Below are positions 1 to 64,000 of a stretch of DNA of 64,000 nucleotides, piece by piece. Under the pieces are notes generated by a model, which was given only the letters and a program-made list of their open reading frames with translations, searched no databases and had not been told where the DNA came from. A program made the position numbers and the translations under genes. Origin of the DNA: Halomonas sp. (GTDB taxonomy: Bacteria; Pseudomonadota; Gammaproteobacteria; Pseudomonadales; Halomonadaceae); NCBI RefSeq assembly GCF_017983445.1, contig NZ_JAGOBJ010000006.1, positions 243,585 through 307,584 on the forward strand. The letters run 5' to 3'. How positions within the stretch are numbered: the stretch's first letter is position 1; the number at the start of each line of letters is the position of its first letter.

Positions 1-226
1 GTGGTAGCACAACACGGCCGACTGCCTGGGTACGCAGCCCGATGGTTTCCATCAGAACGAGTGATTCAAGCTCTTTATCATAAAGATAAAACGAGCACAC
101 GTCGGTCTGCATGGCCTTGCGAATGCGGCGTACCATCGTCGACAGCGCGGCGTCTAGGGTGCGTGCGCCGTTCACCTCCTGAATAACACGACGCAGTACC
201 TCAAGCATGGACGTTTTACTTTTCAC
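1..226 (-). CDS. ptsP: PtsP, PTS-Ntr enzyme I (5' part only)
   Basis: This is the N-terminal 75 or so codons of phosphoenolpyruvate-protein phosphotransferase PtsP, which starts the nitrogen-related PTS phosphorelay. The rest lies beyond base 1. The visible protein (MLEVLRRVIQEVNGAR, then DVCSFYLYDKE and LVLMETIGL) is the start of the GAF sensor domain that precedes the PEP-utilising domains. A GTG at 226 has a GAGG about 11 nt upstream and gives MKSKTSMLEV; an ATG at 208 gives MLEV, closer to the usual family start but with no ribosome site. It lies 68 bp downstream of rppH on the same strand, the order also found in Pseudomonas and enterics. The family call is firm; the start is uncertain. 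Confidence 0.85.
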   Translation of the reverse strand, partial: MKSKTSMLEVLRRVIQEVNGARTLDAALSTMVRRIRKAMQTDVCSFYLYDKELESLVLMETIGLRTQAVGRVVLP

Positions 227-294
227 TATTGTTTGCCTCGCTGAGGATCTTTTCGACAGACTTTCACGACTCATCCATAGCCGTGGAGCACGCG

Positions 295-789
295 TTATCC
301 TTCGTCATTTTGTGCCAGACGCTGAACGCGGGGAGAAAGTTCCCTTAGTGCGCGTCGATACACCTCTCGTTTGAACGGTACCACTTGCCCAAGCGGGTAC
401 CAATAGCTCACCCATCGCCACCCATCAAACTCCGGCTTGGGCGTGGCCGTCATACAAATTTGATTTTCCTGGCAGCGAATCTTCAGCAAGTACCATTTTT
501 GTTTCTGGCCAATACACACTGGCCGCGAATGTGTGCGAATCATGCGTCGTGGCAGACGGTAGCGTAGCCAACCCCGGGTGCAGGCAACAATATCAACGTC
601 GTCGGCGGTCAGGCCGATCTCCTCAAAAAGCTCACGAAAAAGGGCTTGTTGTGGTGTCTCGCTTGATTTAATGCCCCCCTGGGGAAATTGCCACGCATTT
701 TGTCCTACACGGCGCGCCCAAAGCAGTTGTCCCTGGCTGTTGGTAATAATGATGCCAACATTGGGACGAAAGCCGTCAGCGTCGATCAC
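295..789 (-). CDS. rppH: RNA pyrophosphohydrolase RppH
   Basis: Nudix hydrolase that removes pyrophosphate from the 5' end of mRNA and triggers RNase E-dependent decay in the cytoplasm. The N terminus [14 protein letters not shown] and the segment WQFPQGGI are typical of RppH. The Nudix box follows (GG, then RELFEEIGL), with catalytic glutamates in REL..EE at about residues 50-56. The C-terminal [12 protein letters not shown] and [12 protein letters not shown] also match the family. Length is 164 aa, against about 160-176 aa in relatives. I chose GTG at 789, which has AAGG 8 nt upstream and gives the family-standard start; a GTG at 798 would add three residues. It is probably co-transcribed with ptsP and is divergent from the HAD phosphatase gene at 1010. 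Confidence 0.95.
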
Positions 790-1009
790 GGACGTCACCT
801 TATTAAATTTTCAGTTATCCCCATTTTTCCACAAGGGCGACAAGCGTATCAATACAATATAACGCTAAGTCGTTAATGCTTGCCCACTTTGGTGGGAAAG
901 GGCTAACGACTCTGCGATAATCCGCCCTTTTGTTTCACGGTTAATGCCTAGCTGTTCATAGCTATTTTTTTCATACCTATAAATTAACGACGACTATAAG
1001 GGGAGCGCC

Positions 1010-1666
1010 GTGAGTCTGGCTATTTTCGACTTGGATAATACGTTGATATCCATCGACAGCGATCATGCCTGGGGTGAGTTCTTGCTTGAGCAAGGCGCGG
1101 TGGATCCGGTTGCCTATCGTGAAGCCAATGAACGGTTTATGGCCGACTATAATGCTGGCACGCTGGATATGGCGGCGTTTCTGGAAATGGCGCTGAAGCC
1201 TCTGGCCGATAATACTCCTGAGCAGCTAACCGCCTGGCACCAGCAGTTCATGATCAGTAAAATCGAGCCGCATATTTTGCCCAAAGCCGAGGAGCTGCTG
1301 GCTCGCCACCGTACCAAGGGCGATACGCTTTTGATCATTACCGCGACCAACCGCTTTATTACCGCACCGATTGCCGAGCGTCTAGGCGTCGATTATTTGA
1401 TAGCGGTCAATCCAGAAGTGGAAAACGGCCGTTATACCGGTCGCGTCTCCGGCGTTCCTAGCTACCGGGAAGGCAAGATTACCCGGCTGCATGAGTGGTT
1501 AGTAGACAAGGACTTCACGCTCGACGGCGCGTGGTTCTATAGCGACTCGCACAATGATCTTCCCCTGCTTGAAGAAGTTGATCATCCTGTAGCCGTTGAC
1601 CCGGATGCTACCCTTCGCCGCGTTGCTGAAGAGCGTCAATGGCGGGTTATGAGCCTGCGGGATTAG
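1010..1666 (+). CDS. HAD-IB family phosphatase
   Basis: Cytoplasmic HAD-superfamily hydrolase of subfamily IB (SerB-like), 218 aa. Motif I is FDLDNTL at residues 6-12, where both Asp are expected to be nucleophile and acid/base. Motif II is the ITATN region near 111, and motif III/IV is SDSHNDLPLLEE near 180. Relatives next to rppH in Pseudomonas are annotated as histidinol-phosphatase or phosphoserine-phosphatase-like, but the substrate cannot be read from sequence. It starts at GTG 1010 behind a good AAGGGGAG site. The stop codon is followed at once by an exact 14-bp tandem duplication (1667-1694). Confidence is high for family and low for substrate. Confidence 0.85.
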   Translation: MSLAIFDLDNTLISIDSDHAWGEFLLEQGAVDPVAYREANERFMADYNAGTLDMAAFLEMALKPLADNTPEQLTAWHQQFMISKIEPHILPKAEELLARHRTKGDTLLIITATNRFITAPIAERLGVDYLIAVNPEVENGRYTGRVSGVPSYREGKITRLHEWLVDKDFTLDGAWFYSDSHNDLPLLEEVDHPVAVDPDATLRRVAEERQWRVMSLRD

Positions 1667-1694
1667 TGCTTTAATACTGATGCTTTAATACTGA
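1667..1694. repeat. 14-bp exact tandem duplication
   Basis: TGCTTTAATACTGA occurs twice head to tail, beginning at the base after the stop codon of the HAD phosphatase gene. No stem or promoter motif is evident. It belongs to the set of short tandem duplications found at gene junctions across this window. Confidence 0.9.
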
Positions 1695-1737
1695 GCACTC
1701 ACTGCCCCAGCCGTTAATTAAGTGAATAGATCTGAAC

Positions 1738-2877
1738 ATGGCGTTCGACCCACCTACCATACTGACCTTGACCATTGCGATCGCCGCTGCGGCGGCGGTG
1801 TATCTACTCATGGAGTGGCGCAGCGCTCGCGATGGCTCACTTCTCAGCTGGTCGGCGGGCTTTGCAATGATCACCCTTGGCTCGAGCCTTTCTTTACTGC
1901 GTGCTAACGGTTATTTTCTGGTCGGCATCTGGGTTGCCAACGGCTTACTGATACTTGCCCATTGGCTGTTTTTATTAGGCGTCATACGTTTTGTGGGTGG
2001 GCGCCTGCCTCGCCTTTGGTGGCTTTTGCCTGCAGCGTGGAGCTTGCTTCTACTGCTGCCAGAAGGCCCTGAAAGCTCAAAGGTTTATCTGGTCGTCAAT
2101 TCACTGCTGGTGGGGTTCATCTCACTCAGGGCCAGTGCGCTACTAAGACTTGAGCCCGATATGGCGAACGTTGGTACTCGCCAACTGCACTATGTGCTTC
2201 TCGTTCATGGCCTGTTCTACTTGGCCAAGGCGGCAGTAACGTTGATGCCCGGCACTCTGATCGACCTGGCTATCTTCCATGGCGCTATCATACGAATATC
2301 ACTGGTTGAGGGTGTGATGGCCATATTGCTGGTCGCCCTTTCAATGACAGGCACGGTACGCTACCGGCGTGAAAGTATGATCAAGCGTCTGGCAGAACGT
2401 GATCCTCTTACGTCACTCTATAACCGCCGCGGTTTCGAGGCGCGGACTCGCCGCCATCTGGCAAACGTATCTGCCGAGCATCCTGGGGCGCTATTGTTGA
2501 TCGATATTGATCACTTTAAACTTGCCAATGATTTTCACGGCCATGCCGCAGGCGACTATCTGCTGGTAACGTTAAGCGATCTTGTCGGCCAAATTCTGCC
2601 CGAAGAAGCCCTGAAAGCGCGCCTGGGCGGCGATGAGTTTGCCTTTTTACTCAGTGACACGTCTGCCGAGCAGATTGAATCTTTTGGCAACGAACTGCGC
2701 GCCCGCTTTTACGAAGTCGCTGCCAAAACGTTCAACACACCTCAACCGGTAACCCTTAGCCTTGGCGCTATCCTCTTTAGCCAACCGCCCAAAGATTTAC
2801 GCATCCTGCTTGAGCAGAGCGATCAAGCGCTTTACGAAGCCAAGCGCAACGGGCGGGACCGGCTTAAAATACTGTAA
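1738..2877 (+). CDS. Membrane diguanylate cyclase (GGDEF)
   Basis: Probable inner-membrane diguanylate cyclase that makes c-di-GMP from two GTP. Residues 1-205 hold about six hydrophobic segments with no recognisable named sensor domain. The GGDEF domain covers roughly 215-379, opening with RDPLTSLYNRRGFE and carrying the intact catalytic motif GGDEF near residue 299. The position of the inhibitory I-site (RxxD, five residues before the motif) reads PEEA, so product feedback inhibition at the canonical site is probably absent. It starts at ATG 1738. The stop codon lies a few bases before repeat array 1, so the array forms its 3' flank. The signal sensed is unknown. Confidence 0.9.
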   Translation: MAFDPPTILTLTIAIAAAAAVYLLMEWRSARDGSLLSWSAGFAMITLGSSLSLLRANGYFLVGIWVANGLLILAHWLFLLGVIRFVGGRLPRLWWLLPAAWSLLLLLPEGPESSKVYLVVNSLLVGFISLRASALLRLEPDMANVGTRQLHYVLLVHGLFYLAKAAVTLMPGTLIDLAIFHGAIIRISLVEGVMAILLVALSMTGTVRYRRESMIKRLAERDPLTSLYNRRGFEARTRRHLANVSAEHPGALLLIDIDHFKLANDFHGHAAGDYLLVTLSDLVGQILPEEALKARLGGDEFAFLLSDTSAEQIESFGNELRARFYEVAAKTFNTPQPVTLSLGAILFSQPPKDLRILLEQSDQALYEAKRNGRDRLKIL

Positions 2878-2883
2878 ACGTAA

Positions 2884-4850
2884 CCCCAGCGGCGCCAAGT
2901 CGCCCTGCCGATGCCACCGAAACCTGGCACCGCTTCGCGCTGCTTCCGCGGGTGCGCTGGCGCTTACCACGCGCTACTGTTAGCGCGTGCGTTTGCATCT
3001 GAACACTCGTAGCGCGTGGTAACGCATCTTGCGAGGCACGAGCAAATGCGGCACCCGCGGATGGCGGCGTCAAGCCGCCCTGCCGATGCCACCCAACCCC
3101 GGCACCGCTGTGCGCTGCTCTCGCGGGTGCGCTGGCGCTTACCACGCGCTACATGGCCCTGCGTTACGTTTGGGCTCGAAGACTCGTAGCGCGTGGTAAC
3201 GCATCTTGCGAGGTACGAGCAAATGCGGCACCCGCGGGCGGCGGCGCCAAGCCGCCCTGGCCGTGCCACTAAACCCCAGCACCGCTATGCGCTGCTCCCG
3301 CGGGTGCGCTGGCGCTTACCACGCGCTACATGGCCCTGTGTTACGTTTGGGTTCGAAGACTCGTAGCGCGTGGTAACGCATCTTGCGAGGCACGAGCAAA
3401 TGCGGCACCCGCGAATGGCGGCGTCAAGCTGCCCTGACGATGCCACCCAACCCCGGCACCGCTATGCGCTGCTTCCGCGCCGGGCCGCCGCTGCGGGTGC
3501 GCTGGCGCTTACCACGCGCTACATGTCCCTGCGCTACGATTGCATCTGAACACTCGTAGCGCGTGGTAACGCATCTTGCGAGGTACGAGCAAATGCGGCA
3601 CCCGCGGATGGCGGCGCCAAGCCGCCCTGACGATGCCACCCAACCCCGGCACCGCTATGCGCTGCTTCCGCGCCGGGCCGCCGCTGCGGGTGCGCTGGCG
3701 CTTACCACTCGCTACATGTCCCTGCGCTACGATTGCATCTGAACACTCGTAGCGCGTGGTAACGCATCTTGCGAGGCACGAGCAAATGCGGCACCCGCGA
3801 ATGGCGGCGTCAAGCCGCCCTGACGATGCCACCCAACCCCGGCACCGCTTCGCGCTGCTCCCGCGGGTGCGCTGGCGCTTACCACGCGCTACATGGCCCT
3901 GCGTTACGTTTGCATCTGAACACTCGTAGCGCGTGGTAACGCATCTTGCGAGGTACGAGTAAATGCGGCACCCGCGAATGGCGGCGCCAAGCCGCCCTGA
4001 CGATCCCACCCAACCCCGGCACCGCTATGCGCTGCTTCCGCGCCGGGCCGCCGCTGCGGGTGCGCTGGCGCTTACCACGCGCTACATGTCCCTGCGCTAC
4101 GATTGCATCTGAACACTCGTAGCGCGTGGTAACGCATCTTGCGAGGCACGAGCAAATGCGGCACCCGCGAATGGCGGCGCCAAGCCGCCCTGGCCGTGCC
4201 ACCCAACCCCGGCACCGCTATGCGCTGCTCCCGCGGGTGCGCTGGCGCTTACCACGCGCTACATGGCCCTGCGTTACGATTGCATCTGAACACTCGTAGC
4301 GCGTGGTAACGCATCTTGCGAGGTACGAGCAAATGCGGCACCCGCGGATGGCGGCGTCAAGCCGCCTTGGCCGTGCCACCCAACCCCGGCACCGCTATGC
4401 GCGCTGCTCCCGCGGGTGCGCTGGCGCTTACCACGCGCTACATGTCCCTGCGTTACGTTTGCATCTGATCACTCGTAGCGCGTGGTAACGCATCTTGCGA
4501 GGCACGAGCAAATGCGGCACCCACGAATGGCGGCGCCAAGCCGCCCTGGCTAAGCCACCACCCCAAACCCCAGCACCGCTTCGCGCTGCTCTCGCGGGTG
4601 CGCTGGCGCTTACCACGCGCTACATGGCTCCTCGTACGATTGCATCTGATCACTCGTAGCGCGTGGTAACGCATCTTGCGAGGCACGAGCAAATGCGGCA
4701 CCCGCGAATGGCGGCGCCAAGCCGCCCTGACGATGCCACCCAACCCCGGTACCGCTGTGCGCTGCTTCTGCGGGTGCGCTGGCGCTTACCACGCGCTACA
4801 TGGCCCTGCGTTACGTTTGGGCTCGAAGAGTCGTAGCGGTCGGTAGCTAA
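2884..4850. repeat. Repeat array 1: inverted-arm modules, 177-193 bp period
   Basis: About 2 kb of direct repeats fills the gap between the 3' ends of the diguanylate cyclase gene and mdh. The left arm begins GTAGCGCGTGGTAA at 3009, 3186, 3363, 3556, 3749, 3926, 4119, 4296, 4475 and 4656; a degraded copy is at 4833. Periods are 177 bp, or 193 bp where a 16-bp GC-rich insert is present, plus 179 and 181 bp. Each unit is left arm (about 50 nt, ending GCACCCGCG), core (with GGCGGC..AAGCCGCC and AGCGCATAGCG-type small hairpins), right arm (CGCGGGTGCGCTGGCG, then TTACCACGCGCTAC) and a spacer of 33 nt (31 and 32 once each). The arms are inverted repeats of each other. The left arm contains a hairpin with loop GAGGCACGA or GAGGTACGA. 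Reading frames through it encode only repetitive, Arg/Ala/Cys-rich peptides and are not counted as genes. Confidence 0.95.
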
Positions 4851-4860
4851 ATAACGGCAA

Positions 4861-4895
4861 TAAAAAACCCCACAAGCATAGCTTGCGGGGTTTTG
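4861..4895 (-). terminator. Rho-independent terminator of mdh
   Basis: A 10-bp stem (CCCCACAAGC with GCTTGCGGGG, one G-T pair) encloses a short loop. Read on the minus strand it is followed by TTTTTT. It sits 28 bp past the mdh stop, between mdh and repeat array 1. On the plus strand it ends in TTTT and may also stop readthrough from the array. Confidence 0.85.
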
Positions 4896-4922
4896 CGTTA
4901 CTGGCAGGGCCAGTTCGCGCGT

Positions 4923-5897
4923 TTAGCCGAGCAGGTGCTCAACAGCTGCGCGCTCTTCACGCAATTCTTTCTCGGTGGCTTTCATCTTCTCTTGGCTGAA
5001 TTCGTCAAGCTCGAAACCTTGAACGATTTCATACTTGCCACCCTGGCAACGTACCGGGTAGGAGTAGATGATGCCTTCTTCGATGCCGTAGCTGCCGTCA
5101 GACGGAATCGCCATGCTGACGATACCGTCGGTGCCCAGCGCCCAATCACGTACGTGATCGATGGCGGAAGAAGCGGCAGATGCTGCTGAAGACGCACCAC
5201 GAGCCTTGATGATCGCCGCACCGCGCTGTTGAACAGTGGGGATAAAGTCGTTTTCGTACCAGTCACGCTCGACCAGGTCAGTGGCGGCTTTGCCGTCAAC
5301 TTTGCACTGTGCGATGTCTGGATACTGAGTGGCGCTGTGGTTACCCCAGATAATCATGTTTTCAATGTCAGTAACATGCTTACCGGTTTTCTGAGCCAGC
5401 TGCGTCAACGCGCGGTTGTGGTCCAGGCGCGTCATGGCCGTGAACTGACCTTTATCGAGATCCGGCGCGTTTGCAGATGCAATCAGCGCATTGGTGTTGG
5501 CCGGGTTGCCGACAACCAGCACTTTAACGTCACGGCTGGCGTGGTCGTTGAGTGCTTTACCTTGTACGGAGAAGATTGCCGCGTTCGCTTCCAGCAGATC
5601 CTTACGTTCCATACCCGGACCACGCGGACGAGCACCTACTAACAGCGCGAAGTCAGCATCTTTGAACGCAACGTTCGGATCGTCTGTAGCAACGATATCC
5701 TGCACCAGCGGGAAGGCACAGTCATTGACTTCCATTACCACGCCGCCCAGCGCATCCATCGCCTGCGGGATTTCTAGCAGTTGAAGAATGACGGGCTGAT
5801 CCGGCCCCAGCATGTCGCCAGCGGCGATGCGGAAAATTAAAGAGTAGCTGATCTGGCCGGCACCGCCGGTAATCGCAATACGTACGGGATCTTTCAT
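4923..5897 (-). CDS. mdh: Malate dehydrogenase (type 2, NAD-dependent)
   Basis: Cytosolic TCA-cycle enzyme interconverting malate and oxaloacetate, 324 aa, matching the usual 325-330 aa of the MDH type 2 group. The Rossmann motif [16 protein letters not shown] is at the N terminus. [10 protein letters not shown] is near residue 130, substrate-binding MTRLDHNRA follows near 155, and the catalytic His is in [11 protein letters not shown] near 184. Two ATG codons are adjacent. The second (5897) has GGAG at 5 nt spacing, the first (5900) at only 2 nt, so I chose the second. It is monocistronic, with its own terminator at 4861-4895, and its 3' end faces repeat array 1. Confidence 0.97.
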
Positions 5898-6057
5898 CAT
5901 TGCTCCTTGGTTGGTTCGCCTTAGGATGGGTCGACAGAACTCAAGATGCCAAGATGTTATGCTCAGTTATACAAAAACTCAATCATACATACGATGAGTT
6001 CTCCCGTTCGGCCGCTCGCTTGGCACTCGCCGCTGGCAACGAGTTACGTTATGGTGT

Positions 6058-6073
6058 GATGAGTTAGCTCATC
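6058..6073. promoter_or_regulatory. Palindrome upstream of efflux genes (possible operator)
   Basis: GATGAG-TTAG-CTCATC is a perfect 6-bp inverted repeat 44 bp before the start of the RND adaptor gene. Its size and place suit a repressor operator, but no regulator gene is adjacent and no promoter elements were firmly identified. Confidence 0.4.
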
Positions 6074-6078
6074 CTTGG

Positions 6079-6108
6079 GTTAATACGGATCATGTTAATA
6101 CGGACATA
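6079..6108. repeat. 15-bp tandem duplication before RND adaptor
   Basis: GTTAATACGGATCAT is followed directly by GTTAATACGGACATA, two units of 15 bp with two or three differences at the end. It fills the untranslated region just before the adaptor start at 6117, replacing any clear ribosome-binding site there. Confidence 0.8.
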
Positions 6109-6116
6109 GACACCCC

Positions 6117-7247
6117 ATGCGACGCATCCCCTACTCATACGCTCTGGCCAGCGCGCTGGTATTAGCGCTCGTTCTCTGGTTGGCATTTGGTGATTTTCAG
6201 CGTTTTCAAACCACCGCCCCCGAAGCTTTATCCACCGCTAATGATAGCGCCCTGCGTGTTGAAGTGATGGCGCAGCAAAGCACGCCGTTTATTCCCCGGC
6301 AGGTGATTCAGGGGCATTTAACCGCTGAACGCGAAACAACGCTGCGCGCCAATGTAGCGGGCTACGTAGTGGAAAAACCGGTTGAGCAAGGGCGTAGCGT
6401 AGACGCTGGAGATATCCTGCTGGTACTGGATAACGACGCGCTTCCCGAACGCTTGCAGCAAGCCCGGGATGAGCTTGCCGTCGCTCAGTCCGAATATGCC
6501 GGGGCCCAGAGTTTGCGCCAGCGCCAACTTATCTCCCAACCGGAGCTTTTGCGCTTACAGAGCGCGCTTAGCGCAAGCGCCGCGGCGGTTGCCCAGCTAG
6601 AAAAGCAGTTAAATGATAGCCGCCCCTCAGCGCCCTTTGCAGGCGTCCTCGATAGAGTCCAGGTAGAGCTTGGTGATCTGCTTCAGCCTGGCGAAGAGTG
6701 GGGACGGCTAATCGATGATCGCCGCTTGACCGGTGCGGCCTGGGCCTCGCAACAACAGGTAAGCGAGCTGTCCGTTGGCCTGCCGGTTACCGCGCGTTTA
6801 TTAAACGGCGATCATCTTGAGGGTACGCTGACCCATGTAAGTCATCGCGCGGATGAATCAACGCGCACCTTTTATATAGAGGCAACGCTTGATAATCCAC
6901 GTCGGCTGCACTTGGCTGGTGGCAGTGCTGAACTCACGGTTACCCTTCCCCCTCGTCAGGTGCATACGCTTTCACCTGCACTGTTAAGCTTGAATGAGGA
7001 GGGCCAGCTTGCGGTCAAGCATCTGGATGAGCAGAACCGGGTTCAGCAAACACAAGTACAGCTGATAAGTGCCGATATCCAACGCGCTTATGTTACGGGC
7101 CTGCCTGACCCGTTACGTCTGATTACCTTGGGCGCCGGACTGGCCAACGTAGGCCAACAGGTAACGCCTGTGGAAGCCGAACGCGCCACCATCATGGATG
7201 ATGACACCATCGCTAGCCAGGAAAGCGTTCATGCGCCAACTCATTAA
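6117..7247 (+). CDS. RND efflux periplasmic adaptor (HlyD/MexA type)
   Basis: Membrane-fusion protein linking an inner-membrane RND pump to an outer-membrane channel, 376 aa. An N-terminal hydrophobic segment (residues 6-23, ending WLAFGDF) anchors or exports it, with no lipobox. The barrel-sandwich half-motifs GYVVEKPVEQGRSVDAGD (about 83-100) and APFAGVLDRVQVELGDLLQPGE (about 172-193, the second lipoyl half) flank a short alpha-hairpin. Its 3' end overlaps the pump gene by 17 bp, so the two are translated together. No TolC-family gene is nearby. The ribosome site before ATG 6117 is weak. Confidence 0.9.
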   Translation: MRRIPYSYALASALVLALVLWLAFGDFQRFQTTAPEALSTANDSALRVEVMAQQSTPFIPRQVIQGHLTAERETTLRANVAGYVVEKPVEQGRSVDAGDILLVLDNDALPERLQQARDELAVAQSEYAGAQSLRQRQLISQPELLRLQSALSASAAAVAQLEKQLNDSRPSAPFAGVLDRVQVELGDLLQPGEEWGRLIDDRRLTGAAWASQQQVSELSVGLPVTARLLNGDHLEGTLTHVSHRADESTRTFYIEATLDNPRRLHLAGGSAELTVTLPPRQVHTLSPALLSLNEEGQLAVKHLDEQNRVQQTQVQLISADIQRAYVTGLPDPLRLITLGAGLANVGQQVTPVEAERATIMDDDTIASQESVHAPTH

Positions 7248-10200
7248 TGCCGCGTTAACGCATACCCGCACCACGCTATTACTGCTGGTGGGCTTGGTGT
7301 TGGCGGGCATCGCCGCGTGGCAGGCGATTCCCAAAGAAGCCAATCCGGATGTCACCATCCCGATGATTTATGTCTCGCTGTCGCTTGAAGGGGTAAGCCC
7401 CGAGGATGGCGAGCGGTTGCTGATACGCCCCATGGAGCAGGAACTACGTGGCATTGAAGGACTGCGCAAGTTCACCGCCCAGTCCAGCGAAGGTCACGGT
7501 TCGATCACGCTTGAGTTTGATGCAGGCTTTGATCCGAACACGGCTCTTTCCGATGTGCGCGAACGGGTGGATATAGCGCGTAGCAGCCTGCCCAGCGAGG
7601 CGGAAGAGCCACGCGTCATGGAGGTCAACGTCTCAGAGTTCCCGGTGCTGACTATTGGCCTTTCGGGGCGCCTGGATACCCGCGAGCGACTTACCATAGC
7701 GAGGCGCCTGCAAGAAGAGATCGAAGGCATTGCTGACGTTCTGGAAGTGGATATTGCCGGTGACCAGGAAGACTTGCTGGAGATTGTGGTCGACCCACTG
7801 GTACTGGAAAGCTACGGCGTGGACTTTGACGCGCTATTTAATCAGGTATCGCGCAATAACCGACTAGTGGCGGCGGGTAGTTTGGATACCGGCGCGGGCC
7901 GACTGGCGTTAAAAGTGCCGGGCATCATCGAGTCGTTAAACGACGTGATGAATATGCCGGTCAAAGTCGATGGCGATCAGGTAGTCACGTTTGGCGACGT
8001 GGCCTGGATTCATCCAACCTATAAAGAGCCTCAGGGCTTTGCGCGTATTGATGGCCAGCCTGCGGTCGTGCTTGAGATTTCCAAGCGCGCAGGCGCCAAT
8101 ATTATCGCTACGATTGAAGCGGTACATGCACGTATTGCCGAGGCAGGTGACCTGCTACCCGAAGAGCTTCGTCTGACCACGATTCTGGATGAGTCGACCA
8201 CCGTGCAGAATATGCTCTCTGAGCTATTGAATAATGTGCTTACGGCGGTGGTGCTGGTATTGATTGTGGTGGTCGCGGTCATGGGCTGGCGCATGGCGCT
8301 GCTGGTAGGCCTGACTATTCCCGGCGCTTTTTTGACCGGTATTTTACTGGTCTGGATGTTTGGCTTTACCCTCAACATCGTGGTGCTGTTTGCGCTGATT
8401 CTAGTCGCGGGCATGCTGGTGGATGGTGCGATTGTGGTGAGTGAGCTTGCCGACCGTTATCTGCATGACGGCCAGCGACCCCATGAGGCCTGGCTAAACG
8501 CGGCGTCGCGTATGAGTTGGCCCGTTATTGCTTCTACCGCCACCACGCTGGCCGTGTTTATTCCGCTGCTGTTCTGGCCGGGCGTGGTTGGTCAGTTTAT
8601 GAAATACCTGCCCGCTACGGTTATTTTATGCCTGCTGGCTTCGCTGGCCATGGCGCTAATATTTCTGCCCACGCTTGGTCGGCTGTTTACCCGCACATCG
8701 CCCAAAAACGAGGGCGCTACACTTCCCGACACCACCACATCGCTGGGACGTGGCTACCGCCGCTTACTGGGTAGGCTGTTAAAGCACCCAGCCTGGGTGC
8801 TGCTGTTTTCCGTACTGACTATCATGCTGCTTTATACGGGCTACGCCCGCTTTAATCATGGCATCGACTTCTTCCCCAACGTCGAGCCCGATAGTGCGCA
8901 GGTGCTGGTGCGGGCGCGGGGAGATTTTTCGGTCACCGAAACCGACGCTATTCTGCAGCGAGTGGAGGCGAGGCTTGGCAATATGAGCGAGGTCGAAGCC
9001 CTGTACGCCCGCTCTTTTGCAGTGTCAGACCAGCAGCTAGGCAATGATGTGATCGGCATGCTGCAGTTTCAGTTTGTCGACTGGCACCAGCGCCGCCCTT
9101 CCCGGGCCATTCTGAACGATATGGCAGAGCGCACCCAGGATATTCCCGGCATCGTGATGGAATTTCAGGAACAGGAAATGGGCCCTGGGGGCGGTAAACC
9201 TATCGTGCTTGAAGTTAGTGCGACAGACCCGGCGATTGCCGAAACCGGCGTCGAGCAGTTGCATGGCTTAATGCGCGAGCTGGGTGGCTTTGTGGATATT
9301 CAGGATAACCGCAGCCTGCCGGGCGTGGAGTGGGAGATTAACGTGGATCGTGAAGCCGCCGCCCGCATGGGCACCGATATCACCACGATCGGCAGTGCGG
9401 TACAGCTATTAACCACCGGCTTGGAAGTCGCCAACTATCGCCCACCAACCGTGAGCGACGAGGTAGATATCCGCGTCAGGCTACCCGAGAATTGGCGCAC
9501 CCTTGATCAGCTTGAGCGTTTAACCATTAACACCGAGCGCGGCCAGGTACCTATCTCTCACTTTGTGACCATGACGCCAGCGCCCAAGGTCGGCACTCTT
9601 AACCGAATTGATGGACGGCGGGCAATTACCGTTGAAGCCGACCTGGCGCCCGGTTATCTTGCCGACGAGCGGCTGCGCGCGCTATTTGCCGCAGGCAGTG
9701 AACAGCTGCCGGATGGTTTGATGGTCAACGTGGCTGGCGAGCAGGAAGACCAGCAGGAGTCGATGCAGTTTTTGGTTGGCGCCTTCTTAGTCGCGATTGC
9801 GTTAATGTCGCTGATACTGGTCACCCAGTTTAATAGCTACTATCAAGCGCTGCTGGTGCTTTCAGCCATCGTGTTTTCAACCGCTGGAGTATTGATGGGC
9901 CTGCTGATCACAGGGCAAGCATTCGGCATCGTGATGGTTGGCATGGGAGTTATCGCCCTGGCGGGCATTGTGGTGAACAATAATATTGTCTTGATCGATA
10001 CCTATAACGAGCTGCGCGCTGACGGCATGTCTCCCGCGACCGCAGCGCTTGAAGCAGGCTGTTTACGCCTACGCCCGGTGTTGCTCACGGCTATTACCAC
10101 GGTACTGGGGTTAATGCCCATGGTGCTGGGTATTAACGTCAATCTCTTCGCCCCTGCGCTGGGCTTCAACGCGCCCTCGGCCCAATGGTGGACGCAGATG

Positions 10201-10308
10201 TCGAGCGCCATCGCCGGTGGCTTAACCTTCGCCACCGCCTTAACCCTGCTGCTAACACCGTGCATGCTGGTAATTGGCGGAAAGCTACACCGTAAAGGCA
10301 AAACGTAA
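7231..10308 (+). CDS. RND efflux pump permease (AcrB/MexB superfamily)
   Basis: Inner-membrane proton-driven exporter, 1025 aa, with the twelve-helix, two-repeat RND layout: large periplasmic loops at about 30-320 and 545-830, and helix bundles at about 325-520 and 840-1020. The N terminus IPKEANPDVTIPMIYVS and the TM4 motif GMLVDGAIVVSEL (near 395) are typical. In drug-type pumps this motif usually reads VDD, so the second proton-relay Asp is Gly here, as in some metal or atypical branches. TM10 has GIVVNNNIVLID. ATG 7231 has AGGAAAG 7 nt upstream and is preferred over an in-frame ATG at 7198. Substrate is unknown. It ends just before a solitary copy of the repeat family. Confidence 0.92.
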   Translation: MRQLINAALTHTRTTLLLLVGLVLAGIAAWQAIPKEANPDVTIPMIYVSLSLEGVSPEDGERLLIRPMEQELRGIEGLRKFTAQSSEGHGSITLEFDAGFDPNTALSDVRERVDIARSSLPSEAEEPRVMEVNVSEFPVLTIGLSGRLDTRERLTIARRLQEEIEGIADVLEVDIAGDQEDLLEIVVDPLVLESYGVDFDALFNQVSRNNRLVAAGSLDTGAGRLALKVPGIIESLNDVMNMPVKVDGDQVVTFGDVAWIHPTYKEPQGFARIDGQPAVVLEISKRAGANIIATIEAVHARIAEAGDLLPEELRLTTILDESTTVQNMLSELLNNVLTAVVLVLIVVVAVMGWRMALLVGLTIPGAFLTGILLVWMFGFTLNIVVLFALILVAGMLVDGAIVVSELADRYLHDGQRPHEAWLNAASRMSWPVIASTATTLAVFIPLLFWPGVVGQFMKYLPATVILCLLASLAMALIFLPTLGRLFTRTSPKNEGATLPDTTTSLGRGYRRLLGRLLKHPAWVLLFSVLTIMLLYTGYARFNHGIDFFPNVEPDSAQVLVRARGDFSVTETDAILQRVEARLGNMSEVEALYARSFAVSDQQLGNDVIGMLQFQFVDWHQRRPSRAILNDMAERTQDIPGIVMEFQEQEMGPGGGKPIVLEVSATDPAIAETGVEQLHGLMRELGGFVDIQDNRSLPGVEWEINVDREAAARMGTDITTIGSAVQLLTTGLEVANYRPPTVSDEVDIRVRLPENWRTLDQLERLTINTERGQVPISHFVTMTPAPKVGTLNRIDGRRAITVEADLAPGYLADERLRALFAAGSEQLPDGLMVNVAGEQEDQQESMQFLVGAFLVAIALMSLILVTQFNSYYQALLVLSAIVFSTAGVLMGLLITGQAFGIVMVGMGVIALAGIVVNNNIVLIDTYNELRADGMSPATAALEAGCLRLRPVLLTAITTVLGLMPMVLGINVNLFAPALGFNAPSAQWWTQMSSAIAGGLTFATALTLLLTPCMLVIGGKLHRKGKT

Positions 10309-10337
10309 AATAGCTTGGCTAGGCGGTTTCGCCGTCA

Positions 10338-10450
10338 CCCGCGGGTGCCGCATCGCTCGTTCCTCGCGATGCGTTACCACGCGCTACGTTAAGTGCCAGT
10401 ATGTGGAATAGGTGCTTTTCGTAGCGCGGCGTCAGCGTTAGCGCACCGCT
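10338..10450. repeat. Solitary copy of the array repeat (inverted orientation)
   Basis: This single module lies in the 156-bp gap between the convergent 3' ends of the RND pump and rsd. Bases 10338-10387 are the reverse complement of the array left arm, ending TTACCACGCGCTAC. After exactly 33 nt, bases 10421-10450 are a degraded reverse complement of the right arm, beginning GTAGCGCGGCG. It is therefore one right-arm/spacer/left-arm junction without the core segment seen between modules in the arrays. Its internal hairpin is GCATCGC, loop GAGGAACGA, GCGATGC (minus strand). Confidence 0.88.
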
Positions 10451-10464
10451 CGTCAGATAAAGTA

Positions 10465-10953
10465 TCAGGCAGGCGCTTTGGTATTCTGCGGGCTATTGGC
10501 GGCATGCAGGCGGGCGATTAGCTGGTCTTCTAACGCGAAACGTTCGGTTAAACCTTTTGCCAAGCGGTCGATCCAGGCCGGTAGCCGCACTAAGTGTTGC
10601 TGGCAGCGCACGGTGGAGGCGTAGTCAGTATCGAACTCAAGCACCATCTCCGTGGACATTTCCAGCCGCTCCAGCAGCTGCGACGCAATCTGCAGGGCGC
10701 TTTCATCATTGAAGGCCCGAGCCTCTTCAGCCAGCTGCGGATAAATTTCAAAATGACCGGCACTAATATAGTCCATCAGCGTTTCACTGAAGGTATCGAT
10801 GCGCGTCTTGCTAACCGCCTCAAGCTCACTATCGCATGCATCTTTTAGCTCAATAAAGCTGACCAGAAGCGAGCGGCGCTGATCAAGCCAGCGGTCGATC
10901 AGGCTATGCACGCCTCCCCAGCGCTCCAGGGCATTTTTACAATCTTCGAGCAT
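10465..10953 (-). CDS. rsd: Anti-sigma70 factor Rsd/AlgQ
   Basis: Small cytoplasmic protein of the Rsd/AlgQ family, 162 aa, which binds region 4 of the housekeeping sigma factor and favours alternative sigma factors. The N terminus CKNALERWGGVHSLIDRWL is the family signature, followed by the conserved LLVSFIEL and a helical body to about residue 150. Start ATG 10953 has AAGGAG 8 nt upstream. It stands alone, divergent from the anthranilate cluster and convergent with the RND pump. The family is firm; its sigma partner here is inferred from Rsd and AlgQ. Confidence 0.92.
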   Translation of the reverse strand: MLEDCKNALERWGGVHSLIDRWLDQRRSLLVSFIELKDACDSELEAVSKTRIDTFSETLMDYISAGHFEIYPQLAEEARAFNDESALQIASQLLERLEMSTEMVLEFDTDYASTVRCQQHLVRLPAWIDRLAKGLTERFALEDQLIARLHAANSPQNTKAPA

Positions 10954-11280
10954 GGGGCTTTCTCCTTGCTAATAGCCACCTACAACAAAGCAAGACTCGC
11001 CTTTCCGACTTGCGCTGTCAATCCCGTCAAGGACGGTTTTCGTGGTATTAATTATTCACAAACCATCGCACTTTATGATGACTTGCGCTAAGCGATTCAA
11101 TGCTTAAAAAAAGCTGCCTCATTTCATGCTCTCACCTTCTTGTAATGATTGCGAGCGTGCGGAGGCTAATAAAGTTAAACGCTAGCAAAAAAACACTTTA
11201 GGCTTAAAAAATTTAAACTTGAATATTATCTGCTGATTTTCTATCTTCAAGCGAGAACAGAGTCTACGGGGAGAATAACA
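10954..11280. promoter_or_regulatory. Divergent intergenic region, rsd / anthranilate cluster
   Basis: These 327 bp hold no gene. The right half (about 11170-11260) is AT-rich and is the likely promoter zone of the catabolic cluster. It contains an inverted pair CTTGAA ... TTCAAG with its left arm near 11218 and its right arm near 11248, just before the ribosome site GGGGAG of the gene at 11281. This is a candidate site for the MarR regulator encoded at 14345. I could not assign -35 and -10 boxes with confidence. Confidence 0.4.
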
Positions 11281-13566
11281 ATGAGAATCGCCTGCCTGGG
11301 TGGAGGGCCTGCCGGCCTGTATTTTGCCATTAGCATGAAGCTGCATAATCCAGCCCATGACATTGTGGTGTTTGAACGCAATCGAGCAGACGATACTTTC
11401 GGGTGGGGAGTGGTTTTATCCGACGAAACCCTGGACAACCTAGCAGCGAACGATCCTGTTAGCGCTGAGCGCATTCGTGAACATTTTGCGTATTGGGATG
11501 ACGTTGCGGTTATCCATAAAGGGGTAAAGACTGTTTCGACCGGCCATGGTTTTTGTGGCATTGGCCGCCGCCAGTTACTCATCCTGCTGCAAGAGCGAGC
11601 GCGCGAACTGGGAGTGGAAATACGCTTTGAAACCGACGTCACCGCAACCAGCATTGACGAGTACCGGCGCGAATTTGACCTGGTACTCGCCGCCGACGGC
11701 CTTAACTCGCGTACCCGGCAAACCTATGCCGAGCATTTCAAACCCGATATTGACGTGCGGGCGTGCAAATTCGTGTGGCTGGGCACGCGCCAGACCTTCA
11801 ATGACGCCTTCACGTTTATTTTTGAAAAAACCGAGCATGGCTGGGTGTGGGCGCACGCTTATCAGTTTGATGAAGACACTGCGACATTTATCGTTGAGTG
11901 TAGCGAGGCCACCTGGCAGGCGTTTGGTTTTGGAGAGCTTAGCCAGCAGGAATCGATTGCGATCTGCGAACGGATCTTTGCCAAACATCTTGGCGGCCAT
12001 TCATTGATGACCAATGCCAACCATGTGCGCGGCTCGGCCTGGATTAACTTCCCCCGCGTGCTCTGCGAGAAGTGGAGTTTCGAAAACGTGGTGCTGATGG
12101 GCGATGCGGCCGCTACCGCGCATTTTTCGATTGGCTCAGGCTCCAAGCTTGCCCTGGAAAGTGCGATCGCGCTGGCCAAGTACCTGCACAGCGAAAGCAG
12201 CATGGCGGATGCGCTGACCCGCTATGAAGAAGAGCGTCGCTTCGAGGTGCTACGTTTACAATCCGCCGCGCGCAACTCGACCGAGTGGTTTGAGCAGATT
12301 GAGCGCTATCTGGATCTGGACCCGGTTCAGTTTAACTACTCGTTATTGACCCGCTCCCAACGTATCAGCCACGAGAACCTACGTGTGCGCGACCCGCAGT
12401 GGCTGGCGAGTGCTGAGCGTTGGTTTCAAGCCCAGTCAGGCAATGAAGGGAGTTCACGCGCGCCGATGTTTGCGCCTTATCAGCTTCGCGATATGCGGCT
12501 GGTCAATCGCGTGGCGGTGTCGCCCATGGCGCAATATAAAGCGGTGGATGGCTGCCCCACCGACTGGCATTTTATCCATTACGCCGAACGTGCCAAAGGC
12601 GGTGCCGGCTTGGTGTATACCGAGATGACCTGCATAAGCCCAACGGGCAGGATCACACCCGGTTGCCCCGGTCTCTACGCCCCGGAACACGAAGCCGCCT
12701 GGAAACGCCTGTGTGATTTCGTGCATGCGGAAACCCCTGCCAAGCTGTGCGCTCAAATCGGCCACTCTGGCCCGAAAGGCTCTACTCAGCTGGGTTGGCA
12801 GGAAATGGATGCCCCCTTAGCTGAAGAAAACTGGCCGTTACTGGCAGCCTCTGCCCAGCCCTGGTCAGAACGTAACCAATCGCCTAAAGCCATGACTCGC
12901 GACGATATGGATCAGGTGCGCGATGAATTCGTCAGCGCCGCGCAAATGGCTGACCGTGCCGGTTTTGACATGATCGAGATTCACGCCGCCCACGGCTATT
13001 TGCTCTCATCCTTTATTACTCCGCTGACCAACCACCGTGATGACGAGTATGGTGGTTCTTTAGATAATCGCCTGCGCTACCCGCTTGAGGTTATCCATGC
13101 CGTGCGCAGCGTTTGGCCTGCTCACAAACCGTTATCGGTGCGCATATCCGCCAATGACTGGCGCGGCGATAAAGGCATTACCCCTGACGATGCCGTGGAG
13201 ATCGCCAAGCGGCTACGCGCCGCGGACGTGGACATTATTGATGTTTCGGCCGGACAAACCTCGACGCAAGCTCAGCCGGTTTACGGACGTATGTTCCAGA
13301 CCCCCTTCTCTGACCGGATTCGTAATGAGACGCCTATTCCAACCATAGCGGTGGGCAATATTTATCAGGCCGACCACGTCAACTCGATCCTGATCGCCGG
13401 ACGTGCTGACTTAGTGTGTATCGCTCGCCCTCATCTCGCAGATCCTTACTGGTTGTTGCACGTTGCCGCGGGCCTGGGGGATCACGATGTTGAGTGGCCA
13501 GCGCCCTACCGGGCAGGTGCCGATCAGCTACAGCGCTTGGCAGAACGTGGCGAGGGCTGGATATGA
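11281..13566 (+). CDS. 2-aminobenzoyl-CoA monooxygenase/reductase (two-domain flavoenzyme)
   Basis: Bifunctional flavoprotein, 761 aa. The N-terminal part (1-390) is an FAD monooxygenase of the salicylyl-CoA 5-hydroxylase type: dinucleotide motif [10 protein letters not shown] at 8-17, [25 protein letters not shown] and the second FAD motif [20 protein letters not shown] near 278. The C-terminal part (about 395-761) is an Old Yellow Enzyme FMN domain, opening [20 protein letters not shown], with [11 protein letters not shown] and [14 protein letters not shown]. This fusion is the architecture of 2-aminobenzoyl-CoA monooxygenase/reductase of Azoarcus evansii, which hydroxylates and partly reduces the ring of anthraniloyl-CoA. 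A salicylyl-CoA substrate is the alternative; the ligase and beta-oxidation genes beside it favour anthranilate. It is the first gene of the cluster, with a good GGGGAG ribosome site. Confidence 0.88.
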
Positions 13567-14348
13567 GCGCGGTAGACGAAAACGTAGTAGGCAAAAACAT
13601 AGTAGACAAAAACATGGCAGGCAAACGGGTAGTGATTACCGGTGGCGGCAGCGGCATCGGCGCCGATATGGCCCTGGCTTTTGCTGAAGCGGGGGCTGAA
13701 GTGACGATTACCGGGCGCCGTGAAGCCGCCCTTCAAGGCGTTGCCGAGCAGCGTGCAAGCATCCACTGCGCGGTAGTCGATGTTACCGACGAAGCTGCCA
13801 TGGTGGCGCTGTTCGAGCAGCTGGGGAGCGTTGATATTGTGATTGCCAACGCCGGTGCTGCTGAGAGCGCACCGTTCACTAAAACCTCGTTAGAGCAGTG
13901 GCAGCGCATGCTGAACGTGAATCTGAGCGGGGTGTTTTTGACCCTGCGTGAAGGCTTAAAAAAGCTAAACGACGGCGGTCGATTAATAGCCGTTGCCTCA
14001 ACCGCAGGCCTTAAAGGCTACGCCTACGTGGGCGCTTACTGCGCGGCCAAACACGGGGTAGTCGGGCTTGTGCGTTCACTGGCAGCCGAGACCGCCACCC
14101 GCAATATTACCGTTAATGCGCTGTGTCCCGGCTTTACCGACACACCCCTCTTAGCGGCCAGCATTGAGACCATTGTGACCAAGACAGGACAGTCTGCCGA
14201 GCAGGCAAGCACGCACTTTAAATCCACGAACCCAACAGGCCGCCTGATAGCACCTTCAGAGGTGACCGCGACTGCCATGTGGCTATGCGGACCGCATAGT
14301 GGCGCCATTAATGGCCAGGCGATCTCGATTTCAGGAGGCGAAGTATGA
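13563..14348 (+). CDS. SDR-family 3-hydroxyacyl-CoA dehydrogenase (probable)
   Basis: Short-chain dehydrogenase, 261 aa. Cofactor motif TGGGSGIG is near residue 23, NAG near 97, catalytic Ser in VASTAG, and YxxxK in YCAAK near 160; the C-terminal [12 protein letters not shown] is usual. It probably oxidises a hydroxyacyl-CoA intermediate made by the enoyl-CoA hydratase. The ATG at 13563 overlaps the previous stop (ATGA). The first 17 codons contain a threefold 15-bp repeat, so an ATG at 13614 ([10 protein letters not shown]) could be the ancestral start. Substrate is inferred from context. Confidence 0.85.
13578..13622. repeat. 15-bp tandem repeat, three copies, at SDR start
   Basis: Three units of 15 bp (GAAAACGTAGTAGGC and two variants) lie at the 5' end of the SDR gene, encoding three pentapeptide variants rich in Asn, Lys and Val. 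Unit length is a multiple of three, so copy changes keep the frame. They separate the overlapping ATG at 13563 from the family-typical start at 13614. Confidence 0.85.
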
Positions 14349-14797
14349 CGGCAGAACGCTTGAGCAAAGAACGCCTGCGGTTATGGCTGCGCATGTTACG
14401 CGTTACTCGCCAGGTGGAATCCACGCTACGCGAACGCCTGCGTACCGAGCATGACACGACGCTACCGCGTTTTGACGTCATGGCGGCGCTGTATGCCGAT
14501 GGGGATGGCCTGAAGATGAATGAGCTGTCGCGCCGATTACGTGTATCCAATGGCAACGTTACCGGCATTATTGATCGTCTGGTAGAGGATGGCAGCGTTG
14601 AGCGTATCGCCATTGAGGGTGACCGGCGTGCCACCCGGGTATGCTTGACGGATGCGGGCCGCGCAAGCTTCAGCAAAATGGCGGCGGAGCATGAGCGCTG
14701 GATCAACGCGCTGTTTGAAGGAGTGGCTGAAGAAGACGCCCACCATATCGGTGAGCTGCTCCACCGGCTACCCACGCCGCTTAGCGATGCGACCTGA
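14345..14797 (+). CDS. MarR-family transcriptional regulator
   Basis: DNA-binding repressor of the MarR family, 150 aa, probably dimeric. The winged helix-turn-helix is about 55-105, with MNELSRRLRVSNGNVTGIIDRL as recognition region (two helices) and the wing DRRATRVCLTDAGR. It overlaps the SDR gene by four bases (ATGA), so it is made within the operon, unlike the usual divergent layout. This suggests autoregulation of the whole cluster by an aromatic CoA thioester or the free acid. MarR regulators of aromatic-CoA pathways are known; the ligand here is inference. Confidence 0.88.
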   Translation: MTAERLSKERLRLWLRMLRVTRQVESTLRERLRTEHDTTLPRFDVMAALYADGDGLKMNELSRRLRVSNGNVTGIIDRLVEDGSVERIAIEGDRRATRVCLTDAGRASFSKMAAEHERWINALFEGVAEEDAHHIGELLHRLPTPLSDAT

Positions 14798-14844
14798 TTA
14801 CGCACTTGATACCCGACTAACCACTGACCGACGAGAACAATAAG

Positions 14845-15657
14845 ATGACAAGCATGGCTGAATTAGTCCCCGAACATTTTATCTGGGAAATGCGTGGCAA
14901 CGTCGCCGTTATTCGGTTGAATCGCCCAGAACGCAAAAACCCGCTGACCTTTGAAAGCTATGCCGAGCTGCGCAATACCTTTCGCGATTTGGTGTACGCC
15001 ACCGATGTGAGCGCGGTGGTATTTACGTCCAACGGCGACAACTTCTGCTCCGGCGGTGATGTGCATGAAATTATCGGCCCGCTGGTGGGCCGGGATATGA
15101 AGGGCCTGCTGGAATTCACCCGCATGACGGGGGATCTGGTAAAAGCCATGCTGAACTGCGGCAAACCGATTATTACCGCCATCGACGGCATTTGCGTGGG
15201 GGCGGGAGCGATTATCGCCATGTCCTCGGATATTCGCTTTGCCACGCCTCGCGCCAGCACAGCGTTTCTGTTTACCCGCGTGGGCTTAGCCGGTTGTGAT
15301 ATGGGCGCCTGCGCGATGCTACCGCGCATTATCGGCCAGGGCCGTGCGGCAGATTTGCTTTATAGCGGCCGCAGCATGAGCGCCGAAGAAGGCCTGCAAT
15401 GGGGCTTTTATAACCGTGTTGTCGAACCTGAATCCCTGGAAGAAGATGCCATCGCCTACGCCACCCGGCTGGCTCAGGGCCCCACCTTTGCGCACAGCAT
15501 TACCAAGACCCAGTTGAACCAGGAGTGGTCGATGAGCCTTGAACAGGCCATTGAGTCAGAAGCCCAGGCGCAAGCGATCTGCATGCAGACCAACGACTTT
15601 GCACGTGCCTACCATGCCTTCGTAGCCAAACAAAAACCCGAGTTCAAGGGGGATTAA
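14845..15657 (+). CDS. Enoyl-CoA hydratase/isomerase family protein
   Basis: Crotonase-superfamily enzyme, 270 aa. Oxyanion-hole segments are the [15 protein letters not shown] area near 68-78 and [19 protein letters not shown] near 112-130; [22 protein letters not shown] carries the region where catalytic acids lie. In the Azoarcus anthranilate cluster a homologue acts on the non-aromatic CoA ester made by the monooxygenase/reductase. Start ATG 14845 has a modest site (GAGAAC); a second ATG nine bases on is possible. It ends TAATG, sharing one base with the next gene. Confidence 0.88.
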
Positions 15658-16793
15658 TGAGCGATCAGCAATTTCTTGAGTGGCCCTTCTTTGAGGACCT
15701 GCATCGCGATCTTTCCACGCGCCTGGAAGCGTGGTGCAACGCAGAGCTTCCCCGCGGGCACGCCGATGTGGATGCCACCTGCGTTCAGCTCGTTCGCGAC
15801 CTGGGCAAGGCGGGTTTTCTGGAAGGCACCGCAGGCGAGCATATCGATGTACGCAGCTTGTGCCTGATCCGCGAAACCCTCGCCCGTCATGATGGCCTGG
15901 CGGATTTTGCGTTTGCCATGCAGGGGCTAGGCACCGGCGCGATCAGCCTGTTTGGCAGCGATGAACACAAGCAGTGGCTGGATAAAACCCGCCGTGGTGA
16001 AGCGCTCTCGGCGTTTGCGCTGAGCGAACCTCGCTCAGGCTCTGACGTGGCACAGCTGGATACCACGGCCAAGCGCGAGGGCGATGGCTACCGTTTGAAT
16101 GGTGAGAAAACGTGGATATCCAACGGCGGTATTGCCGATATCTATACGGTTTTCGCACGTACCGGCGAAGGCCCAGGCGCCAAGGGACTCTCGGCTTTCT
16201 TAGTGCCTGCCACGACGCCTGGGCTGGAGATCCGCGAGCGCCTGGAAACGGTTGCCCCTCACCCTCTGGCTCGCCTGGGCTTTAACGATATGTACTTGCC
16301 GGAAAGCGCACTCATCGGCAAGCCGGGCCAGGGGTTTCGTATCGCCATGGCGGTGCTGGATGTGTTTCGTTCAACCGTTGGAGCGGCGGCACTGGGCTTC
16401 GCACGCCGGGCGCTGGATGAATCATTATCCCGCAGCCGCTCGCGCGAGCTATTTGGCGCATCACTCTCTGATCTACAAATGGTTCAGGGCCACCTGGCCG
16501 ATATGGCGCTGAATGTGGATGCCGCCGCTTTATTGGTTTACCGCGCGGCCTGGACCAAGGATCAGGGTGCTGCGCGCGTTACCCGGGAAGCGGCCATGGC
16601 CAAGCTATTTGCCACTGACAAGGCCCAAGAGGTCATTGACCAAGCCGTGCAGCTACACGGCGGCGATGGGGTGCGCAAAGGCCATATTATCGAAAGTCTT
16701 TACCGTGAAATCCGCGCGCTGCGTATTTATGAAGGCGCTTCAGACGTACAAAAGGTCGTGATCGCCCGCAGCCTGCTTGCCGAGGGGAACTGA
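15657..16793 (+). CDS. Acyl-CoA dehydrogenase family protein
   Basis: FAD-dependent acyl-CoA dehydrogenase, 378 aa. The signature [16 protein letters not shown] is near 120-135, followed by [20 protein letters not shown] (residues split over the FAD-binding strand). [19 protein letters not shown] is near 237, and the catalytic Glu is expected in [11 protein letters not shown] near 362. It probably dehydrogenates a cyclic or ring-opened CoA ester during anthranilate breakdown, passing electrons to ETF. It is translationally coupled to the hydratase. A 182-bp gap with degenerate tandem repeats separates it from the ligase gene. Confidence 0.9.
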
Positions 16794-16810
16794 CCCCGTA
16801 AACGCTACAT

Positions 16811-16890
16811 GTTACTCAACACGAGCTTGCTGAATACGACATTGCTAAACGCTACATTGCCAAGAACACGACTTGCTAAGAACAACAACG
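16811..16890. repeat. 15-16-bp degenerate tandem repeat, about five copies
   Basis: TTACTCAACACGAGC, TTGCTGAATACGACA, TTGCTAAACGCTACA, TTGCCAAGAACACGAC and a TTGCTAAGAACAACA-like unit follow each other in the gap between the acyl-CoA dehydrogenase and the ligase. There is no coding potential. It makes up about half of the 182-bp gap; the rest shows only the ribosome site before 16976. Confidence 0.75.
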
Positions 16891-16975
16891 CATAACGCCA
16901 GACACCGTATCCCTGACAGCGCCTTCATTGAGACGTCGTCAGGAATAAACAACGACACTAAATACGGAGGTTGGT

Positions 16976-18640
16976 ATGTACTTTCAGTCGGCCCATGTGG
17001 ACATGTTTACGCGGGATAACCTGCCACCCACTGATGGACAGCCAGAATTTCTGCTTTCAGGCTTTGATTACCCCGAGCGGCTAAACGCGGGCGTGGAACT
17101 CTGTGACCGCCTGGTCGCCAACGGATTCGGCGAACGCATTGCCCTGGCAGGCAACGGCCGGCGGCGCACTTATCGTGAGCTCGCCGAGTGGACCAATCGC
17201 CTTGCCAATGTCTTGGTAGACGATTTGGGCGTAATCCCCGGCCAGCGGGTGTTGATTCGCTCGGCCAATAACCCGGCAATGGTGGCCTGCTGGATAGCGG
17301 CGACCAAAGCAGGTGCGGTAGTGGTGAACACCATGCCCATGCTGCGCAGCAAAGAATTGAATCAGGTGATCGATAAGGCGGAAATCAGTTTGGCCTTATG
17401 CGATACCCGGCTGCTTGAAGAACTCGTGGAAAGCCAGGCCCAAAGCCAATTTCTCAAGCGGGTGGTGGGCTTTGATGGCACAGCGAACCATGACGCTGAA
17501 CTGGACCGCATGGCGTTAGACAAGCCTATAACTTTTGATGCTGTGGATACCGCGGCCGATGACGTGGCACTGCTGGGCTTCACTTCCGGCACTACTGGTT
17601 CACCTAAAGCCACCATGCATTTTCAGCGTGACCTACTGATCATTGCCGATGGCTACGCTCATGAAGTGCTGCAGGTAACCCCGGATGATGTGTTTGTCGG
17701 CTCTCCCCCACTGGCGTTTACCTTTGGCCTGGGCGGGCTTGCCATCTTCCCTCTACGCTTTGGGGCAACGGCCGTGCTGCTTGAGCACGCCTCCCCACCC
17801 AACATGATGGAAATCATCCGCGAATATCAGGCAACGGTGGTGTTCACAGCGCCTACCGCCTATCGCGCCATGCTGTCCGCGCCCACTAGCCGTACCGACC
17901 TAAGCAGCTTGCGCATTGCGGTTTCTGCAGGCGAAACGCTGCCAGCACCTATCTATCACGACTGGATCAAACAAACGGGAGTTCCAATACTCGACGGCAT
18001 CGGCGCCACTGAGATGTTGCACATCTTTATCACTAACCGCCTGGACGACCATCGGCCTAACTGCACGGGCAAACCAGTGACAGGCTATCAGGCGCGCATT
18101 GTAGATGACGCCATGGGCGATGTGGCGCGTGGTACGGTCGGTAAATTAGCGGTGCGGGGGCCTACCGGCTGTCGCTATTTAGCCGATAAGCGTCAGCGTA
18201 ACTACGTCGCCGACGGCTGGAACATTACCGGCGATGCCTTTTATCAGGACGAAGAAGGCTACTTCCATTTCGCCGCCCGCAATGACGACATGATTATCTC
18301 CGCAGGCTATAACATTGCCGGACCTGAGGTGGAGTCGGCGCTACTTGCCCACCCCGCCGTCAAGGAATGCGCCGTAATTGGCGCGCCGCACCAGGAACGA
18401 GGCCAGATTGTTGAGGCATTTGTGGTTTTAAACGATGGATTTGAGGAAGATGATGTTTGCCGACAAATGCTGCAAGATTTTGTTAAGCAAACGATTGCGC
18501 CGTATAAATATCCTCGCTCGATACGCTTTATCGATACGCTGCCTAAAACCACCACCGGTAAAGTCCAGCGCTTTCGATTAAATCAGGCGTATTACGCGGA
18601 TAACGGCCTTCCTGGCACTAACGTACCTACCTCTAAGTGA
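16976..18640 (+). CDS. 2-aminobenzoate-CoA ligase (AMP-forming)
   Basis: Acyl-adenylate-forming ligase, 554 aa, activating an aromatic acid to its CoA thioester. The N terminus (SAHVDMFTRDNLPP, then FDYPERLNAGVEL) is characteristic of the 2-aminobenzoate/benzoate-CoA ligase group. The ATP-binding loop GFTSGTTGSPKATMHF is near 202, WNITGDAF is near 417, the hinge is ARNDDMIISAGYNIAGPEVE, and the catalytic lysine is in TTTGKVQRFRL near 535. It starts at ATG 16976 behind GGAGG. With the enzyme at 11281 it defines the entry step of the pathway: anthranilate + ATP + CoA to anthraniloyl-CoA. Benzoate or a hydroxybenzoate remains possible as substrate. Confidence 0.87.
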   Translation: MYFQSAHVDMFTRDNLPPTDGQPEFLLSGFDYPERLNAGVELCDRLVANGFGERIALAGNGRRRTYRELAEWTNRLANVLVDDLGVIPGQRVLIRSANNPAMVACWIAATKAGAVVVNTMPMLRSKELNQVIDKAEISLALCDTRLLEELVESQAQSQFLKRVVGFDGTANHDAELDRMALDKPITFDAVDTAADDVALLGFTSGTTGSPKATMHFQRDLLIIADGYAHEVLQVTPDDVFVGSPPLAFTFGLGGLAIFPLRFGATAVLLEHASPPNMMEIIREYQATVVFTAPTAYRAMLSAPTSRTDLSSLRIAVSAGETLPAPIYHDWIKQTGVPILDGIGATEMLHIFITNRLDDHRPNCTGKPVTGYQARIVDDAMGDVARGTVGKLAVRGPTGCRYLADKRQRNYVADGWNITGDAFYQDEEGYFHFAARNDDMIISAGYNIAGPEVESALLAHPAVKECAVIGAPHQERGQIVEAFVVLNDGFEEDDVCRQMLQDFVKQTIAPYKYPRSIRFIDTLPKTTTGKVQRFRLNQAYYADNGLPGTNVPTSK

Positions 18641-18673
18641 TAACAACGCCATAAATACATTGAGGGAATGATT

Positions 18674-19816
18674 ATGAAAAACATGACTCGCTTAGGCCTT
18701 GGCCTTCTGCTCTCTTCAAGCGTCGCGATAGCCCAGGCTGAGGACGTCAAAATCGGCATGATTACGACGCTTTCAGGCGGTGGTTCTCACCTGGGTGTCG
18801 ATGTGCGCGATGGCTTTATGCTGGCGATAGAGCAGTCGGGACAGGATGAGATTGAAGTGCTCATTCAGGATGATGCTAACCGCCCTGACCTGGCGCGCAG
18901 CCTGGCCACTGAGTTTATGCAGCGTGATGATGTTGACATTCTTACCGGCATTATCTGGTCCAACCTTGCCATGGCAGTAGTGCCTTCCGTCACACGCCAG
19001 GGCACTTTTTACCTGTCCCCTAATGCAGGGCCTTCCGATTTAGCCGGCCGTATGTGCCACGAAAACTACTTTAACGTGGCCTACCAGAACGACAACCTGC
19101 ACGGCGCCATGGGCGCTTACATGCGCGAAGAAGGCTATGAACGGCCCATCATCATGGCGCCGAACTACCCGGCTGGTACCGACGCTCTGGCGGGTTTCAA
19201 GCACCTTTACGAAGGTGAAGTAGTCGATGAGCTCTACACCCAGATGGGCCAAACCGACTACGCGGCTGAAATTGCTCAGATCCGCGCCAGCGATGCCGAC
19301 AGCCTGTTCTTCTTTCTACCCGGCGGCATGGGCATCTCGTTTATGAAGCAGTGGGAAAGCTCGGGCGTGGATATTCCTATTTTCGGCGCGGCGTTCTCGT
19401 TTGATGAGATTTTGATCAAGGCGGTGGGCAGCGCGGCCATTGGCGCGCGTAACACGTCGCTCTGGGCTTATGATCTGGATAATGAAACCAATCATCGCTT
19501 TGTAGACAGCTTCCGAGAAGCCTACGGCCGGACACCGACCCTTTACGCAGCACAGGGTTTTGACACCGCGAACCTGATTTTAAGCGCCCTGGAAGTCGCC
19601 CATCCTGATGATCAAGACGCCTTCCGTGAAGCACTGCGTGCCGCCGACTTTGACAGCGTACGCGGCGAATTCCGGTTCGGCCCCAATCACCATCCCATCC
19701 AGGATATTTACGTTCGTGAAGTAGTAGAAGGTGATGATGGTCAACCTACCAACCGCCTGCTGGGTATCGCAATCGAAGATATTCAGGACGTTTATTTCGA
19801 ACAGTGCCAGATGTGA
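18674..19816 (+). CDS. ABC transporter substrate-binding protein (Liv/aromatic type)
   Basis: Periplasmic binding protein of the branched-chain amino acid/aromatic acid (HAAT) family, 380 aa. A signal peptide (GLGLLLSSSVAIAQA, then AEDVKIG) precedes the type I periplasmic fold starting KIGMITTLSGGGSHLG. I took ATG 18674 because GAGGGA is 6 nt away; an ATG at 18668 would overlap that site. It lies 33 bp after the ligase and is followed by a strong hairpin before the permease genes. The ligand is probably anthranilate or a related aromatic acid, inferred from the cluster. Confidence 0.9.
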   Translation: MKNMTRLGLGLLLSSSVAIAQAEDVKIGMITTLSGGGSHLGVDVRDGFMLAIEQSGQDEIEVLIQDDANRPDLARSLATEFMQRDDVDILTGIIWSNLAMAVVPSVTRQGTFYLSPNAGPSDLAGRMCHENYFNVAYQNDNLHGAMGAYMREEGYERPIIMAPNYPAGTDALAGFKHLYEGEVVDELYTQMGQTDYAAEIAQIRASDADSLFFFLPGGMGISFMKQWESSGVDIPIFGAAFSFDEILIKAVGSAAIGARNTSLWAYDLDNETNHRFVDSFREAYGRTPTLYAAQGFDTANLILSALEVAHPDDQDAFREALRAADFDSVRGEFRFGPNHHPIQDIYVREVVEGDDGQPTNRLLGIAIEDIQDVYFEQCQM

Positions 19817-19825
19817 GATCAGCGT

Positions 19826-19847
19826 GGCTGGGTGATTTCACCCAGCC
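19826..19847 (+). terminator. Intercistronic hairpin after binding-protein gene
   Basis: GGCTGGGTGA-TT-TCACCCAGCC is a perfect 10-bp stem 9 bp after the binding-protein stop. It lacks a U-run, so it is likelier a 3' stabilising or partial termination structure that lets the binding protein outnumber the permeases than a full terminator. Confidence 0.7.
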
Positions 19848-19893
19848 TATCTCTAATTCCATCTCCACTTTCCTTCGTTAAAGGATGCCCAAC

Positions 19894-20814
19894 GTGTCCG
19901 TTACTCTGCTAATTGAGCAATTACTCAACGGCGTGCAGCTTGGCACCATGCTGTTTCTGATGGCCAGCGGCCTCACGCTAATATTCGGGGTGATGGGTCT
20001 TATCAACCTCGCCCACGGCTCGTTTTATATGGTGGGCGCCTACGCGACAGCGGCGGTGACCGCATCGACAGGCTCTTTTCTGATTGGACTGGGCGCGGGT
20101 ATTACCGCGGCTGCCCTGGTAGGCGCGCTGGTTGAACTCCTGGTGATACGCCGCCTGTATCATCGCCCTCACCTTGATCAGGTGCTGGCAACCTTTGCAC
20201 TTATATTGATCTTCTCGGAAGGTACACGCTGGATTTTCGGCTCATCTCCACTCTGGCTAAGCCCACCTTCCTGGTTAACCGGATTCGTCACGCTACCGGG
20301 AGGTACCCGCTACCCCCTTTACCGCCTGATGCTGATTGGCGTGGGGGTGAGTATTTCGATTGCTCTTTACCTGCTGATTTCCCGCACGCGGTTAGGCATG
20401 CGCATTCGTGCGGGGGAAAGTGACCGTGAAATGATTGGCGCACTGGGCGTGAATATCGCGCGGCTGTATACCGTGGTATTTGCCTTGGGGGCAGCACTTG
20501 CGGGTTTGGCGGGTGCGCTGGTCGGCGCATTGCAGTCCGTACAGGTAGGCATGGGCGAGCCGGTGTTGATTCTCGCCTTTGTGGTCATCGTCATCGGTGG
20601 GATCGGCTCTATCAAAGGGGCTCTCTTCGGTGCCTTGCTGGTAGGTGTTGTCGATACGCTTGGCCGGGTTTATTTGCCTATTTTCTTCCGCGCCTTTATG
20701 CCGCCATCCGAGGCAACCGGCACCGGGGCGGCGCTGGCCGCGATGCTGATCTATATCCTCATGGCCGTTATTCTCGCGTTCAAGCCGAAGGGATTGTTCT
20801 CTGCCCATGACTAA
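19894..20814 (+). CDS. ABC transporter permease LivH type
   Basis: Inner-membrane permease of the HAAT family, 306 aa, with about eight hydrophobic helices. The conserved opening ASGLTLIFGVMGLINLAHG (about 27-45) and the EAA-like loop near GESDREMIGALGVN are typical of LivH. GTG 19894 is about 9 nt from AAAGG, while an upstream ATG (19885) touches that site; the two differ by three residues. It overlaps livM by 8 bp. Confidence 0.92.
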   Translation: MSVTLLIEQLLNGVQLGTMLFLMASGLTLIFGVMGLINLAHGSFYMVGAYATAAVTASTGSFLIGLGAGITAAALVGALVELLVIRRLYHRPHLDQVLATFALILIFSEGTRWIFGSSPLWLSPPSWLTGFVTLPGGTRYPLYRLMLIGVGVSISIALYLLISRTRLGMRIRAGESDREMIGALGVNIARLYTVVFALGAALAGLAGALVGALQSVQVGMGEPVLILAFVVIVIGGIGSIKGALFGALLVGVVDTLGRVYLPIFFRAFMPPSEATGTGAALAAMLIYILMAVILAFKPKGLFSAHD

Positions 20815-21877
20815 TTACACACCTGTGTCCAAGCACACGCCAATGCCGAACCAAGGCACTGCTGACATGGCACCCGCTACCCAGGTAGATAGCCACTTTG
20901 GGCGTAAGGGCATCGTGCAGATGATTCTGCTCGGCCTACTTTTACTATTACCCATCGCCGCTTACTTTCTGGGCCATCTTTATTACGTTAATTTGGCATC
21001 CAGAATCACGATTATTGCCATGGCGGCCGTGGGTCTTAACTTAGCCATTGGCTACGGCGGCATGGTGAGTTTTGGCCACGCCGCATATTTCGGCCTGGGT
21101 GGTTATATCGCGGGGATCAGTGCCTACCACGCCTTTGATATGACACCGTTTATGACCTGGCCATTCAACGTACCGGGCAGCGATAGCCTGCTGGTGGTAT
21201 GGCTGGCAGCTATTGTGCTGTGCGGGCTTCTGGCGCTGGCCATCGGGGCTATTTCGCTGCGCACCACCGGGGTGTACTTCATCATGATCACCCTGGCCTT
21301 TGCGCAGATGATTTATTACTTTGCCAACTCCTGGCCAACCTATGGTGGCGAAGATGGCTTGCCTATTTATTTGCGCAATAGCCTCCCCATAGTCGATACC
21401 ACTAACGCATTAACCTACTTTCTTATCTGCTTTACCGGCCTTGTTCTCGCGATGGGCATTACCTCACGTCTGATGAAATCACGCTTTGGGGCGGCACTGA
21501 CCATGGCGCGGCTAAACGATGTACGCTTGGCGACAGCAGGCATTAACCCCTACCCCATTCGTTTGGTAGCGTTTGTAATTTCCGCCGCGATTACCGGACT
21601 TGCTGGCGCACTCTATGCGGATTTAAACGGGTTTGTCAGCCCCACGATGCTCAGTTGGCACTTCTCTGGTGAACTGATGGTCATCGTGATTTTAGGCGGT
21701 GTTGGGCGCCTTTACGGTCCGCTTGCCGGCGCTATCTTGTTTGTGATGATGGAAATGCTGCTAGGCGGGATTACCGAGTATTGGCAGCTCTTCCTTGGGC
21801 TGGTGCTATTGGGCGTTGTGCTGTTTGCCAAGCACGGCGTGATGGGCTGGCTTGCCGGGAGGGAGCGCAATGAGTGA
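20807..21877 (+). CDS. ABC transporter permease LivM type
   Basis: Second permease of the importer, 356 aa. A hydrophilic N-terminal 35 residues precede helices that begin at GIVQMILLGLLLLLP. NLAIGYGGMVSFGHAAYFGLGG (spanning about 82-103) is the LivM signature, and SRFGAALTMARLNDVRLATAGIN is the loop docking on the ATPases. It shares 8 bp with the upstream permease gene and 8 bp with the downstream ATPase gene, so the four transporter genes from 19894 to 23295 form one translationally coupled block. Confidence 0.92.
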   Translation: MTNYTPVSKHTPMPNQGTADMAPATQVDSHFGRKGIVQMILLGLLLLLPIAAYFLGHLYYVNLASRITIIAMAAVGLNLAIGYGGMVSFGHAAYFGLGGYIAGISAYHAFDMTPFMTWPFNVPGSDSLLVVWLAAIVLCGLLALAIGAISLRTTGVYFIMITLAFAQMIYYFANSWPTYGGEDGLPIYLRNSLPIVDTTNALTYFLICFTGLVLAMGITSRLMKSRFGAALTMARLNDVRLATAGINPYPIRLVAFVISAAITGLAGALYADLNGFVSPTMLSWHFSGELMVIVILGGVGRLYGPLAGAILFVMMEMLLGGITEYWQLFLGLVLLGVVLFAKHGVMGWLAGRERNE

Positions 21878-22622
21878 TGTAATCCTTTCGCTGCAACATT
21901 TGCACAAGCGCTTTGGCGCCCTGCAGGCGACTCATGATGTCTCACTGGAACTGCATCAAGGCGAGATTCATGCGCTTATCGGGCCTAACGGGGCGGGCAA
22001 ATCCACTTTGATTGGACAAATAGCCGGCAATTTACGCCCTGATGAGGGCAGCGTCTTCCTGGCCGGTACCGAGATTACCCAGATGAGCATTGCCCAGCGC
22101 GCAAGGCTTGGCCTGGGGCGCAGCTTTCAGGTTTCATCCCTGGCAGAACCCTTATCGGTTATGCGTAACGTGATGATGGGCGTTCAGGCACTGCAAAGTC
22201 ATAGCTTCCGTTTCTGGAAACCCGTCGCCCGCGACAAGGCGCTTTTGGAACCTGCCTATGAGGCGCTTGAGCGTATGCAGCTTAGCCACCGCGCCTGGAC
22301 GCCGGTATCGGAGCTTTCGCATGGCGAGCGCCGCCAGGTAGAAGTCGCCTGCGCCCTGGCGCTCAAACCGCGTGCCCTACTGTTGGATGAACCCATGGCG
22401 GGCCTGGGCCCTGAAGGATCAGCCAAGCTTACCGAACTGCTCGAGGCGCTGAAACACGAAGTGCCTATCCTGCTGATTGAGCATGACATGGAGGCTGTCT
22501 TCCGGCTGGCTGACCGGATTTCTGTCTTGGTATCGGGTAGCGTGATCGCCCATGGGGATAGCCATGCGATCAAACAGGACCCTCGCGTTCGGGAAGCTTA
22601 CCTGGGGAATGATGATGCTTAA
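21870..22622 (+). CDS. ABC transporter ATPase LivG type
   Basis: Cytoplasmic ATPase, 250 aa. Walker A is GPNGAGKSTL near residue 37, the signature LSHGERRQVEVACAL near 151 (the usual SGG is SHG here, as often in LivG), Walker B is ALLLDEPMAGLGPE near 170, and the switch His is in LIEHDME near 203. ATG 21870 follows GGGAGGGAG at a good distance. It overlaps the next ATPase gene by 8 bp. Confidence 0.93.
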   Translation: MSDVILSLQHLHKRFGALQATHDVSLELHQGEIHALIGPNGAGKSTLIGQIAGNLRPDEGSVFLAGTEITQMSIAQRARLGLGRSFQVSSLAEPLSVMRNVMMGVQALQSHSFRFWKPVARDKALLEPAYEALERMQLSHRAWTPVSELSHGERRQVEVACALALKPRALLLDEPMAGLGPEGSAKLTELLEALKHEVPILLIEHDMEAVFRLADRISVLVSGSVIAHGDSHAIKQDPRVREAYLGNDDA

Positions 22623-23295
22623 AGTTGCCGATATTGAAACTTTCTACGGGCATTCCCAGGCGCTATTTGGCGTTAATCTGGAAGTCAACGCTGGCGAAAT
22701 GGTCGCGCTGATGGGCCGCAACGGTATGGGCAAAACCACGACCATTCGCTCGATATTCGGGCTAACCCCGGCAAGTAAAGGCAGCATTGAGTTTGATGCT
22801 CAAAATCTACGCCGCTTACCCGCTTACCGAATCGCCAAAGCGGGGCTGGGCCTGGTTCCTGAAGGCCGACGCTGCTTTGCTAATCTCACCGTTCGCGAAA
22901 ACCTGATGGTGACCGCACGGCCCGGCGAGTGGACGTTAAATAAAGTCGAAACTCTCTTTCCACGCCTGGAAGAACGCCGCGCACAAATGGCCAAGACGCT
23001 TTCGGGGGGCGAACAGCAGATGTTAGCCATCGGCCGTGCATTAATGACCAACCCTCGCCTTCTGGTGCTCGATGAAGCCACCGAAGGCCTGGCACCGGTT
23101 ATCCGCCAGGAGATCTGGCGAGCGATTCGCCTGCTCAAGGAGCAAGGCCAGGCCACGCTGCTGGTGGATAAGTCATTAAGTGAAATACTCCCCATTGCTG
23201 ATCGCTGCACCATCCTGGAAAAAGGCTGCACGGTGTGGGATGGCAAGCCAGCCTTACTTGATGGCACGCTTCGAGACCGTTATCTGGGCGTGTAG
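22615..23295 (+). CDS. ABC transporter ATPase LivF type
   Basis: Second ATPase of the importer, 226 aa. It has Walker A GRNGMGKTTT near 37, LVPEGRRCFANLTVRENL near 90 (LivF hallmark), signature LSGGEQQMLAIGRAL near 132, and Walker B LLVLDEATEGLAP near 154. The switch residue is atypical: the usual H-loop (EQN/EQH-type) reads LLVDKSLSE, so the H-loop position has no His. Three ATGs are stacked (22609, 22612, 22615); the third gives the best spacing from GGGGA. The TAG stop is the first base triplet of a 12-bp tandem repeat. Confidence 0.92.
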   Translation: MLKVADIETFYGHSQALFGVNLEVNAGEMVALMGRNGMGKTTTIRSIFGLTPASKGSIEFDAQNLRRLPAYRIAKAGLGLVPEGRRCFANLTVRENLMVTARPGEWTLNKVETLFPRLEERRAQMAKTLSGGEQQMLAIGRALMTNPRLLVLDEATEGLAPVIRQEIWRAIRLLKEQGQATLLVDKSLSEILPIADRCTILEKGCTVWDGKPALLDGTLRDRYLGV

Positions 23296-23340
23296 TTAAT
23301 AGTTTAGTTAAGAATCTAGTTAAAAACCTAGTTAACAAAA
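23293..23340. repeat. 12-bp tandem repeat, four copies (TAGTTAA-N5)
   Basis: Four consecutive 12-bp units, each beginning TAGTTAA and then varying (TAGTT, GAATC, AAACC, CAAAA), start with the stop codon of the LivF-type gene. They occupy most of the 70-bp gap before the thioesterase gene. The AT-rich fixed half with regular 12-bp phasing could be neutral slippage or stacked protein sites. Confidence 0.88.
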
Positions 23341-23365
23341 CAGCTGAGAATAAACAGGAGGAGCA

Positions 23366-23773
23366 ATGGCGTTTACGACACAGCGAAAGGTTCGTTTTCA
23401 GCATTGTGACCCCGCGGGTATCGTTTTTTATCCGCGCTATTTTGAGCTGATTAACTCCGTGGTAGAGGACTGGTTCGAAGAGGTTCTGCACCACGACTTT
23501 AACCAGCTGCACGTGGAAAATGGCACGGGGGTTCCCACTGTTTCTATCGAGACCCAGTTCCACGCGCCTAGCCGACTAGGCGAACGACTTATGTTTGAAC
23601 TGAGTGTTCAGGCCGTAGGGCGAAGCAGCCTAAACCTTCAGATTGTTGCTTACTGCGGTGAGCAGAAACGCTTAACCAGTTGTTTAACGCTTGTATTCAT
23701 GGAGTTAAGTAGCGGTAAGTCTATGCCATGGAACGATGCGATACGCCAGCATATTACCGTCGACAACCAATAA
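23366..23773 (+). CDS. Acyl-CoA thioesterase (4-hydroxybenzoyl-CoA thioesterase family)
   Basis: Hotdog-fold thioesterase, 135 aa. The active-site segment HCDPAGIVFYPRYFELIN (about 14-31) contains the Asp that acts in the Pseudomonas-type 4-hydroxybenzoyl-CoA thioesterase/YbgC group. VSIETQFHAPSRLGERL is the conserved second strand. It lies in the aryl-CoA cluster with AGGAGGAG before ATG 23366, and probably frees CoA from dead-end or excess CoA esters. The exact substrate is unknown. Confidence 0.85.
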   Translation: MAFTTQRKVRFQHCDPAGIVFYPRYFELINSVVEDWFEEVLHHDFNQLHVENGTGVPTVSIETQFHAPSRLGERLMFELSVQAVGRSSLNLQIVAYCGEQKRLTSCLTLVFMELSSGKSMPWNDAIRQHITVDNQ

Positions 23774-23784
23774 GGATAGCCAAC

Positions 23785-24198
23785 ATGAGTGACGCCACTT
23801 TTCATCAGCTTCTCCACCCCTCTTCCTGGAAAGCAGCCGCCGGCTACGCCAATGGTGTGCTTGCTTCGGGCCAGACCGTTTTTGTAGGCGGGCAGATCGG
23901 CTGGAATGCCGATCAGGTATTTGAAAGCGATGACTTTGTCGCTCAAGTGAATCAGGCACTGCAAAATATTGTGGCGGTCTTGAAAGAGGCTAACGCAGGC
24001 CCTGAGCATCTCGTGCGGTTAACGTGGTATGTGACGGATAAACGGGAGTATCTGGCGCGACTCAAAGAAGTCGGTGCTGCCTACCGTGAAGTATTGGGTA
24101 AGCATTTTCCGGCGATGACCATGGTTCAGGTGGCAGGGCTGGTCGAAGACCAGGCCAAGGTGGAAATCGAAGCTACCGCGATGATTTCTGGCGCCTAG
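23785..24198 (+). CDS. RidA-family (YjgF) enamine/imine deaminase
   Basis: Small cytoplasmic protein of the RidA/YER057c/UK114 superfamily, 137 aa. GQTVFVGGQIGWNAD is near 30-44, and the C-terminal FPAMTMVQVAGLVEDQAKVEIEATA (split here: FPAMTMVQV, then AKVEIEATA) is typical. RidA proteins hydrolyse enamines and imines to ketones plus ammonia. In this cluster it may release the amino group of the 2-amino-cyclohexene CoA ester made from anthranilate, which is inference. ATG 23785 follows AAGGA, 11 bp after the thioesterase stop. It is the last gene of the cluster. Confidence 0.86.
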   Translation: MSDATFHQLLHPSSWKAAAGYANGVLASGQTVFVGGQIGWNADQVFESDDFVAQVNQALQNIVAVLKEANAGPEHLVRLTWYVTDKREYLARLKEVGAAYREVLGKHFPAMTMVQVAGLVEDQAKVEIEATAMISGA

Positions 24199-24207
24199 AG
24201 ATATGAA

Positions 24208-24227
24208 AGCGCCCCAAAAGGGGCGCT
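24208..24227. terminator. Hairpin between convergent genes (anthranilate cluster / hydrolase)
   Basis: AGCGCCCC-AAAA-GGGGCGCT is a perfect 8-bp stem in the 30-bp gap between the RidA gene and the opposing hydrolase gene. Short T-rich tails on either side make it a plausible shared bidirectional terminator. Confidence 0.75.
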
Positions 24228-24228
24228 G

Positions 24229-25080
24229 CTAAATCTTGTGGAATGCCTTGATCCACTCAATAAAACACCCCCCTTCAAGATAGTGCTCAAGAATTGAAAA
24301 GTGGTCGGCTTCATTGAGTAAATGTTGCTCTACCTGTTGGCCGTCGCGCAGTAATTGCTCGCCATACGCCGTCATTTGCCGTTCAAACTCGACAGGCTCT
24401 TGACCACCCACTACCAATTGCATTGGCGCCGATACCCGGCACGGTAGCCATAACGGGCTGAATTCCTGAACATCTCGCCCGCTTAACTGCAGCTTCGGCT
24501 GCAACCACGACCATGGAAATGGCCGCAGATCGTATAAACCACTGATGCACAGCGCGCCGCGAATCAATTGGTTGGGCAAGCCAAAACCGCCTTCCCAGTC
24601 GGTCGCAATGAGCATGGCCGACAAATGCCCACCTGCTGAATGCCCTGAAATGCTCAGTTGAGAAGGATCGACCCCTAGCGCTTTTGCATGCCGATAGATA
24701 TAGGCAACGGCTGCCTGGCTTTGCCGAACCAGCTCGCTAAAACGCACCTCGGGACACAGGGCGTAATTGACCACGGCTACCGTAATGCCTGCCTTGACGA
24801 GACCATCGACAATAAAGCTGAACTCACGATGACTTAATGAGCGCCAATAGCCGCCATGAAAGAAGACATGTATGGGCGCATCCGCGCTTTGCGCATGGAA
24901 GATATCCATACGCTCGGCAGTGGAAGGACCATAGGCAAGATCTAGCGTCACCCTGTGTTTTGCGCGTGACGCTTCACTACGCTGTTGCCAGTTTTGGACT
25001 AAAACCTGAGGGTCTCGACCGAGCATTGGATCATAGGCCCGGTCGATCTCTTCTTGTGTGGCGAAGTGTCGATAAAGCAC
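24229..25080 (-). CDS. Alpha/beta hydrolase, kynurenine-formamidase-like
   Basis: Serine hydrolase, 283 aa, with the alpha/beta fold. The oxyanion motif HGGYWRSL (about 73-80) is the HGGxW form of animal and yeast-type arylformamidases. The nucleophile elbow is SGHSAGG near 144, an Asp is expected near 224-230, and the His is in NEADHFSIL near 260. The proposed reaction is N-formylkynurenine to kynurenine, the step that feeds anthranilate production from tryptophan. It starts at GTG 25080 with AGGAG 6 nt upstream. It faces the anthranilate cluster tail to tail. No tryptophan dioxygenase or kynureninase lies in the window, so this role rests on motif plus neighbourhood; a general carboxylesterase is possible. 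Confidence 0.68.
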   Translation of the reverse strand: MLYRHFATQEEIDRAYDPMLGRDPQVLVQNWQQRSEASRAKHRVTLDLAYGPSTAERMDIFHAQSADAPIHVFFHGGYWRSLSHREFSFIVDGLVKAGITVAVVNYALCPEVRFSELVRQSQAAVAYIYRHAKALGVDPSQLSISGHSAGGHLSAMLIATDWEGGFGLPNQLIRGALCISGLYDLRPFPWSWLQPKLQLSGRDVQEFSPLWLPCRVSAPMQLVVGGQEPVEFERQMTAYGEQLLRDGQQVEQHLLNEADHFSILEHYLEGGCFIEWIKAFHKI

Positions 25081-25129
25081 GTCGTGCTCCTATTTTTTGT
25101 TTTTAGGTAATAGCCGACAGCTTAAAACA

Positions 25130-25630
25130 TTAGCGTTTAATCGCTAACCACAGCATACGCAGCGGTACGAGCGCGAGTATCGCGAAACCAAGTAGCGTCC
25201 AGGCAGGCAGTGAGAAGCCCAGGAACATAAAGTCGATCTCAGCACACTCACCTGAGCTATTCAGCACCATGGAAATGACATCTCTCATGGGCAGCACATC
25301 CATCATGTAATCAAGACCAGGCCCACAGGAAGGTACCTGATCGGCGGGCAAGCTTTGGAGCCAAACGTGGCGCCCGGCAATAAAGGCGCCCGTTCCTACC
25401 GCCGCGAGGCCTAGCACCCCGTAAATACCTGCGCCTACCTTGCCACCGGGGTTATGAATAGCCGCTACCGCAAAGATTAACCCTGCGGCGATGACCGCTA
25501 CGCGCTGAAAAACACATAGTGGACAGGGTTCAAACCCGCCAATATGCTCAAGGCCGAGCGCTACCGCCATCATCAATACACAAAATGCCAGGCCCGCGAG
25601 GGCGACTGGACGAAGTGCTGCCTGGTTCAT
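25130..25630 (-). CDS. dsbB: Disulfide bond formation protein DsbB
   Basis: Inner-membrane oxidase that re-oxidises DsbA and passes electrons to quinone, 166 aa with four helices. The first periplasmic cysteine pair is PCPLCVFQRV near 36-39 and the second is PSCGPG plus GEC (near 102 and 127). The Arg after the first pair (FQRV) is the quinone-site residue. Its start overlaps the gshA stop by four bases, so the two thiol-redox genes are coupled. Confidence 0.95.
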   Translation of the reverse strand: MNQAALRPVALAGLAFCVLMMAVALGLEHIGGFEPCPLCVFQRVAVIAAGLIFAVAAIHNPGGKVGAGIYGVLGLAAVGTGAFIAGRHVWLQSLPADQVPSCGPGLDYMMDVLPMRDVISMVLNSSGECAEIDFMFLGFSLPAWTLLGFAILALVPLRMLWLAIKR

Positions 25631-27276
25631 TGGCTATCCTCAGGTGGTAACGCCGACAGAGCACGGGATTCACGCGCTTTGGTAAAGTAGGTTTCTAAAA
25701 ATTCGGCAAAACTTACCTGATCTGCGGCCTCGATATCGTGCTGTTGCTGATGTGAGGTTTCGATCAACTGCGCAAGCAGAGCTTCGCGTGAGCGCAGCAT
25801 AGGCGTGTTCTTAAGCTTTTCGCCCTGCTCTTTAGCCAAGGCAAGCAGGGTATCGCTTAACGAGCCGTTGCCCTCTTTGATACGCGTCAGCATCTGTGCA
25901 GACGGCGTAAGCGATGGGTCTTTCAAACGAGGGGCCAACTCATTCAGCGCCGCCGCATAAGGCGCGTCATCTTCGACCGCATCCAACAGGCGGGCTACTT
26001 CGTGCATTTCGGCAATGATTTGCTCGCCCCACTCACGTACCGAAGTGACCTGCCCCTGACGAATCAACGTCAATTCAGGATCGCGTCCGCGCTCCACCAC
26101 CCAGCGCCGGTTATCGTCCAGGCGGTCGCACTCTTCATCGGAAATCCATGGGCTATCGCTGAGTAGACACCACATCAGGAAGGTATCGACGAAACGCATT
26201 TGGGCTTCAGTGACGCCTAAAGGATCAAACGGGTTCAAATCCAGGCAGCGCACTTCAATATATTCAACACCCCGCGCTTCAAGCGCCTGGCTGGGCGTTT
26301 CATTGTGCTTGGCAACCCGTTTGGGGCGTATATCGCTGTAGTACTCGTTCTCGATTTGCAGGATATTGGCGTTTAGCTGCTGCCAGTCACCGCCCTCGTT
26401 AACGCCCAGTTTTTGATAATCCGGCCAAGGCGATGAGATCGCATGGCGCAGCGTATTCACATAGTTGGATAGCGAATTGAAGCAAATTTTAAGCTGCGAC
26501 TGGACTTTATTCTGGTAGCCCAGATCAGACATGCGCAGCGTGGTGGCGTAAGGCGCGTAGAAGGTATCGTCGTTCAGCGCCTGCAGCTTCTCGGGTACGT
26601 TACCTTCGGGTAGAAAGCTTTTATCTATCGCGGGCGAGGCGCCAAACAGATACAGCAGCAGCCAGCTATGGCGGCGAAAATTACGGATCAGGCCAAAATA
26701 ACGCGTGGAACGGTAGTCGTTAAACGGGATATTGCTCGCGCCTTCCATCTCGCGCAGGGCGTGCCACATATCTTCGGGTAGCGAGACGTTGTAATGCACG
26801 CCGGCAATGGCCTGCATGATACGCCCGTAGCGCACATCCAGCCCTTTGCGGTACACATGCTTCATGGTACCCACGTTGGACGTGCCGTAGTCGGCAATCG
26901 GAATGCTGTCGTTACCCGAAAGGCGCGACGGCATGCTGCCCGGCCAGATCCACTCTTGATCGAGATGCTGGTAGGTAAATGTATGCAGGTCGGACAAAAA
27001 CGCTAGCGCTTCGCGCGGCTGCGAATACACCGGCGTGATGTATTCGATCAATGACTCGGAATAATCAGTCGTGATATGTGGATGCGTTAATTTAGAGCCC
27101 AAGGCACTGGGATGTGGTGTTTGAGCGATGTGCCCTTGGGCGTCAACGCGCAGCCCTTCTTTTTCCAGACCACGGCGCAGGCGGCCTAATCTTCCCAGTC
27201 GGGCGCTGGGCAGCAAACGCTCAACCTGGGCAGCTAACGCGGTTGGCACAGTGAGTGGTTCAGGCAAGGTGAACAC
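25627..27276 (-). CDS. gshA: Glutamate-cysteine ligase
   Basis: First enzyme of glutathione synthesis (glutamate + cysteine + ATP), class 1 (E. coli) type, about 549 aa, slightly longer than E. coli GshA. Signatures are LIEYITPVYSQP near 75, the NVGTMKHVYRKGLDVRYG region near 130-147, and YIEVRCLDLNPFDPLGV near 334. The start is ambiguous: GTG 27276 overlaps its own AAGGAG, whereas TTG 27267 stands 8 nt from that site and may be the true, rare start. A 12-bp threefold repeat lies in the gap between this gene and tex. Confidence 0.94.
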   Translation of the reverse strand: MFTLPEPLTVPTALAAQVERLLPSARLGRLGRLRRGLEKEGLRVDAQGHIAQTPHPSALGSKLTHPHITTDYSESLIEYITPVYSQPREALAFLSDLHTFTYQHLDQEWIWPGSMPSRLSGNDSIPIADYGTSNVGTMKHVYRKGLDVRYGRIMQAIAGVHYNVSLPEDMWHALREMEGASNIPFNDYRSTRYFGLIRNFRRHSWLLLYLFGASPAIDKSFLPEGNVPEKLQALNDDTFYAPYATTLRMSDLGYQNKVQSQLKICFNSLSNYVNTLRHAISSPWPDYQKLGVNEGGDWQQLNANILQIENEYYSDIRPKRVAKHNETPSQALEARGVEYIEVRCLDLNPFDPLGVTEAQMRFVDTFLMWCLLSDSPWISDEECDRLDDNRRWVVERGRDPELTLIRQGQVTSVREWGEQIIAEMHEVARLLDAVEDDAPYAAALNELAPRLKDPSLTPSAQMLTRIKEGNGSLSDTLLALAKEQGEKLKNTPMLRSREALLAQLIETSHQQQHDIEAADQVSFAEFLETYFTKARESRALSALPPEDSQ

Positions 27277-27338
27277 TCCTTGTCAGTAAGGCCCGCGCTG
27301 CGGGCCTTGGTGAAATCAGGTGGCATCGCCAGCATTTC

Positions 27339-27374
27339 CATAAACAGTTTTATAAACCATTTCATAAACAATAA
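27339..27374. repeat. 12-bp tandem repeat, three copies, upstream of gshA
   Basis: CATAAACAGTTT, TATAAACCATTT and CATAAACAATAA follow each other in the gap between gshA and tex. On the transcribed strand this lies in the gshA upstream region, 63 bp before its start. It is AT-rich and could contain promoter boxes by chance. Confidence 0.8.
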
Positions 27375-27418
27375 GAGGCAGGATATGGCGGCAACCATTA
27401 AATATTCAAGACATGCGG

Positions 27419-29761
27419 CTATTTACCTTTGCGCGCCTTTAACAGCGCAGCGCCTAAAGCGCCCATCGGAGCAGGCGCTTCATTGGATTTATTCCCTTGG
27501 CGCTGGCTGCGCGCGGGCTTGCGCGTATCACTGTGGGAGGCCTTGCCTGACGCGCTTTGCTCTTGCTCAGGCTCATCATCCAGGCGCATGGAAAGACCGA
27601 TCCGCTTGCGGGGAATATCCACGCTCATTACCTTGACCGATACAATATCGCCCGCTTTGACCACGCTGCGCGGGTCATCGATAAAACGGTCAGACAGCGC
27701 GGAAATATGCACCAAGCCGTCCTGGTGAACACCGATATCCACAAAAGCACCAAAAGGCGTCACATTGGTAACCGTGCCTTCCAATACCATACCCAGCTTG
27801 AGATCCTTTAAGGTTTCTACCCCTTCCCGAAACTCAGCGGCCTTGAACTCAGGCCGGGGGTCACGTCCCGGCTTATCCAGTTCGCTCAAAATATCGCTGA
27901 CGGTCGGAATACCGAAGCGTTCATCAGCGAAATCAGCAGGCTTCAAGGCTTTCAGCGCCGCGCTATCGCCAATCAAGCCTTTTACTTCGCGGCCGTTTTG
28001 CTTGGCAATACGCTCAACCAGGGTGTACGCCTCGGGGTGTACGGCGCTGGCATCCAGCGGGTTTTCGGCGTTATGGATACGCAGGAAACCGGCGCACTGC
28101 TCAAAGGTTTTGGGCCCTAAGCGGCTCACTTCGAGTAACGCTTTACGACTTTTGAACGCGCCCTGAATATTACGCTGCGCTACGATATTTTCCGCAATGG
28201 CGGCGCTTAATCCCGCCACACGCGAAAGCAAGGCGCTGGAGGCAGTATTAAGATCGACGCCGACGGCGTTCACACAGTCTTCAATCACAGCTTCCAGGCT
28301 GCGCGATAGCTGTACCTGGGAAACGTCATGCTGATACTGGCCGACACCAATCGACTTGGGCTCAATTTTAACCAGCTCAGCCAGCGGGTCCTGCAAACGG
28401 CGTGCAATGGATACTGCGCCGCGTATCGTCACATCGAGATCTGGCAGTTCGCGGGAAGCGTATTCAGACGCGGAATATACCGAAGCGCCGGCTTCAGACA
28501 CCATTACTTTGCTTAACCGATGCGCTGGTGCCAGCGCTTTAAGCAGCTCGATAGCCAGCTTGTCGGTTTCACGGCTGGCAGTGCCGTTGCCCACCGCAAT
28601 AAGCTCTACACCATGCTGCTTAACCAGCTTCGAGAGAACGTTGAGTGACTCATCCCAGCGGTTTTGCGGCGCATGGGGATAGATCGTCGCCTGGTCAATA
28701 AACTGCCCGGTAGCATCGACAACGGCGACCTTGCACCCCGTACGCAGCCCCGGATCCAGCGCCAGAGTGACTTTCTGCCCTGCCGGAGCGGCCAGTAGCA
28801 GGTCTTTTAGATTCGCCGCAAAGACATCAATGGCGGTTTGCTCGGCCTGTTCGCGCAGGCGGCCCAGCAGCTCGGTTTCAAGCGCCGTATAAAGCTTCAC
28901 TCGCCAGGTCCAGCGTACTACTTCACCCAGCCACTTATCGGCAGCGCGGCCCTCGTCGCTAATGCCGACCTGTTTGGCAATCGCGACCTGAGCGGGATGG
29001 ATGGGCGCTTCGTCTTCACCCGGCAGGCGAATGGCTAGGCTCAGTACACCCTCGTTACGGCCCCGGAACATCGCAAGCGCGCGGTGCGAGGGCACTTTGG
29101 CAAGCTTCTCATCGTGTTCGAAGTAATCCGCAAACTTGGCGCCCTCCTGCTGTTTGCCCTCCAACACGCGGGCACTCAGCTCGCCCTCTTGCCAGAGCCG
29201 CTCACGCAGCCGACCGATTAGCTCGGGGTCTTCGGCAAAGCGCTCCATGAGGATTTGCTTGGCGCCATCCAGTGCCGCTTTAGCATCTTCAATTGCCGGG
29301 ATATCGACTTCTGCCGGGCGCAGGTAGGCTTCGGCCTCAGTTTCCGGGTCAAGCGCTGGGTTGGCTAGAAGCGCATCCGCAAGGGGCTCAAGGCCCGCCT
29401 CGCGCGCAATTTGCGCTTTAGTACGGCGTTTTTTCTTAAAGGGGAGATACAGGTCTTCAAGACGCTGCTTGGTTTCTGCCGCCTGGATCGCCGCTTTTAA
29501 CGGCGCATCCAGCTTGCCCTGCTCGTCAATCGCCAGCAGTACCGCTTCACGGCGCTCTTCAAGTTCGCGCAAGTAGCGCAGCCGCTCGTCTAGCTGGCGC
29601 AGTTGGGTATCGTCCAGCGCCCCGGTGATCTCTTTACGGTAACGGGCGATAAAAGGCACCGTAGCGCCACCATCCAATAGCTCGACCGTGGCCGCCACTT
29701 GCTGTGTACGTACGCCTAGCTCATCGGCCAAGCGGGAAATAATTCGCTGATTGACATCCAT
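27419..29761 (-). CDS. tex: Tex family transcription accessory protein
   Basis: Cytoplasmic nucleic-acid-binding protein of the Tex/YhgF family, 780 aa, linked to transcription and RNA stability. In order: N-terminal helical domain (VPFIARYRKE, near 36); YqgF RNase H-like fold (LALDPGLRTGCKVAVVDATG, near 330); helix-hairpin-helix DNA-binding repeats (DLNTASSALLSRVAGL, near 505); and S1 RNA-binding domain (GTVTNVTPFGAFVDIGVHQDGLVH split across 652-675), then a basic tail. The start is ATG 29761; an in-frame TTG at 29770 is less likely. It is the gene upstream of gshA on the same strand. Confidence 0.94.
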   Translation of the reverse strand: MDVNQRIISRLADELGVRTQQVAATVELLDGGATVPFIARYRKEITGALDDTQLRQLDERLRYLRELEERREAVLLAIDEQGKLDAPLKAAIQAAETKQRLEDLYLPFKKKRRTKAQIAREAGLEPLADALLANPALDPETEAEAYLRPAEVDIPAIEDAKAALDGAKQILMERFAEDPELIGRLRERLWQEGELSARVLEGKQQEGAKFADYFEHDEKLAKVPSHRALAMFRGRNEGVLSLAIRLPGEDEAPIHPAQVAIAKQVGISDEGRAADKWLGEVVRWTWRVKLYTALETELLGRLREQAEQTAIDVFAANLKDLLLAAPAGQKVTLALDPGLRTGCKVAVVDATGQFIDQATIYPHAPQNRWDESLNVLSKLVKQHGVELIAVGNGTASRETDKLAIELLKALAPAHRLSKVMVSEAGASVYSASEYASRELPDLDVTIRGAVSIARRLQDPLAELVKIEPKSIGVGQYQHDVSQVQLSRSLEAVIEDCVNAVGVDLNTASSALLSRVAGLSAAIAENIVAQRNIQGAFKSRKALLEVSRLGPKTFEQCAGFLRIHNAENPLDASAVHPEAYTLVERIAKQNGREVKGLIGDSAALKALKPADFADERFGIPTVSDILSELDKPGRDPRPEFKAAEFREGVETLKDLKLGMVLEGTVTNVTPFGAFVDIGVHQDGLVHISALSDRFIDDPRSVVKAGDIVSVKVMSVDIPRKRIGLSMRLDDEPEQEQSASGKASHSDTRKPARSQRQGNKSNEAPAPMGALGAALLKARKGK

Positions 29762-29882
29762 AAATTGCAACTAACTCATGCAGCATTTTTAAGTGCTCAC
29801 AAGGTATCACAATCAGTCTATTACCGCTTTACCTGGGCGCGACGCAAAAGCCTCAACGAAACGTTCAAACACACAGATAGCA

Positions 29883-29906
29883 GAAGGCCGCCCGGAGGCG
29901 GCCTTC
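29883..29906. terminator. Hairpin downstream of pckA
   Basis: GAAGGCCGCC-CGGA-GGCGGCCTTC is a perfect 10-bp GC-rich stem 32 bp past the pckA stop. Tails carry few T residues, so strength is uncertain, but position and symmetry fit transcription termination. Confidence 0.7.
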
Positions 29907-29937
29907 TTGCATGGCTTGCTTTACTAGCCATTCATCA

Positions 29938-31509
29938 TCAGGTCAGCTGCGGGCCAGCCTTGATGATGGCCTCACTTACGCCTTCAAATTTCTTGAAGTT
30001 ATCCACGAACTTGGTCGCAAGCTCTTTCAGGTGACGATCGTAGGCGTCACGGTCTTCCCAGGTGTCGCGCGGGTCGAGCAGGCTTGAATCAACGCCCGGC
30101 ACGGCAACCGGCACTTCAAGGTTCAGGCCTTCGATGTGCTTGGTTTCTATATCACGCAGTATACCGGACTGAATCGCACTGATAATGGCGCGGGTGGTCG
30201 GGATAGAAAAGCGAGCGCCACCTTCACCGTAAGCACCACCCGTCCAGCCGGTGTTGACCAGGTAAACCTGGGCGTCTTTTTTATCAACACGCTTGATCAA
30301 AAGATCGGCGTATTCACGCGCTGGGCGTGGGAAGAACGGGGCACCAAAGCAGGTAGAGAACGTAGCGGCCAGTCCTTCAGAAGAGCCCATCTCGGTAGAG
30401 CCAACTTTAGCGGTATAACCTGACAGGAAGTGGTATGCCGCCGCTTCTTTAGACAGCACGGACACCGGCGGCAGTACGCCTGACATATCACAGGTCAAAA
30501 AGACGATGGCGTTAGGCTCGCCCGCCAGGTTTTCAGGTACGCGCTTTTCTACATGTTCAAGCGGGTAAGCGGCACGCGAGTTCTGTGTCAGGCTGTCGTC
30601 GGTGTAGTCAGGCTCGTGGCGGTCATTGAGCACCACGTTTTCAAGCACGGTGCCGAACTTGATGGCGTTCCAGATAACCGGCTCGTTCTTCTCGGAAAGG
30701 TCGATACACTTGGCGTAGCAGCCACCTTCCATGTTGAAGACGATACCGTCGCCCCAGGCGTGCTCATCGTCACCTATCAGGTAGCGGGCCTGGTCAGCGG
30801 AAAGCGTGGTTTTACCGGTACCCGAAAGGCCGAAGAACAGGCAGGTTTCGCCGTCTTCACCTACGTTTGCCGAGCAGTGCATCGGCAATACATCAGACGC
30901 CGGCAGCAGGAAGTTCTGTACCGAGAACATGGCTTTTTTCATTTCGCCTGCGTAACGCATACCGGCGATCAGCACTTTCTTCGCGGCGAAATTGATGATC
31001 ACGCAGCCGTCAGAATTGGTGCCATCACGGCTCGGATCACACTCAAAATTCGCCGCGTTGAGAATGATCCACTCGTCTTTACCGGCCGGGTTGTAAGCGC
31101 TTGGACGTACAAACATGGTGCGGCCGAAAAGATTCTGCCAGGCAGTTTCAGTCGTCGCGCGAACCGGCAGATAGTGGGTGGAATCACTGCCCACGTGCAG
31201 CTCAGAGACGAAATGCTCACGATCGCCCAGATAGTCTTCAACACGCTCCCAAAGAGCATCAAATTTAGCGGCATCGAACGGGCGGTTGACGCTGCCCCAA
31301 TCAATACTGTCGCGTGTGGACGGCTCATCGACAATGAAGCGGTCTTTCGGCGAACGGCCGGTACGTACGCCAGTATTAACGGCCAGGGCGCCATCAGCCG
31401 ACAAGCGGCCTTCACCACGGGCCACGGCGCGCTCGATCAATTCGGCGCTGCTAAGATTCACATGGCTAAGATTCACATGGATTTGGGAAGCGGCTTGAGT
31501 CGTGGTCAT
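29938..31509 (-). CDS. pckA: Phosphoenolpyruvate carboxykinase (ATP)
   Basis: Gluconeogenic enzyme: oxaloacetate + ATP to PEP + CO2 + ADP, 523 aa. The ATP-family signature with P-loop [13 protein letters not shown] is near 228-240; the metal/substrate region is [20 protein letters not shown] near 248-267; [13 protein letters not shown] is near 417. The N terminus carries an exact in-frame 15-bp duplication giving [10 protein letters not shown] (residues 12-21), outside the catalytic core. Upstream sequence has three inverted repeats that may be regulatory. It neighbours hslO-hslR-yrfG-nudE as in enterics. Confidence 0.97.
31450..31479. repeat. In-frame 15-bp exact duplication in pckA
   Basis: GCTAAGATTCACATG occurs twice in tandem inside the pckA 5' end, duplicating five codons. 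The exact identity suggests a recent slippage or duplication event. Confidence 0.92.
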
Positions 31510-31820
31510 TTCGATTCCTGGGCCTTAGGGCCATTCTCTCGTTACCGGGCGTCACTGACGCCACCAAAAAAGTCATCCCAGCAACATAAAATTCGCTGGG
31601 TGTGCTGAAGTCAGGGGCATTATTGCAAAAAGAAAGCCCCCGGGAAACGGGAGCTTTGATCAAACATCTTGTAGTTAAACTACTACAAAGACACAATATT
31701 TTGTGTTGCGGCGCAGTAAAATTTCAAACAGTCGTTTGGCAGATGCGCCAAATACGTTGTAACTCCTGGCCCTTTACATGCTAACCATTGTTGGTAGCCT
31801 TTTCATAAGCGACTACATAA
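31510..31820. promoter_or_regulatory. pckA upstream region with three inverted repeats
   Basis: This 311-bp gap between hslO and pckA holds no gene. It contains TTGTAGT-TAAACT-ACTACAA (31669-31688), ACACAA-TATT-TTGTGT (31691-31706) and TTTGGC-AGATGC-GCCAAA (31735-31752). Together they look like a control region for carbon-source regulation of pckA. No specific regulator consensus was recognised. Confidence 0.45.
31626..31656 (-). terminator. Terminator between hslO and pckA
   Basis: On the minus strand a hairpin (AGCTCCCG paired with a CGGGGGCT-type arm around TTTCC) is followed by TTCTTTTT. It would end the hslO transcript before pckA, so pckA has its own promoter between here and 31510, or reads through this site. 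Confidence 0.7.
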
Positions 31821-32696
31821 TCAGTGAATAACCGGTGATGGGGCGTCCGGATTATCCAATAACGTTTCAATATCGGCCGCAGTGTAGTGATATTTCGTGT
31901 GGCAGAAGTGGCATTGCGTATCGATAGCGCCCTGTTCACGCAAAATATCGCGCAGTTCGTCAGCCCCCAACGTTATCAAAGCATCCGCCATTCGCTCCCG
32001 CGAACAGGTACAGCCAAAGCGCAGTGCCTTGGGCTCAAATACGCGCACGGTCTCTTCGTGATAAAGGCGGTAAAGCACCTCGCGCTGCTCCAGCCCCAGA
32101 AGCTCTTCGGTTTTGATGGTATCGGCAAGTGCCACGCTGCGCTCCCAGGCATCAGTATCCTGGTTCTGCGCAGCATCAGGCAAACGCTGCAACAATAGAC
32201 CTCCGGCGCGCTCGCCATCCGCCGCCAGCCACAAACGGGTAGGCAGCTGTTCGGATTGGCTGAAGTAAGCTTCCAGGCAGCCGCTAAGCGTTTCATGATC
32301 CAGTGCGACGATCCCTTGATAGCGGTTGCCTTCACGCGGGTCGAGCGTGATAACGATCTGCCCTTCTCCGACCAGCTCGCGAAAGCTCGTCCGTTCGCTG
32401 GGTAAGTGGCTATCTTCAGCAATACGGGCAATAGCGCGTAGCTCGCCGCCCGGGTTGGATTCCGCCATCAATAGCGACAGGACGCCCTGGCCACGCACTT
32501 CAATACTTAACGTGCCGTCCAGCTTGATGGTATCGGTCAGCAGCGCGACGGCGGCCAGCAGTTCGCCCAGCAGCTCATTGACCACTGGTGGATATGCATG
32601 GCGCGTGAGCACTTCATGATAAGCAGTGGCAAGCGTTACGATTTCACCACGTACATTGGTTTGGTCAAACATGAACCGCTGAATCTGATCAGACAT
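31821..32696 (-). CDS. hslO: Redox-regulated chaperone Hsp33
   Basis: Cytoplasmic holdase chaperone activated by oxidation, 291 aa. The N-terminal domain ([14 protein letters not shown], near 8-21) is conserved. The C-terminal zinc switch is complete: CTCSRERM near 233 and [10 protein letters not shown] near 265, four cysteines in CxC and CxxC form. The neighbouring order hslO-hslR-yrfG-nudE with pckA is the gammaproteobacterial one, though envZ/ompR and igaA are absent here. The start at ATG 32696 has a weak AGG site. Confidence 0.96.
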
Positions 32697-32782
32697 AAAG
32701 AGGCCTTGAAATGAAAAAGTGTACCTGGCGGGTTAACCTGTCAGGGGTGTATTGACACCCCGTTAGGCGTTGAGCGTATCGG

Positions 32783-33172
32783 CTACTCGCCTGACTGACG
32801 CTGAAAGCGCTGTATATCGCGGCGCTGCTTTTTATCAGGCCGCTTGAGGGGGTGCTGCATGGCTTCATTGGTAAGCCTGCGTGCTTCAGTCTCGCGGGCA
32901 CGGCGCTCGGCACTCTCTGTTGTCTCTGTATAGAGTTTGCGTGCTTCAGGCGCACCACGGCGCTGGTCAGAAAGCTCGGTTACTTCGACTTCATAAATAT
33001 CCCAGCCCTGAGGCACGCGGATCAGCGCCCCTAGCTCGACGTTTTTACTGGTTTTGACACGCGCACCGTCGTAGTGCACTTTGCCACCTTCAATGGCTTT
33101 TTTGGCGAGTGCCCGGGTTTTGAAAAACCGCGCGGCCCATAACCATTTATCCAAGCGAACGGCGTCGCTCAT
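32783..33172 (-). CDS. hslR: Heat shock protein 15 (ribosome rescue RNA-binding)
   Basis: S4-domain RNA-binding protein Hsp15, 129 aa, which binds free 50S subunits carrying nascent chains. The S4 core is RLDKWLWAARFFKTRALAKK at about 6-25, with GGKVHYDGARVKTSKNVELG next. The long charged C-terminal helix (ERRARETEARRL, then KRPDKKQRRDIQRF) is typical. It overlaps yrfG by one base (TAATG). Confidence 0.95.
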   Translation of the reverse strand: MSDAVRLDKWLWAARFFKTRALAKKAIEGGKVHYDGARVKTSKNVELGALIRVPQGWDIYEVEVTELSDQRRGAPEARKLYTETTESAERRARETEARRLTNEAMQHPLKRPDKKQRRDIQRFQRQSGE

Positions 33173-33849
33173 TAACGCTCTCCTTGCTGCCCTGGAGTAT
33201 CTTGTGGCAGCAGCTGGGCAAATCGATCCAAGGCGATAAATTCCTGCAGCTCTTTTTCAGGGCGCTGGCTGTCCGGCTGTTTAATACCCAGCAAATGCCG
33301 GATACCAAATTCACGGGCACTTTCCAGCACGCGGGAGTTATCGTCTATAAACAGGGTGCGGGCAGGGTCAAAGGGCTCGATCTCCTGAAGCGCAAACCAA
33401 AACGCCTGCTCCTCCTTGGCCGCCCCCACGTCTTCTGAGGAAATGATGGCATCCAGGTAGTTTTCCAACCCCGTTAACGGCAATTTAAGCGATAGGCTGG
33501 CTCTATCGGCATTGGTCGCCAATATTACGCGCGGATGAGCCTGCTTCAGCCACTTCAGAAAATCGAGCGCATCACCACGTAGACCGATTAAATGCTGGAC
33601 TTCACGCTTGAGGGCGACAATATCGACATCAAGCTCACGGCTCCAGTACGCCAGGCTGTACCAGTTTAATGTGCCCTGCTCGCCTATAATCCGCTCTTGC
33701 AGTGCATTTTGAGACGCTTCATCAAGATGATGAAGCTCTCTGTAACGACGGGGTAAATGCTCAAGCCAGAAGTGGCTGTCAAAGTGCAGGTCTAGCAGCG
33801 TGCCGTCCATATCCAGCAGGACGGTATCAATTTCGCGCCAGTCAATCAT
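33172..33849 (-). CDS. yrfG: GMP/IMP nucleotidase YrfG (HAD family)
   Basis: HAD-superfamily 5'-nucleotidase, 225 aa. DMDGTLLDLHFD near 13-24 carries the two catalytic Asp; LATNADRAS near 112 is motif II; FIDDNSRVLESA near 165 is motif IV. E. coli YrfG hydrolyses GMP and IMP; this gene shares both sequence layout and neighbours (hslR, nudE). It is divergent from nudE with 71 bp between starts, which must hold both promoters. Confidence 0.9.
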   Translation of the reverse strand: MIDWREIDTVLLDMDGTLLDLHFDSHFWLEHLPRRYRELHHLDEASQNALQERIIGEQGTLNWYSLAYWSRELDVDIVALKREVQHLIGLRGDALDFLKWLKQAHPRVILATNADRASLSLKLPLTGLENYLDAIISSEDVGAAKEEQAFWFALQEIEPFDPARTLFIDDNSRVLESAREFGIRHLLGIKQPDSQRPEKELQEFIALDRFAQLLPQDTPGQQGER

Positions 33850-33920
33850 TGCCGCTCCAGTCTAAAAGAGTAAGCGTGCTATTGTAGCCTAACCCCTTTT
33901 TAGCAGCCATGGAGGCCTGT

Positions 33921-34520
33921 ATGTCAGTATCTGATTCCCCCTCCGGCTATCTGCGCAAACCGCAGGTACTCGCTCGTGAGAGCGTAGCCAAAAGCCGTTT
34001 ATTTCATATTGAGTCGTTGGATTTACGTTTTTCAAACGGCGAGGAGCGCCAGTTCGAGCGCTTGACCGGGGCTGACCGTGGCGCCGTCATGATTGTGGCC
34101 ATGCCCGACCCCAACCATGTGCTGCTGATTCGTGAGTATGCGGCAGGCTTTGAAGACTACGTATTAACGATACCCAAAGGCCTGGTAGACCCGGGTGAAG
34201 ATATCGTTACCGCGGCGAACCGGGAGCTGATGGAAGAGTGCGGTTTTGGTGCTCACCGTATCGAGCCATTGGTCGAGCTTTCTTTGGCCCCTAACTATAT
34301 GCGCCACCGGATGCAGGTGCTGCTCGCCACTGACCTGTACCCCAAACGACTACCGGGCGATGAACCAGAACCGCTTATTGTTGAAACCCACCCTATCGAA
34401 GATCTGCCTGCCCTTCTGCTGCGAGACGATTTCCATGAAGCCCGCGCCATAGCAGCTCTGTATATCGCCCGCGATAAATTACGTGACGAGAAGCGCCAGG
34501 ATGCTGCAGATTTGTTGTGA
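33921..34520 (+). CDS. nudE: ADP compounds hydrolase NudE
   Basis: Nudix hydrolase acting on ADP-ribose, NADH and Ap3A-type compounds, 199 aa. The Nudix box is GLVDPGEDIVTAANRELMEE followed by CGF (about 96-118), with ANRELMEECG carrying the catalytic glutamates. ATG 33921 has GGAGG 5 nt upstream; an ATG at 33909 is not needed. Its stop codon is followed within about 10-50 bp by repeat array 2. Confidence 0.92.
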   Translation: MSVSDSPSGYLRKPQVLARESVAKSRLFHIESLDLRFSNGEERQFERLTGADRGAVMIVAMPDPNHVLLIREYAAGFEDYVLTIPKGLVDPGEDIVTAANRELMEECGFGAHRIEPLVELSLAPNYMRHRMQVLLATDLYPKRLPGDEPEPLIVETHPIEDLPALLLRDDFHEARAIAALYIARDKLRDEKRQDAADLL

Positions 34521-34530
34521 GGAGAATGTC

Positions 34531-35640
34531 GGGACCGTCTTATACGCGGGTCTCTATTTTCAAATCCAACAAGAGTAGCGCGTAGTAACGTTTTGCGAGG
34601 AGCGAGCAAATAAGGCATCCGCGGGTGGCAGTGCAAGCTGCCTTGGGCTAGCCATCAATGCTATGCCTTCGTGTCCCCATCACCCAACCCCGGCAGCGCT
34701 TCGCGCTGCTTCCGCGGGTGCGCTGGCGCTTACCACGCGCTACGGGTTCTCTCTATTTTCCAATCCAGCAAGAACCGTAGCGCGTGGTAACGTTTTGCGA
34801 GGAACGAGCAGATAAGGCACCCGCGAGTGGGCGGCGTCAAGCCGCCTGGGCTGTGCCACCAATGCTATGCCTTTGTGTCCCATCACTCAACACGGCAGCG
34901 CTATGCGCGCTGCTCCCGCGGGTGCGCTAGCGCTTACCACGCGCTACGGGTTCTCTCTATTTTCCAATCCAGCAAAAACCGTAGCGCGTGGTAACGTTTT
35001 GCGAGGAACGAGCAAATAAGGCACCCGCGAGTGGCGGCTGCTAAGCCACCTTGGCTGTGCCACCAATGCTATGCCTTTATGCCTCATCACCCAACCCCAG
35101 CACCGCTTCGCGCTGCTCACGCGGGTGCGCTGGCGCTTACCACGCGCTACGGTTTGTGCATTATCAAACGATGGATAAGCCCCCTACGTAGCGCGTGGTA
35201 ACGTTTTGCGAGGAACGAGCAAATAAGGCACCCGCGAGTGGCGGCAGCCGCCGCTTGGGCTGTGCCACCAATGCTATGCCTTCGTGCCTCATCACCCAAC
35301 CCCGGCAGCGCTATGCGCGCTGCTCCCGCGGGTGCGCTGGCGCTTACCACGCGCTACGCGTTCTCTCTATTTTCGAATCCGGGAAGAACCGTAGCGCGTG
35401 GTAACGTTTTGCGAGGAACGAGCAAATAAGGCACCCGCGAGTGGCGGCTGCTAAGCCGCCTTGGCTGTGCCACCAATGCTATGCCTTTATGCCTCATCAC
35501 CCAACCCCAGCACCGCTTCGCGCTGCTCCCGCGGGTGCGCTGGCGCTTACCACGCGCTACGGTTTGTCACTCTGTTCGAATTCGGCAGTAGCGCGGGGGG
35601 CGAGCGAATACCGGGACCCGCGTGAAGCGGGTGCCGACAT
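34531..35640. repeat. Repeat array 2: inverted-arm modules, about 202-bp period
   Basis: This array fills the 1.1-kb gap between the convergent 3' ends of nudE and the oxidoreductase gene. Left arms begin GTAGCGCG at 34575 (array edge), 34777, 34981, 35188, 35391 and 35588 (degraded); periods are 202, 204, 207, 203 and 197 bp. Right arms end TTACCACGCGCTAC. Spacers between arms are 33, 33, 37, 33 and 27 nt. Spacer sequences alternate between a GGGTTCTCTCTATTTT type and a GGTTTGT type, both unlike array 1. The left-arm hairpin has loop GAGGAACGA with stem TTTGC/GCAAA. Arms and parts of the core (CAACCCCGGCA, GCGCTTCGCGC) are shared with array 1. Reading frames here encode only repetitive peptides and are not counted as genes. 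Confidence 0.95.
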
Positions 35641-35651
35641 TCGTGTTGGAG

Positions 35652-36707
35652 TTAAAAGTGGGGTTTAAGCGCTATCCAGCGGCGTTGACGGAAGCTATCC
35701 TGCCCGGCTTCCAAAAGCGTCATGGAACGTAGTGCGGCTTCGATATCGACCGGTAGCGCGGCACGGCCTTGGATGGCCTCGACGATTCCCTGGTAATAGG
35801 CCAGGTAGTTACCCGGTTGAGTAGCATGTTGATGGGTTTTCAGTGATGCTTCTTCCCCCTGCCCATTGCGCAACGTCAACGACCCCGTGGTATCTTCCCC
35901 CCAGTTAACTGCGGGCATTTCTCCTGCTTTCAGGCGGTCTTCTTGAGGGTCCAGGCCATATTTTACATAGCTGCCTTTCGTGCCATGAATTCTAAAGCGT
36001 GGCGTTGCTTCGGCCACCAGCGCGCTGGCGCTTAATTGAACACGACGGTCATCGTAGGCGAGCAGTGCGAGAAAATCGTCATCGGCTTGGGCGCCATCGC
36101 GGCGTATACCCAGCTCCAGTAAAATGGCGTTGGGCATGCCAAATAGCTCACATGCCTGATCCAGAAGATGTGGCCCCAGATCAAACCAGAGACCGCCGCC
36201 CGCCGCGGCTTTCTCGCGCCAGCGGTCGCGGACTTCTGGTTTGAATCTGTCAAAGCGTGATTCAAAACCGGTGACACGGCCTAGCGTATCTGTCTCAAGC
36301 AGTGCCTTGACGGTTAAAAAGTCGCTATCCCAACGACGGTTATGGAACACCGAGATCAAACGCTCTTTCACCACGGCAAGCGATTTCAACTGCTTGGCTT
36401 CTGACAGTGTCACGGTAAATGGCTTATCCACCACAACGTGTTTACCCGCAGCCAGCGCCATTTTGGCAAGCGGGAAGTGAGTATCGTTGGGCGTGGGAAT
36501 CACGATAAGGTCAATGTCGTAACGTTGGCATAATGCCCGCGCTTCGCTTTCGACCTCAACATCAGGCAGGTCAGCACGCACCTTGGCGGCATCACTTGAC
36601 GATACGGCTACCAGATTCAGGCCTTCCGTGGCCTGAATGAGTGGTACATGAAACGTTTTACTCGCGAACCCATAACCTACCAGGCCCACATTGATCGCGG
36701 CTTTCAT
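35652..36707 (-). CDS. Gfo/Idh/MocA family oxidoreductase
   Basis: NAD(P)-dependent sugar or inositol-type dehydrogenase, 351 aa. The N-terminal Rossmann motif is VGLVGYGFASKTFHVPL (about 7-23). EKP-like VVDKPFTVTLSEAK near 92 carries the conserved Lys, and the C-terminal half has GGGLWFDLGPHLLDQAC near 168-184 with the catalytic His. Start ATG 36707 follows AAGGAG. It is 18 bp downstream of ilvD on the same strand, so probably co-transcribed; the substrate is unknown. Its stop abuts repeat array 2. Confidence 0.9.
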   Translation of the reverse strand: MKAAINVGLVGYGFASKTFHVPLIQATEGLNLVAVSSSDAAKVRADLPDVEVESEARALCQRYDIDLIVIPTPNDTHFPLAKMALAAGKHVVVDKPFTVTLSEAKQLKSLAVVKERLISVFHNRRWDSDFLTVKALLETDTLGRVTGFESRFDRFKPEVRDRWREKAAAGGGLWFDLGPHLLDQACELFGMPNAILLELGIRRDGAQADDDFLALLAYDDRRVQLSASALVAEATPRFRIHGTKGSYVKYGLDPQEDRLKAGEMPAVNWGEDTTGSLTLRNGQGEEASLKTHQHATQPGNYLAYYQGIVEAIQGRAALPVDIEAALRSMTLLEAGQDSFRQRRWIALKPHF

Positions 36708-36725
36708 AATGCTCCTTGCGAAAGT

Positions 36726-38570
36726 TTAATCGAGTTTTGAAAGGTCGCGCACGGCCCCTTTATCAGCGGAGGTAGCCAGTAAGGCATAAGCCTTGAGCGC
36801 AGGCGTTACCTTACGCGTACGCTGCTCGACTGGCTTCCAGGCATCTTTGCCTTTGGCGTCCATCGCTTCGCGACGAGCGGCCAACTCAGCGTCGGAAAGC
36901 TTGACGTTGATCGTGCGGTTGGGGATGTCGATCACAATGGTATCGCCCTGCTCTACCAAGCCGATCGCGCCACCCGCCGCTGCCTCAGGCGATACATGAC
37001 CGATTGATAGACCGGATGTTCCACCAGAGAAGCGGCCATCGGTCAGCAGCGCGCAAGCTTTACCCAGCCCTTTGGACTTCAGATAAGAGGTCGGATACAG
37101 CATTTCCTGCATGCCGGGGCCGCCTTTAGGGCCTTCGTAGCGAATCACCACGACATCGCCTTCTTTTACCTTGCCATCCAGCACGTTGGCGACTGCCTGA
37201 TCCTGAGATTCCACCACGTGAGCCGTGCCTTCAAACAGCAGGATCGAATCATCGACGCCGGCGGTTTTGACCACACAACCATTCAGCGCGATGTTGCCGT
37301 AAAGCACGGCCAGACCGCCTTCGGTCGAGAACGCGTGCTCCAGATTACGGATACAGCCGGTCGCCCGATCGCCATCCAGGCTTGGCCAGCGCGTACTTTG
37401 CGAGAAAGCCGTCTGGGTGGGTACACCACCGGGGCCCGCTTTGAAGAACTCAACGACTTCCGGACTGGGCGAGCGCATGATATCCCACTCATCGAGCGCT
37501 GCTTTTAAGCTGTCGCCGTAAACCGTGGGTACCGAGGTATCCAGCACGCCCGCGCGATCAAGCTCGCCCAGGATCGACATGATGCCGCCCGCCCGGTGCA
37601 CGTCTTCAATGTGGTACTTCTGCGTGTTGGGCGCCACTTTACACAGCTGCGGCACTTCGCGGGACAGCTGGTCGATATCCGACATGGTGAAATCGACTTC
37701 CGCTTCTTGAGCGGCGGCCAGCAGGTGCAAAATGGTATTGGTGGAACCGCCCATGGCGATATCCAGGGTCATGGCGTTTCTGAACGCAGCTTTTGAGCCA
37801 ATCGCCCGAGGCAGCAGGTGCGCCTCGTTACCTTCGTAGTAACGCTTGGCCAGCTCGACAATCTTGTGGCCCGCATTTTCAAACAGACGACGACGATCAG
37901 AGTGGGTTGCAAGCACGGTGCCGTTACCCGGTAGTGCCAAGCCAAGCGCTTCGGTCAGGCAGTTCATCGAGTTGGCGGTAAACATACCTGAGCAGCTGCC
38001 GCAGGTGGGGCAGGCGCTACGCTCGACTTCCGCGAGCGTTTCATCGTCCACGCTGTCATCGGCGGCCATCACCATGGCGTCTACCAAATCCAGGCCATGA
38101 TCTAAAAGCTTGGTTTTACCCGCTTCCATCGGCCCGCCCGACACAAAGACTACCGGAATATTCAGGCGCATGGCGGCCATCAACATTCCGGGGGTGATCT
38201 TATCGCAGTTGGAGATACAGACCAGCGCATCCGCACAGTGCGCATTACACATGTACTCAACGCTGTCAGCGATGATGTCGCGACTGGGCAGTGAGTACAG
38301 CATGCCGTCGTGGCCCATCGCGATGCCGTCGTCGACGGCGATGGTATTGAATTCCTTGGCTACGCCACCGGCTTTTTCAATTTCACGGGCGACCAGCTGG
38401 CCCATATCTTTAAGATGAACGTGACCGGGGACAAACTGGGTAAAGGAGTTGGCGACCGCGATAATCGGCTTATGAAAATCCTCATCCTTCATACCAGTGG
38501 CGCGCCATAAAGCGCGGGCGCCGGCCATATTGCGGCCAGCGGTGGTCGTACGGGAGCGATACTCAGGCAT
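36726..38570 (-). CDS. ilvD: Dihydroxy-acid dehydratase
   Basis: Iron-sulfur enzyme of valine, leucine and isoleucine synthesis, 614 aa. Conserved cysteine motifs are [13 protein letters not shown] near 118-130 and [17 protein letters not shown] near 193-209. The C-terminal [16 protein letters not shown] is near 517. ATG 38570 ([19 protein letters not shown]) has GAGG 5 nt upstream and is the family start; an in-frame ATG at 38606 is not needed. Confidence 0.97.
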
Positions 38571-38706
38571 GGTGTCCTCTACATCTTTTTTATGGCCCGC
38601 TGCCAACTCGGCGGTGGGCAGGTGAATCCAGCGCTCTAGATTGTGGCATGAGCGCCCTCATCAGACCAGATGTAGAGAAAGCACAATGTCTATATGTAAG
38701 GTTCCT

Positions 38707-40872
38707 TTAAAATGCCTCCCACTCATCATGTTGAGGCTGGGCAACCAGTTTCTTTCGAGGCTTACTTATGGCCGGTGCTACATGCTGGATCGTTTTTTGC
38801 TCGGCCTGATGCGTATGCTGGAGCTTTTCACGGGCGGTGACGACGCTTTCTTCCTGCACGCCTTTTAAGCGAAACGCATCAACCACATTGGCAAGCTCAA
38901 ACGCTTCCAGGGTCAAATTATCGGCCGATGCCGCAATGGACTGAACCTTGGAGGCATTCTGCTGTGTCACATTATCCATTTCAGCCACCGCGGCGTTAAT
39001 CTGCCCGATACCGCTACTCTGTTCGTTGGACGCCGTGCTAATGGATTCCATCAATTCGCTGACCTGGCTTACCTGCCGCATGACATTTTCAATAGCGCGC
39101 TCGGCCTGTTCGACCGCGCTGCGGCCGCCGCTGACTTCTTGTGTAGTACTGTCGATCATCTTGCGAATTTCCTGGGCGGCGTCGGCACTCCGCCCAGCCA
39201 GGTTGCGCACTTCACTGGCAACCACAGCAAACCCACGCCCATGCTCCCCTGCCCGAGCCGCTTCGACAGAAGCGTTAAGCGCCAAGATATTGGTCTGAAA
39301 AGCGATCCCATCAATCACGCTGATCATTTCATTCATCTTGTCTGCACTTTGCGCGATGCGCTGCATACGCTCGACCAGTGCTTCCATTTGCTTGCCGGTG
39401 TCGCGAGTGCTGGCTGCATTTTGCACGGCGAGTCCCGTCGCCTGGCGGGCGTTTTCGGTATTCTGCTGCACGGTTGAGGTCATTTCCTCCATGCTGGCCG
39501 CAGTTTGCTGAAGCGATGACGCCTGCTGCTCGGTACGTGATGCCAGTTCTTCATTTTCTGCGGCGATTTCTCGAATCGCGGGAGTGACTACCGAGACCCG
39601 ACTATCCAGGTCGTTGACGATGCTCGCCAGGCTAAAGCGCATGGTATCCAGCGAATAAAGCAGATCCCCAAGCTCGTCATTACTCGTTTGACGCTCACTG
39701 GCCGCCAGGTTGCCAGCCGCAATCTGAAAGGTCAGATGGCGAGCGCCGGCCAGACCGCTCAATACATTGCGCAGAATGAACACACTCAGCCCGACCAACA
39801 CCAGAAGACCTATCCCGATCAGTACCAGCTGGGCAATCAGCATCTGATGACGGGCGCGCTGTGCATCGGCCACCAGCACTTGAGCTTGCGCACGCTCATC
39901 CGCGACCAGTTCGCTATTCATCCCCCGAAGCGCTTCGGTATGCGGCTGTATGGTGTCATTCAGAGCCTCAAAGGCGGCAAACCCATTGCCGGTCTGAATG
40001 GCCTCAAGCGCTGTATTCACACTTGCTATCCACTCATTCAAGGTAGTGTCGAAAGTCATGACCAAGTCACTACTGACCTCCCCCACTACCTTGAATGTTT
40101 GCCACAATTCTCTCAGCGTGGCGATATGCTGGTCTATTTCAACATTCAGCTCTTCAATATTTGCACGGCGAGGGTTGCGCACCGCTGGCTCTAGCGCTTC
40201 AAGGCTCTGCCCCAGGTGGCGCTCAATACGCTGCAGGTTGGCAATGGACTCAAGGCCCGAATGGTTAAGGGTGTCCAGGCGCTTACCCGACTCCATCAGC
40301 CCATAGATACCCAAGCCGCCAGCCAGACAAAGTAGCGTCAGGGCCATGACGACCATGGTGATCAGCTTGGCTTTCAGACTGGTAATATTAAACCGTGACA
40401 AGAGCCCGGCCAGCCCCTTGCGACGTAGGGCGCCCTGAACCAGCTTGTAGTGCCGGGCACTGCCTTTTTCGCACAGTTCAGCATAAACAGATGCCGCTTG
40501 AGCCGCGGCTTCGGGCGAAACCTTGCGACGCACCGAGGTATACCCCACCACTCGGTCACCATCTTTAAGAGGCGCTACCGTTGCGCTGACCCAGTAGTAA
40601 TCGCCATTTTTACGCCGGTTTTTGACAATACCCTGCCAGGTTGCGCCTGACTGTATGGTCTTCCAGAAGTCCGCATAGGCGGCTTCAGGCATGTCTGGGT
40701 GGCGAAGCAGATTGTGCGGCGCGCCGATAAGCTCGTCGCGTGTATAACCACTGACGTCTACAAACGTGGCGTTAGCAAACGTTACCCGCCCTTTCAAATC
40801 AGAGCGTGAAATCAATACCGACTCTTCGTTCAAGACGTATTCGCGCTGAGTAACAGGTTGGTTATTACGCAT
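38707..40872 (-). CDS. Aer-like PAS-domain chemoreceptor
   Basis: Methyl-accepting chemotaxis protein of the Aer type, 721 aa. The N-terminal PAS domain (about 10-115: [37 protein letters not shown]) is the redox/energy-sensing form. It is followed by membrane segments near 170-195 and 345-370, HAMP-like linker, and a cytoplasmic signalling hairpin with tip [18 protein letters not shown] near 525. It ends HDEWEAF, an xWxxF pentapeptide like the CheR/CheB tether. It is not beside other che genes here. PAS cofactor (FAD) is inferred from family. Confidence 0.92.
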
Positions 40873-40953
40873 CAGAGTCCCCAGAAAGTTTAATTCTTTT
40901 TAATTAGCGTTATTGTTACTGTCTAGCATGAAAGTGAAGGGAGGAATAGACAT

Positions 40954-40984
40954 AAAAAAGCGCCGTACTTTAGTACGGCGCTTA
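40954..40984 (-). terminator. Rho-independent terminator of lon
   Basis: AAGCGCCGTACT-ttA-GTACGGCGCTT forms a long perfect stem. On the minus strand it is followed by TTTTTTA, 79 bp past the lon stop. It separates lon from the Aer-like gene. Confidence 0.92.
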
Positions 40985-41062
40985 TAATCGATTGTTAAAA
41001 CTGGTTTTATATTAGCACGCTAGCTAATAACGTTATTGATGCACTCGTTAAAGCGCTATTCC

Positions 41063-43522
41063 CTAACTTTTAAAAACCACATTGGCGACGTCCTTATAGC
41101 GATTCGCAAAGTGCACGGTCATGCCTACTTTAAGATAATCCGGCAGCTCTTCATAATCCCGCCGGTTGGCCTCGGGCAGAATCAACTCAAAGATATCGCT
41201 GCGCCGGGCGGCAATGACTTTCTCACGAATGCCACCGACCGGCAGTACCTGACCCGTTAGCGTAAGCTCACCCGTCATCGCCAGCGGCCGGTTGATAGCC
41301 TCATGCTTGGCAAGTGAAAGCAGCGCGGTAGTCATGGTTACTCCAGCGGACGGCCCGTCCTTCGGCGTGGCACCTTCCGGTACATGAAGGTGAACAAAGG
41401 CTGAATCGAAGAAATCAGCATCTGCCCCATACTCCTGCAGATGCCCCAGCGTGTAGCTGTAGGCAATATTGGCGGACTCTTTCATGACATCGCCAAGTTT
41501 GCCCGTCAGCTTGAATCCGCGATCCAGCGAGTGGATCTTACCAGCTTCAATAGGTAGCGTTGCGCCGCCCATTGATGTCCAGGCAAGCCCGGTCACCACG
41601 CCTTCGCCCTTGAGCACTTTCTCCTTACGGAACAGAGGTGCTCCCAGGAATTCTTCCAGGTTATTGACCGACACCTTGACGGTTTCACGCTCCTCTTCGA
41701 GTAGCTTGACGGCCGCTTTACGCACAATACGGTGAAGCTGTTTCTCAAGCTGTCGAACACCCGCTTCACGAGCGTACCCTTCGATGACCTGTTTTAGCGC
41801 CGCCTCAGTTAAATTGATGCGCTTTTTTGGCATATTGTTGCGTTTAAGCAGCTTCGGCCACAGGTGATTCTTGGCAATCGCGAGCTTTTCCTCGGCGATG
41901 TAGCCTGATAGGCGGATCTGCTCCATACGATCAAGTAACGGGCCAGGAATCGAATCCAGCGTATTGGCCGTACAAATGAACAGCACCTTGGACAGGTCCA
42001 TCCGGACATCTAGGTAGTGATCCAGGAAGTCGACATTCTGCTCTGGATCCAGCACCTCAAGCAGTGCCGAAGCAGGGTCGCCCTGGAATGACTGCCCCAG
42101 TTTGTCGATTTCATCCAGCATGATGACGGGGTTTTCGACTTCGACTTCTTTAAACGCCTGGACAAGCTTGCCGGGCATTGCCCCCACGTATGTACGCCGA
42201 TGGCCCTTGATCTCCGCTTCATCGCGCATCCCGCCGACCGAAAAGCGATAGAACTCACGACCCAGGGCTTCCGCAATGGAGCGGCCAATAGACGTTTTAC
42301 CCACGCCTGGAGGGCCGATCAGCAGAACAATCGAGCCGCCTACATCGCCTTTAAACGTGCCTTCCGCGAGGAATTCTACAATACGTTCTTTAACGTCCAG
42401 CAGGCCGTCATGGTCACGGTTTAACACCTCTCGGGCATGACCTAAATCAAGCTTATCCTGACTCGTCACGCCCCACGGCAAAGAGGTTAGCCAGTCTAGG
42501 TAGTTACGCGTAGTGCCGTATTCAGGAGAGCCGGTTTCAAGCACACTCAGCTTATTGAGCTCATCATCGATACGGCTTTGGACACGCTCAGGGACGACTA
42601 ATGAATCCAGGCGGTTTCTAAAGGTATCGACATCGTTTTCACGGTCATCCTTGGAAATCCCCAGCTCGCGCTGAATGACTTTCAACTGCTCGCGCAGGAA
42701 GAATTCGCGCTGACGATCCTGCATCTGCGCATTGACCTGCTCGCTTATCTCACTTTGCAGCTGAGCAACCTCAATTTCCTTACGTAGAAGCGGCAACACC
42801 TTGTGCATGCGCTCGGCTACCGGAAGCGTTGCCAGCACGTCCTGAAGCTCTGGCCCTTTAGCCGAGGTAATCGCCGCGGCAAAATCGGTCAAGGGGCCTG
42901 GCTGGTGAGGACTAAAGCGGTTCAGGTAGTGCTTTAGCTCTTCGCCATAAAGCGGGTTGATCGGCAATAACTCTTTGATGCCATTGATGATCGCCATAGC
43001 ATAAGCACGGGTTTCTTCATTTTCGGCATCAACGGGTTCTTTGGGGTAGGTAACCTCAACCAGATAAGGCGGCTCTTTGGAAAGCCAGCGCTTGATTTGA
43101 AAGCGCTGCACGCCCTGGGCAATAAACTGGATTTGCTGGTCTTCGCCCTTGAGTTTATGCACTCTAACGGCGGTACCAATGTCTGGAAAATCATCTTGGT
43201 CTAGCGACTCAACGTCACCCTCGCCCACAAAGGCAACGCCCAAGGTCTTGTGTGGCGTATTGCCAACGCGGCGCATGGTTTCTTCCCAGCGCTCACGATT
43301 GATGACCAGCGGCTGTACTTGAGCCGGGAAAAAAGGTCGGTTGTGAATGGGGAGTAAGTAGATGCGCTCTGGGAGCATTTCACTGGCGGGAACAAGCGAA
43401 TTTATTTTTTCACCATCTGATCGGTGCTCTCCTTCGCTTGCATCGTCAGACTGATGAGACGGCTGTTCATCTTCCGCCAGCCAATCGAGATTATCGTGAT
43501 CGCGGTTATTATCGTCGCTCAT
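41063..43522 (-). CDS. lon: ATP-dependent protease Lon
   Basis: Cytoplasmic AAA+ serine protease, 819 aa. The N-terminal LON substrate domain (about 45-240: LLPIHNRPFFPAQVQPL) precedes the ATPase with Walker A GPPGVGKTSIG near 405 and Walker B VIMLDEIDKLG near 470. The protease domain has catalytic Ser in KDGPSAGVTMT near 725 and Lys in GGIREKVIAA near 765. A 45-residue acidic N-terminal extension (MSDDNNRDHDNLDWLAE...) is longer than in E. coli Lon and may reflect halophile surface chemistry. The start has TTGGAGGG. A sigma32-like promoter lies upstream. Confidence 0.97.
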   Translation of the reverse strand: MSDDNNRDHDNLDWLAEDEQPSHQSDDASEGEHRSDGEKINSLVPASEMLPERIYLLPIHNRPFFPAQVQPLVINRERWEETMRRVGNTPHKTLGVAFVGEGDVESLDQDDFPDIGTAVRVHKLKGEDQQIQFIAQGVQRFQIKRWLSKEPPYLVEVTYPKEPVDAENEETRAYAMAIINGIKELLPINPLYGEELKHYLNRFSPHQPGPLTDFAAAITSAKGPELQDVLATLPVAERMHKVLPLLRKEIEVAQLQSEISEQVNAQMQDRQREFFLREQLKVIQRELGISKDDRENDVDTFRNRLDSLVVPERVQSRIDDELNKLSVLETGSPEYGTTRNYLDWLTSLPWGVTSQDKLDLGHAREVLNRDHDGLLDVKERIVEFLAEGTFKGDVGGSIVLLIGPPGVGKTSIGRSIAEALGREFYRFSVGGMRDEAEIKGHRRTYVGAMPGKLVQAFKEVEVENPVIMLDEIDKLGQSFQGDPASALLEVLDPEQNVDFLDHYLDVRMDLSKVLFICTANTLDSIPGPLLDRMEQIRLSGYIAEEKLAIAKNHLWPKLLKRNNMPKKRINLTEAALKQVIEGYAREAGVRQLEKQLHRIVRKAAVKLLEEERETVKVSVNNLEEFLGAPLFRKEKVLKGEGVVTGLAWTSMGGATLPIEAGKIHSLDRGFKLTGKLGDVMKESANIAYSYTLGHLQEYGADADFFDSAFVHLHVPEGATPKDGPSAGVTMTTALLSLAKHEAINRPLAMTGELTLTGQVLPVGGIREKVIAARRSDIFELILPEANRRDYEELPDYLKVGMTVHFANRYKDVANVVFKS

Positions 43523-43576
43523 GCACCCTCCAATAAACAGTGACTGACGGCTATACCGTCCAGCATTGCCTATGGA

Positions 43577-43602
43577 ATGCGGGCAAAGAGTTGAAACTTC
43601 AA
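43577..43602 (-). promoter_or_regulatory. Sigma32-like (heat-shock) promoter of lon
   Basis: On the minus strand TTGAAG (43602-43597) and CCCGCAT (43583-43577) stand 13 nt apart, near the sigma32 pattern TTGAAA / CCCCAT. The distance to the lon start (about 55 bp) is suitable. The -35 box is also part of an inverted repeat GTTGAA-N2-TTCAAC. Assigned by eye. Confidence 0.5.
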
Positions 43603-43615
43603 CCCTTATAAGCGC

Positions 43616-44872
43616 CTATTGCGGCCACAATTCAGGCATGGGCCGACCATTAACACGCCATTTGCCACGTATAACGTCAAACTGTAAATCACGGGTGCCT
43701 AACGGCAAACCTAACCATAACGCGGCGACAGTAGGCGCCTCATGCCAGATAAAATCGCCATCCAGGCGTTCAAACCAGCGCTCACGCTCATCAGATTTAT
43801 CAAGCGAGGTAACGCTTAACTGATCCAGCTTTCGTGCATCGAAAAACAGCGCACCGTCGGCATCGACACGAATGCCCAACAAAGGGCTATCCAATGCTAC
43901 CGTGGATACATCCAGGCGTGGAGAGTCGCTCAGTATCTGCAGGAGATCAGGTTCAAGGCGGGAAATCAGCCCTTCGGCCATGGGCAGGCTGGTATCGCCC
44001 CATGCGGCTTCCTGGCGCAAGCGTCGGATCGTGTGGCGTATAGCATCGGCGTTCAGGCGCGAAAGCTCCATTTCAATACGCCCGTTAAGCAGCGGCGTAT
44101 CCGGTGCCTCCGAAGGCACCATCATATCGCCCATCACCAGCTCCCCCTTCAGGCGCAGCTCGCTTTCATCCAGCACCATATAACTTTGCAGGCTTAATGG
44201 CGCCAGCTGTATGGCATAGGCAGGATAACGTAGCGCTACCGAGTCCACCTGCAGATGGTCACGCTGGGTAAAATGATAGGCATCGTCAATGTAGGTGTAA
44301 CGGCTTTCAAGCAGCGTCGGGCCCAAGGTCAATTGCGCCACACCATCGACTAATGAAAGCTGGTCAAAGCGAACGCGTAAACGCCAGTCACCAAATACGC
44401 CTTCAAGACGCAAACGCGCACCGCGAACTTCAAGCTCACGCCCACTTTGCTGGATAATAAACGGTGCCAAGGCGAGCTGCAGTTCACTACGGCCACTTAA
44501 CGTGTGATAGCGCCCTTTCCAACGTGGGGCGGACGCCGCGGTAACTTCGCCCACCGCACGCTGCAAGGCCGTATCGAGACGCGGCGAAAGCGTGCCTTCG
44601 ACATCAGTACTTAAAATGCCATGGCGGGCGCGGTAAGTGAGTTCTAATCGCCAGGGGCGTCCCAGTAGAGGTGAAAGCAATAAGCGCCCTTGGGAACTTA
44701 ACCAGCCACGATTGCTCTCAGTACGCGTTACCCGCCACTCCCCTCGTGCTTCCAGATCCTCCAGTGCCTGGCGAAGACTGCGCTCAAATAACACGCTGGA
44801 CAGCAATTGCCCCGCCATCCATACAATGGCGACCGCTGCCAAGATAGGGACGATTAAACGTTCCTTGCGCAT
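43616..44872 (-). CDS. DUF945 (YdgA-like) family protein
   Basis: Protein of 418 aa with one N-terminal membrane anchor (RLIVPILAAVAIVWMAGQLL, 5-24), then a periplasmic body of beta-strand-rich repeats with paired Glu/Arg patterns. The layout matches the DUF945/YdgA family, whose function is not established. ATG 44872 has AAGGAG upstream. It is monocistronic between lon and pgpA; its stop is 93 bp from the lon start. Confidence 0.75.
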   Translation of the reverse strand: MRKERLIVPILAAVAIVWMAGQLLSSVLFERSLRQALEDLEARGEWRVTRTESNRGWLSSQGRLLLSPLLGRPWRLELTYRARHGILSTDVEGTLSPRLDTALQRAVGEVTAASAPRWKGRYHTLSGRSELQLALAPFIIQQSGRELEVRGARLRLEGVFGDWRLRVRFDQLSLVDGVAQLTLGPTLLESRYTYIDDAYHFTQRDHLQVDSVALRYPAYAIQLAPLSLQSYMVLDESELRLKGELVMGDMMVPSEAPDTPLLNGRIEMELSRLNADAIRHTIRRLRQEAAWGDTSLPMAEGLISRLEPDLLQILSDSPRLDVSTVALDSPLLGIRVDADGALFFDARKLDQLSVTSLDKSDERERWFERLDGDFIWHEAPTVAALWLGLPLGTRDLQFDVIRGKWRVNGRPMPELWPQ

Positions 44873-44952
44873 GCCATCTCCTTGAGCCGCACCAGTAGGG
44901 AGTAATTTTTCGCCAGTGTCACCTGCCGCTGCGTTTTAGTGCAACCAATACA

Positions 44953-45426
44953 TTAGTGTAGCCAATACCATAGATGCATTGTGCTCCAGGCATAGATCCC
45001 TGCCATGACATCATCAATCATGATGCCGAAACCACCGGCAACGCGCCGGTCTGCCCAACGAATCGGCCAGGGTTTAAAAACATCGAAGATACGGAACACA
45101 ATAAAACCCCATAGAGCGGCTTCCCAGGAGAAAGGAACGGCGGCCATGGTGATCCAGTACCCAACGAACTCATCCCAAACAATGCCGGAGTGGTCGTGTA
45201 CGCCTAAATCATGCGATGTTTTATCACACAGCCAAACGCCGACGATAAAGGCGACAAGCACAATGCCTAAATACCACCCGAGGGGTAGATCAGCCATTAT
45301 CCAATAGAAAGGAATGGCGGCGAGCGTGCCGAAGGTACCTGGCGCCCAGGGCACCGTACCACTGCCTAGGCCAAACGCGAAAAAATGCGTTGGACGACGC
45401 CACACACTTGATGGTGCACGGTTCAT
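44953..45426 (-). CDS. pgpA: Phosphatidylglycerophosphatase A
   Basis: Inner-membrane phosphatase of phosphatidylglycerol synthesis, 157 aa. GLGSGTVPWAPGTFGTLAAIP near 19-39 and IVWDEFVGYWI near 82 are family signatures; FRIFDVFKPWPIRWADRR then GGFGIMIDDVMAGIYA carry the acidic active-site residues. It overlaps thiL by four bases (ATGA) and ends the riboflavin/thiamine operon. Confidence 0.95.
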   Translation of the reverse strand: MNRAPSSVWRRPTHFFAFGLGSGTVPWAPGTFGTLAAIPFYWIMADLPLGWYLGIVLVAFIVGVWLCDKTSHDLGVHDHSGIVWDEFVGYWITMAAVPFSWEAALWGFIVFRIFDVFKPWPIRWADRRVAGGFGIMIDDVMAGIYAWSTMHLWYWLH

Positions 45427-46400
45427 GGCGTTCTCTCTTTAAAGTGCTGCCAACCAGCGTTGCGATACGGTGCGATTCCTTCAACACCCAGCGTTTCACT
45501 GCATTGGCCAATCACCGTCAGTGCTAAACCCAGCTTACGAAGATCACGCTGTGCGTTAAGCACGTTTTCTGGTGCCAGAGTGACCAGCAGTTCATAATCG
45601 TCCCCGCCTGAAAGTGCTGCATTACGCGCGCCCTCAAGACCAAGCGTTTCCACGAGAGACTCGACCAATGGAAGCGACTCGACATCAACGATAGCGCCCA
45701 CCTTGGATGCTGCCCGCAAATGACCAAGATCGGCCAGCAGCCCATCCGAGATGTCCATTGCTGCGGTTGCTATACCACGAAGCGCCACCCCTGCTGCCAA
45801 GCGAGGCTCAGGCAGCAAATAACGGCGCAGCAAGGGATGCTCGATATCACGCTCGCCACGCTGCCAGAGTGCTAATCCGCCAGCGCCACCGCCCAAAGCA
45901 CCGGTCACGGCAATCATATCGCCAGGCCTTGCACCGGCACGGGTTAAAGCACGTCCCGTGGCCACCTCCCCCATGACGGTTACCCCGATGCTCAGAGCGC
46001 CCGACGTGACATCGCCACCGGCCAGCGTGGTTGTGTGTTGCTGACACAGCGAATGAAAGCCATCGGCAAAACCTTTTATCCACGCGTGGATCGCGGCATC
46101 ATCAGAAAACGTCTGCTGATCCAGCGTGAGCGCCATAAAACACCAGCGCGGGCCTGCGCCCATGGCCGCCAAGTCGCTTAACGCCACGGCAAGCGCACGA
46201 TGCCCTACCGCAAAGGCGGGGGCATCATGGGGAAAGTGAACATCTACCACGGACGTATCAACGCTAACCGCGAGCTGATGATTCGCTTGAGGCACTAACA
46301 GGGCAGCATCATCGCCACCACCCAGTGCGACACCATCATTTGCATGAAGCTTTTGCGACGGCATCAGATAACGACGAATCAAATCAAATTCGGCAAGCAC
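45423..46400 (-). CDS. thiL: Thiamine-monophosphate kinase
   Basis: Makes thiamine pyrophosphate from thiamine monophosphate and ATP; 325 aa, PurM/AIR-synthase fold. GGGDDAALL near 27, VDTSVVDVHFP near 48 and AVALSDLAAMGAGP near 70 are the N-terminal ATP/Mg motifs; AMDISDGLLADLGHL is near 212; SGGDDYELLVT near 264. It starts at ATG 46400 and is 36 bp after nusB. Confidence 0.95.
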   Translation of the reverse strand: MLAEFDLIRRYLMPSQKLHANDGVALGGGDDAALLVPQANHQLAVSVDTSVVDVHFPHDAPAFAVGHRALAVALSDLAAMGAGPRWCFMALTLDQQTFSDDAAIHAWIKGFADGFHSLCQQHTTTLAGGDVTSGALSIGVTVMGEVATGRALTRAGARPGDMIAVTGALGGGAGGLALWQRGERDIEHPLLRRYLLPEPRLAAGVALRGIATAAMDISDGLLADLGHLRAASKVGAIVDVESLPLVESLVETLGLEGARNAALSGGDDYELLVTLAPENVLNAQRDLRKLGLALTVIGQCSETLGVEGIAPYRNAGWQHFKERTP

Positions 46401-46436
46401 AAAGGCCCCTTAAACGTTTCACCAGACAGCCCGCCG

Positions 46437-46940
46437 TTATAAACGGCGAGCGCTGACTTCGGCACTTCTCAAGCGACTAGCCAGCTTGTCGAGAATGCCG
46501 TTCACGTATTTATGGCCGTCGGTTGCGCCAAACGACTTGGCCAACTCAACCCCTTCATTGATAACTACCCGGTACGGCACTTCCATACGGCGGGAAAGCT
46601 CGTAGGCTCCCAGACGCAAAATGGCAAGCTCTACCGCGTCCAGATCTTCCAGACGGCGATCCAGCAAGGGCGATATTTCGCGGTCAAGCTCGGTTTTAAA
46701 ACGCGCAGTATTGTGCAGAAGTTCGTGGAAAAGCGCCTTGTCAGCAATTTCCATTACCTTGACCCAATTCTCATGGTCTTCAAGGTCATCATCGGCTACC
46801 TGGCTACGAAACTCGGCCTCTACAGCAGTGATGGATTTACCGGTCATCTGCCACTGGTACAAGCCCTGAACGGTCAATTCACGGGCAGCATGACGGCTCT
46901 GCTGTGCGGCAGAGGGCTTACGCTCACGGCGCTCGCTCAT
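46437..46940 (-). CDS. nusB: Transcription antitermination factor NusB
   Basis: RNA-binding protein of the rRNA antitermination complex with NusE, 167 aa. The N terminus has a short charged extension ([14 protein letters not shown]). [16 protein letters not shown] is near 16-31, [16 protein letters not shown] near 100, and [15 protein letters not shown] then [11 protein letters not shown] near 123-150. Overlaps ribH by four bases (ATGA). Confidence 0.95.
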
Positions 46941-47425
46941 TGTGAATCTCCTAGCGGTATCGCGCGCAGCAGTGAGACCATTTCCATCGCCGCCATGGCG
47001 GCCTCCGTTCCCTTGTTGCCCGCTTTGGTACCCGCTCGCTCGATCGCCTGCTCGATGGACTCGACGGTCAATACGCCGTTCGCGATCGGTGTATCGAACT
47101 CAAGCTGTAAGTGGTTAATCGCGGTATTACAGCCGCCCGCTACGTATTCAAAGTGCGGCGTACCGCCACGAATAACCGCGCCAAGCGCGATAACTGCGTC
47201 AGGCTTCATCACTTTAAGAACACGCTTTACCGCCAGCGGCAGTTCCCAGGCGCCCGGGACGTGCACAATATGAATATTTTCGGCATCTACGCCGTGACGC
47301 GTCAGACTATCAATAGCGCCTTCTACAAGACTATCGACCACATGATGGTTGAACCTGCCAACCACGATAACGTAGCGGCCATCGACGTCGACAAACGTAC
47401 CTTCTACTTGAGAGAGGGATTGCAT
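46937..47425 (-). CDS. ribH: 6,7-dimethyl-8-ribityllumazine synthase
   Basis: Penultimate enzyme of riboflavin synthesis, 162 aa, forming multimeric shells. [14 protein letters not shown] near 24, [11 protein letters not shown] near 55 and the catalytic His in [18 protein letters not shown] near 80-97 are conserved. ATG 47425 follows AGGA by 8 nt and begins four bases after the ribBA stop; longer in-frame starts (to 47467) would run into ribBA. Confidence 0.95.
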
Positions 47426-47429
47426 CAAT

Positions 47430-48596
47430 TTATTCCTGCTGAGAAATTGGCTCATACACGGTGTCATTGGGCCCTAAGAGCTCGACAACTTCGAGATCAA
47501 AGCCGGAAAGAGCCGAAAACTTCCATGGTGAGCTTAGTAGCCGCATTTTACCGACGCCTAGATGGCGCAGAATCTGCGAGCCAGTACCAATCGTTAAATA
47601 ATTACCCGTGCCATCGGAATCGCTGGTACGTGGTTGGCGTACGCGGTCCAGAAACACGTCTAACTGATCTTTCAAATCCTGATGCGGGCGACCATCATCA
47701 ATCAGCACCAGAACACCGGCAGATGAGCCTGCGATCTCTTCAAGCGCCCGGTGTGCATTCCAGCGCCCCTGCTCATCCTTGGTTAACCCGAGCACATCAC
47801 GCAGCGTATCCGCCAGATGAACGCGAACCGTAGTGGCCTTGTCTGGAGTGGGCTGCCCCTTCACCAACGCTAAATGATGCGCCCCCTGGATGCGATCGCG
47901 GAAAACATGCAGCGCAAGCTCCCCTTGAGAAGTCATGACGGCGGAGGTTTCGATATGATCAACCGTCTGCTCATGAATAATACGGTAATGAATCAGGTCG
48001 GCAATGGTACCGATTTTAATATCATGCTGCTTGGCGAACGCTTCAAGCTCCGGCCGACGCGCCATACTGCCATCATCATTCATTATCTCGCAGATCACAC
48101 CGCTAGGGTCACAGCCGGCTAGAGCGGACAAATCACAGGCGGCTTCGGTATGGCCTGCGCGGCGTAGTACGCCGCCGGGCTCGGCCATCAGCGGAAAAAT
48201 ATGCCCAGGCTGCACGATATCCGTCGGTTTAGCATAGGGTGCGCAGGCCGCTTGAACCGTGCGTGCGCGATCGGCGGCAGAGATACCGGTCGTGACGCCT
48301 TCCGTTGCTTCGATGGAAAGCGTGAACTTGGTACCAAAGCCCGAGCCGTTATCCCGCACCATTAACGGCAAGTTGAGCTGTTCGCAACGCCCACGCGTCA
48401 TCGGCATACAAATAAGGCCGCGGGCAAAGCGAGCCATAAAGTTGATATGCTCGGCCTGCACTTTCTCGGCCGCCATGATGATATCACCTTCATTTTCGCG
48501 ATCCTCATCATCCATGAGGATCACCATTTTGCCCTGGCGAATATCATCCACCAGCTCGGCGATAGAGGCTAAGCCCCCAGAGGAGGAGTGCGCCAT
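47430..48596 (-). CDS. ribBA: 3,4-dihydroxy-2-butanone 4-phosphate synthase with degenerate GTP cyclohydrolase II domain
   Basis: 388 aa. The RibB half (1-200) is intact: [17 protein letters not shown] near 28, the acid loop, [13 protein letters not shown], and [13 protein letters not shown] near 150. The C-terminal half (about 205-388) resembles RibA, but the zinc-cysteine motif (HSECLTGD...RCDC in true RibA) is replaced by [12 protein letters not shown], so GTP cyclohydrolase activity is unlikely. A separate ribA is then required. ATG 48596 has AGGAG 6 nt away. Upstream of it, in place of a riboflavin synthase gene, are only 175 bp with tandem repeats. Confidence 0.9.
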
Positions 48597-48690
48597 GGAA
48601 GCTCCTAAATATGAGTTCGCAGAGTATGCGATGTCGCGCAGTGTCGCTGCGCGATATTTAAAGATTGTGATGCGCCAACGTTGGCGGAAC

Positions 48691-48745
48691 CTGATTTGGC
48701 AGCCTGGTTTGGCGACCTGATTTTTTGCGACCTGATTTTTGCGAC
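48691..48745. repeat. 13-15-bp tandem repeat between ribD and ribBA
   Basis: On the minus strand four units follow each other: GTCGCAAAAATCAG, GTCGCAAAAAATCAG, GTCGCCAAACCAG and GCTGCCAAATCAG. They start 27 bp after the ribD stop and occupy the gap where ribE is found in related operons. Confidence 0.85.
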
Positions 48746-48771
48746 AGAGTACCTTGCTATCGCCACGTGCG

Positions 48772-49932
48772 CTAGTCAGGCTGAGGAGAGGCAATGATAC
48801 GCCAATCACGACCTACCGCTCGCATATCATGAATGGTCAAGCGCCGTTGATCCGCCATCCGCGAAAGCCCAGGCAACGCAAAGAGCGGCTTGGCTTCGCC
48901 GCCCAATAAAGTGGGAGCTACAAAAAGCTGCAGCTCATCCACTAACTGGGCATCCAACAGCGCCCCTGCAAGCGTAGCCCCTGTTTCCACCAGTAGCTCA
49001 TTAACCTGCTCGTTTTCAGCCAGCCACTCAAGCAACTCCTTCAACGGAAGGCGCCCATCATTACCTGCCTCAAACACATGCACTTCAGCGCCAGCGGCGA
49101 TCAACTTGGCGCGTTTTTCAGGCGAATGCGCAGGCGTTGTCATGATCAGCGTTCGGCCCGGCTCGGTTAAGCAGGCTGCGGCAAGGGGCAAACGCAGACG
49201 GGTATCCACGATAACGCGTAGCGGCTGACGCAAAACCACTGTATCCGCGTTTGCCAAGTGTAATTGGTCAGCCCGCAAGGTCAGTCGCGAGTCATCCATG
49301 ATAATCGACTCAACGCCGCTTAAAATAGCGCTGGAACGCGCCCGCAAACGTTGAACGTGACTGCGCGCTTCAGGCCCGGTTATCCACTGCGACTCACCTG
49401 ATCCCATCGCCGTGCGGCCATCCAGACTCATGGCCATTTTCAGGCGCACAAAAGGCCGCTTATGCTGCATACGGGCGATAAAACCAGGATTCAATAACCG
49501 CGCATCCTGTTCAAGCAAGCCTACGTCTACGTCCATGCCAGCCGCTCTGAGCATTTCGATTCCCTGCCCGCTGACCTGCGGATTAGGGTCAACCATGGCG
49601 ACCACAACGCGTGCTATCTGGGCATTTTTAAGTGCTACCGCACAGGGCCCGGTTCGCCCTGTGTGTGAGCAGGGCTCCAGGGTAACGTAAGCAGTCGCCC
49701 CCCTGGCACGTTCACCAGCGGCGTTAAGCGCATGGATTTCGGCATGGGGTTCGCCCGCCCGGACATGAAAGCCTTCCCCTACGATATGCGCTGGCTGGCC
49801 AGACGGCTGCTGAACGATCACGCAGCCCACCCGTGGGTTAGGGTCAGTGGTATAGAGACCCTGCTTGGCCAAATGTAAGGCACGCGCCATGTAGTGGTGG
49901 TCTGAATCACTGAACGGGGCGGTAGTACTCAT
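48772..49932 (-). CDS. ribD: Bifunctional pyrimidine deaminase/reductase RibD
   Basis: Riboflavin synthesis steps 2 and 3, 386 aa. The deaminase zinc site is HAEIHALNAAGE near 62 and PCSHTGRTGPC near 88-98. The reductase half (about 160-386) begins RPFVRLKMAMSLDGRTA and has GESQWITGPEARSHVQRLRA, ending in LLGGEAKPLF. Its start shares one base with the nrdR stop (TAATG). Confidence 0.95.
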   Translation of the reverse strand: MSTTAPFSDSDHHYMARALHLAKQGLYTTDPNPRVGCVIVQQPSGQPAHIVGEGFHVRAGEPHAEIHALNAAGERARGATAYVTLEPCSHTGRTGPCAVALKNAQIARVVVAMVDPNPQVSGQGIEMLRAAGMDVDVGLLEQDARLLNPGFIARMQHKRPFVRLKMAMSLDGRTAMGSGESQWITGPEARSHVQRLRARSSAILSGVESIIMDDSRLTLRADQLHLANADTVVLRQPLRVIVDTRLRLPLAAACLTEPGRTLIMTTPAHSPEKRAKLIAAGAEVHVFEAGNDGRLPLKELLEWLAENEQVNELLVETGATLAGALLDAQLVDELQLFVAPTLLGGEAKPLFALPGLSRMADQRRLTIHDMRAVGRDWRIIASPQPD

Positions 49933-50423
49933 TACGTATCTTCCTTGTCACGCTCAGGCATTATGCGGGGCGGCTCCTGAGAAAGCCGGTCAATCTCGGC
50001 GCGAAACTCGTCCAAATCCTGAAACTTGCGGTATACAGAGGCAAACCGGATATAGGCGACCTGATCCAGATTCTTTAACGCCTGCATTACGGATTCGCCA
50101 ATATCACGAGCGTTAATTTCGCGATCACCTCTAGCGCGCAGCGTCTGACGAATACGCTCAACCGCTGCCTCAATAGCTTCAGCGCTCACCGGGCGTTTTT
50201 CAAGTGCACGCACCATCCCATCGCGTAACTTGGCTTCATTGAAGCTTTCACGAGAGCCATCTGACTTTATGACCCGAGGCATCAGCAGCTCGGCCGTTTC
50301 ATAGGTAGTAAAGCGCTCATGGCAATTAGCGCACTGCCGACGCCGACGCACCTGATCGCCTTCCGCTACCAGTCGCGAATCGGTTACTCGAGTATCATTA
50401 GCGCCACAAAAAGGGCAATGCAT
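49932..50423 (-). CDS. nrdR: Transcriptional repressor NrdR
   Basis: Zinc-ribbon/ATP-cone repressor of ribonucleotide reductase genes, 163 aa. Zinc cysteines are in [10 protein letters not shown] and [16 protein letters not shown]. The ATP-cone begins [18 protein letters not shown] near 49. ATG 50423 gives the universal MHCPFCG start; in-frame ATG 50462 is not used by the family. First gene of the operon nrdR-ribD-ribBA-ribH-nusB-thiL-pgpA. Confidence 0.95.
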
Positions 50424-50685
50424 AGCGGTCAACCTGTTGTCAGCCCGTGCTGTAAGCTGCACGAGTAAGCGTGTTATAAGCTAATTATCACTCACTGTTT
50501 TCAAGCGCGTTTTTTTATCTCTTATCTGACATAAACTCAACCGTCAGCAAGACGTTAAACGCGGGCCATGATGCAATGTTAGCGGCCCCTTACCCTGCAT
50601 TGTAACGATTTGGCACACAAGCTGCATTTGTTCAATACATGTGCCTGATAAATTTAAGGTGCAGATGATTGATCAGGAGTCGTTT

Positions 50686-52449
50686 ATGCCAACATTTGAA
50701 AAGAAGGTTCACGGTTATCTGATGCATCTTTATGGCCCCCGGGCTGATGAAGTGATGCGCCGTCTGGGCCAGCATCTCGACCATTTCCGTTCGTCAAGGG
50801 CGCCAGCACTTACCAATACGCCAGCGCATTTCACATCAGCACCAACATGGAGCGAAAAGGATCAATGGCTGATCTGTTATGGTGATTCACTCATTGATAC
50901 TGACTCACCCCCTCTCGCGGTCCTGAACGACTTTTTAAAGACTCGATTGAGCGATCGCATCAGCGGCGTCCATGTTTTGCCCTTCTTTCCCTGGAGCAGC
51001 GATGACGGCTTTTCGGTCATTCACTATCGTGAGGTTAATCCAGAACTTGGCGACTGGCATCATATCCAGGCATTGGCCCAACATTATGATGTGATGGCGG
51101 ATCTGGTGTTGAACCACGTTTCAAGGGAATCATTATGGTTTGTCGATTACTTGAGTGGCAGCTTGCCGGGCCGCGATTACTTTATTGAAGTAGATCCTGA
51201 AACGGATGTTTCCCACGTCACCCGCCCGCGCAGCAGTCCCCTGCTCATTCCAGTGGCAACACGTCGCGGCACGCGCCATCTATGGGCAACCTTTTCAGAA
51301 GACCAGCTCGATTTAAACTTTGAAAACCCTGATGTGCTTCTGGAGTTTGTGGGGATTTTATTGTTCTATCTACAGCAAGGTACGCGAATCATTCGCCTGG
51401 ATGCCGTGGCGTTTCTTTGGAAGCGCCTGGGTACTTCGTGTATTCATCTGCCTCAAACCCACACCGTTGTACGCCTGTTACGCTCAATAGTGGATGAAGT
51501 TGCGCCGGGCAGCCTGCTGGTTACTGAAACCAACGTGCCTCATGAGGAAAATATCAGTTACTTCGGGTTAGAACGCCTGCCCGAGGGAGCGCCTGATGAA
51601 GCACATATGGTGTACCAGTTCGCACTGCCCCCTCTGCTACTTCACACCTTGACGCGGGGCGAGTCGGAAACCCTTCAAACATGGTTATCGAGCTTACCGG
51701 TACTGCCTCACCACTGTACGTACCTGAACTTTACCGCTAGTCACGATGGTATCGGCGTACGCCCTTTGGAAGGCTTGCTGCCTAACCATGAGCGCGACGC
51801 TCTTTTAGAGTTGATGCATCGCTTCGGCGGTTTTGTCAGCATGCGCAGCAACCCTGATGTCAGCGATACGCCTTACGAAATCAATATTACCTGGTTCGAG
51901 GCAATGCGCGGCACACACCGTGGGCCAGATCCCTGGCAGGTGGCACGCTTTTTGTGTAGTCAGGCTATCATGCTGAGCCTGCAGGGGATTCCAGCGCTTT
52001 ATATTCACACGCTGACCAGTACGCTCAATGATGTCGAAGGCGTCGAGCGTAGTGGCCGATTGCGCTCCATTAATCGTCGTCGCTGGCAGCGCAATGAACT
52101 TGATCTCTTGCTCGATAATACCGCTAACCCAACACATTATATCTTCCATGCCCTGTGTCGCCTGCTCGAACTGCGCCGCCAGGAGCCATGCTTCCACCCC
52201 AGTGCTGCACAGCGTGTACTGATTTCGCCCCCTGAGCTTCTTGCCATCGAACGTGGCCCATTAAATGACGGTCGCCGCCTGCTTGCTCTTTATAATGTCA
52301 CTGACAAACCTTTACGCCTGACAGATATGGGCGAAGTGGTTGCGCAATCGCTTGAACGGCACGACTGGCAAGCGATTGAACTCGATAGCTCACAGCAGGA
52401 GGATACGCTTTCGCCTTACGCAGTACGCTGGCTGGTCGCCTTCGCATAG
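50686..52449 (+). CDS. GH13 sucrose-phosphorylase-family enzyme (possibly glucosylglycerate phosphorylase)
   Basis: Cytoplasmic glycoside phosphorylase of GH13 subfamily 18 type, 587 aa. The barrel motifs are VHVLPFFPWSSDDGFSV near 99, DLVLNHVSRESLWF near 138, the nucleophile Asp in IIRLDAVAFLWK near 237, the acid/base Glu in LLVTETNVPHEE near 277, and the HD pair in NFTASHDGIGVRPLEGL near 347. Members cleave sucrose, sucrose 6-phosphate or glucosylglycerate with phosphate. The genes for glucosylglycerate synthesis only 5 kb away (57165-59321) favour glucosylglycerate; this is context inference. ATG 50686 follows AGGAG by 6 nt, preferred to a GTG at 50641. Confidence 0.82.
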   Translation: MPTFEKKVHGYLMHLYGPRADEVMRRLGQHLDHFRSSRAPALTNTPAHFTSAPTWSEKDQWLICYGDSLIDTDSPPLAVLNDFLKTRLSDRISGVHVLPFFPWSSDDGFSVIHYREVNPELGDWHHIQALAQHYDVMADLVLNHVSRESLWFVDYLSGSLPGRDYFIEVDPETDVSHVTRPRSSPLLIPVATRRGTRHLWATFSEDQLDLNFENPDVLLEFVGILLFYLQQGTRIIRLDAVAFLWKRLGTSCIHLPQTHTVVRLLRSIVDEVAPGSLLVTETNVPHEENISYFGLERLPEGAPDEAHMVYQFALPPLLLHTLTRGESETLQTWLSSLPVLPHHCTYLNFTASHDGIGVRPLEGLLPNHERDALLELMHRFGGFVSMRSNPDVSDTPYEINITWFEAMRGTHRGPDPWQVARFLCSQAIMLSLQGIPALYIHTLTSTLNDVEGVERSGRLRSINRRRWQRNELDLLLDNTANPTHYIFHALCRLLELRRQEPCFHPSAAQRVLISPPELLAIERGPLNDGRRLLALYNVTDKPLRLTDMGEVVAQSLERHDWQAIELDSSQQEDTLSPYAVRWLVAFA

Positions 52450-52541
52450 CGTTTGGTATTACTTGACGATAGGCTTTGCTACGTTATGCCACCGACTGGG
52501 TGTGTCTTTTTGCGCAATCGCGTATACGCAAGGATCTTGTA

Positions 52542-53333
52542 ATGTCTTTTAGACGCTGTTTTGTTAGCCCTTCTGCATTGAGTGGCTTTTTATTATTCGC
52601 AGTCGTTAGCACAAGCCAGGCGAATGAACTGCCTGCCCCGGTACAGGCATTCGCCAATCAAGGTTGGGAAATTCATGGCCAGTTTGAGGCCCCTGGTGGC
52701 CTTACAGGCTATGGAGCAAGCACTCAGGGGCAGGAAATAGCCATTTACCTTACCTCTGACGGCGAGCACGCCATTGTTGGAACGCTGATGGACAGCCAAG
52801 GCAATAATCTGACAGAAGCCCAACTGGATGAACACGTACGCGCGGCACTTGAAGCCGAAACATGGCAGTTGCTGGAAGACAGCCACTGGATACAGGATGG
52901 CAGCCTCGAAGCCCCTCGGGTGATTTACACCTTTACCGATGCCAACTGCACTTATTGTCAGGCGTTTTGGGAACAAACCCGCCCTTGGGTAGAGGCAGGC
53001 GAGGTGCAGCTACGCCACATCATGATTGGCATATTAGCGCCCGATAGCCCCGGTAAAGCCGCCGTTCTGCTAGGCGCTGACGACCCCAGCGCAGCGCTTA
53101 AGCGCCAAAAGGAAGGCGAAGTGATCACGGCAAGTGCGCAGCCACGCGAGATCGAAGAGCAGGTATACACGAATAACCAGCTGTTTGAAGCGCTGGGACT
53201 TTACGCCACGCCCACCAGCGCCTTTCAGCGTGAAACGCCTAACGGTGATCTACGTATCGACCGAACACAGGGCATGCCAGATGAAGCAGGCCTGATTGAC
53301 ATGATGGGGAGCCCAGCGCCAGAGGCATATTGA
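52542..53333 (+). CDS. dsbG: Thiol:disulfide interchange protein DsbG
   Basis: Periplasmic disulfide isomerase/reductase, 263 aa. A signal peptide (FLLFAVVSTSQA, then NELPAPV) precedes a DsbC/DsbG dimerisation part and a thioredoxin fold whose active site is ANCTYCQAFW near 137. ATP-independent; kept reduced by DsbD. The cis-Pro loop is LYATPTSAF near 227. ATG 52542 has AAGGAT about 8 nt upstream. It ends just before a strong terminator. Confidence 0.9.
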   Translation: MSFRRCFVSPSALSGFLLFAVVSTSQANELPAPVQAFANQGWEIHGQFEAPGGLTGYGASTQGQEIAIYLTSDGEHAIVGTLMDSQGNNLTEAQLDEHVRAALEAETWQLLEDSHWIQDGSLEAPRVIYTFTDANCTYCQAFWEQTRPWVEAGEVQLRHIMIGILAPDSPGKAAVLLGADDPSAALKRQKEGEVITASAQPREIEEQVYTNNQLFEALGLYATPTSAFQRETPNGDLRIDRTQGMPDEAGLIDMMGSPAPEAY

Positions 53334-53367
53334 GTTATTGCCATTAAATACATATAGCTATTGGATT

Positions 53368-53397
53368 AAAGCCGCCTCTTGTCAGGCGGTTTTTTTA
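53368..53397 (+). terminator. Rho-independent terminator of dsbG
   Basis: AAAGCCGCC-TCTTGTCA-GGCGG is followed by TTTTTTT, 38 bp past the dsbG stop. It isolates dsbG from the chemoreceptor genes. Confidence 0.93.
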
Positions 53398-53433
53398 TAA
53401 CGTTCCCATCACCAAAGTATATGTAAATTACGT

Positions 53434-53460
53434 TAACGCCAAAGGTAATGAGGCCGATAT
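53434..53460 (+). promoter_or_regulatory. Sigma28 (FliA)-like promoter of chemoreceptor gene 1
   Basis: TAACGCCA, 11 nt, GCCGATAT matches the flagellar sigma28 layout (TAAAGTTT-N11-GCCGATAA), exactly so in the -10 except the last base. It lies 49 nt before the start codon at 53509 and has a twin before the second receptor. Confidence 0.75.
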
Positions 53461-53508
53461 ATATAAATAACACCCCCTTTCTTATTTTGATTTTTTATAG
53501 GAAAAAAC

Positions 53509-55128
53509 ATGACGAGTCTAACAACAACACAAAAACTCTGGGGAACGCTGGGCATCATTTGGATCAGCATGTTGCTACTGGTTGGCTGGCTTGCCTGGGA
53601 AAATCGTCAAACGATTGAGAGCGAGCGCCGCGACAGCATTCAACACGTGGTCGAAAGCGTGCATAACCAAATCGAAGCCTTACAAGCAAGAGTAGCCACT
53701 GGCGAGCTCAGCCTTGAAGAAGCGCAACAGCGCGCTATCGACAATATGGCCAGCGTGAGCTTCGGGGCTGGCGAATATATTTTCGCTTTCGACGACGACC
53801 TGCTGGTTATTTCTCACCCCACCCGCACGCCGGGCACCGATATGACCAGCTACCTGGACGCCAGTGGCATGGCGCTATATCCGGCGCTGCTGCGTGTTTC
53901 CCAGGCAGGCGGAGGCCACGTCAACTACTACTCTACCCGCGCTGGTGGCGATGTACAGTTGCCGAAAACCAGCTATGTAGCGCATCTTCCCGAGTGGCAG
54001 TGGTCGCTGGCAACGGGTGTTTATGTTGATGACATTAATGAAGCATTTATTGCCAGCTTGCTGCGCTCGGCGGGGATACTTTTAATCATTGGCTTGCCGG
54101 TAACCGTGCTAATGGGCTGGGTTATTCGTGATGTTGCCCGTCGTTTAGGTGGAGATCCCCGCTACGCGGCTGGCGTGGTGCGCAATATCGCCAATGGCGA
54201 TCTGACCCAGATCACCCAACTTTCATCAAAAGACCAACAAAGTCTGTTGTTTGATATTAATCGTATGCGAGAAACGTTAGCCGAAACGATTGGCGATATT
54301 CATCATGGTGCCAATCAAGTGAATAGCGGTGTCGAGCAGATTGTGGGTGTGAATGAAGAGCTTTCAACACGCACCGAACAGCAGGCCGCCTCGCTTGCTG
54401 AAACGGCTTCCAGCATGGAAGAGCTTACGGCCACGGTTAAACAGAATGCGGAGCACGCCGACCATGCCCGCAAACTGGCGACGACCACCGCCGAAAAAGC
54501 ACAACGAGGCAGCGATGCGATGACCGCCATGGTGGGCACCATGGCCAATATCAATGAAAGCTCGGCCCAAATGAGCAGTATCGTTAATACGATTGACGCT
54601 ATCGCGTTTCAAACCAATATTTTGGCGCTTAATGCCTCAGTGGAAGCAGCTAGAGCCGGTGAACAGGGACGTGGATTTGCGGTTGTCGCCAGTGAGGTAC
54701 GCCAGCTGGCTAGCCGTTCGGCGTCCGCTGCCCAGGAAATTAAAAAACTGATCGAGAACTCAGGTGCCAAGGTGGCCGATGGCAGTCAACAAGTCCGCAA
54801 TACCGGTGAGATTATTAATAACGTAGTGACCGATATCCAGCAGCTCAGTACGCTGGTACAGGAAATTTCAGCGGCGACCGCCGAGCAAAGCAGCGGCATT
54901 GAGCAGTTGAACCTGGCGGTCACGCAAATGGATCAAATGACCCAGCAAAATGCCAGCCTGGTTCAAGAGAGCAACCATGCAACGCAAACCTTGTCTCATC
55001 TGAGTATTCAGTTGCGCCAGCGAGTGGCTAATTTTCGCATTAACCAAAACGCAGCGCCTACACCGGCAACCGCCCTGCCGGTCGCGTCTTCGACACCGCG
55101 CTATGCACACGACGATAACGATTTCTAA
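53509..55128 (+). CDS. Methyl-accepting chemotaxis protein with single Cache domain (copy 1)
   Basis: Transmembrane chemoreceptor, 539 aa. TM1 (about 11-29) precedes a periplasmic single Cache_2 domain (about 35-185: [32 protein letters not shown]), TM2 (about 187-207, [18 protein letters not shown]), HAMP, and a signalling domain with tip [20 protein letters not shown] near 360-380. It ends YAHDDNDF, without a CheR tether. Its C-terminal half is almost identical to the next gene (13 differences in about 280 residues), whereas the ligand domain differs much more. Ligand unknown; single-Cache receptors often bind small carboxylates. Confidence 0.93.
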
Positions 55129-55147
55129 ATCTGATTGATAGCCGTGC

Positions 55148-55186
55148 AAAACGCCCTCTTGGCTTTAGGCCAAGGGGGCGTTTTTG
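55148..55186 (+). terminator. Terminator of chemoreceptor gene 1
   Basis: AAACGCCCTCTTGGC-TTTA-GGCCAAGGGGGCG is followed by TTTTTGCTT, 20 bp past the stop. A near-identical structure follows copy 2. Confidence 0.92.
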
Positions 55187-55350
55187 CTTATCTCGATCTA
55201 GGGCGTACTGGAGCTTTAAGCAATGCCCTCACACCTTTCGGCGGGAAATATCCAACCGCAATCAGTGGGTCGACCGAACCAAAACACGCTATATAAATTA
55301 AAATTAGCAACTAAATATAATGTATATATATACATAACTAATTGATTTGG

Positions 55351-55376
55351 AAAGCCCTTAATGAAGGGCTTTTTTG
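55351..55376 (+). terminator. Orphan Rho-independent terminator
   Basis: AAAGCCCTT-AATG-AAGGGCTTTTTT is a compact stem with a T-run on the plus strand, 37 bp before the second sigma28-like promoter. There is no reading frame between it and the preceding terminator. Confidence 0.85.
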
Positions 55377-55413
55377 CAGCGTTTTGGGTCAGAAAAATAT
55401 ATGTAAATTAGGC

Positions 55414-55440
55414 TAACGTCGTAAACAATTAGGCCGATAT
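55414..55440 (+). promoter_or_regulatory. Sigma28 (FliA)-like promoter of chemoreceptor gene 2
   Basis: TAACGTCG, 11 nt, GCCGATAT, the twin of the site at 53434-53460; flanking TATATGTAAATTA just upstream is also shared between the two. The start codon is 43 nt downstream. Confidence 0.75.
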
Positions 55441-55482
55441 ACAGACATCACTCATTACTAGCTTAATTGTTACAGGACACAC

Positions 55483-57102
55483 ATGACGCGATTGACGACG
55501 AATCAACAACTCTGGAGCATTCTGGGAATTATTTGCCTGGCCATGCTGACGCTGGTTGGCTGGCTAACCTGGGAGTCTCGCCAAACTATTGAGCAAGAAC
55601 GTCGTACCAGTATTCAACATCTGGTTGAAAGCCTTCACTCTCAGTTGGATGCATTGCAAAACAAGGCAAGCAGTGGAGAGCTAACCACACAAGAGGCTCA
55701 GCAACGTGCCATTGATAGCCTAGCCAATGCAAGCTTCGCTGAGGGTGAATACGTCTTCGCCTTTGATGACCAACTAAAGATCGTTTCTCACCCTAACCGC
55801 CCGCGAGGCGAAGATATGCGTGGCTTTAAAGACACCCAAGGTATGTCTTTGTACCCTGCGTTTCTTGCAGCTGCACGTTCAGGTGGAGGACACGTCGATT
55901 ATTTTTCCCGCCGCCTTTCAGGTGATGAAGAGTTTCCTAAAATCAGTTATTTCGCCTATATCCCCGAGTGGAACTGGGCATTTGGCGCCGGCATTTATGT
56001 CGACGATATTCAAGATGCTTTTATCAGCAATCTTATCCGCTCTTTGATAGCACTGATGATTATTGGTATTCCTGTCACCGTACTTATGGGCTGGGTTATT
56101 CGTGATGTAGCTCGCCGCTTAGGTGGGGACCCGCGTTACGCGGCAACCATAGTGCGTCATATTGCCGACGGCGATTTGACCCGCAACACCCAGCTTTCCA
56201 GAAATGATCAGGATAGCCTGCTGTTTGATATTAACCGTATGCGAGAAGCATTAGCCGAAACGATTGGCGATATTCACCACGGTGCCGATCAGGTGAATAA
56301 CGGTGTTGATCAAATTGTGGGTGTGAATGAAGAGCTTTCAACGCGTACCGAACAGCAGGCCGCCTCGCTTGCTGAAACGGCTTCCAGCATGGAAGAGCTT
56401 ACGGCAACGGTTAAACAGAATGCGGAGCACGCCGACCATGCCCGCAAACTGGCGACCACCACCGCCGAAAAAGCGCAACGGGGCAGCGATGCAATGACGG
56501 CCATGGTGAGCACCATGGCCAACATCAATGAAAGCTCGGCCCAAATGAGCAGTATCGTTAATACGATTGATGCTATCGCGTTTCAAACCAATATTTTGGC
56601 GCTTAATGCCTCAGTGGAAGCGGCCAGGGCGGGGGAACAGGGGCGTGGCTTTGCAGTTGTAGCGAATGAGGTACGTCAGTTGGCCAGCCGTTCGGCATCC
56701 GCTGCCCAGGAAATTAAAAAACTGATCGAGAACTCAGGCACCAAAGTAGCCGATGGTAGCCAGCAAGTCCGCAATACCGGTGAAATCATTAATAACGTGG
56801 TGATCGATATCCAGCAGCTCAGTACGCTGGTACAGGAAATTTCAGCGGCGACAAACGAGCAAAGCAGCGGCATCGAGCAGGTGAACCTGGCGGTCACGCA
56901 AATGGACCAAATGACCCAGCAAAATGCCAGCCTGGTACAAGAGAGCAACCATGCAACGCAAGCTTTATCTCATATGAGTATTCAGTTGCGTCAGCGAGTG
57001 GCTAATTTTCGCATTAACCAAAACGCAGCGCCTACACCGGCAACCGCCCTGCCGTCAGCCTCGTCCACGCCAAGGTATGCGCACGACGACAAGGATTTTT
57101 AA
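55483..57102 (+). CDS. Methyl-accepting chemotaxis protein with single Cache domain (copy 2)
   Basis: Tandem paralogue of the preceding gene, same length (539 aa) and domain order: TM1, periplasmic single Cache ([33 protein letters not shown]), TM2, HAMP, signalling hairpin with tip [20 protein letters not shown]. The Cache domain has many substitutions relative to copy 1, the signalling half very few even at DNA level. This suggests duplication, ligand-domain divergence and homogenisation of the rest. Ends YAHDDKDF, no CheR tether. Transcription is probably sigma28-dependent, with flagella and chemotaxis genes elsewhere. Confidence 0.93.
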
Positions 57103-57122
57103 AATCGATTGATAGCAGTGTT

Positions 57123-57160
57123 AAACGCCCCTTTGGCTTAAGGCTAAAGGGGCGTTTTTA
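57123..57160 (+). terminator. Terminator of chemoreceptor gene 2
   Basis: AAACGCCCCTTTGGCTTAA-GGCTAAAGGGGCG then TTTTTA, the counterpart of 55148-55186. It sits just before the convergent 3' end of the glucosyltransferase gene (57165), so it may serve both directions. Confidence 0.9.
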
Positions 57161-57164
57161 CTCT

Positions 57165-58385
57165 TCAAACCTGACCCTGGTTATCCAGCTCCACGGCTTC
57201 ATGCATTCGGCTCAACAAATCCGGCACAGCCGCCTGCACGCGATTCCAGCTGGGAATAAATGGGCGCTCGCGCGGATTATCCAGAAACAGGTTGCCTGCT
57301 TCTAGCAAGTTACTCGCAAACAGCTCTACCGCCTGTTCTTCACAATGGCGGTCCAGGCTCAAACCATTCATGGTAGCGTCATGGTCATAGGCTTCTATCA
57401 GATCCAGCGCCAACCGATAATAAGTGGCTTTTAGCGTCCGAAAATCTTCGCTGCTAAAACTCACGCCTTGAGTGGCCAGCTTCCGATAGAGGGCTTTGGA
57501 AATATCCAAACTCATTCGATTTAAGCCGCCGCTGGCGTCCTCTTCACTGACTGGCTGGTGCTTGTGATCATAGGCATCCGCAATATCTACCTGACAGAGT
57601 TGGCGGTGGGAGTAGTTGCGCTGCAGCTCAGACAGCACGCCAATTTCAAGCCCCCAGTCTGCGGGGATACGGATGCCTTCCAGCACCTCACTGCGCATGG
57701 CAAACTCACCCGAAAGCGGATAACGGAAACTATCCAGATACTCCAGATAAGGCATAGGGCCATACGCGGTTTTAAGCGCGCGGAGCAAAGGGGTTACCAA
57801 TAAGCGTGACACACGACCATTAAGCTTTCCTTCGGCAATGCGCGGGTAATAGCCTTTGCAAAAGCTATAATCAAAACGCGGATGTGCAATCGGATACATC
57901 AAGCGCGCCAAAAGCCCTCGATCATAAGTAAGAATATCGCAATCATGCAGTCCAATGACGGCTGAACGGTGGGAAGCCAATACATATCCCGCGCAATACC
58001 AAACGTTTCTTCCTTTACCTGGCTCCAATGCTCCTAAACCATGGTTTTCAAGCTCTGCGTCCAGCTCACGCAGACGCGGGCCGTCGTTCCATAAAATACG
58101 GGTATGCTGCGGCAGGCGTGAAAAGAATTCCCGCGCGTATAAAAATTGCTCGCGATCCGCACGATCAAGTCCAATCACGATTTCATTCAAGTAAGGCACT
58201 TGCGCTAATTCATCGATTATCTTGGATAGTGCAGGCCCTTCCAGCTCAGAAAACAATGAGGGTAAGATCAAGCCCATAGGGCGGCGCTTGGCAAACTGGG
58301 TAAGCTCTTGTTCCAGCGCTTCAACAGGGCGACGGGTAAGATTATGAAAATCGGTGATCACCCCATTTTGATGAAAATCACTCAT
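57165..58385 (-). CDS. gpgS: Glucosyl-3-phosphoglycerate synthase (GT81)
   Basis: Glycosyltransferase making glucosyl-3-phosphoglycerate from an NDP-glucose and 3-phosphoglycerate, 406 aa. LILPSLFSELEGPALSKI near 38 and NEIVIGLDRADREQF near 68 form the nucleotide-sugar fold. The metal-binding GLHDCDILTYDRGLLARL is near 144, and FCKGYYPRIAEGKLNGRVSRL and YLDSFRYPLSGEFAM (185-230) are GT81 hallmarks. AAGGAGGG lies 8 nt before ATG 58385. It follows the phosphatase gene by 18 bp; together they should yield glucosylglycerate, a compatible solute. A mannosyl analogue is less likely on motif grounds. Confidence 0.85.
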   Translation of the reverse strand: MSDFHQNGVITDFHNLTRRPVEALEQELTQFAKRRPMGLILPSLFSELEGPALSKIIDELAQVPYLNEIVIGLDRADREQFLYAREFFSRLPQHTRILWNDGPRLRELDAELENHGLGALEPGKGRNVWYCAGYVLASHRSAVIGLHDCDILTYDRGLLARLMYPIAHPRFDYSFCKGYYPRIAEGKLNGRVSRLLVTPLLRALKTAYGPMPYLEYLDSFRYPLSGEFAMRSEVLEGIRIPADWGLEIGVLSELQRNYSHRQLCQVDIADAYDHKHQPVSEEDASGGLNRMSLDISKALYRKLATQGVSFSSEDFRTLKATYYRLALDLIEAYDHDATMNGLSLDRHCEEQAVELFASNLLEAGNLFLDNPRERPFIPSWNRVQAAVPDLLSRMHEAVELDNQGQV

Positions 58386-58403
58386 GGATGTCCCTCCTTG
58401 GCG

Positions 58404-59321
58404 CTATTGAGTTACCGCAGCGGTTTTGGTCGCCGCTTTCACCTGTCGGCTATCCTGCCCCCACCAATACGCTACCCCTTCTGCCCACCCGGCAGGCCCG
58501 GCTGCCCTTGTGCGATATAACGCCGCGGTTTGGGGTATAACAGGCGCTTTATGCACACCTCGAATAACCACGGCCTGATCGACCGCTTCCAGCATCGTTA
58601 CGTCATTGGGTCCGTCGCCCAGCCCTAATGAGAGTGGCGTGCACCCCCTTAATTTGGCAAAGCGCTCGATTAGCCATGTGACGGCGCAACCCTTATCTGC
58701 GCCTCGGCCCATAACGTGCCAAAAGCGCCCCCCTTGCGTAAACTCAAGACCATCGCCTTTTAGCGCCAACCGTAAGTGTTTGAGCGAGGCGGTGTCATCT
58801 TGCCAGATTAGCGGCTCGCTGCCTTCGCGCTTGCATGCATCCTGTGCGCGCGCTTCATCTAACCCCGTCAGTTTGACGACCTCTTTAACGCTCAACTCAC
58901 CCATACTGGTAAAACGCACGCCCAACCGCTTACGCCATATCCTTAAGCGGGCTCGGATAAACCCGATATCAACGCCTGCCTGTTTTATAACGACGCCATC
59001 ACACCCCCTGCCCGGACGGTCAAGACGCGCATGGCACCAACTGGGTGGCAAGCCAATAATGGCGCCATTTTCAGCGACGAAAGGCGTTGCCGTCAGCTCA
59101 AGCAATTCACGCAGCGGCAATAATTCAGCACGTGTTTTGCTGGTCACAGGAATTACCGGCACGCCTAATTGCTTTAAGCGTGACAAGCTGGGCGCAGCGG
59201 GTGAGAAATCATAGCTATGATGATCGAGTAGTGAACCATCCAAGTCGGTGAGCACCAAGCGTGGCCGATGCTCCGCGTCAGGCAACTCGTTTAACAGTGC
59301 AGTACTGGCATGTTCAGACAT
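58404..59321 (-). CDS. Glucosyl/mannosyl-3-phosphoglycerate phosphatase (HAD-IIB)
   Basis: HAD-superfamily phosphatase of the MPGP family, 305 aa, removing phosphate from the product of the adjacent synthase. Motif I LVLTDLDGSLLDHHSYDF near 22-39, motif II PVTSKTRAEL near 58, and motif IV GLGDGPNDVTMLEAVD near 232. N-terminal 18 residues are extra. It is first of a two-gene unit with gpgS. Upstream is a 394-bp AT-rich gap, likely holding an osmotically controlled promoter (inference). Confidence 0.85.
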   Translation of the reverse strand: MSEHASTALLNELPDAEHRPRLVLTDLDGSLLDHHSYDFSPAAPSLSRLKQLGVPVIPVTSKTRAELLPLRELLELTATPFVAENGAIIGLPPSWCHARLDRPGRGCDGVVIKQAGVDIGFIRARLRIWRKRLGVRFTSMGELSVKEVVKLTGLDEARAQDACKREGSEPLIWQDDTASLKHLRLALKGDGLEFTQGGRFWHVMGRGADKGCAVTWLIERFAKLRGCTPLSLGLGDGPNDVTMLEAVDQAVVIRGVHKAPVIPQTAALYRTRAAGPAGWAEGVAYWWGQDSRQVKAATKTAAVTQ

Positions 59322-59715
59322 AGCATTACCTCTTTTGGTTTAAAGAAGCCGCCAAGCTTTGTCGTTAATGACCACTGCTAATAAGCAGTTTATATGCCAA
59401 TTCATAAAAACTATTATTTATTATAAGCTTAGTAAGCAATACAGCATGCCGCCCGCAAGCCGCTAATTAAATAAACCGGCCACAAGCATCATTATTGTGC
59501 AGCTAAAACGTATTAAAGAAGGTTAAAAAATATATAAGATGGCATCTAAGGCTTACGGCTCTTATCAAAAATCGATCACCATCTGCATTAAAGTTGTACT
59601 CGCTAGCATTCTTGTATACTGCTGTTGTGGCTAGCAAGCTGCCGTGAACCAAACTATCTTCGCCCGCCTTCCTCCGGCAGCCTCTTACATAGTATTTATT
59701 TGAAAGTTGTCATGG
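59322..59715. other. AT-rich intergenic region upstream of the glucosylglycerate genes
   Basis: 394 bp without a convincing gene. It is clearly richer in A/T than its neighbours, as expected for a regulated promoter of the gene at 59321 (minus). A plus-strand TTGTAC-N15-TATACT near 59595-59621 resembles a sigma70 promoter but has no downstream plus-strand gene before 60843. No terminator or repeat was seen. Confidence 0.5.
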
Positions 59716-60735
59716 CTATTCAACATGAATAACCACTTCTACCCGCCTATTACGCGCCCGCCCCTCTGGGGTTCCATTTTCATCAAGCGGCTGAGTCGCT
59801 GCCAAGCCCACTGCCCGCAGCCGTTCAGGAGCAACCCCTTCGGCTTCCAGTGCCTCGACAATTGCAATCGCTCGAGCGCTAGAGAGCGCCCAGTTAGAAG
59901 AGAACTCATCGGTGCTGATAGACTGGCTATCAGAATGGCCTTCGACCCACACCTCACCATCATAGCGCTGTATGGTTTCCAGCAGGCTGCCGACTAGAGA
60001 GGAGCCTCCACTGGTTAACTCAGCGGCCGCGGAAGGAAACAGCAGTTGATCCTGCACCCGTAAACTAATCCCTTCCGCGACACGAGATACCTCAACACCT
60101 TCCAGGTTTGGCAAGTAGGGAGAGGTTTCGACACGCTCGGCTAATGCTACCTGGACGGCCTGGGCACTATTGATGGCATCTACCGATATTTCTTGTACAT
60201 TGACCGGCGGACGATCCGTCAGTAGCACCATATAATTCGCCAGCGGCATCGCCGGAGCGCTATCACCGGCGGGCACTAACGCAGTAGGTAACACGACCGG
60301 CGGAAGCCAGGCTAATGGTTCGTCAAGCTCCTCAAGCGGCAGCGGGTCAAGGTGCGCAAGCGCCAACAAGGGTGGTGGCGAATCAAGCACCGGTCTTAGC
60401 TTGGGTAAACCCGCCACTCCCAACGCGGCACTCAGTGCGAAAGGATCCAGCCCTTGCCGCCACTCCTCTATCACTCGATGCTGAAGCACGCTTTCCATTG
60501 CCTCTGGAAGCGGCACTTCAAGCATAGGGGCAGACGCTAGAACAGCCTCTTCTGGCGATGCTTGAAAAATTTCAGGAGCTGTTTTACCTGCCGCCGCCAC
60601 AATAATGACGAATAGCGCCACCAGTAACGTCATGATGTCGATATAGCTAATCATCCACCCGCTACTACTTTCATCGGTTGGGTACGCTGACATTAGCGAA
60701 TCATGGCGCGGACCGCTGCGATGATCTTCAAGCAT
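59716..60735 (-). CDS. MotB-like protein with OmpA peptidoglycan-binding domain
   Basis: 339-aa protein. A single N-terminal helix WMISYIDIMTLLVALFVIIV (about 27-46) has the MotB-plug pattern, including the Asp that carries protons in MotB/TolR-type stators. A long Pro/Ala/Leu-rich linker (about 50-200) follows, then an OmpA-like domain (about 205-339: VEGHSDSQSISTDEFSSNW, then LSSARAIAIVEALE and GRARNRRVEVVIH). No MotA/ExbB-type partner is adjacent, so it is an orphan stator-like or cell-wall anchor protein. Start uncertain: ATG 60735 or 60693, neither with a good ribosome site. Confidence 0.75.
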   Translation of the reverse strand: MLEDHRSGPRHDSLMSAYPTDESSSGWMISYIDIMTLLVALFVIIVAAAGKTAPEIFQASPEEAVLASAPMLEVPLPEAMESVLQHRVIEEWRQGLDPFALSAALGVAGLPKLRPVLDSPPPLLALAHLDPLPLEELDEPLAWLPPVVLPTALVPAGDSAPAMPLANYMVLLTDRPPVNVQEISVDAINSAQAVQVALAERVETSPYLPNLEGVEVSRVAEGISLRVQDQLLFPSAAAELTSGGSSLVGSLLETIQRYDGEVWVEGHSDSQSISTDEFSSNWALSSARAIAIVEALEAEGVAPERLRAVGLAATQPLDENGTPEGRARNRRVEVVIHVE

Positions 60736-60842
60736 GCGTATTATCGCTCATTCAAGTTTTCAACCTCGTGGCCGATTGTTACTAGGCATGATAAAACTCA
60801 TCTAGTCTATCAAAGACCCCATGAAGCGATAAGGAACCTCTG

Positions 60843-61580
60843 GTGCATAGCAGCTTAAGTCGTCTGTTTACTACTCAATTATTTCGCTTTGCCAGTATAG
60901 GGGTTACCGGCTTGTTGCTGAGTGGCTGTTTCTATGCCAATACCTCGCAGGCCCCAGTAGCGACCACCTACCCATACACAGAGCAGCAACGCATGCAGGC
61001 AGCTCATCATTGGGAGGTCCTTGCTCGCCATGAAGCCAGCAGCATTCTACAGCGTGAGCGGGTTCGCTTTCGCGACTTACATATTACCGAACCTGACCAC
61101 TCGGGCCTGAATGTCTACAGCGGTGGCGAGTTTGAACGCGGATTTCGCACGTTGCTTACCAGCGAACTGGTCTCACGAGGTGCCAATTTAACCACCGTCC
61201 CGACACCCAACGCTGCCAATATACATATTGGTGTCGAAGTCGTTGAGCATCGCGATCGTGGCTTTATTCGCCCCCCAACAGGAGCATTTACTGCGTTAAC
61301 AGCAGGTGTTGCGGTGGCTACTATTCCCTTCAATCACTGGGCAGAACCTGCGCTTGGATTGATTCCGGCCGCAATGATCGCCGACACGGTCAGTGGCAGC
61401 TGGACAAAGATAGGTAATGAAGAAGTTATTATCACCACACAGATTATTGATGGCGAGCATATCCTGTATTCATCATCGAATATTTATTACATCAATGCAG
61501 GCGACCGTCGCCAATACGCACCTCACCGCGTTCCAAGAGTACCGGTGACGCCCACTGTTTCCATCACTGATACCTGGTAA
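60843..61580 (+). CDS. Lipoprotein of unknown function
   Basis: 245-aa predicted lipoprotein: signal segment ending GLLLSGC with Cys at about residue 28. I do not recognise a domain. The body has a fold-like stretch (GEFERGFRTLLTSELVSRG, AANIHIGVEVVEHRD, then VIITTQIIDGEHILYSSSNIYYI) suggesting an outer-membrane-associated beta protein, as in FlgO-like and LptE/LpoB-type lipoproteins. GTG 60843 follows AAGGAA. It is four bases before the FlgO-like gene, so both are co-translated. Confidence 0.65.
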   Translation: MHSSLSRLFTTQLFRFASIGVTGLLLSGCFYANTSQAPVATTYPYTEQQRMQAAHHWEVLARHEASSILQRERVRFRDLHITEPDHSGLNVYSGGEFERGFRTLLTSELVSRGANLTTVPTPNAANIHIGVEVVEHRDRGFIRPPTGAFTALTAGVAVATIPFNHWAEPALGLIPAAMIADTVSGSWTKIGNEEVIITTQIIDGEHILYSSSNIYYINAGDRRQYAPHRVPRVPVTPTVSITDTW

Positions 61581-61584
61581 CGCC

Positions 61585-62175
61585 ATGTCTTTTACATTTT
61601 TCGCAAGATTGCCATCGCGCAAACGTTTATCCGCCAGTTGCCTGGTACTGCTGAGCGTTTTATCGCTATCCATGTCGGGCTGCAGCACGATGGGTAATTC
61701 AAACAACAAGTCTCCAGAACCCGCGCCAGACCTTTCTGAACTGGCGCATGAAGCCGCTCAACAGATGGTCGCCAGCAATCCTGATCTTACGCGCTATAGC
61801 CCGATGATTGCCGCGACCTTTGTGAGCATTGATAATTTGAGCCAGTCCTCCACGTTTGGGCGTATCAGCTCAGAGATCATGGCCTCCGCCCTTGCCCAGC
61901 AAGGCATGCAGGTACGTGAAGTAAAAATGCGCGACAGCATGTTTATCGAAGAAAGCGTGGGTGAATTGATTCTTTCTCGCCAGGTACAGCGTTTAAGCTC
62001 CCAGCACAACGCCCGCTCTATCTTGATGGGTACTTATGCCCAAGGGCAGGACTATTTATATGTTAGCGCCAGAGTGGTGCGCTCAGGCGATGCCATGGTG
62101 CTGGGCAGTGCAGACTTTCGCATAAAACTGGACAATAACATGCGCAGCCTACTGGAAGGCCAAGGAGGCTGGTAG
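61585..62175 (+). CDS. FlgO-family lipoprotein
   Basis: 196-aa outer-membrane lipoprotein with signal ending SLSMSGCSTMG (Cys near 32). The body matches the FlgO domain: AATFVSIDNLSQSSTFGRISSEIMASAL near 75-102, EVKMRDSMFI, GELILSRQVQ near 131, ILMGTYAQGQDYLYVSARVV near 148. FlgO/FlgP lipoproteins of Vibrio sit at the outer-membrane base of flagella. Together with the adjacent MotB-like gene this hints at an envelope or motility role, inferred from family. Confidence 0.75.
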   Translation: MSFTFFARLPSRKRLSASCLVLLSVLSLSMSGCSTMGNSNNKSPEPAPDLSELAHEAAQQMVASNPDLTRYSPMIAATFVSIDNLSQSSTFGRISSEIMASALAQQGMQVREVKMRDSMFIEESVGELILSRQVQRLSSQHNARSILMGTYAQGQDYLYVSARVVRSGDAMVLGSADFRIKLDNNMRSLLEGQGGW

Positions 62176-62231
62176 ACTAGCCGAATTTGCCGCTAACCAA
62201 GCCGCAATGATTGCCAGTCAGGAACATTGTC

Positions 62232-63050
62232 ATGTCCGCATCATCTGCCTTTAAAAAGACAATTATTGTAGGAACTAGCCGCTTCATTAAGCTTTTTGCC
62301 AATATTACCAAGCTCTTAAGTTATGTTTTTCATGCTGTTTTTCCCGACAAGCGTTTCAACTTACCTGAGCGCTCGGCTCCGCTGCTCTCCCCAAAAGGAG
62401 AGCCTGGCATACCGCGCATTATTTGGCAGACCAATTTTACGGATAAGGTCACGCTACCCGTATACCTCAACTATCTGTTTAATCGACTGATGGCCCCCCG
62501 GTTTGAATACCGGTTCATGGTGACTGATGAGCGGCGCCAATTTATCAGCGAAAGTTTTAATGAAGAAATGCTTGCCTGCTATGACCGCTTACAAATTGGA
62601 GCTGCGCAGGCGGATTTATGGCGCTTACTGGTTCTTCAAAAGCATGGCGGGATTTATCTTGATATAGATGCTCACGCCATCTGGCCGCTTGCCCAGGTAG
62701 TACCTGAAAACATTGGTGAGCTGTATGTCGTTACCCGGCAGGGCCATTTCAGCAACTATTTTATTGCCAGCCAACCCGCCAATCCTAATCTTACAAAGCT
62801 TATTCACAGGGCCTGTGCGAACATTGAGGCTAACGAATCCAAGAACGTGTTTGATATTACCGGCCCTGGCGTTTTTAATCAGGAGCTTGATCTAGCAGAC
62901 GTGCCGACGGTTTCCTATCGGCATGCCTGTAATCAAGGCAGTTTTACCAACGAATATTTTCAATATATTGATAAGCCTGCAGGTAAGTGGACAAAAGAGC
63001 AGGAGAAAGTGGAAGTGGTGGCACCTAAGCCTTCAGTAAAGGATTACTGA
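62232..63050 (+). CDS. Glycosyltransferase with DXD motif (Gly_transf_sug family)
   Basis: 272 aa. RIIWQTNFTDKV near 63 and QADLWRLLVLQKHGGIYLDIDAHA (split: ADLWRLLVLQKHGG near 127, IYLDIDAH near 141) are the hallmarks of the DXD sugar-binding family that includes OCH1-like and capsule/LPS sugar transferases. The donor and acceptor are unknown. ATG 62232 has AGGAAC upstream; a TTG at 62211 is unneeded. Its neighbours give no polysaccharide locus. The codons look more AT-rich than in surrounding housekeeping genes, a mild hint of transfer. Confidence 0.72.
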   Translation: MSASSAFKKTIIVGTSRFIKLFANITKLLSYVFHAVFPDKRFNLPERSAPLLSPKGEPGIPRIIWQTNFTDKVTLPVYLNYLFNRLMAPRFEYRFMVTDERRQFISESFNEEMLACYDRLQIGAAQADLWRLLVLQKHGGIYLDIDAHAIWPLAQVVPENIGELYVVTRQGHFSNYFIASQPANPNLTKLIHRACANIEANESKNVFDITGPGVFNQELDLADVPTVSYRHACNQGSFTNEYFQYIDKPAGKWTKEQEKVEVVAPKPSVKDY

Positions 63051-63132
63051 AACTTTCATTTTGGTAACAATGATATCCGTTTAGAACACAACCATCTCTA
63101 TTGATTAAAAAAACCGTTTATAAACTAAAAAC

Positions 63133-63159
63133 GCAGAAGGCCCCTTTGGGGCCTTCTGC
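63133..63159 (-). terminator. Rho-independent terminator of glyA
   Basis: GCAGAAGGCCCC-TTT-GGGGCCTTCTGC is a perfect 12-bp stem; on the minus strand it is followed by GTTTTTAG. It lies 55 bp past the glyA stop and can also stop transcripts of the convergent glycosyltransferase gene. Confidence 0.92.
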
Positions 63160-63213
63160 GCGTTGCGGCTGTTCATAGCCAGAGAACTATTGATCCCGTA
63201 TAGCAATTGCTAA

Positions 63214-64000
63214 TTATTTATAAACCGGGAAACGGCCACAAACTTCTGCCGCTTTCTCTGCCACTTGAGCTTCAATGGCGCTAGTGTCTTCGCCTTTGGC
63301 CAGCACGTCCAGAATGTCACAGATCCAACCGGCAAGCTTGCGGCACTCTTCTTCACCGAAACCACGCGTCGTTACCGCTGGGGTACCGATACGCAGGCCT
63401 GACGTGACAAACGGGCTTTGCGGGTCGTTTGGTACGGCATTCTTGTTAACGGTGATATGTGCACGGCCTAATGCCGCATCAGCATCTTTACCGGTCACGC
63501 CCTGCTTGATTAACGAGAGTAGAAACAGATGATCTTCGGTACCACCGGAAACGATATCAAAGCCGCGATCCATAAATACACCGGCCATGACCTGGGCGTT
63601 TTTAACGACCTGCTGCTGATAGGATTTAAACTCGGGCGCCATGGCTTCTTTGAAGCAGACTGCCTTAGCCGCAATCGCATGCATTAACGGGCCACCCTGA
63701 CCACCGGGGAATACGGCAGACTGTAGCTTTTTCTCGATATCGGCATCATTTTCAGCAGACAGAATCACGCCACTACGTGGGCCACGCAACGTCTTATGGG
63801 TCGTTGACGTGACTACGTGGGCATGAGGCAAGGGGCTTGGATAAACACCCGCTGCCACCAAACCCGCTACGTGAGCCATGTCCACCAGCAGGTAAGCGCC
63901 TACTTCATCGGCGATTTCGCGGAATTTGGCCCAATCGACAATTTGTGAGTAAGCAGAGAAACCGGCAATGATCATTTTCGGTTTGTGCTCGCGAGCAAGC
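63214..64000 (-). CDS. glyA: Serine hydroxymethyltransferase (3' part)
   Basis: PLP enzyme converting serine and tetrahydrofolate to glycine and methylene-THF. About 262 C-terminal codons are present; the 5' end lies beyond 64000, since the frame stays open to the edge ([18 protein letters not shown]). The PLP lysine is in [14 protein letters not shown], followed by [18 protein letters not shown]. The C terminus is CGRFPVYK. In many proteobacteria glyA lies directly upstream of nrdR; here the 12.8 kb block of 50424-63213 separates them. Confidence 0.95.

Follow-up and report, generated by a model that had tools for sequence, protein, structure and literature searches.

Between two convergent genes of a Halomonas genome (3.9 Mb in 16 contigs) lies a series of inverted-arm modules separated by spacers of nearly constant length. 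What are these modules, and why is their spacing so regular? The preliminary description of the window, by which we mean the whole 64,000-nt stretch analysed (C1:243585-307584), had not recognised the modules as REP/BIME, ERIC, attC or CRISPR. We find instead that the repeats match the known REPIN/BIME family, and we conclude with high confidence that array 1 is a tandem array of REPINs/BIMEs carrying a RAYT-linked REP population and amplified in place as whole units. The system is the REPIN/BIME plus RAYT combination of E. coli, Pseudomonas, Stenotrophomonas and others, a known family that is apparently new for Halomonas/Vreelandella; the literature searched under Halomonas, mostly outside subscription journals, yielded no published REPIN/RAYT system in this genus. 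An unexplained array thereby becomes a REPIN/RAYT system in Halomonas/Vreelandella.

A tandem array of paired inverted repeats

Tandem repeat analysis (TRF) delimited array 1 at 2889-4819, with 10.6 copies of period 177 and an 88% match. The array is flanked by the convergent genes of a GGDEF diguanylate cyclase (+ strand) and of malate dehydrogenase (mdh, - strand), and the 3′ flank of mdh proved to be a recurrent array site across the genus. Array 2 also sits between convergent genes. Searches with the arm GTAGCGCGTGGTAA, allowing up to two mismatches, found 33 arms in the window, where shuffled sequence gives an expectation of 0.56, and the complete modules number 15 (10 in array 1 and 5 in array 2) rather than the 17 counted before (Table 1).

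The complete modules of array 1 measure 144, 144, 160, 160, 144, 160, 144, 146, 149 and 144 nt in order. The segment enclosed by the arms had been thought to vary freely; the ten complete modules are in fact 90-97% identical in pairwise comparison, gaps left out, and their differences in length come mostly from one 16-bp insert, present in three of them. On remeasuring, the eleven junctions between modules agreed with the lengths first given, nine of 33 nt, one of 31 and one of 32 (in order 31, 33, 33, 33, 33, 33, 33, 33, 33, 32 and 33 nt), the last running up to a decayed arm, GTAGCGGTCGGTAG, at 4833. Inverted pairs of REPs thus recur in tandem together with their flanking DNA.

Table 1. Repeat elements of the window and the genes bordering array 1 (positions in the window)
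Feature	Position	Strand	Remarks
GGDEF protein gene	1738..2877	+	points toward array 1
Array 1	2889..4832	.	1 truncated and 10 complete REPINs, TT spacers 31-33 nt; repeat and arm searches
Truncated first REPIN	2889..2977	+	right half only
REPIN 1	3009..3152	+	
REPIN 2	3186..3329	+	unit taken for folding and genome search
REPIN 3	3363..3522	+	carries 16-bp insert
REPIN 4	3556..3715	+	carries 16-bp insert; 1 mismatch in right arm
REPIN 5	3749..3892	+	
REPIN 6	3926..4085	+	carries 16-bp insert
REPIN 7	4119..4262	+	
REPIN 8	4296..4441	+	
REPIN 9	4475..4623	+	
REPIN 10	4656..4799	+	
Final spacer and decayed left arm	4800..4846	+	spacer 33 nt; arm GTAGCGGTCGGTAG from 4833
mdh, malate dehydrogenase	4923..5900	-	
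Lone REP remnant	10322..10387	-	just downstream of AcrB-family gene
Array 2	34575..35560	.	five REPINs; spacers 33, 33, 37, 33 nt
Array 2 REPINs	34575-34743, 34777-34947, 34981-35150, 35188-35357, 35391-35560		
G+C-rich insert variant	3480, 3673, 4043; L032, L035, L037, L069, L070, L075-L077, L080, L085, L090		window positions, then other loci

The arms belong to REP elements

Each arm opens a REP with the layout GTAG-CGCG(N)GGT-AA...GC-ACCCGCG. GTAG and CGCG are usually followed by one or two additional bases, then come GT and AA, next a loop or an inner hairpin, and finally GC and ACCCGCG; the inner hairpin is long in the left REP and short in the right. In section 10 of PMC8266576, E. coli REPs are described as imperfect palindromes preceded by GTAG, with a conserved AA-GC mismatch. 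The AA/GC stem mismatch, a group-2 REP feature, is present here: when GTAG and the stem arms were fixed and both dinucleotides left free (AA being tried first if there were two parses), AA stood opposite GC in 141 of 148 distinct REPs, with AA and AC in 4 and other pairs in 3. An earlier free count gave AA.GC in 296 of 332 rows and GT.GC in 29, which we attribute to the way GGTGTAA arms are parsed. When the tag was left open and only the stem was held constant, GTAG stood in 141 of 242 rows and AGCG in 84, the latter taken as the same sites in a shifted register.

In the predicted minimum-energy fold of the left REP as DNA, CGCG pairs with CGCG and GGT with ACC, while GTAG and the AA/GC positions stay unpaired. 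A whole REPIN (3186-3329) folded as DNA is more stable than all 200 of its shuffles (z -5.2), and the same is true of it as RNA on either strand (z -5.3 and -4.6). Folded alone, the left REP is weakly better than shuffled sequence (z -1.75, equalled by 13 of 200 shuffles) and the right REP is no better (z 0.16), which counts against our assignment. The GTAG tag lies beside an imperfect palindrome, whose fold is weak in the right REP. In the left-REP alignment the outer-stem pairs scarcely vary, and covariation was read without a shuffle control; the case for REPIN identity does not lean on it. Since the module search behind that alignment demanded AA and its outer-pair score permitted one bulge, the freer count of 148 REPs was used instead.

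Both the strong fold and the regular alternation of repeat and spacer would suit a structured small RNA, an integron attC array or a CRISPR-like array. We consider any of these extremely improbable, given that an Rfam scan of the window produced 0 matches above the gathering score, that the spacers are near-copies and not unique, and that the same arms flank a transposase gene (below) and occur in 53 of the 82 genomes of the genus. A CRISPR array, which has unique spacers between short repeats, was rejected because the nine 33-nt spacers of array 1 are 70-100% identical to one another. A tRNA scan of the window found nothing. Judged from the sequence, the arms do appear to be what the preliminary description took them for, conserved and foldable elements of a protein-recognised type rather than decayed DNA. 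Its exclusion of REP/BIME does not hold against the GTAG tag, the imperfect palindrome and the inverted pairing, nor against a RAYT gene that is flanked by the same repeats and shares their distribution.

A single RAYT gene flanked by the same REPs

A search of the genome for Y1 transposases returned one gene, C1:174606-175115, 71 kb from array 1. Its product scores 189.4 bits with the NF047646 REP_Tyr_transpos model (cut-off 80) and barely passes Pfam Y1_Tnp (23.6 against a cut-off of 23). Among PDB entries only TnpA-REP (4ER8, E=8.6e-47) matches it at E up to 0.01, and with this entry its HxH and tyrosine stretches (LPDHLHCLW and MDYIHYNPVK) align; counted along this alignment the catalytic tyrosine is Y120, the mutant of the E. 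coli enzyme being named Y115F in the portion of PMC8266576 consulted. By these sequence matches the gene is classified as encoding a REP-associated tyrosine transposase (RAYT).

Partial REP elements begin 13 nt 3′ of the RAYT stop codon, and the first intact arm, at 157 nt, opens an array of the same arms as array 1. At the RAYT loci of relatives, at least one such arm lies within about 1.5 kb in 26 of 29 cases and at least two in 22 of 29, and no arm of the searched type was found at the remaining 3 of 29. At the RAYT locus of alkaliantarctica (L089, 10577-11322), the REP arms beside RAYT are in the same orientation and do not form inverted pairs.

Spacer length is a property of each array

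The preliminary description had read the conserved spacing as a sign of function and had named freely varying spacer lengths in other genomes as what would speak against it. We measured spacers in 32 arrays, namely those with at least two spacers within 10 kb of RAYT in 24 named relatives (Vreelandella, Halomonas and one Halovibrio) and at loci of the own genome. From array to array the median varies between 15 and 76 nt, and on the criterion just named the argument from conserved spacing fails. The medians of the own genome are 36, 36, 36, 37, 38, 33, 33 and 23 nt. Within arrays the length is tightly held: 96 of 120 junctions fall within 1 nt, and 102 of 120 within 2 nt, of their own array median. 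Sequence follows the same division, the likeness of the 33-nt spacers inside array 1 giving way to a mean identity of 27% (maximum 33%) between the spacers of arrays 1 and 2. Constancy and likeness within arrays together with unlikeness between them are what results when a unit is duplicated along with its flanking DNA. Spacer length is array-specific, and its constancy is best read as a by-product of copying whole units, not as a measured distance.

Selection on a spacing of about 33 nt, whether for the placement of a protein or for cruciform geometry, could be argued from arrays 1 and 2, which share 33 nt with unrelated sequences, and from the mdh site, where 10 of 15 spacer lineages lie within 25-35 nt (the others being 19, 22, 39, 100 and 107 nt) and a mild tendency in length remains. 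Such selection is largely refuted by the medians of other arrays in this family, which are 15-28 and 50-76 nt, and within-array constancy goes hand in hand with sequence likeness, as duplication predicts; we hold it to be very improbable.

Spacer sequences also hint at the ancestry of array 1. The orthologous mdh array of V. zhanjiangensis (G271) contains two spacer kinds. Of the 11 array 1 spacers, 9 are similar to the first kind (z 4.3-5.7, equalled by 0 of 1000 shuffles) and the remaining two less so (equalled by 29 and 5 of 1000). The spacer of a further genome, G205, is similar to the second kind (z 10.2) but not to the first, for which 420 of 1000 shuffles did equally well. Under stricter lineage clustering (z at least 5), array 1 spacers were not joined to the G271 spacer. 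These resemblances may mean that an ancestral array held several units and that each lineage multiplied a different one. By eye, the 37-nt spacer of array 2 is like the spacers of an array on contig C6.

REPs crowd near the RAYT gene

The own genome contains 104 exact GTAGCGCGTGGTAA arms, against 0 matches to a control pattern read backward. Among the matches listed (100 of the 104), 95 fall in C1:171798-279144, about 108 kb around and downstream of RAYT. Twelve REP clusters on C1 were checked for genes; they are mostly intergenic, with a single arm (220193) inside a predicted ORF, and none lies between divergent genes when the closest genes that have a counterpart in G271 or G251 are considered.

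Other genomes show the same crowding. Arms within 110 kb of RAYT make up 68 of 84 in G235 (9 of 21 clusters; binomial 5.5e-07 against a uniform spread), 26 of 39 in G251 (8 of 17 clusters; 2.5e-07), 38 of 48 in G221, 40 of 48 in G234 and 33 of 45 in G271, counts that are non-independent between genomes, whose sites are shared by descent, and that favour young copies, the patterns being exact. Most of these near arms are downstream of RAYT (50 of 68 in G235, 24 of 26 in G251, 38 of 38 in G221, 37 of 40 in G234 and 29 of 33 in G271). G220 has three arms only, 0 of them within 110 kb of RAYT.

In the three genomes in which both were compared, each with its chromosome in one large contig (G235, G251 and, among the matches listed, G269), the downstream side of RAYT faces away from the dif match. 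A tie between the REP cluster and the replication terminus was considered and rejected, since in six genomes RAYT and the dif match are about 550-780 kb apart.

Array sites are shared, and arrays accompany RAYT

The 12 REP clusters in C1:171-280 kb could be followed into relatives. In G271, arms occur at 11 of the 12 orthologous stretches, one of which (site 192037) is weak evidence with its bracketing gap of 17.6 kb; per-site arm counts in the own genome and G271 include 21 and 8, 20 and 4 (mdh), 21 and 1, 10 and 3, and 7 and 0. In the more distant G251, 7 of the 12 sites were bracketed, 5 with arms (one of them only inside a 4.3-kb gap) and 2 without; the mdh site of this genome, unbracketed, has 3 arms. 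The array sites are thus largely inherited. The site of the lone REP remnant beside the AcrB-family gene has 3 arms at its orthologous position in G271.

Across the genus, 32 of 82 genomes reach 120 bits or more when searched for the RAYT family (RAYT+), the gene being in pieces or having an internal stop in five of them (G197, G199, G216, G223 and G241). Ten or more exact arms occur in 20 of the 32 RAYT+ genomes, compared with 3 of the 50 RAYT- genomes. Counting against our reading are these three, which hold 16-18, and the 12 RAYT+ genomes with fewer than 10, some of which use other arm variants. The mdh gene was found in 80 of 82 genomes, and in the 74 examined there, arms occur within 900 nt 3′ of it in 25 of 31 RAYT+ and 3 of 43 RAYT- genomes. 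The first arm is within 250 nt in 21 of those 25 and at 707-771 nt in G238, G258, G224 and G223. Four of the misses are cut by a contig edge (G196 and G262, RAYT+; G233 and G250, RAYT-). With cut flanks scored as unknown and G194 added, 25 genomes have both RAYT and array, 4 RAYT only (G199, with its broken RAYT, G202, G220 and G229), 4 the array only (G194, G240, G243 and G256) and 38 neither.

Because Fisher's test ignores relatedness, we ran simulations on a tree. On the mdh gene tree of 78 genomes, parsimony gives about 16 changes of RAYT state and 13 of array state. The correlation between the two traits is 0.77, against at most 0.47 in 1000 simulations of independent traits, a result that rests on this one gene and on an array score counting arms up to 900 nt; with a 250-nt limit (21, 8, 4 and 38 genomes) it is 0.65 against at most 0.45, again unreached in 1000 simulations. 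The four array-only genomes, in which a close RAYT is absent and arms are kept 3′ of mdh, are placed near RAYT+ relatives, as expected if arrays decay after RAYT loss, and are candidates for recent loss of the gene.

These distributions bear on the idea that the array serves the host as a regulatory element of mdh or of the GGDEF gene (3′ mRNA protection, a barrier to transcription, or gyrase or IHF binding), with selection holding arms and spacing in place. The frequent position of arms close behind mdh in RAYT+ genomes fits it, as do the strong RNA fold of the whole module on both strands and the lack of C1 clusters between divergent genes. Nevertheless, 38 of the 42 scored RAYT- genomes have no array there despite having mdh, and array presence tracks RAYT. 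Moreover, the spacers at the mdh site fall into 15 lineages (19-39 nt, also 100 and 107 nt), and copy number at this site differs widely. We regard a host element as unlikely.

That RAYT and a fixed-site array have repeatedly been lost or gained together is an observation worth a test. One tentative and rather doubtful idea is that RAYT, as a domesticated transposase, maintains a set of REPIN arrays at inherited sites that stay fixed in its neighbourhood, with growth and shrinkage in place, crowding within about 110 kb and mostly downstream, and loss of the mdh array along with RAYT. If true, RAYT would be a local array-maintenance factor rather than mainly a genome-wide mobiliser. Since many array sites are shared and the RAYT state changes about 16 times, the genus offers a natural experiment on the role of RAYTs and REPINs for their host and on whether arrays need RAYT to persist.

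Relation to known REPIN/RAYT systems and a proposed mechanism

The closest parallel is the REP/BIME system of E. coli with its RAYT (TnpA-REP, yafM, PDB 4ER8; group 2), which shares the GTAG tag, the AA/GC mismatch stem, inverted tandem REP pairs and a RAYT that is cognate by sequence. Here, by contrast, the stem sequence is another one, two unlike REPs are joined into a longer REPIN, and exact copies crowd within about 110 kb of RAYT. Our comparisons with the systems below draw on portions of the papers cited. The REPINs of P. fluorescens SBW25 (PMC3116915) are alike in their hairpin REP doublets, their tandem clusters of REPIN plus flank and the location of clusters beside RAYT genes, whereas the units here are longer and arrays of the own genome reach 10 complete REPINs, the largest cluster given in those portions having 4. 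The length of the REPIN, 101-191 nt in a set of 31, counts against our assignment when set beside the P. fluorescens doublets, with distances of 71 and 110 bp in the same source.

Stenotrophomonas and Thauera, as excerpts of PMC2817692 describe them, share head-to-tail BIME modules with differing inter-REP segments; they are another taxon, and the sites here are common to several species. Marinomonas REPtrons Ma and Mb (PMC8266576, in part) are alike in the concentration of REPs near tnpA, which is taken there as a recent arrival, whereas here several species show the crowding. That REPs concentrate locally near rayt is already on record for Thauera, where more than a third of REPs are near rayt (passages of PMC2817692), and for Marinomonas (section 10 of PMC8266576). 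Portions of three papers also bear on amplification, reporting GTAG dimers whose clusters repeat along with the adjoining DNA, most spacers being 20-100 bp long (PMC3733652), a rolling-circle model for head-to-tail BIME modules (PMC2817692) and local amplification attributed to the replication machinery (PMC8049555).

The REPIN consists of two GTAG-tagged group-2 REP hairpins in inverted orientation, together 144-160 nt long and foldable on one strand, and the single RAYT 71 kb away (TnpA-REP, a Y1 HUH endonuclease) goes with this REP population. We propose the following course of events. By analogy with E. coli, the enzyme should recognise GTAG and the hairpin in single-stranded DNA and cut nearby. 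One REPIN would have settled 3′ of mdh in an ancestor and then been inherited; in the present lineage the unit of REPIN plus about 33 nt of neighbouring DNA would have been amplified head to tail, and spacing would be constant within an array and differ between arrays because the spacer was copied with each unit. Amplification may have been driven by RAYT, through the rolling circle proposed in PMC2817692, or may have come about by slippage or unequal exchange.

The G+C-rich insert variant of the REPIN turned up at several loci and in several species, on either strand, in a search with a 20-mer at up to two substitutions and without a chance control; its presence at differing loci may reflect exchange between arrays.
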